Shown: positions 1-41,458 of the stretch, piece after piece | Layout of the letters: every line of letters begins with the position of its first letter | Position numbering within the stretch: the stretch's first letter is position 1 | NCBI GenBank assembly: GCA_024639335.1 | Contig: JAHEIN010000008.1 | Coordinates: 1-41,458 of the forward strand | Length of the DNA stretch: 41,458 bases | DNA from: a bacterium | GTDB lineage: Bacteria; Actinomycetota; Acidimicrobiia; Spongiisociales; ZC4RG35 | Direction of reading: 5' to 3' | The notes under the pieces: generated by a model | What the model was told of the DNA's origin: nothing | The model's database searches: none | Seen by the model: only the letters and a program-made list of their open reading frames with translations | Program-made: the position numbers and the translations under genes

Positions 1-224
1 GCATCGCGGCGCTTGGTGTCCTGCATCTCGAGGATGGTGTCGACGGACTCCTCACGTGCCTCTTCGATGAAGGCACAGGTGTTGACCATCACCACATCGG
101 CCGCCTCGGGGGAGTCGGCCAGTCGATATCCGGCCTCGTCGAGCATGACTTCGACCTTCTCGGAATCGACCTGATTCTTGGCGCAGCCGAGCGTTGTCAG
201 CCAGACGGTTGGGGTGGAGGGCAT
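1..224 (-). CDS. rimO: Ribosomal protein S12 methylthiotransferase RimO, N-terminal part (runs off window)
   Basis: Reverse-strand translation MPSTPTVWLTTLGCAKNQVDSEKVEVMLDEAGYRLADSPEAADVVMVNTCAFIEEAREESVDTILEMQDTKRRDA; TLGCAKNQVDSE and NTCAFI are hallmark UPF0004/RimO motifs. Confidence 0.9.
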   Translation of the reverse strand, partial: MPSTPTVWLTTLGCAKNQVDSEKVEVMLDEAGYRLADSPEAADVVMVNTCAFIEEAREESVDTILEMQDTKRRD

Positions 225-232
225 CGGCGGCA

Positions 233-238
233 AGTGTA
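233..238 (-). promoter_or_regulatory. Leaderless -10 candidate TACACT-N8-ATG (rimO)
   Basis: Read on minus strand; no SD between hexamer and ATG. Confidence 0.5.
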
Positions 239-493
239 GGACTGCGCCGAGAGCACCTCCGACGCAGGTGCCGCGGTATCAGGCGGCCCGGGTCGTACTC
301 TGTTGGATCGTGAACCAGTCAGACCGCATCCGAGACCGACAGCGGGATCGCCTGACGCCGACTCGACGGAGTGCCGGCGCGTTGGCCTCCCGCCGTGAAC
401 ACCCGGGGATCGGCGCCACTCGAACCGCCGTTCGGCGGCTCGTCGCCGTGCTCACCGCCCACGGGCCGAGCCTCCCCGAAGCCACGCCGGATC

Positions 494-1222
494 TCAGGAT
501 CCGATCAACCCGCTGAGAAACTGCGACACCGCGGTGGCAACGGCACGTCGTTGCTCTGCAGGGGCGATCGACGCCTCGCCATCACGCGGTTGCCGGCCGT
601 ACGATCCGAACTGGGCGTGGTTCCCACCTTGGACGAGCACGAACTCGGTGTCGTCGGGGAGCTGCGGGCGTGCACCGAGCACGTCGTCTGGCGTGGCGAG
701 GAGATCGCGGTCCGCGTAGATCGCAACCACCTCCAATCCAGAGTCGCCACGGAGATCGAGACCGCCCTCCGGGTACGCGGCGAGCAGCACGAGACCGTCG
801 ACCTCGTTGGACTCAGACGCGAACCGGGCGGCCATGGCACCGCCGAGCGAGTGTCCGCCTACCGCCCAGGTGTCGATGCCCTCGAAGGTGTCGATCGTCG
901 GCTGCGCCATGTCGGCGTCGAGGATTGGAAGGCCTAGCGGCGCCTGGTGGATCGTGACGAAGAACCCGGCGTCGGCGATGTCGGATGCCAGTGGCGCGTA
1001 TGCGGCCGGCTCGACGCCCGCCCCCTGATAGAGGATCAGACCCGCTGGTGCGTCCTCGCGCCCGAACGAATACAGGCACGGATCAGGGCACTCCCGACCT
1101 GCTGTTTCTGCGATCGCGACTGCGTCTGCGTCGGCCTCGAGCGAGAAGAACACAGCCCACACGACGGCCAGCGCCACGATCAGCACGGCGGCGATCGCCA
1201 CGGCGACCCTGCCTCTGGTCAC
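494..1222 (-). CDS. Membrane-anchored alpha/beta hydrolase
   Basis: GTG start at 1222 inside the longer 494..2164 frame; N-terminal TM helix, then GGHSLGGAMAARF nucleophile elbow and GGNHAQFGSYG; GTGA overlap with upstream gene. Confidence 0.8.
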   Translation of the reverse strand: MTRGRVAVAIAAVLIVALAVVWAVFFSLEADADAVAIAETAGRECPDPCLYSFGREDAPAGLILYQGAGVEPAAYAPLASDIADAGFFVTIHQAPLGLPILDADMAQPTIDTFEGIDTWAVGGHSLGGAMAARFASESNEVDGLVLLAAYPEGGLDLRGDSGLEVVAIYADRDLLATPDDVLGARPQLPDDTEFVLVQGGNHAQFGSYGRQPRDGEASIAPAEQRRAVATAVSQFLSGLIGS

Positions 1223-2094
1223 AGCGGGGCCACGGTCCGACTTCGCCTGTCGAACGAGAGGCGAGAGACGTAGCCGGCAGCCCGAGCGGCAGCCACCACC
1301 TCCTCGTGGCCCCAGGCCGCCTGGGCGGGCGTGTGGCCGTCGGAGGCCAGCGTGATCGGAACCCCGGCGTCGTGGAACATCTGGAGAAACCTCGGCGACG
1401 GGTATACCTCGTCGGCCGGGTTTCGCAGACCCTGGCTCGACACCTCCACTGCCGTGCCCGTCAGCGCCGCAGCCTCGACGACCGCCGCATACATGTCGAT
1501 GGGCTCCGCATCGGGCCTGTGGCCGTACTTCTTGCAGACGTCGACGTGTGCGAGGACGTCGACGGTGCCGGATCCGGCGAGCGCTTCGACCAACTCGAAG
1601 TAGTCGGACCACGCCTGATCGATTCCGCGCCGGTCGAACTCCCAGGTGACATCCGACGAGTCGATCGCCCACGGCCCGATCCAATGGACCGAGCCGATCA
1701 AGAAGTCCCATGGATACGGCTCGATGAGATCGAGAACCGCATCGATCGATTCTGGGAAGAAGTCGATCTCGAGCCCGAGTTGTACCGGCAACCCGCCATC
1801 CTTGGCAGCGAGAACGACGTCGACGTAGCGTTCGAGCGACAGCGTGCGATCGGCCTCGACGAACGCCTCGGTGTGCGCGCTCAGTTCCGGGTGACCCGGC
1901 CCGTCCCAGAAACGCCCCAGTGTTTCGGCGGCTTCGGCACAGCGATAGAGGTGCTCGGTGAACCCCAGCTCGGTGACACCGGCTGCTGCTGCGTGCTCGA
2001 CGTACTCCTCGATGAGCCCCGGCCGATACTCCGCCTGGGGGTGGGCGACGCCGGAGTCGTTGTGCGGATGGAGGTGGAGGTGATGATCGGACAC
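1219..2094 (-). CDS. PHP-domain histidinol-phosphatase-like protein
   Basis: MSDHHLHLHPHNDSG...LGFTEHLYR...GLEIDFFPE...DVLAHVDVCKKYG; PHP metal-binding motifs. Confidence 0.8.
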   Translation of the reverse strand: MSDHHLHLHPHNDSGVAHPQAEYRPGLIEEYVEHAAAAGVTELGFTEHLYRCAEAAETLGRFWDGPGHPELSAHTEAFVEADRTLSLERYVDVVLAAKDGGLPVQLGLEIDFFPESIDAVLDLIEPYPWDFLIGSVHWIGPWAIDSSDVTWEFDRRGIDQAWSDYFELVEALAGSGTVDVLAHVDVCKKYGHRPDAEPIDMYAAVVEAAALTGTAVEVSSQGLRNPADEVYPSPRFLQMFHDAGVPITLASDGHTPAQAAWGHEEVVAAARAAGYVSRLSFDRRSRTVAPL

Positions 2095-2097
2095 CGC

Positions 2098-2367
2098 TCA
2101 GCGGACCTGTTCCACGAGCCCCTGCAGGGGGCCCGGTCCAACGGCATCTGCGACGACGTTCCATGTCGCAGGCGAGATCTCGCCATCGTTCTCCAGCTCT
2201 GAGGCAGCCAAGTACACCGCATCGGCCAGCCGGGCGAAGAGACCCACCTGATCTCGCTCGACGGCGGCGGCGACGGCGCTCCGGGCAGCGGCCGGCTCTC
2301 CACGACCGAGCGCCTCGATCGCTCGCTCCGCCGCCGTGAGCGCCTGACGCTGGGCTTGTCCGTCCAT
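2098..2367 (-). CDS. Hypothetical 89-aa protein
   Basis: MDGQAQRQALTAAERAIEALGRGEPAAARSAV...; heads the gene string to 494; -10-like TAGCGT 7 nt before ATG. Confidence 0.65.
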   Translation of the reverse strand: MDGQAQRQALTAAERAIEALGRGEPAAARSAVAAAVERDQVGLFARLADAVYLAASELENDGEISPATWNVVADAVGPGPLQGLVEQVR

Positions 2368-2374
2368 GTTCGGA

Positions 2375-2380
2375 ACGCTA
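2375..2380 (-). promoter_or_regulatory. Leaderless -10 candidate TAGCGT-N7-ATG
   Basis: Upstream of the 2098..2367 gene. Confidence 0.6.
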
Positions 2381-2430
2381 ACCCGACTCACTCGATTGCT
2401 CACAGTCGACCTGTCCGCCACTCGGAGGGT

Positions 2431-2436
2431 TAGCGT
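2431..2436 (+). promoter_or_regulatory. Leaderless -10 candidate TAGCGT-N7-ATG
   Basis: Upstream of the AI-2E permease. Confidence 0.6.
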
Positions 2437-2443
2437 GTGACCG

Positions 2444-3523
2444 ATGGATTCTCCCGTTCCTCGCTGGCTCCAGGTGACGGCCGCCGTCGGATGGCGGCTG
2501 TTGGTGCTCGGTGCAGTCGTTTGGGGGGCGACGATCATCCTCGCCGAGCTCAGAGTCCTGATCATCCCTGCCGTGCTGAGCCTCTTCGTGGGTTGCCTCG
2601 CCACACCCGTGAGTGAGCGCCTGAAAGCCCGCGGGCTCGGCAGACTCCCCACGACCCTGATCGTCTTCGCCGGGACGGCATTGGCATTCACCGGCGTCGT
2701 GTGGTTCATCTCGAGCCAGATCGCAAACAGCATCGACGAGATCAACGAATCGATCGACGAGGCAACGGTCCAGATCACCGAGTGGCTCGCCGACGGCCCA
2801 TTCGGCCTGACCGAGGCGCGGATCGACGAGCTGATCGACCAGGCCCGACAGACGATCACAGACAACTCCGAGGGTCTGATCGGCGGTCTCGCCGGTGGCG
2901 CCGCGACCGTCCTGGAGATCATCACCGGGTTCCTGCTGATGCTGGTCTTCGCATTCTTCATCATCAAGGACGGAGATCGCTTCTGGACCTGGCTGGTGGG
3001 AATCATCGACGAGGGCGAGCGGCGGGAGCGGGTGGAGCGCGTCGGGCAGCGATCCTGGGTGACCTTGCGAAACTACCTGGGCGGGACGGCTCTCGTCGGC
3101 TTGGCCGACGCCGTCCTCATCGGAATCGGGTTGCTCATCCTCGGCGTGCCGCTCGTGGTGCCTCTGGCACTGCTCGTGTTCTTCGGAGCCTTCTTCCCAC
3201 TGATCGGCGCGACCATCTCCGGAGCCATTGCTGTGCTCGTCGCTCTCGCAACGGTCGGAGTCGTCCAGGCGCTCATCCTGGCCGGGATCGTGCTGGGCGT
3301 ACAGCGGGTCGAAGGCGACATCCTGATGCCAATCCTGATCGGCAAAGCCGTGGACATGCACCCGCTGCTGATCATCGTCGCGCTCACGATCGGATTCGTC
3401 GTCGCCGGTCTGATCGGAGGCTTCCTCGCAGTCCCGCTCCTCGCCGTGGGAATCGTCATCGTGAAGGACTTTGCGAGCCCGGATGCCACTTCCCCGCCCG
3501 AGTCCGGCGCTGCCGAAGCCTGA
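2444..3523 (+). CDS. AI-2E family transporter (TqsA/PerM-type permease)
   Basis: Multi-TM 359 aa; GFLLMLVFAFFIIKDGDRFW...ILGVQRVEGDILMPILIGKAVDMHPLLIIVAL typical of the family. Confidence 0.9.
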   Translation: MDSPVPRWLQVTAAVGWRLLVLGAVVWGATIILAELRVLIIPAVLSLFVGCLATPVSERLKARGLGRLPTTLIVFAGTALAFTGVVWFISSQIANSIDEINESIDEATVQITEWLADGPFGLTEARIDELIDQARQTITDNSEGLIGGLAGGAATVLEIITGFLLMLVFAFFIIKDGDRFWTWLVGIIDEGERRERVERVGQRSWVTLRNYLGGTALVGLADAVLIGIGLLILGVPLVVPLALLVFFGAFFPLIGATISGAIAVLVALATVGVVQALILAGIVLGVQRVEGDILMPILIGKAVDMHPLLIIVALTIGFVVAGLIGGFLAVPLLAVGIVIVKDFASPDATSPPESGAAEA

Positions 3524-3533
3524 GCAGGCGGAC

Positions 3534-3561
3534 TTGCGCCATGCGCCAACGGCCTCGCGCC
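3534..3561. repeat. Short period-7 array
   Basis: TTGCGCC ATGCGCC AACGGCC TCGCGCC. Confidence 0.5.
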
Positions 3562-3569
3562 TTCGGGTG

Positions 3570-3587
3570 CGTCAGATGGATCTGACG
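3570..3587. terminator. Hairpin between convergent genes
   Basis: CGTCAGAT-GG-ATCTGACG, 8-bp perfect arms; no T-tract, so terminator function uncertain. Confidence 0.4.
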
Positions 3588-3694
3588 TGATTCGCTGCGG
3601 GCAGGCGAGCCCAGCCTCTACCCGTCGGCCGTCACGACCGAGAACGGACGACCGGCAGCCGACAACGCCAATGCGAGCGAAGCGAGCGAGGCCG

Positions 3695-4747
3695 CTACAC
3701 CTCGGTGTACAGGTAGGGCCGAAGCACGTCGAGTCGCTCCTCCATCGTGCTCTCGTCGAGCCAGCGCAGGGTCGCCGCAACCGTCGACAGCAAGGGGTTG
3801 CCATCCTGTGGTGTGAAGCAGAACCCGACGAGTTCGTTTCCTCCTCGCACGGCAAGCGTGTCGAGTGACACCACGGCCTGGGCGAGGATCCGACCGTAAT
3901 ACCCGTGGTCGCGCCCGAAGGAGAACACCTCGTTGGCCGACCGCTTGAGAGTGACGGCGACCCTGGTGTTGGCGTTGAGACGATCTATCGCCTCGTCCAC
4001 CGTGATCTCACGGTCGAGTTTGAGCGAGAAATGGATCGAGTGCATGTACTGGGTGTTGAGCTTCAGCGCCGAGGAGTACACGTTGAGGTCGTATCCCATC
4101 GTCTCGAACAGACCATGGGCATCTCTGGCATGGTGGGTGCCGAACCGGTCGTCCTTGTGAGGCTCCACGGTTGGGCTCGCCACGAAACCGGAGCCCTGGC
4201 TGATGTCGTTGGCCCGCCGGATACAGAGGAACCGCCCGTCTTCGAGATGTGACTCGCCGTCCGGATCCATCGCCAGGGTCTTGATGAGCGCAGCGATGTT
4301 GTGGGTGTTGCACGACACGATGTGGAGGAAGCGGTCGTCGAGAGAGACCACACGATCGTTGATTCCCCGGGCATACATCTTTCCGAAGCCGAACTCAGAG
4401 CCCTGAGCCAAGAACCCCAGCGGGCCCTCGGCGTGATCGTAGAACTCACCCTTCATCTGATTGCCGACCGGGGTGCAGTCGATCACCACCGATGCCCGCT
4501 CGATCGCCTCGATCGCCCCGTACTTCGGAGCGTGTCCGAGCTCCTCGAAGGCGGCCTGGCGGTCCTCGTCGACCACCAGGACCGCTCCTCGTCGAACCAG
4601 ATCGTTGATCTTCGCCCGTTCGGTCGCGAGAGGAGTCCGTTTGTGGAATGTCACCTCTTCGAGGCCGAAGTCGTCCCGGTGATCGGCAAGGAGGCCGATC
4701 AGCGGCTCACCGATGGTTCCGGTGCCGATCACATGGACGATGGACAT
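3695..4747 (-). CDS. Archaeal/type II glyceraldehyde-3-phosphate dehydrogenase-like protein
   Basis: N-terminal Rossmann GTGTIG; VVIDCTPVGNQMK; FLHIVSCNTHNIAAL (SCNT catalytic Cys region); IHFSLKLDREITVDEAIDRLN similar to archaeal type II GAPDH; SD GAGGAGG before ATG. Confidence 0.7.
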   Translation of the reverse strand: MSIVHVIGTGTIGEPLIGLLADHRDDFGLEEVTFHKRTPLATERAKINDLVRRGAVLVVDEDRQAAFEELGHAPKYGAIEAIERASVVIDCTPVGNQMKGEFYDHAEGPLGFLAQGSEFGFGKMYARGINDRVVSLDDRFLHIVSCNTHNIAALIKTLAMDPDGESHLEDGRFLCIRRANDISQGSGFVASPTVEPHKDDRFGTHHARDAHGLFETMGYDLNVYSSALKLNTQYMHSIHFSLKLDREITVDEAIDRLNANTRVAVTLKRSANEVFSFGRDHGYYGRILAQAVVSLDTLAVRGGNELVGFCFTPQDGNPLLSTVAATLRWLDESTMEERLDVLRPYLYTEV

Positions 4748-4755
4748 GTTCCTCC

Positions 4756-6042
4756 TCAGAATTGCTCTTCTTCTGTGCTTCCAACCAGCGCCAGTGTCGA
4801 AGCGCTCCCTCCCGAGATCACATTCGACACCTCGTCGAAGTACCCGGCGCCGACTTCGCGCTGGTGGCGCGTCGCCGTGTAACCGTCGTCCTCCATCGCA
4901 AACTCGCGCTGTTGCAGTCTGACATATGCAGTCATGCCTTCGTCGGCATATCCGCTTGCAAGTTCGAACATCGACGCGTTCAGGGCGTGGAAACCGGCCA
5001 GAGTGATGAACTGGAACTTGTGACCCATCTCACTCAACGCCCGCTGGAACTTGGCGATCGTTGCGTCGTCGAGATGATGCTTCCAGTTGAACGACGGTGA
5101 GCAGTTGTACGCCAGCATCTTGCCGGGGTACTTGGCATGGATCGCATCGGCAAAGCGACGGGCTTCGTCGAGATCTGGCTTCGCCGTCTCGCACCAGATC
5201 AGGTCGGAGTACGGGGCGTAGGCGAGACCGCGGTCGATCGCCTGGTCGAGACCGGCGTTCACCCGGAAGAATCCCTCGGCGGTGCGGTCGCCCGTGCAGA
5301 ACCGCTGATCTCTCGTGTCGATGTCCGAAGTCAGCAGGTTCGCCGCATTCGCGTCGGTACGCGCCACGACGATCGTGGGCACACCGAGGACGTCCGCAGC
5401 GAGTCTGGCAGCCGTCAGGGTGCGGATGTGCTGGCTGGTCGGGACCAGGACTTTGCCGCCCATGTGGCCGCACTTCTTCTCCGACGCCAATTGGTCCTCG
5501 AAGTGAACGCCGGCGGCGCCCGCAGCGATGAAGCTCTTGGTCAATTCGAAGACGTTGAGCGCCCCTCCGAAACCGGCCTCACCGTCGGCGACGATCGGAG
5601 CGAAGGTCCGGGCTTCGGTGTCGCCCTCCGACCAGGCGATCTGATCGGCGCGCCGGAATGCGTTGTTGATCCGCTCCACCAACGCCGGTGCCGAGTTCGC
5701 CGGGTAGAGAGACTGATCGGGATAGACCTGACCCGCCAGGTTGGCGTCTCCGGCCACCTGCCAGCCCGACAGATAGATCGCCTCGAGGCCGGCCTTGACC
5801 ATCTGAACCGCCTGGCCGCCCGACATCGCTCCGAGCGCGTTGACGTAGTCACGGGTGGTCATCAGCTCCCACAGCCGCTCCGACATCGTCTTTGCGACGT
5901 TGTAGGACTCACGCATGCTGCCTCGCAGCCGGACGACGTCCTCGGCGCTGTATGGGCGGGTGATCCCCGTCCAACGGGGGTTGGCTGCCCAATCGTGCTC
6001 GAGTTCGGCGACTTGCTGGGCGAATGTGGTGGTCTGGTTCAT
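4756..6042 (-). CDS. aceA: Isocitrate lyase
   Basis: [30 protein letters not shown] active-site segment; full length 428 aa. Confidence 0.97.
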
Positions 6043-6065
6043 TGTTGCTCTCCTCTCGGTGATCC

Positions 6066-7619
6066 TCAGGTGAGGTGGTCGTAGGCGACGAGTGTCAGGA
6101 ATTCGGTGAAATCCGGGTTCAATGCGACATCGAGGAACACCTCGACGGCCAGCGGGCTCACCTCGAGCTTGGCCACCTCTTCATCGGTGAGCCGCCGGAC
6201 GACGTCGGCCGTGATCTCGCCGAGCTCTGAGGTGTCGACACCGTGATTGACCCATTGCCAGATCTGGCTCCGCGAGATCTCCGCAGTGGCCACGTCCTCC
6301 ATCAGGTTGTCGATCCCGGCCGCGCCGGTACCGGCGAGCCACGAGTCGAGATATCGGATCCCGACGTTGATGTTCGTGCGCAGGCCCGCTTCGGTCACTT
6401 GGCCATCGGGGATGCTCACGTTCAAGAGGTCGGCGGCCGAGATCGCCACGTCGCGTTGGCGGTCGAGCTGGTTCGGCCGTTCACCGAGCACCTCGTCGAA
6501 CTCGGCTCGTGCGACGCCGACCAGCCCGGGGTGGGCGACCCACGTGCCGTCACATCCTGCTTCGGCTTCGCGCCGCTTGTCCTCGCCGACCTTGGTGAAA
6601 GCCGCCTCGGTGACCTCGGGATCGGAGCGGTTGGGAATGAACGCGGCCATACCGCCGATGGCGTGCGCACCGCGACGATGACAGGTGGCGACCTGCAGCT
6701 CGGTGTAGGCGTGCATGAACGGGGTGGTCATGGTCACGGCGGAGCGATCCGGCAGCACGAATTCAGGCTGGTTCCTGAACTTCTTGATCACCGAGAAGAT
6801 GTAGTCCCACCTGCCGGCGTTGAGCCCCGCAGAGTGGTCTTTCAGCTCGTAGAGGATCTCGTCCATCTGGAACGCAGCGGTGATCGTCTCGATCAGGACC
6901 GTCGCCCTGATCGTTCCGATCGGCAAGTCGAGGAGCTCTTGGGCCTTGACGAACACGTCGTTCCACAACCGAGCCTCGTGGTGATGCTCCAGCTTCGGCA
7001 GGTAGAAGTACGGTCCAGAGCCGCGTTCGATCGCCACGCGCCCACCGTGGAAGAGATAGAGGCCGAAGTCGAAGAGCGACGCCGGGACCGGTTCACCATC
7101 GACGATGGCGTGCTTCTCGACCAGATGCCACCCCCGCGGTCGGACCATCAAGGTGGCGAGGTCTTCGCCGAGTTCGTAGCGCTTGGCATCGGTTTCGAGG
7201 GTGAGCGTCCGACGCTGTGCCTCCAGGAGGTTGCGCTGACCCAAGACGACGTTCTCCCAAGTGGGCGTGCAGGCGTCTTCGAAGTCCGCCATGAAGACGT
7301 TCGCCCCCGAATTGAGGGCGTTGATGACCATCTTGGCGTCGACCGGCCCGGTGATCTCCACCCGTCGATCCGTCAAGTCGTGCGCCGGTGGGACGACGCT
7401 CCAATCGGCCTGTCGGATCGAGGCGGTCGACGTCTCGAAGTCGAGTGAGCCTCCGGCGTCGAGCGCCCGCTGGCGCTCCTCTCGGGCAGCCAACAGTCCC
7501 AGCCGGATCGCCCGAAACTCTCGGGTGAGCTCGACCACGAATGCCAGCGCCTCGTCGCTGAGGATCTCGGGATCGAGGTTGGGGGCGGTCAGTTCGATCT
7601 CTGCAGTTTTGGTGCTCAT
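6066..7619 (-). CDS. aceB: Malate synthase A
   Basis: [65 protein letters not shown]; 517 aa. Confidence 0.97.
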
Positions 7620-7714
7620 TCCGTCGATGTTTCACGCCGATCACACAGAATTTGCGACTTCGCTCCAAAAGAATCGACTATCTTTCGTATCACGCAAGCA
7701 ATGGTGCATCTCTC

Positions 7715-9169
7715 ATGACGCTCGACCCGCTCGTGTTCGGTCACCGGCTCCGACACTTCCGCCGGAGCAGGAACATGACACTCGACGATCTCGGCCAGGT
7801 CATCGGACGGCCGGCTCCCTATCTCTCTCTGGTCGAGAACGGCAAGCGTGACGTCAAGCTCGGCCAGATCACGGCCCTCGCCGACGCCGTCGGTGTATCG
7901 GTGGCCGAGCTCTTGGAAGACGCACCGCCCGATCGGCGGTCCGAGCTGGAGATTCGACTCGAACGTGCGCAGCAGCATCCTGTGTACCGGCGGCTGGGAC
8001 TCCCTCATCTCAAGCCCACCGCCAAGACGCCGGACGACGTGCTGGATCATCTGCTCGCCCTCTTCGAAGTCGCAGCAGTGGACACCCCCGTCCAGGCCGC
8101 CACCGCCGACGATCTCCGCCGCTCCAGCGCCGACTGCACTCGCCGGCTCGCCGACGTCGACGGCCGACTCGTCGACGTCGAACTGGGAGCCGCCAGGCTG
8201 CTGGACGATGCCGGCGTCGACGCCACGGGGCCGCTCACCACCCGAGACCTCACCACGCTCGCCGATCACGTCGGGTACCGCGTCCTGGCCGTCGACGACA
8301 TCCCCAAATCGGTGCGATCGATCGTCGACGACACCCGCAAGCAGATCTATGTAGCGCAGCGCAACGAGCTTCGAACACGGCAGGCACGCAAAGCCATCCT
8401 TCAAACGCTCGCCCACCGGGTACTCGGACACTCCGAACCGTCCAGCCCTTTCGAGATGCTGTGGCAGCGGGTCGAAACGGCCTACTTCGCCGCAGCAGTC
8501 CTCGTGCCCGAGCGCTCGGCCCAGGCTTTTCTCCGCTCGGCGAAGGAGCGCCGCGACATCTCGATCGAGGACCTGAAGGAGCGCTTCTACGTTTCCTATG
8601 AGATGGCAGCTCAGCGCTTCACGAACCTCGCGACCACCGGTCTGGGAATCCGCTGCCACTTCATCCGAAGCCGGGACGACGGCACGGTCGTGAAGGCATA
8701 CGCCAACGACGACGCTCCGCTCCCCCGCGACGCCTTCGGAGGAAGCGAAGGGCTGCGGCTGTGCCGGCAATTCTCTGCCAGGACTGCCTACGAATCCGAA
8801 CGCGGCTACGACCTCTACAGCCAATTCACCGACACGCCCGCAGGTTCGTTTCTCTGCTCCACTCACCTCGACGCAGCCGGTGACGGAGACGCCTTCACGG
8901 TCGGTGTGCAGTTCGCCGATGCCCGCTACTTCCGGGCCCGACGGACCGATCAACATCGGGTCTCGAAGTGCCCCAGAGGCGAATGCTGCCACCGACCCGC
9001 CGAGAACGAATACGTGCCGGGGATCGTGGTCCACCCCCGAATCCAGGACCGACTCGTCTCGGTACTCGTCCCGAGCCTCGATCCACCGGTCGATTCCGCC
9101 GAGATCGCCGAGTTCGCCGAGCGGCACGACGTGGAAGAAACATCTTCACTTTTCGACGAACTCCAATAA
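7715..9169 (+). CDS. XRE-family short-chain fatty-acid regulator (RamB/ScfR-like)
   Basis: N-terminal HTH (LGQVIGRPAPYLSLVENGKRDVKLGQITALADAVG), degenerate ImmA/IrrE region (LAHRVLGH), ScfR-type C-terminus; divergent from aceB. Confidence 0.8.
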   Translation: MTLDPLVFGHRLRHFRRSRNMTLDDLGQVIGRPAPYLSLVENGKRDVKLGQITALADAVGVSVAELLEDAPPDRRSELEIRLERAQQHPVYRRLGLPHLKPTAKTPDDVLDHLLALFEVAAVDTPVQAATADDLRRSSADCTRRLADVDGRLVDVELGAARLLDDAGVDATGPLTTRDLTTLADHVGYRVLAVDDIPKSVRSIVDDTRKQIYVAQRNELRTRQARKAILQTLAHRVLGHSEPSSPFEMLWQRVETAYFAAAVLVPERSAQAFLRSAKERRDISIEDLKERFYVSYEMAAQRFTNLATTGLGIRCHFIRSRDDGTVVKAYANDDAPLPRDAFGGSEGLRLCRQFSARTAYESERGYDLYSQFTDTPAGSFLCSTHLDAAGDGDAFTVGVQFADARYFRARRTDQHRVSKCPRGECCHRPAENEYVPGIVVHPRIQDRLVSVLVPSLDPPVDSAEIAEFAERHDVEETSSLFDELQ

Positions 9170-9203
9170 CCTGTGGGTAAGCCACCCGAGGGAGGTGAGG
9201 TGC

Positions 9204-9500
9204 ATGTCGACATACGAAGGTTCCTTGAGAGTCCCCGGCGACGAGGGGCCCCCCCTCGGCGTGACGATCGACCTGACCGGTGACCGGTTCCGCGTGAGCG
9301 CCGGCGGCTCGGAGATCGGCAATTGGTCGAAATCCGAGATCCGCGTCAACGCACTCCCCGACGGCTTCCACCTGCGCGCCGAAGGCGAAGAGGTCTTGCT
9401 CGACATCACCGACGATGCACAGTTCGCAGTCGATCTCGGGCTCCGCACTGCGCCACCGCACCTCCGGCGCCGCATGAGCGCGCTGATGCGCAACGACTGA
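9204..9500 (+). CDS. Hypothetical 98-aa protein
   Basis: Strong SD GGGAGGTGAGG upstream of ATG; MSTYEGSLRVPGDEGPPLGVTIDLTGDRF... Confidence 0.75.
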   Translation: MSTYEGSLRVPGDEGPPLGVTIDLTGDRFRVSAGGSEIGNWSKSEIRVNALPDGFHLRAEGEEVLLDITDDAQFAVDLGLRTAPPHLRRRMSALMRND

Positions 9501-9503
9501 TCC

Positions 9504-10766
9504 TCAGGCCAGGAACAGCGTCGGCTCCTCCAGGTTCTCGACGACGGTCGCCAGAAACCTTCGGCCTCCGGAGCCGTCGATGACCCGATGGTCGTACGAC
9601 AGGGAGAGCGGCATCATCGGGGCGATCTCGAGCCGCCCGCCACGCGCCACCGGTGTGTGCTCCGCCTTGCCGACGCTGAGAATGCCGGTCGTCCCGTGCG
9701 GCACGATCGGGGTCCCGTACCCACCGCCGACGGCCCCGACGTTGGAGACGGTGAACGCCTGACCGCCCAAGGCCTGGGCAGGGAGCTGCCTGCTGCGAGC
9801 CAATCGAGAAAGGCGCGTGATCTCGGCGCTCAGTGCCACGAGATCATGCTTGCCAGGATCCTCGACCACGACCACCATGAGCCCATCGTCGGTATCGACT
9901 GCCACCCCGATGTGGATGCGTTCGGGATAGGTGAGCGTCTCACCGTCCAGGCGAGCCGCCATCTCTCGATGCTGCCCGAGTGCGGTCACGACCGCCTTGA
10001 CGATCATGGCATCCATCGAAACTGGAGCGTTCCTCCTCCGTTTCAGTGCTTCGCGGGATGCAAACAGACGCGTCACGTCGGCAGAATCGAACGCCGTCAC
10101 GTGCGGGATCTCCCGCCACGACGCCGAGACCCGCTCTCCGATCGTTCGGCGCAACTTCGACAGATGGACCACCTCACCCCGGTCCGAGGTGCCGGCCTCC
10201 CGCTGCGGCGGTCGTTCCTCGCCAACCGACGCAGACTGCTCGGCGCCTGCTGTGTCGTCTTCGGCTGCATCCGCCGGCGACGTGTCCTCTGCAGCTCTGC
10301 GGACGTCGTCTCGGGTGATACGGCCCTCCGCACCGGTGCCGGTCACCGATGCGAGGTCGACGTCGAGGTCCTTGGCCAGCCTCCGAACGACTGGGAGCGC
10401 TTCGATCGGCGTCGGCTCAGAGGTGGCAGAGGAGGCGGTCTGGCGAGGTGGGAGATCGACGGCTTGGTCGGAGAGCGTCCCCACGATCGGTGCCGACTCA
10501 CGTGACAGCGCGTCTGCCGGGGATTCGTCGACGGTCTGGATCGTCGCCAGCACCGCTCCGACCTCCAGCACGGTTCCCTCGGGTGCGCCGTGAGCGACCA
10601 CGACCCCCGCCCACGGCGTTGGGATCTCCATGAGCGCCTTGTCGGTCTCGATCTCGACGATCGACTGATCGACATCCACCGGGTCGCCTTCACCGACGAG
10701 CCATCGGATGATCTCGGCCTCGGTCAGGCCTTCGCCGATATCCGGGAGGAGGAACTCCTTGGCCAT
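9504..10766 (-). CDS. 2-oxo acid dehydrogenase E2 (dihydrolipoamide acyltransferase)
   Basis: Lipoyl domain IVEIETDKALMEIPTPWAG, E3/E1-binding domain, catalytic LSLSYDHRVIDGSGGRRFL. Confidence 0.93.
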   Translation of the reverse strand: MAKEFLLPDIGEGLTEAEIIRWLVGEGDPVDVDQSIVEIETDKALMEIPTPWAGVVVAHGAPEGTVLEVGAVLATIQTVDESPADALSRESAPIVGTLSDQAVDLPPRQTASSATSEPTPIEALPVVRRLAKDLDVDLASVTGTGAEGRITRDDVRRAAEDTSPADAAEDDTAGAEQSASVGEERPPQREAGTSDRGEVVHLSKLRRTIGERVSASWREIPHVTAFDSADVTRLFASREALKRRRNAPVSMDAMIVKAVVTALGQHREMAARLDGETLTYPERIHIGVAVDTDDGLMVVVVEDPGKHDLVALSAEITRLSRLARSRQLPAQALGGQAFTVSNVGAVGGGYGTPIVPHGTTGILSVGKAEHTPVARGGRLEIAPMMPLSLSYDHRVIDGSGGRRFLATVVENLEEPTLFLA

Positions 10767-10769
10767 CTG

Positions 10770-11750
10770 CTACACCGACTCTTCCACGGTCGATCGGGCA
10801 GCGGCCACTATCCGATCCGTGGATGGGAGGTACAGGTGCTCCGAACGCTTCAACGGAAAGACGGTGTCCCAACCGGTCACTCTCCGAACCGGCGCTGAAA
10901 GCGAGAAGATCGCCCGCTCGGAGATGAGGGCCGACACCTCCGACATGAAGCCGGCGGTTCGGGGTGCCTCGGAGACCAGCACGGCTCGACTGGTCTTCCG
11001 AACCGAGGAAAGGACTGCCTCGGTATCCAAGGGCGTCAACGTCCTGAGGTCGATCAGCTCGGTTGAGATCCCGTCGTCGGTCAGCCGCTTCACCGCCTCG
11101 CGACATTCCTTCATCATCGCCCCATACGAGATCAGGCTCAGGTCACGTCCCTCGTTCTCCACACTGGCAATCCCGATGTTCACGAACTCGGGTTCGTCCG
11201 CCAGTTCCTCCTTGACCGCCCGATACAGACGAATCGGCTCGAGAACGACCACCGGATCCGGGTCGTCGATGGCCGACCGCATCAGCCCGTAGGCGTCCGA
11301 CGGACGCGAAGGGGCGACCACCTTGAGTCCGGGGGTGTGCACATAGATCGCCTCGGCAGATTCGGAGTGGTGCTCGGCGGCGCCGATCCCCCCGCCGTAC
11401 GGGATGCGGATCACCATCGGCGCCGAGAAGCGATGACGGGATCGATTTCGGATCCGAGCGACGTGGTTGATGATCTGGTCGAACGCCGGATACGAGAAGC
11501 CCATGAACTGCATTTCGATCACCGGGCGCATTCCGGCGACCGCCATCCCGAACCCGACTCCGGCGATCCCGGACTCGGCCACGGGAGTGTCGACGACACG
11601 ATCGCCGCCGTGCCGGTCTCGAAGACCGTCGGTGATGCGGAACACCCCACCGGTCCTCCCGACATCCTCGCCCATCACGATCACGCGGTCGTCGGCAGCG
11701 AGTGCATCATCGAGTGCTCGATTCAGGGCTTGGGCGATGGTGGTCGTCAT
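10770..11750 (-). CDS. 2-oxo acid dehydrogenase E1 beta subunit
   Basis: MTTTIAQALNRALDDALAADDRVIVMGEDVGRTGGVFRITDGL; transketolase pyrimidine/C-terminal domains. Confidence 0.93.
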   Translation of the reverse strand: MTTTIAQALNRALDDALAADDRVIVMGEDVGRTGGVFRITDGLRDRHGGDRVVDTPVAESGIAGVGFGMAVAGMRPVIEMQFMGFSYPAFDQIINHVARIRNRSRHRFSAPMVIRIPYGGGIGAAEHHSESAEAIYVHTPGLKVVAPSRPSDAYGLMRSAIDDPDPVVVLEPIRLYRAVKEELADEPEFVNIGIASVENEGRDLSLISYGAMMKECREAVKRLTDDGISTELIDLRTLTPLDTEAVLSSVRKTSRAVLVSEAPRTAGFMSEVSALISERAIFSLSAPVRRVTGWDTVFPLKRSEHLYLPSTDRIVAAARSTVEESV

Positions 11751-12772
11751 GGCGCGGCCTTCGCCTCGGCGAGCTGTTCGGCCAGATGAGGCGGTATCTC
11801 GGCGAACATCGCCCCGAACATCTCCTCTGGTTCCGGCGCTCGCAGGCTCTCAGCGAGCACGATGGCACGCTCGACCTCGCTCGAGGCCTGCTCCTCGATG
11901 CGCATCTGCCAGTCTTCGTCCCATCTTCCCCGCTCTGAGAGATAGACCCTGAGGCGCTCGATCGGGTCGCGCCGCACCCACTCCTCGCGGTCGGCCTCGG
12001 ATCGATATCGACCCGGATCGTCAGCGGTGGTATGAGGCCCCATCCGATAGGTGACTGCCTCGATCAATGTTGGCCCCTCGCCACTCCGGGCTCGTCCGAC
12101 CGCCTCACGGGTGGCTGCATACACCGCGAAGACGTCGTTGCCGTCCACCCGCACGCCTGGCATCCCATAGGCGATCGCCTTCTCGGCGATCGTCTCCGTG
12201 GCGGTCTGCTCTGCCGTCGGAAGTGAGATGGCCCAACCGTTGTTCTGACACACGAAGACGGTCCCCACCTTCTGAACGGCCGCCATGTTCATCGCCTCGT
12301 GAAAGTCGCCCTCCGAGGTCGCTCCATCTCCGAAATAGGTGAGAGCGATCCGCGACGACCCCTGCAGGCGCTCAGCCCAGGCGAGGCCGACGGCATGGAC
12401 CATGTGCCCGCCGACCGTGATCGATGGCGGCAGCACATTGACGTGCTCGGGTACCCGGCCACCGTGTTCGTGACCGGTACGGCCTGCGAACAGGAGTTCC
12501 ATGGGGTAGGCCTGCATCCACATCGCGGCGGCATCCCGATAGGTTCCGACCATCCAGTCGTCGACCTCGAGCGCCGCAGCGCTCCCCGCCTGGGCCGCTT
12601 CCTGACCCTCGAACGGTGCGTAGGTGGCGAGGCGACCCTGCTTCTGGAGGGCCATCGACTTTCGGTCGTACGTCCGCGCGAAGACCATCGCCCGGTACAG
12701 GCGGGAGGCGAGAGCGTCGTCCATCGGCGCCTCGTCGACCAGCGCCCCGCTCGGAGTCAGAATCTGCCTCAT
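11747..12772 (-). CDS. 2-oxo acid dehydrogenase E1 alpha subunit
   Basis: MRQILTPSGALVDEAP...FEGQEAAQAGSAAAL; TPP motif GDGATSEGDFHEAMNMAAVQKVGTVFVCQNNGWAIS; 4-bp overlap with E1 beta. Confidence 0.93.
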   Translation of the reverse strand: MRQILTPSGALVDEAPMDDALASRLYRAMVFARTYDRKSMALQKQGRLATYAPFEGQEAAQAGSAAALEVDDWMVGTYRDAAAMWMQAYPMELLFAGRTGHEHGGRVPEHVNVLPPSITVGGHMVHAVGLAWAERLQGSSRIALTYFGDGATSEGDFHEAMNMAAVQKVGTVFVCQNNGWAISLPTAEQTATETIAEKAIAYGMPGVRVDGNDVFAVYAATREAVGRARSGEGPTLIEAVTYRMGPHTTADDPGRYRSEADREEWVRRDPIERLRVYLSERGRWDEDWQMRIEEQASSEVERAIVLAESLRAPEPEEMFGAMFAEIPPHLAEQLAEAKAAP

Positions 12773-12780
12773 ACGCGGGG

Positions 12781-12786
12781 ACGTTA
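12781..12786 (-). promoter_or_regulatory. Leaderless -10 candidate TAACGT-N8-ATG
   Basis: Upstream of E1 alpha. Confidence 0.5.
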
Positions 12787-12821
12787 GCGCACCGGTGAAC
12801 CGCACTCGCTCAGCTCGGGGT

Positions 12822-12947
12822 GGACAGTTCACGGTTCACAGTCCACCGGATCAGGACCTGAACACGAGCGGTCAGATCATCCATGATCCGGACCTTCGCG
12901 AGCACCTGCCGCCGCAGGCAACTGTCGACTGACAACTGTGAACTGTC
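12822..12947. repeat. Inverted pair of heptad arrays enclosing nested inverted repeats
   Basis: GGACAGT TCACGGT TCACAGT (12822-12842) and AACTGTC GACTGAC AACTGTG AACTGTC (12920-12947). Confidence 0.7.
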
Positions 12948-15237
12948 AACTCGTCGTTGCCAGCGTCTCCTCGAGCTCTTCTTCGGTCATGAGTACCTCG
13001 CGTGCCTTCGAGCCCTGGCTGGGCCCGACCACACCACGCTGTTCGAGGATGTCCATGATCCGGCCCGCCCGGGCGAACCCGACACGCAGCTTGCGTTGGA
13101 GCATCGACGTCGAGCCCAGCTGGCTCCGCACGACGAGCTCGGTCGCCTGCCGCGCCAGCGCGTCGTCCTCGTCGTCGACCTCTCCCATGTCCTTGGCGGC
13201 CGCCTCCGCTGCCACCTCGAGGACCTCCTTGTCCTTGTACTGCGCCTCACGCTGCGCCTTGACCCAGTCGACCACGGCGTGGATCTCGGACTCTCGTACC
13301 CAGGCGCCCTGGATCCGATTGGGACGCGGCTCCTGTGCGGTGACGATCAACATGTCACCCATGCCGACCAGCTTCTCCGCGCCGGCAGAGTCGAGAATGA
13401 CGCGGGAGTCGGTGGTCGAAGCCACGCTGAATGCCATACGCGACGGGACGTTGGCCTTGATCACACCGGTGATCACGTTGACCGACGGACGCTGCGTGGC
13501 CAAGACCAGATGGATGCCGACCGCGCGAGCCATCTGGGCGATCCTCACGATCGAATCCTCGACCTCTTTGCCGGCGACCATCATCAGGTCGTTCAACTCG
13601 TCGACCAGTACCACGATGTACGGGAAGCGATCGAACTGCTCTTCGTCGAGCTCACCCCGATCCAACTTCTCCCGATAGCCGGTGATGTCTCTGGTCCCGG
13701 CATCGGCGACGAGGTCGTAGCGTCGATCCATCTCGGCGACCGCCCATTTCAAGGCGTCGTTCGCCTTCTTGGGGTTGGTGATCACCCGCGTGAGCAGGTG
13801 TGGAACACCGTTGTACTGACCGAGCTCGACACGCTTGGGGTCGACCATGATCAGCCGCACATCGTCCGGCGTGGCACGCATCAGCAGCGATGTCACCAGT
13901 GAGTTGATCGCCGACGACTTCCCGGCGCCGGTCGCCCCGGCGATGAGAACGTGGGGGAGCTCCGAGAGGTTCAGGAGCTTCGGGGCGCCCGAGATGTCCA
14001 TGCCGAGGCCGATGGACAGGGGATGCGTCACGGCCTCGGCTTCGGGGCTGCGCAGGATGTCGCCAAGGCTCACGAGACGGCGCTTCTTGTTCGGCACCTC
14101 GACCCCGATCGCGCTCTTACCCGGGATCGGCACGAGTAGCCGCACATCGGGCGTTGCCAGGGCGTAGGCGATGTCATGGCTCAGGTTCGAGACCTTGTTG
14201 ACCTTGACGCCGGGAGCCAACTCCACCTCGTAGCGAGTGACGGTCGGCCCAGGCACGATCTTGGTGAGCATGGCGTCGACCCCGTGCTGATGGAGGGTCT
14301 CCTCGAGCGCTTTGGCGGTGTCTTCGAGCAGACGCCGATTGTGCTCTTCACCGCCTCCGTGCTCGAGCAGATCGAGCGGAGGCAATCGATAGCCGTCGCT
14401 CCCGTGCTCGACGACCGGCTGAGGCGCCGGCTTCGGCTTCGGCTTCGGCTTGGCGGCCGCCGGCTTCTCCGGCTTCGGCTCGGCCTTGGCCTTGGCAGGG
14501 CGAGCAGGCTTCGCTGCCGCGTGACGGGCGCGAGGACGCCCCACCGGCAGTGCGGTCTGCCGCTGAGCGGATGCGGTCCGCAAACCCGATGCGAATCCCC
14601 GGAGAGACCTCCAGAGGTCGCCGATGGCCACGAGGACCTCGCGGACCGAAGTGCGCGTGACAACGAGGACTCCGGCCGAGATCACCGCCGCCAGGATCAC
14701 GAAGGCTCCGGGTGTCCCGAGCGCGCGACGGAGAGGAAACGCGAGAAGCGAACCGACCGCGCCACCGCGCTCTCGGACCAGTTCGACGTTGTCGGCCAGC
14801 GAGACGGCACCCGTCAAGAGGTGGAAGACGGCGAGTGAGCCGACGAACACGGCGACCGCACCGACGACCAGGCGTCCGGCGCCGTCCGAACGTCGGCCCA
14901 ACGCCAGCACCATCCCGACGCCGACCAGCATCGGAGGCAGGGCATAGGACCAGACACCGAACAGGAAGGTGAGCCCGGTGTCGAGGAAACGGCCCACCGG
15001 GCCGGCCTGTCCGAAAAACGCCAGTGTGACGAGGATGGCAAAGACCACCATCGTCATCCCCCAAACGTCGTCCGCTTGGCGACCGAGCCGTTCCCGGAGA
15101 AAGGATCTCATCGATTCCAGCGTGAACCGTGAGCTCTTCTTGGCCTGCGGGGTCGGCTTCGAGGCCTTCTTGGTCTTGGAGTTCGACACCCGTTTCCGCC
15201 CATGACTCCCCTTCCGGGTGGGTGTCTTAGTAGCCAT
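12946..15237 (-). CDS. ftsK: DNA translocase FtsK/SpoIIIE
   Basis: Four N-terminal TM helices, Ala/Lys/Pro linker, Walker A IAGATGAGKSSAINSLV, C-terminal winged-helix gamma domain. Confidence 0.95.
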   Translation of the reverse strand: MATKTPTRKGSHGRKRVSNSKTKKASKPTPQAKKSSRFTLESMRSFLRERLGRQADDVWGMTMVVFAILVTLAFFGQAGPVGRFLDTGLTFLFGVWSYALPPMLVGVGMVLALGRRSDGAGRLVVGAVAVFVGSLAVFHLLTGAVSLADNVELVRERGGAVGSLLAFPLRRALGTPGAFVILAAVISAGVLVVTRTSVREVLVAIGDLWRSLRGFASGLRTASAQRQTALPVGRPRARHAAAKPARPAKAKAEPKPEKPAAAKPKPKPKPAPQPVVEHGSDGYRLPPLDLLEHGGGEEHNRRLLEDTAKALEETLHQHGVDAMLTKIVPGPTVTRYEVELAPGVKVNKVSNLSHDIAYALATPDVRLLVPIPGKSAIGVEVPNKKRRLVSLGDILRSPEAEAVTHPLSIGLGMDISGAPKLLNLSELPHVLIAGATGAGKSSAINSLVTSLLMRATPDDVRLIMVDPKRVELGQYNGVPHLLTRVITNPKKANDALKWAVAEMDRRYDLVADAGTRDITGYREKLDRGELDEEQFDRFPYIVVLVDELNDLMMVAGKEVEDSIVRIAQMARAVGIHLVLATQRPSVNVITGVIKANVPSRMAFSVASTTDSRVILDSAGAEKLVGMGDMLIVTAQEPRPNRIQGAWVRESEIHAVVDWVKAQREAQYKDKEVLEVAAEAAAKDMGEVDDEDDALARQATELVVRSQLGSTSMLQRKLRVGFARAGRIMDILEQRGVVGPSQGSKAREVLMTEEELEETLATTS

Positions 15238-15246
15238 GTGCCCCGA

Positions 15247-15252
15247 ACCCTA
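15247..15252 (-). promoter_or_regulatory. -10 candidate TAGGGT-N9-ATG
   Basis: Upstream of ftsK. Confidence 0.45.
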
Positions 15253-15476
15253 CCGGCATGCCATTGATCGACCAACAACCCTCCGCGCGAACTTCGCGCA
15301 ATCCGCGCGAACAGCCCGGCCGGCGTCGATTTCCCCGTTTCCGACTCCCAGACTCGACACGGGGAGTACCAACGTCGCCTCTCATCTGAAGTCCCCTCGG
15401 TGGTGTCGACCTTGGACGCCGCGTCATGTCCCGGAGTTCCCGCCCGACGCAGGGCTCAACGCTCGGAGCCGAGCGC

Positions 15477-15920
15477 TCAACAAGGCAGGTCGAGGATCCT
15501 CGGCCAGGCTTCTACTCGGGAGCCGTCGACCAGATAGACATACTGATCGGAGTCGCCACCGAGCCAGATGGTGTACGGACCCACTTCGAAGCCGGAGAAT
15601 CGGGCATCCCGGTCGAGTGAGGAGCGACCGTCGTAGGGCGCCTCCAGCTCGACGGGTGGAATCACTTCATCGGGGTCGCGAACGTAGACGCGGGTCTCGC
15701 CGGGTTCGAGGTCGCCGAGCGGATGTCGGATCTCGATGACCGCGACCAGATCGGACCCGCACTCGGGAGCGCCCCGAACCGTCACCGGACCGTTCCCGCC
15801 GATCGGCTCGCCGCCTTCGCCGATGACGACGGCGCCCTCGGGGTCCAGTACGACCGGACCGCCGTCGCATGCCCCAAGCAGCAGCGCCGCAGCCGCGACC
15901 AGCGCGGCCCGGCGGCTCAC
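15477..15920 (-). CDS. Putative lipoprotein
   Basis: MSRRAALVAAAALLLGACDGG: signal peptide with LLGAC lipobox; 4-bp overlap with rnj. Confidence 0.75.
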   Translation of the reverse strand: MSRRAALVAAAALLLGACDGGPVVLDPEGAVVIGEGGEPIGGNGPVTVRGAPECGSDLVAVIEIRHPLGDLEPGETRVYVRDPDEVIPPVELEAPYDGRSSLDRDARFSGFEVGPYTIWLGGDSDQYVYLVDGSRVEAWPRILDLPC

Positions 15921-17548
15921 AGCTCGATGACCACCGGAAGGATCACTGGCTTCCTCGACAGCTCGGCGCGCAACACCCGCTGGGCGGCCTGCTTCACCGT
16001 TTGTTGAATCGCCGAGTGGTCATAGCTCCCGGCCCCCGATCGGTCCTGGACCGCCTGATGGACTGCCTGACCTGCCTTCTCCAGGATCCCTTCGGGCTCG
16101 CCCATGACCCCGTGGCTGTCCAGATCCGGTCCGTAGACGATCTCACCGGTCTCGTGCTTCACGGCGACCGTCACGACGACCACGCCTTCGTCGGCGAGAT
16201 GCCCGCGATCACGAAGCACGCCCTTCTGCACATCGCCGTAACTGTCGCCATCGAGGTAGACGTAGCCGGCGGGCACCGTACGCCGTTCCACCCGAGTCGT
16301 GTCGCCGTCGACGATCACTGCGTCACCGTCTTCGAGCACATCGACCCAGGGAACATCCATCATCCGAGCGAGCCGGGCGTGTGCCGCGAGGTGGCGGTAC
16401 TCACCGTGGACGGGAACGAATGCCTTGGGCCGCACCACATTGAGGAAAGTCAGGAGCTCCTCGCGGTTGGCGTGCCCGGAGACGTGCACGTTGGCGTTCC
16501 GACCGTGGAAGACGGTCGCACCCCGTTTGATCAGGCGGGAGATCACCTTCGAGACGGCCGTCTCGTTCCCAGGGATCGGAGTGGCACTGATGAGGATGGT
16601 GTCGCTGTCGGTCAGGTCGACGAACTTGTGCCTCCCCTGCGCCATGAGTGACAGTGCTGCGAACGGCTCGCCCTGGCTCCCGGTTGTGATCAGCAGCTGC
16701 TTCTGCTCTGGCAGCTTCATGAGGTCCTTGATGTCGACCACCGAGTCCTCCGGGAGATCGAGCACACCGAGCTCTCGGCCGACATCGGTGTTGCGATGCA
16801 TCGACCGACCGAAGAACGCCACCTTCCGGCCGGTCGAGATGCCGGCGTCGGCGATCTGCTGCACCCTGTGGACGTGTGAAGAGAAGCAAGCTGCGATCAC
16901 TCGTGCGGGACTGTCCCGGATGATGTCGCGAATCGGGTCCCCGAGGGAGGACTCCGACGGCACGAACCCCGGGTTCTCGGCGTTGGTGGAGTCGGAGAGC
17001 AACAAGCGGACGTCTCCGAGCTCGGCGAAGGCCGCCAGATCGGTTGGACGGCCATCGATCGGCGTCGGGTCCAGCTTGAAGTCGCCCGAATGGACGATGA
17101 TCCCCTCGGATGTGTCGAAGGCGATCGCCGACGCGTCGGGGACGGAGTGACTGACCGGGATCATCTTGAAGGTGAACGGACCGTGCTTGCGCCACTCGAG
17201 CTGTTCGACGGGATGGAGATGCGCTTCGATCCCCATCTCCTCGATCCGGCCGCGAGCCAGCTCCAGGGTCAACTTCGTTCCATAGACCGGCACGTTGATG
17301 TCCCTCAGGAAATAGGCGAGGGCACCGATGTGATCCTCATGTCCATGGGTGAGGGCGACGAACTCGACATCCCCTGCCCGTTCGGTCATCCAGCTCCAGT
17401 CGGCGAACACCAGGTCCACGCCGAGCATGTCCTCTTCGGGGAACATCAGGCCGCAGTCGATCAGGGCGAGTTTCCCGTCGATCTCGATGGCGGCGGAGTT
17501 CCGCCCGATCTCACCGAGACCACCGAGGAAGGTGATACGAACACTCAT
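15917..17548 (-). CDS. rnj: Ribonuclease J
   Basis: MSVRITFLGGLGEIGRNSAAIE...LTHGHEDHIGALAYFL; metallo-beta-lactamase/beta-CASP architecture. Confidence 0.95.
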   Translation of the reverse strand: MSVRITFLGGLGEIGRNSAAIEIDGKLALIDCGLMFPEEDMLGVDLVFADWSWMTERAGDVEFVALTHGHEDHIGALAYFLRDINVPVYGTKLTLELARGRIEEMGIEAHLHPVEQLEWRKHGPFTFKMIPVSHSVPDASAIAFDTSEGIIVHSGDFKLDPTPIDGRPTDLAAFAELGDVRLLLSDSTNAENPGFVPSESSLGDPIRDIIRDSPARVIAACFSSHVHRVQQIADAGISTGRKVAFFGRSMHRNTDVGRELGVLDLPEDSVVDIKDLMKLPEQKQLLITTGSQGEPFAALSLMAQGRHKFVDLTDSDTILISATPIPGNETAVSKVISRLIKRGATVFHGRNANVHVSGHANREELLTFLNVVRPKAFVPVHGEYRHLAAHARLARMMDVPWVDVLEDGDAVIVDGDTTRVERRTVPAGYVYLDGDSYGDVQKGVLRDRGHLADEGVVVVTVAVKHETGEIVYGPDLDSHGVMGEPEGILEKAGQAVHQAVQDRSGAGSYDHSAIQQTVKQAAQRVLRAELSRKPVILPVVIEL

Positions 17549-17583
17549 TGAATCTCCAGAGCTAGCTTCGGATGTCGCCGTGG

Positions 17584-18468
17584 TCAGGCGGTGGCGTCTT
17601 GCAGGGCTGCCAGTGCAGCCCCCACACCTTCGACGGTCGAACCGAGCGCCTCGGCGAGTGGGAGGCGAGGCGCACCCACCGGCCCCCAGTACTTCGAAAG
17701 CGCAGCCTTGACAGGTGCGGGATTCGATTCGACGAACAGCGCAGAACACAACGGCAACAGCAGGTGGTGCAGCCTACGTGCCTCGGAGAGATTCCCCGCA
17801 TGCATCGCACCGACCATCGCCGCGACCTGCTTGCCGGCGAGGTGACTGACGACCGACACGACACCGACGGCGCCGACCGCCATCATCGGCATCGTGTAGG
17901 AATCCTGCCCCGAGTACACGGGCAGCCCGGGGGCCGTCGCCACGGTGTCCGACGTGTGATCGATGTCCATGACGGCATCCTTGACTGCGACGATGTTGTC
18001 GTGTCCTGCGAGTTCGGCGAGCGTCGCTACCTCGATCAGGCGACCCGTCCGGCCGGGGATGTTGTAGAGCATCACCGGGACATCGGTAGCGTCGGCGATC
18101 GCCGTGAAATGCGCGATGAGACCGCGCTGCTCGGGCTTCGAGTAGTACGGAGTGACGGCCACCAGGCCGTTGGCTCCGGCGTCGGCGGCCCGCTTGCTGA
18201 GCTCGACCGACTTGGCGGTGTCGTAGGTCCCGGATCCGATGAGGATCTGTACCGAGTCGCCCACCGCCCGGCGTACCGAGTGGACGAGACCGATCTTCTC
18301 GTCATCGGTCAGGGTCGGCGACTCACCGGTGGTCCCCGCCACGAACACTGCGTCGGATCCGTTCTCGACGAGATGCCGCGAAAGGCGGGCCAGTGAATCT
18401 TCGTCGACCCGGCCGTCGCCTGTGAACGGCGTGATCATCGCCGTCACAACCCGTCCGAAGGGAGTCAT
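17584..18468 (-). CDS. dapA: 4-hydroxy-tetrahydrodipicolinate synthase
   Basis: FVAGTTGESPTLTDDEK, VTPYYSKPEQRGLIAHF, MLYNIPGRTG, VAVKDA. Confidence 0.95.
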   Translation of the reverse strand: MTPFGRVVTAMITPFTGDGRVDEDSLARLSRHLVENGSDAVFVAGTTGESPTLTDDEKIGLVHSVRRAVGDSVQILIGSGTYDTAKSVELSKRAADAGANGLVAVTPYYSKPEQRGLIAHFTAIADATDVPVMLYNIPGRTGRLIEVATLAELAGHDNIVAVKDAVMDIDHTSDTVATAPGLPVYSGQDSYTMPMMAVGAVGVVSVVSHLAGKQVAAMVGAMHAGNLSEARRLHHLLLPLCSALFVESNPAPVKAALSKYWGPVGAPRLPLAEALGSTVEGVGAALAALQDATA

Positions 18469-18562
18469 GGGGTCCTCGTTCTCTCTCGACTCGAAAGAAG
18501 CTTACCCACCGGCCGGAAGCCCTCCGGCGTTGACGACGCCCAGAGTTGGTGTCGTCCACGAG

Positions 18563-18568
18563 TACATT
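18563..18568 (+). promoter_or_regulatory. Leaderless -10 candidate TACATT-N7-ATG
   Basis: Upstream of the thioredoxin gene. Confidence 0.55.
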
Positions 18569-18575
18569 TGTGTGC

Positions 18576-19406
18576 ATGGTTTCAAGCGTGATGGATGTCA
18601 CATCCGAAGACTTCGCAACGACGGTTCTCCAGACGTCACACCAGATCCCGGTGGTCGTCGATCTCTGGGCGGAGTGGTGCGGGCCGTGCAAGGTACTGGG
18701 CCCGGTGCTCGAGAGGGCAGCCGGGGAGGGCGGCGGACGGTGGATGCTCGCCAAACTCGACGTCGATCAGAACCCTGAGCTCGCCCAACAGTTCGGCGTG
18801 CAGGGCATCCCCACGGTCGTTGCCTTCAAGGACGGAGAGGAGGTCGACAGGTTCACGGGGGCACTTCCGGAGGCGCAGGTCAGAGCCTTCATCGAGCGTC
18901 TCCTGCCATCGGAGCTCGACCTGGCCACCGTCGAGGGCGACGCAGCCCTCGACGCCGGGGACGAAGAGAAGGCGGCGGAGATCTATCGAACGGTGCTCGC
19001 CTCGGATCCGACCCATCAGGACGCCGGCCTCTCCCTCGCCGGATTGCTCCTCGAGGACGACGATCGCCAGGGAGCGCTCGACGTGCTCGGCCGCCTCGCC
19101 CCGACCGAAGCCGTCAAGCAGCTCCAGGCCTACGCCCGCTTGGGAAGCGAGAGCGTCGAGCTCGGGGCACTCGAGGCCGCGGCTGCGACCGGAGGGCCGG
19201 GTGATCGTCTTGCGCTCGGTCGAGGCCAGGCGGCTTCTGGAGAGTCGGAGTCGGCGATCGCAACGCTGATGGGCGTGATCGGCGAGCGAACGGAACCCGA
19301 ATCCGACGAGGCGCGGGCGACGCTGCTCGATGTGTTCGAGTTGCTCGGAAACGAGAACCCCGCGGTGGCCGACGCTCGTCGGCGACTGGCAAACGGGCTG
19401 TACTGA
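18576..19406 (+). CDS. Thioredoxin/TPR protein (CnoX/YbbN-like)
   Basis: VVDLWAEWCGPCKVLGPVLE plus C-terminal TPR-like repeats. Confidence 0.85.
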   Translation: MVSSVMDVTSEDFATTVLQTSHQIPVVVDLWAEWCGPCKVLGPVLERAAGEGGGRWMLAKLDVDQNPELAQQFGVQGIPTVVAFKDGEEVDRFTGALPEAQVRAFIERLLPSELDLATVEGDAALDAGDEEKAAEIYRTVLASDPTHQDAGLSLAGLLLEDDDRQGALDVLGRLAPTEAVKQLQAYARLGSESVELGALEAAAATGGPGDRLALGRGQAASGESESAIATLMGVIGERTEPESDEARATLLDVFELLGNENPAVADARRRLANGLY

Positions 19407-19472
19407 ACTCCGAATCCCGAGAAGCGACCTGCGCTGCCTACGCTGTTGGCTGCCCACCGTGAGGACCCAGAA

Positions 19473-19982
19473 ATGGCGAAGAGCTACGACTCCGCACCCG
19501 ACCTGACCATCGACCTCTCGAAGTCGTATTCGGCGAAGGTCGAGACCAGCCTCGGCGACATCGAGATCGACCTGCTCGCCGAGCGGTCGCCATTGACCGT
19601 CAACAACTTCGTGTTCCTGGCCCGCGAAGGGTTCTACGACGATGTCATCTTTCATCGGGTGATCGCCGGGTTCATGATCCAGGGTGGTGACCCGACCGGT
19701 ACCGGGCGCGGCGGGCCGGGGTATCGGTTCCGTGACGAGACCGAAGGCAACGGCGACTACAGCCGTGGGACGGTGGCGATGGCCAACGCCGGGCCGAACA
19801 CCAACGGCAGCCAGTTCTTCATCTGCCACGGGGACGCCCCGCTCCCCCACAGCTACACGATCTTCGGCAAGGTGACCTCGGGCCTGGAAACGGTGGACGC
19901 CATCGCCGCGCTCGACACCGATCGCTCCGATCGCCCCAAGACCGACGCCACCATGAAGAGCGTCACGATCACCGAGAGCTGA
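19473..19982 (+). CDS. Cyclophilin-type peptidyl-prolyl cis-trans isomerase
   Basis: VIFHRVIAGFMIQGGDPTGTGRGGPGYRF, MANAGPNTNGSQFFI. Confidence 0.95.
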   Translation: MAKSYDSAPDLTIDLSKSYSAKVETSLGDIEIDLLAERSPLTVNNFVFLAREGFYDDVIFHRVIAGFMIQGGDPTGTGRGGPGYRFRDETEGNGDYSRGTVAMANAGPNTNGSQFFICHGDAPLPHSYTIFGKVTSGLETVDAIAALDTDRSDRPKTDATMKSVTITES

Positions 19983-19995
19983 TTCCGTCCCCGCC

Positions 19996-20373
19996 GTGAC
20001 GGAGCAAGAGGAAGGCTTCGGGTGTCGACCCACTGCGATCGCGCTGGGACTGATCGTGGCGTTTGTCGTGATCGCTGCGACCGCCGGGGTTTCGCTGGCT
20101 CTGGGAGACGGCTGCGATGGGATCTGCGAGACGGCCGGGTTCACGCTCTACGCAGCGGCACTGCCGGTATCGGCCCTCTTCGCCTTCTTCGCCGGAGAAC
20201 TGCCGGTTGCCTGGCCGCTCGACACGACCTTCTGGGTCATCACCGCCTTTGTCATCGGCCGATATGCCGAACGCCGACGGATGACGGTTCCGGCAGTGGC
20301 GATACGGGCGATCGCGGTCGCCTTGGCATACGGCTTCCTGATCGCGCTCTTCCTCGAGTCCGTTGAAGCCTGA
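19996..20373 (+). CDS. Small membrane protein, 125 aa
   Basis: GTG start; several hydrophobic segments; ends 2 bp before the convergent dapB stop. Confidence 0.6.
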   Translation: MTEQEEGFGCRPTAIALGLIVAFVVIAATAGVSLALGDGCDGICETAGFTLYAAALPVSALFAFFAGELPVAWPLDTTFWVITAFVIGRYAERRRMTVPAVAIRAIAVALAYGFLIALFLESVEA

Positions 20374-20375
20374 GC

Positions 20376-21125
20376 TCAGATCCCGAGCGCAGCCTCCAGC
20401 CCGACCTCGACACCAGACACGTCGACGACGTGGCGGACCGCCGCCAGCACGCCTGGCATGAACGAGGCACGATCGGTGGAGTCGTGCCTGATCGTGAGTA
20501 CTTCGCCGAGGTTGCCCATGACGACCTCCTGGTGTGCCAGCAGGCCTGGGAGCCGAACCGAATGAATCGGGACGTCGGCGACCGATCCACCCCGGACGCC
20601 GGCCGTGCTCTCGGTCGACTCGGTGCGCCGGACCTGGTCGGGGTTGGCTGCGCCGATGCGCTCTGCGGTGGACATCGCCGTCCCCGAGGGGGCGTCGGCC
20701 TTCTGGTCGTGATGCAGCTCGATGATCTCGGTGGCTCGGAAGTAGGGCGCAGCCACCTCGGCGAAGCGCATCATCAGCACCGCGCCGAGCGAGAAATTCG
20801 GCACGATCAGACACCCCAGCTCTTCCGGCCAGAACGACTCGACGTCGCCTTTGGAAACACCCGATGTGCCCACGACCACGTGACATCCCAGCTCGGCCCA
20901 TTGTCGAATGTTTCCGATCGCCACGTCAGGAAGCGTCGATTCCACGACGACGTCGGCGGCGGCGCAGACCTGCGAGTCGTCGGAGACGGCGAGCCCGGCG
21001 ATCGTCTCGGAGGAATGCCCCGGGCCGTAGAGCGCCACGAGCTCGAGGTCGGCAGTGTCAGTGACCGCCTCGGCGATCAATCTGCCCATCCGGCCTGATG
21101 CACCAGAGATCGCCACATTGATCAT
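20376..21125 (-). CDS. dapB: 4-hydroxy-tetrahydrodipicolinate reductase
   Basis: MINVAISGASGRMGRLIAEAV, EIIELHHDQKADAPSGTA. Confidence 0.95.
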   Translation of the reverse strand: MINVAISGASGRMGRLIAEAVTDTADLELVALYGPGHSSETIAGLAVSDDSQVCAAADVVVESTLPDVAIGNIRQWAELGCHVVVGTSGVSKGDVESFWPEELGCLIVPNFSLGAVLMMRFAEVAAPYFRATEIIELHHDQKADAPSGTAMSTAERIGAANPDQVRRTESTESTAGVRGGSVADVPIHSVRLPGLLAHQEVVMGNLGEVLTIRHDSTDRASFMPGVLAAVRHVVDVSGVEVGLEAALGI

Positions 21126-22372
21126 CGCAGGTGCTTCTCGAGATCGGCGGCATCGAACGGGCCGACCGCGCCGATGAGCTTCGGACCGGAAAGCACGGTC
21201 TCGGCCACGTTTCTGATGTCATCCAACGTCACTGCCTCGACACGTTCGATTCGCTCGTCGACGCTGAGGTGATCGAAGCCGATGAGTTCGGCCCTGCCGA
21301 GACGGACCATCCGGCTCGAGGCGTCCTCCATCGCAAGCGCCAGACTCCCCCGCATCGCTCCACGGGCTCGCTCGAGCTCATCCTCGGTTATCCCATTCGA
21401 GATGACCGACTCCAGTTCCTGGTGGATCAGTTCGAGCACGGTGTCGATCTGATCAGGCGTGGTTCCTGCGTAGACACCCCACGTTCCGGCATCGGCATAG
21501 GAGGTCTTGAACGAATACACCGAATAGGTGAGGCCCCGTTCCTCGCGAATCGAGGTGAACAGTCGCGATGACATGCCGCCACCCAGCACCAGATTGAGCA
21601 CGTCGAACGCCCAGCGTCGATCGTCCGCCCGGTCGATGCCCGAGCCGCCGATGATCACATGAGCGGCCTCGGTGTCCCGCTCGACCAGCCGTATCTTCTC
21701 GGGAGGATGGATCGTGGCGAACTCGTGGTCGAGCGGATCCCCGGACCAGTCGCCGAACAACGCCCCGACCTGGCCGACGACATCGTCGTGATCGACCGAA
21801 CCTGCCAGCGCAACGACGACGGACCCTGCTCCATACCGCCGTTTCCAATAGCCGTGGATGTCGTCTCGCGTCATGCCTCGGATCGACTCGCGAGTCCCCA
21901 AGACGGGTGCCTCGAGCGGGTGCCCCTCGAACACCGAGGCCATGAACAGTTCGAACGCGACATCCGATGGATCGTCTTCGGCCATGTTGATCTCTTCGAT
22001 CACCACCTGCCGTTCGGCATCGATCTCCCTTGCCCGAAAGGCGGGCCTCTGGAGCATCTCGGCAAGCATGCCGAGACCGTCCGGGAGATCCTCGTCGAGC
22101 AGCCGTGCCCAGAAACAGGTGTGGTCTTTGCTGGTGAAGGCGTTGGACTCGGCACCCATCGCATCGAATCGTTCAGAGATCTGGCGTGCCGAGAGATCGT
22201 CGGAGCCCTTGAACAGAAGGTGCTCGAGAAAGTGGGAGGCGCCGGCCTCGTTGGCGTCCTCGTCGCGGGTGCCGGTGTCTATCCAGCATCCAACGGCCAC
22301 CGACCGGATGCCTGGCATGTTCTCGGTGATGACCCGCAACCCGTTCGGGAGCGTGGTGAGCTGGTAGTGCAT
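21122..22372 (-). CDS. M16 family zinc peptidase (processing-peptidase-like)
   Basis: ASHFLEHLLFKG (HxxEH) and downstream Glu region; start at MHYQL supported by TACCAT-N7-ATG upstream. Confidence 0.9.
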   Translation of the reverse strand: MHYQLTTLPNGLRVITENMPGIRSVAVGCWIDTGTRDEDANEAGASHFLEHLLFKGSDDLSARQISERFDAMGAESNAFTSKDHTCFWARLLDEDLPDGLGMLAEMLQRPAFRAREIDAERQVVIEEINMAEDDPSDVAFELFMASVFEGHPLEAPVLGTRESIRGMTRDDIHGYWKRRYGAGSVVVALAGSVDHDDVVGQVGALFGDWSGDPLDHEFATIHPPEKIRLVERDTEAAHVIIGGSGIDRADDRRWAFDVLNLVLGGGMSSRLFTSIREERGLTYSVYSFKTSYADAGTWGVYAGTTPDQIDTVLELIHQELESVISNGITEDELERARGAMRGSLALAMEDASSRMVRLGRAELIGFDHLSVDERIERVEAVTLDDIRNVAETVLSGPKLIGAVGPFDAADLEKHLR

Positions 22373-22379
22373 CGCCACC

Positions 22380-22385
22380 ATGGTA
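22380..22385 (-). promoter_or_regulatory. Leaderless -10 candidate TACCAT-N7-ATG
   Basis: Upstream of the M16 peptidase start at 22372. Confidence 0.5.
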
Positions 22386-22418
22386 CGGATCGCCAGAGGG
22401 ATACCGACAACGGATCGG

Positions 22419-22424
22419 TACCCT
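22419..22424 (+). promoter_or_regulatory. Leaderless -10 candidate TACCCT-N7-GTG
   Basis: Upstream of the DUF4230 gene. Confidence 0.5.
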
Positions 22425-22431
22425 CTGGTGA

Positions 22432-23157
22432 GTGACTCAACGAGAAGACACCGCGCCCGCCGATGATCAGCCGACTCCGGCGCCGAGGCAACGCACGGGC
22501 ATGGACCGCATCGGCAGGATGATCCTGATCGGGTTGGGGATCGCTGCACTGGTGTTGATCGGCTCGCTCGCATACATCGCCGGAAGGGCAGCCGAGACCG
22601 TGGCGGATCTGGGAGATCAGACGGCCGTCATCACCGGAGAAGGCGAGTTCACACGGCTCGGGCCGGTCACCGCCCAATCGCTCAGGGAGCTCTCCGAGCT
22701 GACCACGGTCGAAATCCTCCAGTACACCACCATCGAGAAGGGCGAAGACCGCGGGTGGTTGAACTGGGCGGCAGGGGATCAGATCTCGATGTTCGTGGTG
22801 GCTTCGATCGGCGCGGGTGTGGACCTGGCAGAGGTGACCGACGACGACATCCTCGCCGACCCCGAGACCGGACAGGCGGTCGTCCGCCTCCCGGCCGCAG
22901 ACATCACCTACATCGCCCCTGACACGGAGGCGACCCACGTCTACAACCGCCGAACCGGCGTGTTCACGAAGGGCAACCCCGATCTCGAGCGCTCCGCCCG
23001 GCTCGCGGCGGAGGAGGTCCTGTTGGTCCAGGCGCTCGACTCCGGCCTGCTGGAGCGGGCCGAGACGAGGGCGGTCACCGTCCTCGAAAGCCTGATTCGC
23101 AGCCTCGGTTACACCGATGTCACGGTGGTCGTCGAAGCTGACACCGCCAAGCGCTAG
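22432..23157 (+). CDS. DUF4230 domain protein
   Basis: GTG start; single N-terminal TM; LTTVEILQYTTIEKG...VRLPAADITYIAPD typical of DUF4230. Confidence 0.7.
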   Translation: MTQREDTAPADDQPTPAPRQRTGMDRIGRMILIGLGIAALVLIGSLAYIAGRAAETVADLGDQTAVITGEGEFTRLGPVTAQSLRELSELTTVEILQYTTIEKGEDRGWLNWAAGDQISMFVVASIGAGVDLAEVTDDDILADPETGQAVVRLPAADITYIAPDTEATHVYNRRTGVFTKGNPDLERSARLAAEEVLLVQALDSGLLERAETRAVTVLESLIRSLGYTDVTVVVEADTAKR

Positions 23158-23159
23158 GC
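23100..23159. repeat. Period-7 repeat array upstream of the VWA/AAA operon (array spans 23159 to about 23200)
   Basis: CGACATC CGACATG CGACATG CGAGATG, then degenerate CGCACAG CGGAGTG. Confidence 0.75.
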
Positions 23160-23263
23160 GACATCCGACATGCGACATGCGAGATGCGCACAGCGGAGTG
23201 GGCAGAGCAGGTCGAACTCTACGAATCTCTCTGACTTGCGCCGGTGTGAGACAATGGACACTT

Positions 23264-25369
23264 ATGCGCGCCCGGAGCACAACCGTTCTGCGAGACATGT
23301 TGCCCTCCGATGCGGGCAACATCGAGGACGTCGTTGCGCGATATCAACGGGTCGCGCCGGCCGTGACTCGCTTCGCCCGGAGTCTGTCCGGCAACGACAA
23401 ACTGAGAGTTCGGCTCGGCGCCGAGTCCACGTCGTCGGACGACGAGGTCGTGTGCGATCCCAGGATCTTCCAGGCTGCCTACAACCGCAATGCACCGGTC
23501 ACTGCCGACGAGACCGCGCTCGCCTCTGCACTGCACGAAGTCGTCCACTTGATCTCCACAGATCTCGAAGAGGCGCGGGTGGTTCCGGATCATTGGCCGA
23601 TCAGGTCCGGCAGCGACGTCCCCACCGACCTGCCGGTGGACCTTCTGTCGGCGATCGAAGCGGTCGGCGGACCACTGGTGGAGTCCATGTTCTTCACTCT
23701 GGAGGACGCCCGTCAGGAGCGGGTCAGCCTCGACGTGTACCCCGGTGCACGATCGGTGCTCGCGGATCTCTATCGCGCCGGATTCACGGAGTCGATTCGC
23801 CAATCCGGGCCGCTCGCCCAGTTCGCGCTCGGTGTGTTTCTCCTGACCGGCGGCTACGCCGGACGCGACCGCCTCGAGCGGCGGCTGGACGGGCGAGCTG
23901 CCGTGGCGCTCGCCGAGGCCCAGGACGCGATCGACGAGACCATCGCCGCAACCGACCCCTGGGAGGTCGCCGAACAAGCCATCGTGCTCATCGAGATCGC
24001 CCGTGCGAACGGGCTGCTCACGAAGCTGAGCGAGCAACCGTCCAACGAGGAACGGAAAGCCCAGCAGCAGGTCGATGCCGACTCGATGGCCCAGGGCGTC
24101 GACCGGGTGCGGCTCAACTCGCCCATCGTCCGGGATGCGGAGAGCTACAACGAGGCCAAGCGAGCGGCTCAGGCGCGTGCCGGGCTGTCGGACCGCAAGG
24201 GGGCCTCCGAACTGGGTGGTGACGCCTCCACCGACCAACTGTTGAAGGTGTCGGAGGCACCCACCGTATTCCTGCCGACCGGTCAGGGCGGCAAGGTCGT
24301 TGTCACTCGCCCGCCGATGGCGTTCAATCGGTTCGCGAACGAAGGCCGAGAAGCCATCAACGACGCTGCCAGGAAGTGGGACGTGGCCCAGCGGGGCGTG
24401 TCCGGAGAGCTGTTCCCCCTGTTCGCGGCCAATCAGCGCCGGGGATTGCGGTCGGGCTACGACCAGGGCGATGTGTCGCCGCATTCGGCTCTGTTCATCG
24501 GAGCAGGCCTCTACACCCGCATGTACGAGCGGCGCGCCGCACGCACCCGACGCACATACGCGGTCTCTTTGCTGGTCGACGGCTCGGCGTCGATGCTGCA
24601 GCCCCGCACCGGTCAACGAGGCCTGAAATCGTCATGGGGCATGCCCAGTGCGTTGCTCGGCGCCTGGACGCTCGCCCGGTTGTGCGACGAGCTCCAGATC
24701 GACTTCGAGGTGGCGCTGTTCAACCGATCGTTCGCCGCATCCCCGACCGACACCGAGTGGTCCTACACCCGGACCCGGAGCCAGGCGACCGGCGGGCTCC
24801 GCCAGAGTCAGGGAAGCGCCGCCACCCGACTCACCACCACGGTGAACCATTACCTGGCCAAACCTTTCGATCGGCGCTGGCGTGAAGCGGAGGGGCTCAT
24901 GGCCGGGATGTTCTACGCCGCGGCGGAGCCGAGGTCGGCATCGACGGCAGCAAGACGCGATCCCCGCTCCGCCCCGCCGGTCTCGATGTTCGACAAGGCC
25001 TCCAACGTCGATGAGTTCAATCTGGTCGTGGCCGCCGAACGGATGGGGCGACTCGGCGCGAACGTTCGTGTGCTGGTCGTGCTCGCAGACGGCATGACCA
25101 GGGGCTCGCTGGAGGGACTTCAGGCCACGGTCGCAGACATCGAACGCAACGGGACGACCGTTTTGGGGATCGGCATCGGTGACGACACGGTGTGCTCTGC
25201 GTATGAGCGGAATCAGGTCGTCGAGAGTCCCGATGAGCTGACCCGAGCCATGGTCGACGGCGTGCGCTCTTCGCTTCGTCGATCGTTGGCCAAGAGCGGA
25301 ATGGAAACCTGGTGGCTTCGGAGCGCCCGACCCACCTCGAACATGTGGAAGGAAGCGGCGAATGCCTGA
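23264..25369 (+). CDS. VWA-domain protein with N-terminal zincin-like HEVVH motif
   Basis: ETALASALHEVVHLISTDLEEARV...FFTLEDARQERVS; C-terminal VWA MIDAS VSLLVDGSASM; overlaps the AAA gene by 8 bp. Confidence 0.8.
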   Translation: MRARSTTVLRDMLPSDAGNIEDVVARYQRVAPAVTRFARSLSGNDKLRVRLGAESTSSDDEVVCDPRIFQAAYNRNAPVTADETALASALHEVVHLISTDLEEARVVPDHWPIRSGSDVPTDLPVDLLSAIEAVGGPLVESMFFTLEDARQERVSLDVYPGARSVLADLYRAGFTESIRQSGPLAQFALGVFLLTGGYAGRDRLERRLDGRAAVALAEAQDAIDETIAATDPWEVAEQAIVLIEIARANGLLTKLSEQPSNEERKAQQQVDADSMAQGVDRVRLNSPIVRDAESYNEAKRAAQARAGLSDRKGASELGGDASTDQLLKVSEAPTVFLPTGQGGKVVVTRPPMAFNRFANEGREAINDAARKWDVAQRGVSGELFPLFAANQRRGLRSGYDQGDVSPHSALFIGAGLYTRMYERRAARTRRTYAVSLLVDGSASMLQPRTGQRGLKSSWGMPSALLGAWTLARLCDELQIDFEVALFNRSFAASPTDTEWSYTRTRSQATGGLRQSQGSAATRLTTTVNHYLAKPFDRRWREAEGLMAGMFYAAAEPRSASTAARRDPRSAPPVSMFDKASNVDEFNLVVAAERMGRLGANVRVLVVLADGMTRGSLEGLQATVADIERNGTTVLGIGIGDDTVCSAYERNQVVESPDELTRAMVDGVRSSLRRSLAKSGMETWWLRSARPTSNMWKEAANA

Positions 25370-26354
25370 AACGATGATCTTCGAAGACCCGAGCGGGGCA
25401 AGTCGTCCCATCGAGCTCGAGAAGTTCACGGTCGACTCCGGTCTGGGGGATGCCGAACAACGAATCGGCAAGATCCCGGTTCCCGACCCGAACTACGTCG
25501 ACCTGGGAGTGCTGTATCGCTTCGCACAGGTCGAAGAGGTGCGCCGACAGAATCCCGAAGGGTTCGTGCCTTTGCATCTGGCAGTGCGCGGCCACATGGG
25601 AACCGGCAAGGACCACGACATCGAGCAGTTCGCCGCTCGACTCGGACTCCCCTACTACCGGATCCCGCTCACCGGAGAGGTCCGGGATGTGACCCTCATC
25701 GGCTCGACGAAGCTCCACGGGGATGGTGCCGGCGGTACCGAATCGCGCTGGGAGGACGGCGACATCACACGAGCACTTCGAGGACCCAGCCTCATCAACC
25801 TCTCCGAGCTCAATGCCGCCGGCGCCGAGACGCTGTTCGCTCTTCACGGATTGCTCGACCGGTACTCCGCTCTCGACCTCCCGAACGGGGAGACCGTCGC
25901 GTTGCGTGAAGATGTCCGAGTGTTCGGCACGATGAACCCGACCGACCTGCGTGATTACGCCGGAACGCAGACGCTGAACAAGGCGTTTGCCGACCGCTGG
26001 GTGATCTGGGAGAAGAACTTCCCGGGTCTCGAGCAGGTCGAGGCGATGCTGCGGAGGAGGTATCCAAGGATGAATGACCCGTTCGTGGAGGCGATCGCCC
26101 GTCTCGGACTGGAAGTGAACGCCAGCTTCGAGTCGCTCGACGCCGGGACCAGGGTGGAGACACCATTGAGCCTGCGCAGCCTGCTGGACCGGATGCCCAC
26201 CGGCCTCATGATCCATGAGGACGCCGAAGACCCGCTCAGGCTGGCCTGGGAGGAATTCGTGCTCCCCCACGTCGACATCTACGACCGCGACCACTACGAG
26301 ACCGTCTGGAGCGCGGTGGTCCGCAAGGGACCCCCGGCACCGGCCTTCAGCTGA
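25362..26354 (+). CDS. CobS/MoxR-like AAA+ ATPase with atypical Walker motifs
   Basis: LAVRGHMGTGKDHDIEQFAARLGLPYYRIPLTGEV, LINLSELNAAGAETLFALHGLLD, VFGTMNPTDLRDYAGTQTLNKAFADRW. Confidence 0.85.
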   Translation: MPETMIFEDPSGASRPIELEKFTVDSGLGDAEQRIGKIPVPDPNYVDLGVLYRFAQVEEVRRQNPEGFVPLHLAVRGHMGTGKDHDIEQFAARLGLPYYRIPLTGEVRDVTLIGSTKLHGDGAGGTESRWEDGDITRALRGPSLINLSELNAAGAETLFALHGLLDRYSALDLPNGETVALREDVRVFGTMNPTDLRDYAGTQTLNKAFADRWVIWEKNFPGLEQVEAMLRRRYPRMNDPFVEAIARLGLEVNASFESLDAGTRVETPLSLRSLLDRMPTGLMIHEDAEDPLRLAWEEFVLPHVDIYDRDHYETVWSAVVRKGPPAPAFS

Positions 26355-26365
26355 CACCCCGCGTG

Positions 26366-26393
26366 CGACATGCGATATGCGATGTGCGGCATG
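26366..26393. repeat. Period-7 repeat array downstream of the VWA/AAA operon
   Basis: CGACATG CGATATG CGATGTG CGGCATG, then degenerate CGACGGC CGACCCG CGGCAAA CGATCCC to 26421. Confidence 0.75.
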
Positions 26394-26452
26394 CGACGGC
26401 CGACCCGCGGCAAACGATCCCGGATACAAAGGGCATCTGCCGTATCCCGTGA

Positions 26453-26479
26453 GGCGCAGAGCGGATGGCGCAGAGCGCC
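26453..26479. repeat. GGCGCAGAGCG direct repeat, 14-nt spacing, ending in hairpin GGCGC-AGA-GCGCC
   Basis: GGCGCAGAGCG at 26453 and 26467. Confidence 0.7.
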
Positions 26480-26487
26480 AAGGGCCA

Positions 26488-26493
26488 TACACT
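26488..26493 (+). promoter_or_regulatory. Leaderless -10 candidate TACACT-N7-ATG
   Basis: Upstream of the LOG-family gene. Confidence 0.5.
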
Positions 26494-26500
26494 CCTGCCA

Positions 26501-27583
26501 ATGGCCTATGACACGGGGAATCCCGAACTCGATGCGACGATCGCCGAACTCGTGGCGACCGCCTCGACCAACGGCAACGCCGACCTCATCTCCGAGATGA
26601 TCACCACGGCGCTCAAGCTGCACCGGGACGGCGCACCGCGTGGCGACCTCAAGTTGGTCAACACGGCACTCAAGGAGATGCGGTACTCGATGCTCGTCTT
26701 CAGTCGGCACACCGAACCGAAGGTCACGATGTTCGGTTCGGCCCGGCTCACTCCCGACAACCCCGAATACCAACTGGCAGAGCGTTTCGCCAAGATCATG
26801 GCGGATCGTGGCTGGGGCGTGATCACCGGCGCCGGCCCCGGGATCATGGAAGCGGGAAACCGCGGCGCCGGTCCGGAGAACTCCTATGGCGTGAACATCC
26901 GCCTTCCATTCGAGGAGTCTGCCAACGGGTTCGTCGATCCCGATCGGGTGGTCAACTTCAAGTACTTCTTCACCCGGAAGCTGGGTTTCGTCAAGGAGTC
27001 CCACGCCTTCACCCTGTTCCCCGGAGGATTCGGAACGCTGGATGAGAGCTTCGAGCTGCTCACGTTGATCCAAACCGGCAAGAGCGACCTGCATCCCATC
27101 GTCCTGCTCGAGACCGAAGGCTCCGGCTACTGGCAGCCGGTGGTCGACTTCTGTCGGAATGTGCTGATCGAACAGGGCCTCATCGGCCCCGAGGACCTCA
27201 ACCTCTTCCAGAGGGTCCATGATCCGGAAGAAGCCGCCGACGTGATCTGCCGTTTCTATGCCAACTATCAGAGCCAGCGCTACGTCAACGGCCGGCTGGT
27301 GCTCCGACTCCTCGAGGCTCCGGACACCGACACCCTGGCACAGCTCAACCGGGCGTACGTCGACATCATGACCAACGGCGAGATGGAGGTCATCGAACCC
27401 ACTCCAGCAGAGGTCCGCGACGAGGACTCGTTGGAATTCGCTCGCGTTGCGTTGTGGTTCGACCGGAGGCATTTCGGTCGCCTTCGCATGCTGATCGACG
27501 ACCTCAACGCCATCGTCGAGGAGCGCACATCGGTCCATCCACCGTCGCCGTTCGCCGAGGAGCAGGCCGACCGCAGCTGGTGA
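26501..27583 (+). CDS. LOG-family (TIGR00730-like) Rossmann-fold protein
   Basis: VITGAGPGIMEAGNRGA and FTLFPGGFGTLDESFELLTLIQTGK (PGGxGTxxE motif). Confidence 0.9.
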   Translation: MAYDTGNPELDATIAELVATASTNGNADLISEMITTALKLHRDGAPRGDLKLVNTALKEMRYSMLVFSRHTEPKVTMFGSARLTPDNPEYQLAERFAKIMADRGWGVITGAGPGIMEAGNRGAGPENSYGVNIRLPFEESANGFVDPDRVVNFKYFFTRKLGFVKESHAFTLFPGGFGTLDESFELLTLIQTGKSDLHPIVLLETEGSGYWQPVVDFCRNVLIEQGLIGPEDLNLFQRVHDPEEAADVICRFYANYQSQRYVNGRLVLRLLEAPDTDTLAQLNRAYVDIMTNGEMEVIEPTPAEVRDEDSLEFARVALWFDRRHFGRLRMLIDDLNAIVEERTSVHPPSPFAEEQADRSW

Positions 27584-27620
27584 ACCGCCTCTCTTTGGCC
27601 ATGCACGCCGTGAATGGCAC

Positions 27621-27626
27621 TAAAAT
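27621..27626 (+). promoter_or_regulatory. Leaderless -10 candidate TAAAAT-N6-GTG
   Basis: Upstream of the DinB/MPI-like gene. Confidence 0.6.
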
Positions 27627-27632
27627 CGTTCC

Positions 27633-28364
27633 GTGCGCGAAATACTCTCTGACCTCGTTGCGGAACAGCAGTTCCTCGATCAGTTCCTCCAGCAGGTGAA
27701 TCTCAAGCTGTGGGACAAGGAGACCTCCGCCCAGGGGTGGTCGATTCGTGACACCATCTCGCATCTCGCCGACTACGAGGAGCTCGCGGCCGCAGTCATC
27801 GCAGGCGAGGCCGACCTCGAGCGTTACCGATCGGCATCCGATCTCGATGTGGTTCGCCAGGAAGCCGTCGAGAAAGGACGCAAGATGCGTCCACAGGACG
27901 TCATCGAGTGGTGGCGCAACGGGCGGGCGAAGGTGGTCGAGCCGCTCTCACACATGCAGGCGTCGGACCGGGTCGAGTGGATCACCGGCGACGTCAGCGC
28001 CAAGACCCTCGCCACGACCCGCCTGATGGAGACCTGGGCGCACGGGCTCGACATCTATGCGGCCACTGAAGCCGAGATCGAAGACACGCAACGAATTCGT
28101 CATGTCTGCTGGCTGGGATGGAAGGCGCTGCCCCACAGTTTCAAGGAAGCGGGGCTCGACTATGTCGCTGTGAGGGTCGAGGTCATCGGACCGGGATACG
28201 CCAAATGGGTGTACGGGACCGAGGACGCTCCCAACTTGATCAAGGGCTCCGCGTCGGATTGGGCCCGACTGGCAGTCCGGCGCATCGCGCCCGAGGACAC
28301 ACGCCTCAAACTCACCGGTGAAGGCGCCGAGCAGGCCGTTCGGGTGGTTCAGGCCTACCTGTGA
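27633..28364 (+). CDS. DinB/maleylpyruvate isomerase-like (TIGR03084-type) protein
   Basis: GTG start; GWSIRDTISHLADYEELAA ... METWAHGLDIYAA. Confidence 0.75.
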   Translation: MREILSDLVAEQQFLDQFLQQVNLKLWDKETSAQGWSIRDTISHLADYEELAAAVIAGEADLERYRSASDLDVVRQEAVEKGRKMRPQDVIEWWRNGRAKVVEPLSHMQASDRVEWITGDVSAKTLATTRLMETWAHGLDIYAATEAEIEDTQRIRHVCWLGWKALPHSFKEAGLDYVAVRVEVIGPGYAKWVYGTEDAPNLIKGSASDWARLAVRRIAPEDTRLKLTGEGAEQAVRVVQAYL

Positions 28365-29146
28365 GCATTCCCTCCCTCATCGGGATGGTCCATCTCGCAC
28401 CCTTGCCCGGGGCGCCCCGCTACCGAGGTTCGATGCAGGAGATCGTCGAGCTCGCCCTCGCCGACGCCGCAACGCTGGCCGAAGCCGGATTCGACGCCGT
28501 GATGGTGGAGAACTTCGGCGACGCGCCCTTCTTCCCCGACGAGGTGCTTCCCGTCACCGTTGCTGGCTTGACGCGCGTGATGACCGAGATCGGCCACGCC
28601 ATCGACCTCCCGATCGGGGTGAACGTGCTCCGAAACGACGCGCTCGGAGCGATGTCGATCGCAGCCGTGACCGGAGCTGCTTTCATCCGGGTCAACGTGC
28701 TCTCGTCGATGATGTACACCGACCAGGGTCCCATCGTGGGCCGAGCAGCCGAGCTTGCTCGACTCAAGACGGCCATCGGGCCTGACGTGATGGTGCTGGC
28801 AGACGTGTTCGTCAAACATGCAACACCACCCCCGGGTGCGACGATCGAACTGACAGCCATCGACACCTGGGAGCGATCTGGTGCCGACGCCTTGGTGATC
28901 TCGGGCACCGGCACCGGGGCGTCGGTCGATCTCGAAGACCTCCGGCGAGTTGCCAGAGTCGTGCCAGAGGCACCACTCGTGATCGGATCCGGGGCAGATG
29001 CCGGCAACGTCGGTTCCCTGGCCGAAACCGTCCACTCGGTCATCGTTGGCTCGTCACTGAAGCCCGATCACGACGTGTCGCTCCCGGTCGACCGCGCACT
29101 CGCCGCTGCGTTCGTGGATGCCGCCCGCTCCGCCGGCCTGACTTGA
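28361..29146 (+). CDS. BtpA/SgcQ family protein
   Basis: IGMVHLAPLPGAPRYRGSMQEIVELALADAATLAEAGFDAVMVENFGDAPF; GTGA overlap with upstream gene. Confidence 0.9.
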   Translation: MSIPSLIGMVHLAPLPGAPRYRGSMQEIVELALADAATLAEAGFDAVMVENFGDAPFFPDEVLPVTVAGLTRVMTEIGHAIDLPIGVNVLRNDALGAMSIAAVTGAAFIRVNVLSSMMYTDQGPIVGRAAELARLKTAIGPDVMVLADVFVKHATPPPGATIELTAIDTWERSGADALVISGTGTGASVDLEDLRRVARVVPEAPLVIGSGADAGNVGSLAETVHSVIVGSSLKPDHDVSLPVDRALAAAFVDAARSAGLT

Positions 29147-29938
29147 TGGACCGCACCGAGACGCGATACAGGGCAACGGAGTCGGGATCCTCACGCTTGC
29201 CCGCCCCGAGGTTCGCAATGCCCTCACCGGAATCGAGATCCTGAACGAGATCATCACCACGGTGACGAGGCGGAGTCCTCAGACGACCTGTCCGTTCTGA
29301 TCATCACCGGAGAACGTCCGGCCTTCTCGGCAGGCGCGAACGTCAGGGACATGACTCGGGATCCGGGCTCTTCGGAGGTGACGTCGGCGCGATCGCCGAG
29401 GGCTATCGCCGTACGATCCAACGGCTGACACGACGATGGCCGAGACGGATCTGGTGACGATCGCTGCTGTCAATGGGCCGGCAGTCGGTGCAGAATTCGA
29501 CTCGCCCTCGGATGCGACCTCCGGATCGGTTCCAAGAACCCCAGCTTCGCCCACACCTTCGCCGACCTCGGCATCCTGCCGGGCGATGGCGGCGCTTGGA
29601 TCCTCCCTCGTGTGGTCGGCTGGCAACGCGCCGCCGAGTTGTCGTTCACCGCTCGCGTGATCGACGCCGACGAGGCTGTGAGGATGGATGTGCTCCTGGA
29701 GGTGACGGAACCCGACGAGCTGATGGGGCGTTGCCTCGCATTGGCGGAGACCATCGCAGCGAAGCCGAGCCACTCGATCCGACTCACCAAGCGACTCTTC
29801 CGTCATGCCAGGAACATGGACCTTCCGGAGTTCCTGGATCTGACGGCTGCCTATCAGGCGATCGCCCATGCCGAACCACAACATCGAACCGCCGTGTCTG
29901 CCTACCTGAACGCGCTCGACAACCGCTCCGATGAGTGA
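29146..29938 (+). pseudogene. Frameshifted enoyl-CoA hydratase/isomerase
   Basis: Homology moves among frames: GVGILTLARPEVRNALTGIEIL / DDLSVLIITGERPAFSAGANVRDM / LFGGDVGAIAEGYRRTIQRL / MAETDLVTIAAVNGPAVGAEFDS / RIGSKNPSFAHTFADLGILPGDGGAW...; stops between fragments. Confidence 0.9.
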
Positions 29939-30099
29939 TCCGCTAGCTGATTTCGGACAACACCCAGATCGACCTTTGAATTCCGGCTCAATCGACGGGA
30001 TCGGAACAATCAACCCGGTGATAACTACATATCTGTAATTGATCCGCCTGTCCCATAGTCGCGAAAACTCCTGTAACGCATCATGGAGACGGTGTACTG

Positions 30100-30109
30100 C
30101 ACAATTGTG
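30100..30109. promoter_or_regulatory. 10-bp palindrome CACAATTGTG upstream of the HD-GYP gene
   Basis: Perfect palindrome 14 nt before ATG in an AT-rich intergenic region. Confidence 0.4.
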
Positions 30110-30123
30110 AAGGCTGGAGAAAC

Positions 30124-30705
30124 ATGGACTCGCTGATCGCGGCGATGGAAGGCCTGGTCGAAGACATCTACGGCCACGTCCATCGTGTTTCGGGTGTCTC
30201 CATCTCCATCGGCGAGATCCTGGGACTCTCCCCCGCCGATCTCGACCGAATCGCCACCGTTGGAGTACTCCACGATGTCGGCAAGCTCCACGTGGACACG
30301 CGTTTGCTCAGCAAGCCCGCCAGCCTCGACGTTCCCGAGGTCGAGCTCATGCAGCGTCACACCCTTTTCGGATTCGCGATGACCGCCGACCTCTTCGAGC
30401 GTGAGGTCTCCGAGGCGATTCTCTTCCATCACGAGCGGTACGACGGCTCCGGCTATCCCCACGGACGGGCCGGCGACGAGATCCCGCTCCTGGCCCGCAT
30501 CGTCGCCGTCGCCGACGCGTACGACGCCATCACCAGCGAACGCGCGTACCAGCCGGCGCTTCCCGCAGACTTCGCGATCGAGGAGATCCGCAACTACTCC
30601 GGCACTCAGTTCGACCCGATGATCGTCGAAGCCTTCCTCGACTCCGTTTCCGACGGCTCGTTCGAGACCACCCAACGCCTCGTCCTCGACCTCGCCGCCA
30701 GCTGA
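30124..30705 (+). CDS. Stand-alone HD-GYP-domain phosphodiesterase-like protein
   Basis: VGVLHDVGKLHVD ... FHHERYDGSGYPHG ... VAVADAYDAITSERAY; SD GGAGA. Confidence 0.88.
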   Translation: MDSLIAAMEGLVEDIYGHVHRVSGVSISIGEILGLSPADLDRIATVGVLHDVGKLHVDTRLLSKPASLDVPEVELMQRHTLFGFAMTADLFEREVSEAILFHHERYDGSGYPHGRAGDEIPLLARIVAVADAYDAITSERAYQPALPADFAIEEIRNYSGTQFDPMIVEAFLDSVSDGSFETTQRLVLDLAAS

Positions 30706-30893
30706 CCGTCCTCGACGCGCATCCTGCGGCACGAGACCCGCGGGCGCTGAACCTTCTGCTCGTGTAGAGGTTGCGCAGATGGCTGGACGCCCGCTACCTC
30801 CGAATTGCCCCTGGTTCATGGGTGAGTCGACGACCTCGAGGCGAGCGCGACTGCGAATGCGGTTTCCGCCGATCTCTCCCACCGGGGACATGC

Positions 30894-31013
30894 TCAGCCG
30901 ATGAGGTAGGCGCCGAGCAGCTCGTGTGGTAGTTCGACGACGATCGTCCCGCCTTCGATCCTGATTGCGACCTCGACTGTCTGGCCGGCGAGCGCGGTCT
31001 CATGTGTTGGCAT
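30894..31013 (-). CDS. Possible 39-aa small ORF
   Basis: MPTHETALAGQTVEVAIRIEGGTIVVELPHELLGAYLIG*, below the ORF-track cutoff; the frame can extend to ATG at 31052 or 31058. Confidence 0.3.
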   Translation of the reverse strand: MPTHETALAGQTVEVAIRIEGGTIVVELPHELLGAYLIG

Positions 31014-31156
31014 GTTCTCTCCATGCCTCCCCGACCGCCTGCCCAACACCATACGCATCGAATCTGAGATTGGAAGCGGAACGTTCGGACGGCCGGCGCT
31101 TCATCCCCTCCATCTCCGAGCGGGTGCGACCACTGCAGTTTGTCCGAGTGATCAGA

Positions 31157-31162
31157 TACGCT
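31157..31162 (+). promoter_or_regulatory. Leaderless -10 candidate TACGCT-N6-ATG
   Basis: Upstream of lhr; supports the start at 31169. Confidence 0.5.
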
Positions 31163-31168
31163 CGCACC

Positions 31169-34100
31169 ATGTTGCCGTCACAGTTCATGCCGGCCACGAA
31201 AGCGTGGTTCGAGGCGTCCTTTCCCGCGCCGACCGACGCTCAGGCGCAGGGATGGCAATCCATCTCATCAGGGAACCACACTCTGATCCACGCTCCGACC
31301 GGATCGGGCAAGACACTCGCAGCGTTTCTCTGGACGATCGACCGACTGCTTCACGAGCCGCTCCCGGAGGATCTCGAACGCACCCGCGTCCTGTATGTGT
31401 CACCGATGAAGGCGCTGGCGTATGACATCGACCGCAATCTGCGCGCTCCACTGCTCGGTATCCGGCACGCTTCCGAGCGAATCGGCGGCGACTCCCTCCC
31501 GGAGATCACCACGTTCCTGAGGACCGGGGACACACCCGCGGTCGACCGGCGGCGAATGCAGAAGCATCCGTCGGACATCCTCATCACGACCCCGGAGTCC
31601 CTCTACCTGCTGCTCACGTCACAGGCCCGAGAGACCCTGCGCTCGGTGCGCCATGTGATCTGCGACGAGGTGCATGCCGTTGCAGGCACCAAACGGGGCG
31701 CGCATCTCGCCCTGAGCCTGGAACGGCTGGAGGAACTCACGAGCGTCGAGCCTCAGCGGATCGGCCTTTCGGCCACGCAGCGCCCACTGGAGACGATCGC
31801 GGGCTTCCTGGGCGGCGGGACCATCGAAGGCGACACCTGGACCCCGCGTCCGGTCACGATCGTCGACACTCCCGGCGAACGCGCAATCGATCTCGAGCTG
31901 GTCGTGCCCGTCGAGAACATGGCTGAGCCCGATGAGCCCGATCCGCTCGATCCGGATCGGATCCGCACCAAGTCGATCTGGCCGGCCGTGTACCCGCGGG
32001 TGCTGGACCTGATCGAACACCACAACTCGACCATCGTCTTCGCCAACTCCAGGCGGCTGGCCGAACGGGTGTGCAACGAGCTCAACCACCTGGCGGGTGA
32101 GGAGATCGCCCGCGCCCATCACGGATCGGTGGCACGCGACCAGCGAATCGAGATCGAAGAGGCACTCAAACGCGGGGCACTGAAGGCCGTCGTGGCGACC
32201 AGCTCGCTGGAGTTGGGAATCGACATGGGTGCGGTGGACCTGGTGATCCAGATCGAGGCTCCGATCTCTGTGGCGAGCGGGCTCCAGCGGGTTGGCCGGG
32301 CCGGGCACTCGGTGGGTGAGGTCTCGACTGCGAAGCTGTTCCCCAAATATCGGGGCGACCTCCTGCTTGCGACCGTCCTGGTCGATCGAATGCTGGAACG
32401 CCAGGTCGAGCAGACGAAGATCCCCCGCAATCCGATCGACGTGCTCAGTCAACAGCTGGTGGCATCGGTCGTGATCGAAGATCGGACCGTCGACGACCTC
32501 TTCGACATGACGCGCCGCGCCACGCCTTATCGCGAGCTCTCCCGGTCGGTGTTCGACGCCACGATGGACATGCTCGCCGGCCGCTATCCGTCGGATCTGT
32601 TCTCCGAGCTCCGGCCACGGGTCGTCTGGGATCGGATCGACGGCTCGGTCACGGCGCGTCGCGGTGCTCGTCAACTCGCGGTCGCCAACGCCGGGACAAT
32701 CCCTGATCGCGGCCTGTACCGGGTGGTACTGCCGGAGGGTGGCCGGGTAGGCGAGCTGGACGAGGAAATGGTCTATGAGTCCAGGGTGGGGGACCTGTTC
32801 ATCCTGGGCTCTTCGACGTGGCGAATCGTCGATATCGGGCCGGACATCGTCCAGGTGGTCCCTGCACCCGGAGAGCCCGCAGCCACGATGCCGTTCTGGC
32901 ACGGCGATGCCGTGGGACGCTCCCTCGACACCGGCAAGGCCGTCGGCGCCTTCGTCAGAGAAATCGGGGCGATGACGCCGGAGTCGTCAGAGCGCCGGCT
33001 CATCGAGGAATACCACCTCGACGAGCTGGCTGCGAGAAACCTCATTGCGTATCTCGAGGAGGAGCGAGCAGAGGGCGGGGTCCTCCCGACGGATCAGACT
33101 CTGGTTGTGCAGCGGTTCCGCGATGAGATCGGCGACTGGCGGGTGGTGATTCTCTCCCCGCTCGGTGCCAAGGTCCATGCCCCGTGGGCCATGGCGACCA
33201 CTCAACGGTTGCGTGAGCGGTACGGCACCGATGTCGACGTGATCTGGTCCGACGACGGGATTGCCTTCCGGTTTCCCGACACCGACGACATCCCAGCGAC
33301 CGAAGAGCTCATCCCAGAGCCCGAGGAACTCGAACCGCTCCTCACCGAACACTTGGCGGATTCGGCGATGTTCGCAGCCCGATTCCGGGAAGCCGCAGGC
33401 CGAGCGCTGCTTCTCCCCCGCCGCCGCCCCGGACAGCGGACACCACTCTGGCTCCAGCGGAGAAAGGCCGCCGATCTGCTGAGCGTCGCTCGCCAGTTCG
33501 GGTCGTTCCCGATCATCCTGGAAACCTATCGAGAGATCCTCCAAGACGACTTCGACGTCCCGTCGTTGCGGGAGGTCCTCGCCGACATCAGGTCCCGCCG
33601 GATCCGGGTGGCCGAGATCTCCACCGAGAGCCCCACACCATTCGCATCGTCGCTCCTCTTCGCGTTCGTCGCTGCGTACCTGTACGAGGGCGACACCCCG
33701 CTGGCCGAGCGGCGAGCCGCCGCGCTCACGCTCGACCGAGAGATGCTTCGCGAGCTCCTGGGCGAAGGGGAGCTGCGCGACCTCCTCGATGCAGACCAAC
33801 TGGCCACGCTCGAATTGGAGCTGCAGAGGCTCACCGAGGGGCGGCAGGCGAATGGCGCCGACGGCATCGCCGATCTGTTGGCATTCCTCGGTCCGCTCAG
33901 CACCGACGACATCGAGCTTCGGACCTACGACACCGACGTCGTCGCCGCCTTGGCCGAGTTGACCAGCTCGCGGAGGGTCATCGAGGTGACCATGAAGGGC
34001 GAACGCCGATACGCCGCGGTCGAGGATGCCGGACGGCTCCGTGATGCGCTCGGCATCCAGCCTCCTCCCGGCATCGCCCATGTGTTCCTCGAACCCGTCG

Positions 34101-35542
34101 ACGACCCGTTGGGCGATGTGATCGGTCGCTACGCCCGCACCCATGGCCCCTTCACGACCGAAGCAGCGGCAGGCTCGCTGGGATTGCCGGTCGGCGTCGT
34201 GTCCACGGCGCTCCGACGCCTCGACGAACAGCGCCGTGTGGTGCAGGGCGCGTTCCGCCCCGGCGGGTCCGACCTCGAATGGATCGACTCCGACGTGCTC
34301 CGGACTCTCAAACGACGGTCCCTCAGCGCATTGCGCTCCGAGATCGAGCCCGTCACCGGGGACGCGCTCGGCCGTTTCCTCCCGGTATGGCAAGGTGTTT
34401 CGAATGATCCTCCAACCGGTCGCGGGCCGATGCTGGAGGTCGTGCGACGGCTCCAGGGAGCAGATCTGCCGGCTTCGGTATTGATCAACGACGTGCTCCC
34501 CTCCCGTCATGCGGACGCCGAGACCGTGCTCGATCAATTGATGATCGAGGGAGAACTGGTATGGGCAGGACGGGGCACGCTCGGCGCACGGGACGGCAAG
34601 CTCGCCCTGTACTTCCGGGATCAGCTCCCACTGCTCTGGGTGCCCCCGGTCGGAGACCCACTCGACGATGAGCTTCATCAGGCGATTCGCAACCACCTCG
34701 AAAAACGCGGCGCCAGCTTCTTCAAAGCGATCTACCTGGCGTGCGGCGGTGGCGATGTCGCCGCCGTGCTCGACGCCCTCTGGGATCTGGTGTGGGCCGG
34801 TGAGATCACCAACGACACCTTCGCCCCTGTCCGCGCATTCGGGCTGGCCCGTCGTACGAAGTCATCAGGGCGGCCGACGGTGACTGCGGCCTTCCCGGCC
34901 CATGCCTCGGGCCGCTGGTCGCTCGTGACTGATCTCCTCGAGGATGTCATCGAGCCGCCGTCCGGTACCCAGCAGGCGACGGCATGGACCCACCAGCTGC
35001 TCGATCGTCACGGGATCGTCACGCGCCTGAGCGTCGCCGCAGAAGGACTCCCTGGCGGGTTCACCTCGGTGTATCCGGTACTCCAGCATCTCGAGGAGAC
35101 CGGCAGGGCGCGCCGCGGCTACTTCATCGAGCGCTTGGGCGGTGCACAGTTCGCGCTGCCCGGAGCCGTCGACCGCGTGCGAAGCGCTCCCGAGCACTCG
35201 GTCACCATCCTGGCATCGACCGATCCGGCGAACCCGTACGGTGCGGCGCTCGACTGGCCCGCGATCGAGGACGGTCGGATCGGCCGCATCGCCGGAACGT
35301 ATGTCATCCTCGCCGACGGTCACCTGGTCTGCTATCTCGACAGACGAAAGCTGCGGACCTTCGCGCTCGACCCCGACCACTACACGATGGTTGCCTCGGC
35401 GATCGCCTGGCTCGGAGACCGATCCCGTCGCCTTCGAATCGAGTCGATCGACGGCCAACCACCAGCACAGACCGAGCTGGGGCGAGTGCTCGCCGAGGTC
35501 GGATTTGCGCCGGCGCTGCGCGGCCTGTCGTATCGCTCCTGA
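31169..35542 (+). CDS. lhr: Lhr-family large ATP-dependent helicase
   Basis: HAPTGSGKTLAAFL, ICDEVHAVAGTKRGAHLALSLERL, LELGIDMGAVDLVIQ...RVGRAGHS; about 1457 aa from ATG at 31169. Confidence 0.93.
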   Translation: MLPSQFMPATKAWFEASFPAPTDAQAQGWQSISSGNHTLIHAPTGSGKTLAAFLWTIDRLLHEPLPEDLERTRVLYVSPMKALAYDIDRNLRAPLLGIRHASERIGGDSLPEITTFLRTGDTPAVDRRRMQKHPSDILITTPESLYLLLTSQARETLRSVRHVICDEVHAVAGTKRGAHLALSLERLEELTSVEPQRIGLSATQRPLETIAGFLGGGTIEGDTWTPRPVTIVDTPGERAIDLELVVPVENMAEPDEPDPLDPDRIRTKSIWPAVYPRVLDLIEHHNSTIVFANSRRLAERVCNELNHLAGEEIARAHHGSVARDQRIEIEEALKRGALKAVVATSSLELGIDMGAVDLVIQIEAPISVASGLQRVGRAGHSVGEVSTAKLFPKYRGDLLLATVLVDRMLERQVEQTKIPRNPIDVLSQQLVASVVIEDRTVDDLFDMTRRATPYRELSRSVFDATMDMLAGRYPSDLFSELRPRVVWDRIDGSVTARRGARQLAVANAGTIPDRGLYRVVLPEGGRVGELDEEMVYESRVGDLFILGSSTWRIVDIGPDIVQVVPAPGEPAATMPFWHGDAVGRSLDTGKAVGAFVREIGAMTPESSERRLIEEYHLDELAARNLIAYLEEERAEGGVLPTDQTLVVQRFRDEIGDWRVVILSPLGAKVHAPWAMATTQRLRERYGTDVDVIWSDDGIAFRFPDTDDIPATEELIPEPEELEPLLTEHLADSAMFAARFREAAGRALLLPRRRPGQRTPLWLQRRKAADLLSVARQFGSFPIILETYREILQDDFDVPSLREVLADIRSRRIRVAEISTESPTPFASSLLFAFVAAYLYEGDTPLAERRAAALTLDREMLRELLGEGELRDLLDADQLATLELELQRLTEGRQANGADGIADLLAFLGPLSTDDIELRTYDTDVVAALAELTSSRRVIEVTMKGERRYAAVEDAGRLRDALGIQPPPGIAHVFLEPVDDPLGDVIGRYARTHGPFTTEAAAGSLGLPVGVVSTALRRLDEQRRVVQGAFRPGGSDLEWIDSDVLRTLKRRSLSALRSEIEPVTGDALGRFLPVWQGVSNDPPTGRGPMLEVVRRLQGADLPASVLINDVLPSRHADAETVLDQLMIEGELVWAGRGTLGARDGKLALYFRDQLPLLWVPPVGDPLDDELHQAIRNHLEKRGASFFKAIYLACGGGDVAAVLDALWDLVWAGEITNDTFAPVRAFGLARRTKSSGRPTVTAAFPAHASGRWSLVTDLLEDVIEPPSGTQQATAWTHQLLDRHGIVTRLSVAAEGLPGGFTSVYPVLQHLEETGRARRGYFIERLGGAQFALPGAVDRVRSAPEHSVTILASTDPANPYGAALDWPAIEDGRIGRIAGTYVILADGHLVCYLDRRKLRTFALDPDHYTMVASAIAWLGDRSRRLRIESIDGQPPAQTELGRVLAEVGFAPALRGLSYRS

Positions 35543-36381
35543 TGCCCGAGGGAGACAGCTACACCCGGGCGGCCGACCGGCTTCGGCCGGTCTTCGTCGA
35601 CGAGAAACTCACCTACGTCGACGGAGCACCGGTCGTGAGGAAGTGGTCCCAGAAGCTCGTCGACCACACGGTCACCGGCATCCGAACCCACGGCAAGCAT
35701 CTGCTGTTCGACGTCGACTCGGGCGTCACGATCCATGTGTGGCTGGGGATGCCCGGCCGGTGGCGTATCCGTGATGGCTCGGGACGAACCGTGGCGGTCG
35801 AATCGGAGCGTCGGCGGGGCGGCCGGGTCAAAGACCCCCGTGGGGCCGCACGGCTCATCCTCGGCACCGATCGGCACGAGGCCACCTGCTATTCGGCTCC
35901 GACGGTCGAGATCGAGCGCACCCGGGTCATCGACCGGCTCATCGACCGGTTGGGGCCTGATGTCCTCGCAGAGAAGTTCGACTGGGAGCTGTTCCGTGAT
36001 CGAACCTCGAAGGTCCAGCCGGGCCGGGCCGTCACAGACGTGCTGTTGGACCAGCGTGTGCTGGCGGGGGTGGGCAACGAGTACAAGAACGAGGTGATGT
36101 TCCTCGAAGGACTCCATCCACTCACGCCGTTCGGCTCGCTGGACCCCGATCGAATCGACGCGCTCGCCGACCGATCACGCCGCCTGATGCTTCCCAACGC
36201 CCACCGCTCGGAACGGGTGACGACAGGTTTCAGAGGTCCGGCGATGGAGTCATGGGTCTTTGAACGCGACGGCAGACCATGCCGCCGATGCCGGACACCA
36301 ATCGTCGCCGAACCCCTCGGCGATCCGTTCCCCAGGATCACCTACTGGTGCCCGACCTGTCAGACGGAGTCGAACAGATAG
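35542..36381 (+). CDS. nei: Fpg/Nei-family DNA glycosylase
   Basis: MPEGDSYTRAADRLRPVF N-terminus; C-terminal zinc finger CRRC...CPTC; TGATG overlap with lhr. Confidence 0.9.
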   Translation: MPEGDSYTRAADRLRPVFVDEKLTYVDGAPVVRKWSQKLVDHTVTGIRTHGKHLLFDVDSGVTIHVWLGMPGRWRIRDGSGRTVAVESERRRGGRVKDPRGAARLILGTDRHEATCYSAPTVEIERTRVIDRLIDRLGPDVLAEKFDWELFRDRTSKVQPGRAVTDVLLDQRVLAGVGNEYKNEVMFLEGLHPLTPFGSLDPDRIDALADRSRRLMLPNAHRSERVTTGFRGPAMESWVFERDGRPCRRCRTPIVAEPLGDPFPRITYWCPTCQTESNR

Positions 36382-36419
36382 ATCGGGCGCCGGTGTCCGA
36401 CGAAGGCAGGCAGACCCTG

Positions 36420-36425
36420 TACCGT
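36420..36425 (+). promoter_or_regulatory. Leaderless -10 candidate TACCGT-N8-ATG
   Basis: Upstream of the DUF4032 gene. Confidence 0.5.
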
Positions 36426-36433
36426 TTCCCGCC

Positions 36434-37702
36434 ATGCCGGCAGAGCTGACGATCCGAGCGGGGCATCCCGACTTCCTCGACCTCCCCTGGGACATGTCAC
36501 TTCAGGAGTGGGACCTCGACCACCGCGTCCAGCTCCCGAAGGGCATCTCGCGCCACGAGGTGCGCTTCTTCCAGTACCCCCAGGGCCTCTATGCGATCAA
36601 GGAGCTTCCGACCAGGCCGGCCCACCAGGACTACAGCGTGCTCCGCCAACTCGAGTCGTTCGGGGCTCCGGCGGTCCGACCCGTCGGCCTCGTCGACCGA
36701 CGCTCCTCCGACCCCCACGAAGAGCGCTCTGCCGCCCTCATCACCGCCTACGAGCCATTCTCGTTCAGCTATCGAGAGTTGATCGCCGGCGCCGGTTTTG
36801 GCGGACGCAGGAACCAGCTGCTCGACGCGTTCGCCATGCTGCTGGTCGAGCTCCACGTCGCCGGCGTCTTCTGGGGCGATTGCTCGCTCTCCAACGTGCT
36901 GTACCGGTTCGATGCCGAGGCAATCGAGACGATCATGGTCGACGGCGAGACCGCCACGGTCTACGACGAACTGACCGACGGGCGACGAGCCGAAGACATC
37001 GAGATCATGATCATGAATGTCGCCGGCGGAATGGCGGACATCGCCAGCTCGACAGGGGCCGATCTCGACGAGGCCGACCTCGACCTCGGTGAGGACATCG
37101 CCGAGAGATATCGCGGACTCTGGCACGAAGTCAACCGGGACGACATGATCGGGCCCGAGGAGCGATACCGGATCCAAGAGCGGGTCGAAGCCTTGAACGG
37201 TCTCGGTTTCGACGTCGAAGAGGTCGACCTGATCCCGGTCGACGAGTCCGACTCGAGGCTCCGGGTCAAGGTCAAGGTCGGCGGCAGGACCTTCCACCAG
37301 CGGCGACTCAAGGAATTGACCGGCGTCGACGCACTCGAGCAACAGGCCAGGCAGATCCTGTCCGACCTCCAGTACTTCCAGACGAAGACCGGAAACACGA
37401 CGCCGTCCGGAAAGAACGTCGCCGCCATCCAATGGCGAGTGCAGGAGTTCGAGCCGATGCTGGCACGGTTGCGGAACCTCGACCACGTGCGCGACCCGAT
37501 CCAGACCTACTGCGACCTCCTCTACCACCGCTACACGATGTCACAGGGGTCGGGCTTCGACGTGGGGACGGACGCAGCCTACGACGACTGGCTGGACCGG
37601 GGCCGGCCTGGATACAAGATCACCGAGGACCCCCATGTCGAGATCGCCCGCCCGTTCGCCAACAAGGATCCCGACGACGGAGTCATCCTCGACGCCGAGT
37701 GA
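36434..37702 (+). CDS. DUF4032 domain, kinase-like protein
   Basis: HVAGVFWGDCSLSNVLYRFDAEAIETIMVDGETA (kinase-like catalytic-loop pattern); 422 aa. Confidence 0.75.
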   Translation: MPAELTIRAGHPDFLDLPWDMSLQEWDLDHRVQLPKGISRHEVRFFQYPQGLYAIKELPTRPAHQDYSVLRQLESFGAPAVRPVGLVDRRSSDPHEERSAALITAYEPFSFSYRELIAGAGFGGRRNQLLDAFAMLLVELHVAGVFWGDCSLSNVLYRFDAEAIETIMVDGETATVYDELTDGRRAEDIEIMIMNVAGGMADIASSTGADLDEADLDLGEDIAERYRGLWHEVNRDDMIGPEERYRIQERVEALNGLGFDVEEVDLIPVDESDSRLRVKVKVGGRTFHQRRLKELTGVDALEQQARQILSDLQYFQTKTGNTTPSGKNVAAIQWRVQEFEPMLARLRNLDHVRDPIQTYCDLLYHRYTMSQGSGFDVGTDAAYDDWLDRGRPGYKITEDPHVEIARPFANKDPDDGVILDAE

Positions 37703-39586
37703 TCACTCCGAGACGAGCGGGAGCGTCCGCTTGGTTGGCCGTCGTGGCTCGGCGCGCTGATAGAGCGTGGTTCGCTCGTAAGGTGTCCGGCCGACCCGTC
37801 CGATCGCCCGTTCGAAATCGTCCGGGCTGACTTCCTGGCCGTGAGACGCACCTGCCGACCGTGTGATGATCTCACCCATCAGCGTTCCTCCCAGGTCGTT
37901 GCAGCCGGCATCGAGCAGCCTGGCTCCGCCATCGAGTCCGAGCTTGACCCAACTCGCCTGGATGTTGTCGATGAGCCCGTCGAAGGCGAGTCTCGCCACC
38001 GCATGGATCAACACGACCTCATCCCATGTGGGGCCCGGCCTCGACCGTCCACGCAGGAAGATCGGCGAGCCCATGTGCACGAACGGCAGCGGCACGAACT
38101 CGGTGAATCCCCCCGTGCGCTGCTGGATCTGCCGGACCACTTCGTAGTGGTTGGCCCACGACCGGGGACCGTCGATGTGGCCGAACATGACCGTTGCCGT
38201 GGCCCTGAGCCCGAGCTCGTGGGCGGTGATCATCACATCGGCCCACTGGGCCGTTCGGATCTTGTCGGGACAGAGGTGCTCCCGGACCCGGTCATCGAGA
38301 ATCTCAGCGGCGGTACCCGGCAACGTTCCGAGGCCTGCCTCGGCGAGCCGTTCGAGAAAGTCTCGAACCGGGATGCCGAGCGTCTCGGCGCCCTGCCACA
38401 CCTCGAGCGGGGTGAAACCATGGATGTGCATCCCAGGCAGGCGCTTCTTGATCCCCTCGACCACACCGACGTAGAAATCACCGGTGAACTCGGGGTGGAT
38501 GCCTCCCTGGAGCGTCACCTCCGTGGCGCCTCGCTGCCAGGCCTCTTCGGCGCGATCGACGACTTCGTCGATGCCCATCAAGTAGGGGTCGCCGCGCAGG
38601 TTCAGACTGCGCGGCCCTTTCGAGAATGCACAGAACCCGCACCGGAAATAGCACATGTTCGTGTAGTTGATGTTCCTGTTGACCACATAGGAGACTTCGT
38701 CGCCATTGGTGCGGCGCCGCAACATGTCCGCTGTCCAGCCGATCGCATCGATCTGGTCTCCCCTGGCTCTGAACAGCGCCTCGAGCTCGTGGCGTGAGGG
38801 TGGCATGCCGGCGAGGGATCGTTCCAGGATCGGCCGCAGATCGCCGGACCCTTCGAGTTGCTCCGGTCCCGAGCCCCCGACCCAGCCCTGATCGCTCCAC
38901 TCCGCCGACAGCCGGCGCTGCGGCACCGGCGGCTCTTCGTCCATGCCCGGCGCCCAGCCGTACCGTGGGCGCGCCGCTCCCGAACCGTCGACCTGACGCA
39001 ACCATGCCGTGAACTGAACGGCGTCGAGCTCCGACCGAACCTCGTCGAGATCCACTCCGATCGGAAGCACAGACCGTTCGACGAGTCTCGTGCCTCCGAG
39101 GGCGTCTCGCAGCTCGCCCAGGCGCTCGGAGTCCCAGTCGCGCAAGACGAGGTCGCCGGCTCCGGCTGCGACGGCAGCGAGCCCCTGCGAAACGTCGTCC
39201 ACGAAGACCGAGATGGTGATGTCGAGTCCGGGGCGAGACATCCTCTGGGCGGCTGCGGCCACACCCGAGCGCGTGGTGCGCAAGAACGCGGCTCGAGTCC
39301 GCACGACCGCATCCATGGTCATGTCCTCGTTGTCCGAATGGACGATCGTCAGCCGCCAGCCGGGAACCTCCCCCAACGCGAGCGCGGCGTCGGGCTCGAG
39401 CACCCATCCGGTGGCGGGCGACTGCGGATTGGATGCAAGGGTCAGCAACCCGGCCGACGCCGCTCGTTCGACCTCCGAGGCATCGGTGGAGCCCACTTCG
39501 AGGGCGGTGGTGCATTCCTTGACTCTGGACTCCACGATCGCATCGGTGATGCGATCGGCAGGTCGAAGTCGGATGAACGTGATCAC
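37703..39586 (-). CDS. cofH: FO synthase subunit 2 (CofH-like radical SAM) with ~245-aa N-terminal extension
   Basis: VVNRNINYTNMCYFRCGFCAFSKGPRSLNLRGDPYL; GTG start overlapping the cofG stop by 4 bp. Confidence 0.88.
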   Translation of the reverse strand: MITFIRLRPADRITDAIVESRVKECTTALEVGSTDASEVERAASAGLLTLASNPQSPATGWVLEPDAALALGEVPGWRLTIVHSDNEDMTMDAVVRTRAAFLRTTRSGVAAAAQRMSRPGLDITISVFVDDVSQGLAAVAAGAGDLVLRDWDSERLGELRDALGGTRLVERSVLPIGVDLDEVRSELDAVQFTAWLRQVDGSGAARPRYGWAPGMDEEPPVPQRRLSAEWSDQGWVGGSGPEQLEGSGDLRPILERSLAGMPPSRHELEALFRARGDQIDAIGWTADMLRRRTNGDEVSYVVNRNINYTNMCYFRCGFCAFSKGPRSLNLRGDPYLMGIDEVVDRAEEAWQRGATEVTLQGGIHPEFTGDFYVGVVEGIKKRLPGMHIHGFTPLEVWQGAETLGIPVRDFLERLAEAGLGTLPGTAAEILDDRVREHLCPDKIRTAQWADVMITAHELGLRATATVMFGHIDGPRSWANHYEVVRQIQQRTGGFTEFVPLPFVHMGSPIFLRGRSRPGPTWDEVVLIHAVARLAFDGLIDNIQASWVKLGLDGGARLLDAGCNDLGGTLMGEIITRSAGASHGQEVSPDDFERAIGRVGRTPYERTTLYQRAEPRRPTKRTLPLVSE

Positions 39587-40719
39587 GGAGAAGCCTCCAT
39601 TTGAGGTGCGAGGGCGAAGCCCCGGTCGTCGGTGGCCGCTGCGACCTTGTCCACGAGACCGCGATCGATCCACGAGTCGTCGATGTATTCGGGGTACACG
39701 GGCAGTCGCGGCTTCAGGTCGAAACCGGCTGAGTTGGTCCGCGAGGTCAGTTCGTCGAGATGCGGCCAGGGAGCTTCGGGGTTGACCCAGTCGATCGTGA
39801 GTGGAGAGACCCCTCCCCAGTCGTTGATGCCGGCATCGAGATAGGTCTCGAAACGTTCGGTGAGGTTCGGCGGGACCTGGAGGTTGACCTCGGCACCCAA
39901 CAACCACCGGGCAACGGCCACCACCCGGGCGAACCACGCCGGGATCGGCTCGGCGTTGCCCCGCATCCGCGTGTCGGCCTTGGCACGGAAGTTCTGGATG
40001 ATCACTTCTTGGATGTGCCCGTAGCGGGCGTGCACCTCGCCAATGGCGAGAATCGAATCGACGATCTCCTCGTTGGTCTCGCCCAGACCGACGAGGATCC
40101 CGGTCGTGAAAGGAATGCGGAGCCGTCCAGCAGTCTCGATCGCCTCCATTCGGACCCCAGGGTCCTTGTCAGGGCACTCGTGGTGTGGCATTCCCGGTTC
40201 CATCAGTCGAGGCGAGATGTTCTCGAGCATCATCCCCATCGACACGTTCGAGGAGCGGAGCGCCGTCATCTCGTCTGCGGTCATCACCCCGGGATTGGCA
40301 TGAGGGAAGAGATCGGTCTCGGCGTTGACGAGCTCGGACATCTCCTCGACGTAGCCGATGGTCGTCGTATGGCCATGAGCGGCCAGGAACTCCCTCGCCT
40401 GACGCCATCGAGCCTCAGGCCGGTCGCCCAGCGTGAACAACGCCTCGGTGCATCTGTGAGCGTCACCGGCCCGAGCCACCGCAAGCACTTCGCCGGGCTC
40501 GAGGTACATACCGCCTGCTCCCGGCGGTTTGGCGAAGGTGCAATACGTGCAGGTGTCCCGGCACAGCGTGGTCAGTGGGATGAAGACCTTCCGGCTGTAC
40601 GTGACGACACGGCCATGACCTTCGTCTCTGAGGCGGGCCGCCTCACCGAGCAGAGCCGCCGTGTCGACGGCACCATCGAGGTAGGCCACCGCAAGCTCAC
40701 GATCGGGTGCAGGATGCAT
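39583..40719 (-). CDS. cofG: FO synthase subunit 1 (CofG-like radical SAM)
   Basis: YSRKVFIPLTTLCRDTCTYCTFAKPPG (CxxxCxxC), SPLTIDWVNPEAPWPHL. Confidence 0.92.
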   Translation of the reverse strand: MHPAPDRELAVAYLDGAVDTAALLGEAARLRDEGHGRVVTYSRKVFIPLTTLCRDTCTYCTFAKPPGAGGMYLEPGEVLAVARAGDAHRCTEALFTLGDRPEARWRQAREFLAAHGHTTTIGYVEEMSELVNAETDLFPHANPGVMTADEMTALRSSNVSMGMMLENISPRLMEPGMPHHECPDKDPGVRMEAIETAGRLRIPFTTGILVGLGETNEEIVDSILAIGEVHARYGHIQEVIIQNFRAKADTRMRGNAEPIPAWFARVVAVARWLLGAEVNLQVPPNLTERFETYLDAGINDWGGVSPLTIDWVNPEAPWPHLDELTSRTNSAGFDLKPRLPVYPEYIDDSWIDRGLVDKVAAATDDRGFALAPQMEASP

Positions 40720-40725
40720 GCCGAT

Positions 40726-40731
40726 ACGGTA
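40726..40731 (-). promoter_or_regulatory. Leaderless -10 candidate TACCGT-N6-ATG
   Basis: Upstream of cofG. Confidence 0.5.
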
Positions 40732-40754
40732 CCCGGTTCCCGGTTCTCGGTCCG
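40727..40754. repeat. Period-7 array overlapping the cofG promoter
   Basis: CGGTACC CGGTTCC CGGTTCT CGGTCCG. Confidence 0.65.
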
Positions 40755-40795
40755 CTCGCTACGCCGAGGCGTCCAGGACGTGAGACGTGTGACGC

Positions 40796-41458
40796 CTATC
40801 CCAGCGAACCGCTCGCTCCCACCACACCGCCGTCGACCGGCAGGACGACACCGGTGAGCCACCGAGCCTGATCCGAGCACAGATAGGTGATGGCAGCCGC
40901 CACGTCGATGGGCTCTCCGAGCACCTCGAGCGGATGGGTCGAGGCCGCACCGCGCTCGTCGGCAGACCACAACATCTCCGAAAGCTTCGTCTTCACGACA
41001 CCCGGGGCAACGGCATTGACCCGGATCTTCGGCGCCAGCTCGAATGCCAGTTGGTGCGTCAGATGTATCAGCGCCGCCTTCGAGATGTTGTAGGCACCCA
41101 GGAAAGGGGCCGGACGGATCCCGCCAACGGACGCGACGCTGACGATCACGCCACCGTTGTCTTTCATCCAGTGCCGGTGGGCGGCCCGGGCCCAGACGAG
41201 CGGGGCTCGTTGGTTCACGGCCCACGTCTTGTCGATCGCCCCCATCTCGGCCGACATGAGCGGACCACCAGAAGGGTTCGTTCCGGCATTGTTGACGAGG
41301 ATGTCGACGGACCCGAAGCGCTCAATCGCTTGCGCCATGGTCTGATCAGCGGCCTCGTCGACGTCTGCTCGTGCAGCCAAGGCCATCACCTTTTCGGAAG
41401 GGATCCCAGAGGCTACGAGATCCTCGGCGGCCTCCTCGATGTTCTCACTCCTCCTCGA
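40796..41458 (-). CDS. SDR-family oxidoreductase (N-terminus off window)
   Basis: VDILVNNAGTNPSG, GAYNISKAALIHLTHQLAFELAPKIRVNAVAPGVV, LPVDGG; frame open to the window end. Confidence 0.92.
   Translation of the reverse strand, partial: SRRSENIEEAAEDLVASGIPSEKVMALAARADVDEAADQTMAQAIERFGSVDILVNNAGTNPSGGPLMSAEMGAIDKTWAVNQRAPLVWARAAHRHWMKDNGGVIVSVASVGGIRPAPFLGAYNISKAALIHLTHQLAFELAPKIRVNAVAPGVVKTKLSEMLWSADERGAASTHPLEVLGEPIDVAAAITYLCSDQARWLTGVVLPVDGGVVGASGSLG

Follow-up and report, generated by a model that had tools for sequence, protein, structure and literature searches.

In P-loop enzymes, the Ser or Thr of the Walker A motif is a ligand of Mg2+ and forms a hydrogen bond with the Asp of Walker B (PMC7758060, PMC9599734). 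According to PMC9599734, P-loop NTPases show strict or almost strict conservation of these two residues. Within a 41,458-nucleotide stretch of acidimicrobial DNA, here called the window, one gene encodes an AAA+ ATPase in which the two residues appear to have changed places, with an Asp in Walker A and a Ser in Walker B. The locus raises the question whether this exchange is genuine, how widely it is shared, and whether an ATPase of this kind can work as a motor.

Sequence and predicted structure of the ATPase

The gene and the motifs of its product are located as follows.

25362..26354, + strand: AAA+ ATPase of 330 amino acids, CobS/NorQ/CbbQ (MoxR-like, helix-2-insert) kind, by open reading frame, AAA_5 match, model and fold match
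25590..25613, + strand: Walker A GHMGTGKD, residues 77-84, invariant in 102/102 distinct proteins
25611-25613, + strand: codon GAC, Asp84 at the Walker A Ser/Thr position
25701..25757, + strand: hairpin of the helix-2 insert, residues 114-132, with strands 114-120 and 126-132, from the model
25788..25808, + strand: Walker B SLINLSE, residues 143-149, with Glu149 kept, from homologues and model
25803-25805, + strand: codon TCC, Ser148 at the Walker B Asp position
25935..25937, + strand: sensor-1 Asn192, invariant
25995..25997, + strand: Arg finger Arg212 (ADRW), invariant and aligned with the DR of CobS and MoxR
26175..26177, + strand: sensor-2 Arg272 (PLSLR), invariant and aligned with MSPR of CobS

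An earlier note, made from the DNA alone, had described this reading frame, the GHMGTGKD motif, the Walker A Asp and the Walker B Ser exactly as found here, and Pfam, alignment and structural model agree. The protein belongs to the Pfam family AAA_5, which it matches with 47.7 bits against a curated cut-off of 22. It departs from the GK[S/T] plus hhhh[D/E]E pattern of that class, with GKD and NLSE in all 102 distinct proteins; Lys83 is retained in Walker A. Judged by their motifs, the other AAA_5 proteins of the same genomes are canonical: those that could be read with a regular expression, in ten of the exchange-bearing genomes, had GKT with D or E.

The AF2 model of the ATPase (pLDDT 89.7, pTM 0.88) places a helix, residues 83-94, directly after the P-loop and starting at Lys83, and a strand at residues 143-148, corresponding to β3, with Ser148 at its tip. 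In an alignment with distant relatives (n = 25), Asp84 falls into the GK[S/T] column and Ser148 is aligned with the leading acid of the Walker B motif [D/E]E. A Walker B motif elsewhere in the protein, which the earlier note had named as a possible refutation, was rejected because the model has β3 at residues 143-148 and the alignment is in agreement.

Sequence profiles of the ATPase match Midasin, CobS, CbbQ and NorQ, and the AAA rings of Midasin/Rea1 were the top phmmer matches in the PDB. When the model was compared with the PDB by Foldseek, the first matches were AfCbbQ2 (6l1q, E 1e-17) and NorQ (9qh6, E 4.5e-17), with a probability of 1.00. The predicted fold agrees with the ring structures of NorQ and CbbQ, and the model contains the β-hairpin insert in helix 2.

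Distribution and origin of the exchange

Both changes, D84 and S148, were present in 102 of 102 distinct homologues, derived from 132 loci. Invariant across these proteins were K83, D84, S148, E149, N192, R212 and R272, and also His78, His85 and Asp86, so that the Lys, the Walker B Glu, the sensor-1 Asn and the Arg finger, listed as kept in the earlier note, are kept throughout. Close homologues with canonical GKS/T and DE would have pointed to an isolated mutation or error, but all of them carry the exchange. Its codons vary, with GAC and GAT for the Asp and four TCN codons plus two AGC for the Ser. In a comparison with a copy from the same genus, dN was ~0.06 and dS ~0.80 (dN/dS ~0.08). An artefact of sequencing, assembly or alignment has a negligible probability: the exchange is common to independent MAGs and complete chromosomes from two clades, and the shared residues are encoded by differing synonymous codons, for which reason this explanation was rejected.

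The gene was found, almost always as a single copy, in 94 of 99 near genomes of the window's order. A class-wide search of 296 genomes yielded strong matches in this order and in one other family (f12), whose genomes belong to the same class but have a size of ~1 Mb and a GC content of 30-35%. The ATPases are ~65-91% identical within the window's order and 56-58% identical to those of f12; between the two clades the VWA protein encoded next to the ATPase is only 28-29% identical. When 85,462 species genomes were scanned with six exact peptide patterns, 80 loci were obtained, all in MAGs and mostly labelled Acidimicrobiia or Actinomycetota; beyond the Actinomycetota, phyla were sampled by this one pattern-limited scan and by plasmid and phage records. 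Four loci with a gene 69-76% identical (L048, L051, L101 and L108) are titled "Acidobacteria bacterium"; L048 and L051 (genomes G013 and G011) fall in the window's family, and the records are probably mislabelled MAGs.

The nearest relatives outside the exchange-bearing clades were 23-39% identical, and none had the exchange. Two genomes of the phylum contain relatives with GKT/EE (L141, L142), and two genomes of the class contain CobS-like relatives with GKS/DE (L125, L126). Plasmid, phage and MoxR-like relatives had GK[S/T] with [D/E]E, except for one GKT/NE and one GKN/DE, the latter in a MoxR-like protein on a faecal phage contig (L164, MT836279.1). Among viral contigs, a profile search identified three relatives with canonical GKS or GKT, and a search with a DNA pattern for GH-x-GTGKD returned 25 stretches, none of which belonged to the family of the ATPase and four of which were phage dNMP-kinase-like.

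Single-change intermediates, i.e. GKS with SE or GKD with DE, were found neither in the close set nor among the relatives compared. In a maximum likelihood tree, whose outgroup includes several long branches in an uncertain order, the GKD/SE proteins lie on one side of a single branch (SH-aLRT 99) and f12 forms one group (96). As the nearest outside relatives lack the exchange, it is placed by these sequences as a single origin, with both changes on one stem branch. With both columns invariant and no intermediates, the exchange counts as one event in which neither column changes without the other. The compensated swap proposed in the earlier note therefore stands as a swap, which is clade-wide, but not as a compensation; because no intermediates were found, compensation is something that we infer.

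The VWA partner and the neighbouring genes

Directly upstream of the ATPase gene and on the same strand, a gene for a protein with a VWA domain was present in 132 of 132 loci, at a spacing of -108 to +131 bases. In the window its stop codon overlaps the start of the ATPase gene by 8 bases.

23297..25369, + strand: VWA partner, 690 amino acids, zincin-like N-domain and C-terminal VWA domain; start set by homology, reading frame open from 23117
23534..23548, + strand: HEVVH (HExxH), residues 80-84, in a helix; H80, E81 and H84 in 87/87
23717..23719, + strand: Glu141, candidate third metal ligand, in 87/87
24578..24592, + strand: MIDAS DxSxS of the VWA domain, residues 428-432, invariant
24839-24841, + strand: MIDAS Thr515, invariant
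25088-25090, + strand: MIDAS Asp598, invariant
26465..27583, + strand: LOG/TIGR00730 Rossmann-fold gene, next downstream in the window's order, 67/88 loci
27633..28364, + strand: DinB-fold gene of TIGR03084-like type, with the linkage shared by the ~1 Mb genomes, 68/77 loci with enough flank
28361..29146, + strand: BtpA/SgcQ-family gene, linked in both clades, 49/72 loci with enough flank

The MIDAS of the partner is intact, D428, S430, S432, T515 and D598 all being invariant, and the ATPase is thus accompanied, as MoxR-like ATPases are, by a VWA co-chaperone with a MIDAS. In the partner model, helices 70-87 and 125-144 carry the HExxH motif and Glu141, respectively, as in zincins. No Pfam family and no curated peptidase family matched the N-domain above its cut-off, the only peptidase matches being SprT-like with E values of 0.04-0.24. 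Going by sequence, the partner probably represents an undescribed metallopeptidase-VWA family. Foldseek gave the MIDAS domain of MDN1 (Midasin) and NorD as its best matches, and this NorD comes from the same NorQD complexes as the NorQ matched by the ATPase. In a search of 397 genomes of the phylum, a sample that excludes the ~1 Mb family, the partner occurred only in the window's order, so that it did not turn up beside an ATPase with canonical motifs.

The fold of both halves, the adjacent genes, the intact MIDAS and the helix-2 insert are shared with NorQ-NorD and CbbQ-CbbO, which differ from the present pair by lacking the Walker A Asp, the Walker B Ser and a zincin-like N-domain with HExxH in the partner. 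Genes for nitric oxide reductase or Rubisco were not seen beside the ATPase gene. Midasin/Rea1 resembles the pair in that its MIDAS domain (MDN1) is matched by the partner, but here the ring protein is a single protomer, the VWA domain is not fused to it, and the residues are swapped.

The closest named sequence family is CobS-CobT, with which the motifs GTGK..IEQ.A and GTQ.LN.A..DRW and the sensor-2 region are shared; the best curated match of the ATPase is CobS (TIGR01650, E 3.7e-12), and the VWA domain of the partner resembles CobT_C, which was matched weakly in 26 of 43 partner members. The two genes might accordingly be read as a drifted motor pair (CobS/CobT) of a cobaltochelatase or Mg-chelatase. 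This reading is very improbable: CobS has GKS with DE, the score of 46.1 bits is far under the TIGR01650 equivalog cut-off of 558.55, the partner has an intact HExxH, and CobN/ChlH (PF02514) was absent from all 35 genomes tested, both clades included, whereas 5 of 14 control genomes were positive. A cobaltochelatase identity was rejected on the absence of CobN/ChlH from these 35 genomes. The two Acidimicrobiia genomes with a canonical CobS-like GKS/DE gene (L125 and L126; G251 and G297) are likewise without detected CobN. In L126 this gene is directly followed by a CobT-like VWA gene, whose product has CHSDLDLH where the partner has HExxH, and by sequence these CobS-like genes perhaps represent another orphan motor pair.

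In a 30-genome sample of the class, BtpA was present in 6 of 6 ATPase-bearing and in 0 of 24 ATPase-less genomes; since the six genomes form two related clades, this co-occurrence gives a lead to a client but no evidence for it. Genes of the TIGR03084-like type are spread more widely. Elsewhere in the window, a long Lhr-type helicase is encoded at 30965-35542 (NF007284, 1384 bits; cut-off, 1496). A DUF4230 protein is encoded at 22432-23157, and because its start overlaps the 5′ extension of an M16 peptidase reading frame (21122-22573, - strand), the M16 start probably lies further in than that of the reading frame.

Probable catalysis at the exchanged magnesium site

An acid in place of the Walker A Ser/Thr has precedents. 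The motif is GKE in sigma-54 activators such as PspF, which are active AAA+ proteins, and the PspF variant E43D, which has GKD, showed a Vmax of 22 per min compared to 40 per min with an unchanged Km (PMC3419264). PspF nevertheless keeps the Walker B Asp (D107), belongs to another AAA+ clade and has no VWA partner. Its D107A variant lost more than 99% of the activity (Vmax down ~170-fold) with Glu43 present (PMC3419264), and thus a Walker A acid alone does not replace the Walker B Asp. A GKD P-loop also occurs in working P-loop enzymes, the phage dNMP kinases including the solved T4 enzyme (1dek); these are kinases and not AAA+ rings, and the phage relatives appear to keep the Asp at the strand tip (VVITD). 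Four of the phage proteins of this kind (L190, L195, L196 and L202; Pfam DNMK or P-mevalo_kinase) have the P-loop GHAGTGKD, which from its sequence looks like an independent acid at this position. The earlier note's statement that no such subfamily is described holds for the residue pair within the reach of the searches, but the Walker A acid is not unique, in view of GKE in PspF and GKD in phages.

We favour a reading that we give slightly better than an even chance, in which the ATPase is the motor of a two-gene NorQ/NorD-like AAA+/VWA remodelling machine and hydrolyses Mg-ATP with exchanged Mg-site ligands. It is the best reading because all residues for hydrolysis are invariant, and for a working motor also speak the near-universal, single-copy occurrence in the order, the retention in ~1 Mb genomes, the stronger conservation of the ATPase than of its partner between the two clades, the fold matches of both proteins and the constant gene order. 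We infer hexamer formation, ATP binding and hydrolysis, the Mg2+ geometry and the handling of a client. The ATPase would form a hexameric ring on which the VWA protein docks, with a client held through the MIDAS, and ATP turnover would twist or pull the client or the zincin-like N-domain of the partner, with metal insertion, maturation or proteolysis as the outcome. For NorQD, metal insertion is driven by twisting of the VWA domain in the MoxR ring (PMC13036017). At the active site, Mg2+ would be ligated or oriented by the carboxylate of Asp84 on helix 1, to which Ser148 at the β3 tip would be hydrogen-bonded, and Lys83, Glu149, Asn192, Arg212 and Arg272 would have their usual roles. The more far-reaching proposal of a fully active ATPase with an inverted Ser/Thr-Asp pair across two deep clades, serving as the motor for a zincin-VWA metallopeptidase, is made tentatively.

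The main rival reading is that the ring binds nucleotide but hydrolyses it very slowly or not at all, acting as a conformational switch or scaffold while the metal sites of the partner do the work. That both Mg-site positions differ from nearly all P-loop ATPases is in line with this, as is the loss of activity in PspF D107A. Yet Glu149, sensor 1, the Arg finger and sensor 2, on which hydrolysis and its coupling depend, are invariant in 102 proteins with ~43% divergence, which weakens the scaffold option already raised in the earlier note and makes it less likely than a working motor. Pseudo-ATPases usually lose some of these four elements.

Tuning of the site to another cation, with Mn2+, Fe2+ or Ca2+ preferred over Mg2+ or turnover responding to free metal, is improbable. 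Asp84 would add a hard carboxylate beside the invariant His78, His85 and Asp86, and relatives of the ATPase clade act in metal insertion (PMC9976466, PMC13036017); His78, however, is also present in canonical relatives (L141, L171-L173).

The fold and the two-gene layout are already known. As far as the openly accessible literature and the collections searched extend, no AAA+ site has been described that is otherwise intact but has its Ser/Asp pair inverted. A short hydrogen bond between the Walker A Ser/Thr and the Walker B Asp has been proposed as a proton trap that starts hydrolysis (PMC9599734), and Asp84 could not fill the catalytic role of the Ser in the same way in this model. If the ATPase hydrolyses normally, AAA+ hydrolysis could do without the hydroxyl of the K+1 Ser/Thr, in contradiction to the proton-trap model, in which this hydroxyl is the base. 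A clade with both residue types in exchanged places separates the role of Mg ligand from that of base, and the exchange-bearing clades are in this sense a natural experiment on ATP hydrolysis. For the organisms themselves, the locus represents a near-universal two-gene machine with a probable metallopeptidase domain that is kept even in genomes of ~1 Mb.

Follow-up and report, generated by a model that had tools for sequence, protein, structure and literature searches.

Several AAA+ ATPases work together with a protein carrying a VWA domain. NorQ/NorD, CbbQ/CbbO and midasin (Rea1/MDN1) combine an AAA+ core with a VWA domain, and in NorQD, CbbQO and CobST the targets are remodelled or metallated without proteolysis (PMC13036017, PMC9976466). 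In NorQD, the VWA domain inserts a finger into the pore of the AAA+ ring and is rotated against the N-domain as ATP is turned over; the MIDAS has been suggested to touch the target (PMC13036017, PMC9976466). Related genes are widely carried by phages as "cobST", for which there are two competing readings. In jumbo phages of group 2.2, a MoxR ATPase adjoins a protein in which an N-terminal metallopeptidase is fused to a vWA domain, and a role of this metallopeptidase-chaperone in virion assembly was proposed (Iyer et al., 2021, PMC7824862). By the other reading, viral cobST encodes a B12 chelatase, the peptidase annotation is mistaken, and the host CobN is hypothetically hijacked (PMC8651126).

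The window analyzed here, 41,458 nucleotides of a contig from a bacterium of the class Acidimicrobiia (JAHEIN010000008.1), carries a gene pair with the same architecture as the jumbo-phage pair, but it is cellular and not linked to virions. The features of the pair and its downstream neighbors are as follows:

23264–25369 (+): 701-aa VWA protein with a zincin-like N-terminal domain, a helical linker and a C-terminal CobT/NorD-type VWA domain (ORF, AlphaFold2, hhalign)
23534–23548 (+): HEVVH (HExxH), residues 91–95, on predicted helix 81–98; invariant in 30/30 sequences
23699–23719 (+): LEDARQE, residues 146–152, candidate third metal ligand, on predicted helix 127–155; E152 invariant
24551–25282 (+): VWA domain with MIDAS residues D439-S441-S443 and D609 (Foldseek, CobT_C match, CobT alignment)
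25362–25369 (+): overlap of both genes, 8 bp
25362–26354 (+): AAA+ ATPase, 330 aa, CobS/NorQ/midasin (MoxR) type (AAA_5, PDB profiles, hhalign)
25590–25613 (+): Walker A GHMGTGKD, residues 77–84, with Asp84 at the usual Ser/Thr position
25797–25814 (+): Walker B NLSELN, residues 146–151, with Ser148 at the usual Asp position and the catalytic Glu149 retained
26465–27583 (+): LOG/TIGR00730
27633–28364 (+): DinB-like TIGR03084
28361–29146 (+): BtpA

The open reading frame of the VWA gene spans positions 23117–25369 (+), with a possible start at the ATG at 23264, which is backed by the alignment of homologs. The ATPase and VWA genes were adjacent in every locus in which both were readable, and the overlap of exactly 8 bp, found in 39 of 49 homologous loci, suggests translational coupling. 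The initial annotation, which had described a protein of about 701 aa with HEVVH followed by LEDARQER, a C-terminal VWA domain with an intact MIDAS (DGSAS) and an 8-bp overlap with an atypical CobS-like ATPase gene, was correct in all of these points, although it did not name the altered residues of the ATPase.

LEDARQER occupies residues 146–153 and DGSAS (DxSxS) residues 439–443, while the second Asp of the MIDAS is present as D609-G610. The residues H91, E92, H95, E152, D439, S441, S443, D609 and G610 did not vary in an alignment of 30 sequences with identities down to 28%. Therefore, the HExxH motif, E152 and the MIDAS are not chance matches. In family f12, E147 is changed to I and D148 to H, which makes the third metal ligand harder to assign and counts against the reading preferred below. 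The loci L037–L040 (family f3) carry an acidic, variable insertion of about 35–50 aa directly after the HExxH helix.

The AlphaFold2 model of the VWA protein had a mean pLDDT of 81 and placed HEVVH and E152 on helices. The top Foldseek matches in the PDB were the MDN1 MIDAS domain and the NorD VWA domain, and the matches in BFVD were full-length phage VWA/CobT proteins. A putative N-terminal metallopeptidase-like domain would fit the helical position of HEVVH and the profile comparison described below, but the top 50 Foldseek matches of the full-length model were VWA-domain matches throughout and contained no zincin, a point against it. Consequently, the putative zincin fold is read from the motifs and the relatives. 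By analogy with NorD, the stretch of about residues 490–600 probably includes a pore-inserting finger. Among the Pfam models, only sub-threshold matches to CobT_C, VWA and VWA_CoxE were obtained, with CobT_C reached by 16 of the 30 members; two members also reached SprT-like, at an E-value of only about 0.1. A generic Pfam assignment was rejected on these grounds. The comparison with DUF2201 proteins made in the initial annotation had to be dropped as well: the idea of a metallopeptidase-like N-terminus joined to a VWA-like C-terminus is alike, but no DUF2201 model matched any of the 30 members at E ≤ 1.

Every member of the VWA family was tied to phage CobT-like families by the PHROG profiles. 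An hhalign comparison with a phage CobT/peptidase set gave a probability of 99.4 and an E-value of 3.5e-21 for the whole protein and 93.6 and 2.2e-7 for the N-domain, and the ATPase matched a phage CobS-like set with an E-value of 4.7e-38. This link was visible with profiles only. A tblastn search with the VWA protein (P0001) found no match in phages and only 25% matches to an Acinetobacter phage-plasmid CobT in plasmids, and no close relative of the pair was found in the initial scans of viral contigs. The motifs recur in the relatives. The gene upstream of the cyanophage "cobS", annotated as a peptidase, encodes HEVGH...TEDARIE and a VWA MIDAS; the VWA proteins of Gordonia phage Gray and Brevibacterium phage Cantare contain HELCH...LEDQRIE; and the plasmid proteins of Paenibacillus and Aromatoleum contain HESQH...VEDGRIE and HEAAH...FEDIRIE, respectively, both followed by (Y/F)PG as in the present VWA protein. 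Homology to the phage and plasmid "CobS + CobT/peptidase" pairs extends over all or most of the length of both proteins. Since many of these relatives also have HExxH...EDxRxE, this kind of pair, which the initial annotation had called uncharacterized, is already known (PMC7824862, PMC8651126), with its function in dispute. The present pair differs from the cyanophage, Gordonia, Brevibacterium, pSC2 and Aromatoleum pairs in being chromosomal, clade-wide and single-copy, and in its Walker residues.

In a NorQD-like chaperone for metal insertion or complex maturation, the HExxH/E site would hold or deliver a metal, or be structural, and nothing would be cut, as in the non-proteolytic systems named above. 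An N-domain of this type can indeed work without a protease site, since the one true CobT that was checked, from Cereibacter, lacks HExxH and the CobT of known structure aligns only weakly, with VEQARVE as the counterpart of EDARQE, in addition to aligning at the NVDE...DG segment. However, HExxH with its catalytic-type Glu92 persists to 28% identity and is shared by many of the phage and plasmid relatives, whereas a merely structural site would allow changes at E92. We therefore regard this purely non-proteolytic reading as rather unlikely, and because E92 never varies, cutting by the N-domain is slightly favored over the holding of a metal or client.

The ATPase matched the Pfam model AAA_5 with an E-value of 2.1e-12, and its profile matches in the PDB were midasin, CobS, NorQ and CbbQ, the first three being closest to its AAA+ core. 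A moderately confident fold model (pLDDT 75) matched NorQ, CbbQ and Rea1, of which NorQ and CbbQ were the closest. Against the CobS model TIGR01650, the protein scored 46 bits, far below the cut-off of 558.55, and among 22 genomes the scores ranged from 41 to 68 bits, with none above the cut-off.

The resemblance to the CobS model and to CobT_C, in the ATPase, the VWA segment and the ExxRxE-type motif of the N-domain, would fit true subunits of the aerobic cobaltochelatase inserting cobalt for B12, and the proposed hijacking of host CobN by viral CobST would lend this some plausibility. The low CobS scores and the HExxH motif, which is missing from the Cereibacter CobT, point the other way, as does CobN itself, which was absent from 42 of the 43 pair-positive genomes in a search whose controls worked. 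The sole match came from a genome of the same family (G129). No CobN/ChlH-type gene adjoins the pair, as the initial annotation had stated, and CobN was also missing from the whole genome assembly. The B12 chelatase was therefore rejected, and within the clade of this organism such a function is strongly disfavored and highly improbable.

The canonical patterns GxxGxGK[S/T] and hhhhDE are not matched by this ATPase. In 136 of 137 loci, Walker A reads GKD instead of GKS/T and Walker B NLSE instead of DE, and neither motif was matched at the remaining locus, probably L022, where the sequence stops short of the ATPase gene. The same D and S replacements were found in 30/30 sequences of the ATPase alignment, and alignment to midasin fixed both altered positions unambiguously. 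Judged from these residues, the two Mg2+-ligand positions look swapped. The D/S pair was absent from 13 other AAA_5-type matches in the same genome and from all 20 phage, plasmid and actinobacterial relatives compared (with the Walker A of Aromatoleum unreadable), which have T, S or N at the Walker A position and D, N or E at the Walker B position. An exact DNA-pattern search for GHMGTGKDHD matched seven of 397 genomes of the phylum, all within the order of the source organism, and gave no match in viral contigs. The exchange is new here and is the most unusual feature of the pair; a literature search on swapped Walker residues found no paper, which is a weak negative.

In the ATPase tree, the family formed one clade with a support of 100 on a long stem, and its weakly supported sister (64) consisted of proteins from a Paenibacillus plasmid and from a gut phage, which share GKN in Walker A and DE in Walker B. 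Since these weakly neighboring relatives carry GKN, the Walker A site may have evolved from T via N to D. GKN was seen in the gut phage contig (L145, 3436–6037), in Paenibacillus polymyxa plasmid pSC2 (L219, 3074–6897) and in Staphylococcus phage S25-4 (L191), and Asn replaces the Walker B Asp in the CobS-like ATPases of the Gordonia (L187, 3399–4628, INEVN) and Brevibacterium (L189, 3324–4346, LNEIN) phages. The Walker A Ser/Thr position thus seems to be freely replaced in the wider AAA+ group. Such cases show that this group tolerates odd Walker residues; against this background the exchange stands out less, but none of them yields it. A distant CobS-like ATPase with GKT in Walker A and LEELN in Walker B was observed in family f85 of the same phylum (L147, 6997–9925; also L141 and L142), accompanied by a VWA gene that runs in the opposite direction and lacks HExxH. 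By eye, this cluster looks corrinoid methyltransferase-like (MtaA/B/C-like, RamA-like activator, CobW-like), which suggests that the client of that pair may be a corrinoid protein.

Replacement of the Walker A Ser/Thr and the Walker B Asp in every member would also be expected of a pseudo-ATPase, a nucleotide-binding scaffold that has lost both Mg2+ ligands and binds ATP without hydrolysis. This appears unlikely, since K83, E149, N192 (sensor 1 position) and R212 (arginine-finger position) are all invariant, the replacements leave the site with a carboxylate and a hydroxyl, and relatives with GKN, or with NE or EE in Walker B, occur. Because one carboxylate and one hydroxyl are kept near the Mg2+, a working ATPase whose ligands have traded roles is favored over a dead one.

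The VWA protein was found in 130 of 138 genomes of the order, and the eight misses were draft assemblies, most of them less than 90% complete. It was also present in 38 genomes of family f12 (assemblies of 0.6–1.1 Mb, 33–36% GC), which is probably Actinomarina with its tiny genomes of about 1 Mb, and in none of the other listed families of the class. The best 80 matches of a contig scan with the ATPase alignment were Acidimicrobiia-type MAGs, a few of them labelled Acidobacteria. With phage and plasmid genes as the closest relatives and a virion-assembly role proposed for the jumbo-phage version (PMC7824862), the pair might be a domesticated or resident phage module for virion maturation or defense rather than a housekeeping machine. 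Its presence in nearly all genomes of the order, at a conserved chromosomal site beside dapB, its retention in genomes of about 1 Mb and the absence of its signature from viral contigs make this quite improbable. Neither protein had a PADLOC match, and a defense system was rejected.

The initial annotation had raised the question of a conserved third gene, and three candidates were found on the same strand downstream: among the 74 loci with room, LOG was present in 59, TIGR03084 in 68 and BtpA in 54. TIGR03084 and BtpA likewise follow the pair in family f12, and dapB lies divergently upstream both in the order and in f12. Of 24 genomes with the pair, 23 contained BtpA, compared with 0 of 22 genomes of the class that lack the pair. 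Since the positives may form one clade, this co-occurrence is an association and no proof of function. LOG, TIGR03084 and BtpA are linked neighbors conserved downstream, and candidate parts at most. The BtpA gene belongs to the BtpA/SgcQ family, and the window has no evident photosynthesis genes. Farther downstream, the window contains a large Lhr-type helicase (30965–35542) and two adjoining radical-SAM genes (37703–40719, −), one with a CofH C-terminal region, for which an F420 or menaquinone pathway is possible.

Three known clients or partners, CobN, RuBisCO and the Mo-hydroxylase, do not account for this distribution. RuBisCO was absent from 23 of 24 genomes, and a role as RuBisCO activase was thus rejected for a universal client. 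The Mo-hydroxylase was present in 16/16 genomes of the order but in 0/8 of f12, and CODH/Mo-hydroxylase maturation was likewise rejected. As CobN, RuBisCO and the Mo-hydroxylase are missing from 42/43 genomes, 23/24 genomes and the tiny genomes, respectively, none of them is the shared client. NorQ/NorD, CbbQ/CbbO and midasin also differ from the pair in their N-terminal domain, their canonical Walker residues and their client. The proposal of a VWA-zincin and MoxR/CobS pair with a chaperone or chelatase-like role was well supported by the conserved HExxH and the poor fit of these three clients, but as the pair has precedents and DUF2201 gave no match, the interpretation in the initial annotation holds in part.

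Our preferred reading, to which we assign a probability of roughly 0.6, is a chromosomal, vertically inherited CobST-like machine, in which a hexameric MoxR/CobS-type AAA+ motor works with a VWA co-chaperone bearing a zincin-like HExxH/EDxRxE N-terminus, by a NorQD-like mechanism, on a client common to the clade. The AAA+ ring would grip the VWA domain through the finger in its pore, and ATP hydrolysis would turn or pull this domain as in NorQD. The MIDAS would grip the client, and the N-terminal domain, putatively binding Zn, would act on it by limited proteolysis or by retaining it while it matures. The client would be a protein found throughout the clade, including the genomes of about 1 Mb, and no CobN-dependent cobalt insertion would be involved. 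ATP is probably still hydrolyzed, the P-loop Asp84 and the Walker B Ser148 having traded the usual Ser/Thr and Asp roles at the Mg2+. A point against this reading is that the swap might weaken or abolish hydrolysis.

A bolder form of this reading, which we hold only tentatively, is an ATP-driven zincin-VWA processing machine that is essential or nearly so throughout the clade, even in some of the smallest genomes of free-living bacteria, with a functional exchange of the P-loop Ser/Thr and the Walker B Asp, and that may be the cellular key to the true role of the phage "CobS/CobT" pairs. The retention of the pair in genomes of about 1 Mb implies a client central to the clade, for which BtpA, TIGR03084 and LOG are the first candidates. 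If the exchanged Walker residues support hydrolysis, a textbook rule for P-loop ATPases would be broken. For the clade examined here, a cellular pair that keeps HExxH while CobN is missing fits the metallopeptidase-chaperone reading better, without deciding between the two for phages. As this chromosomal pair without CobN demonstrates, not every pair of this type has to be a cobalt chelatase, and it gives the two readings a test case in cells.
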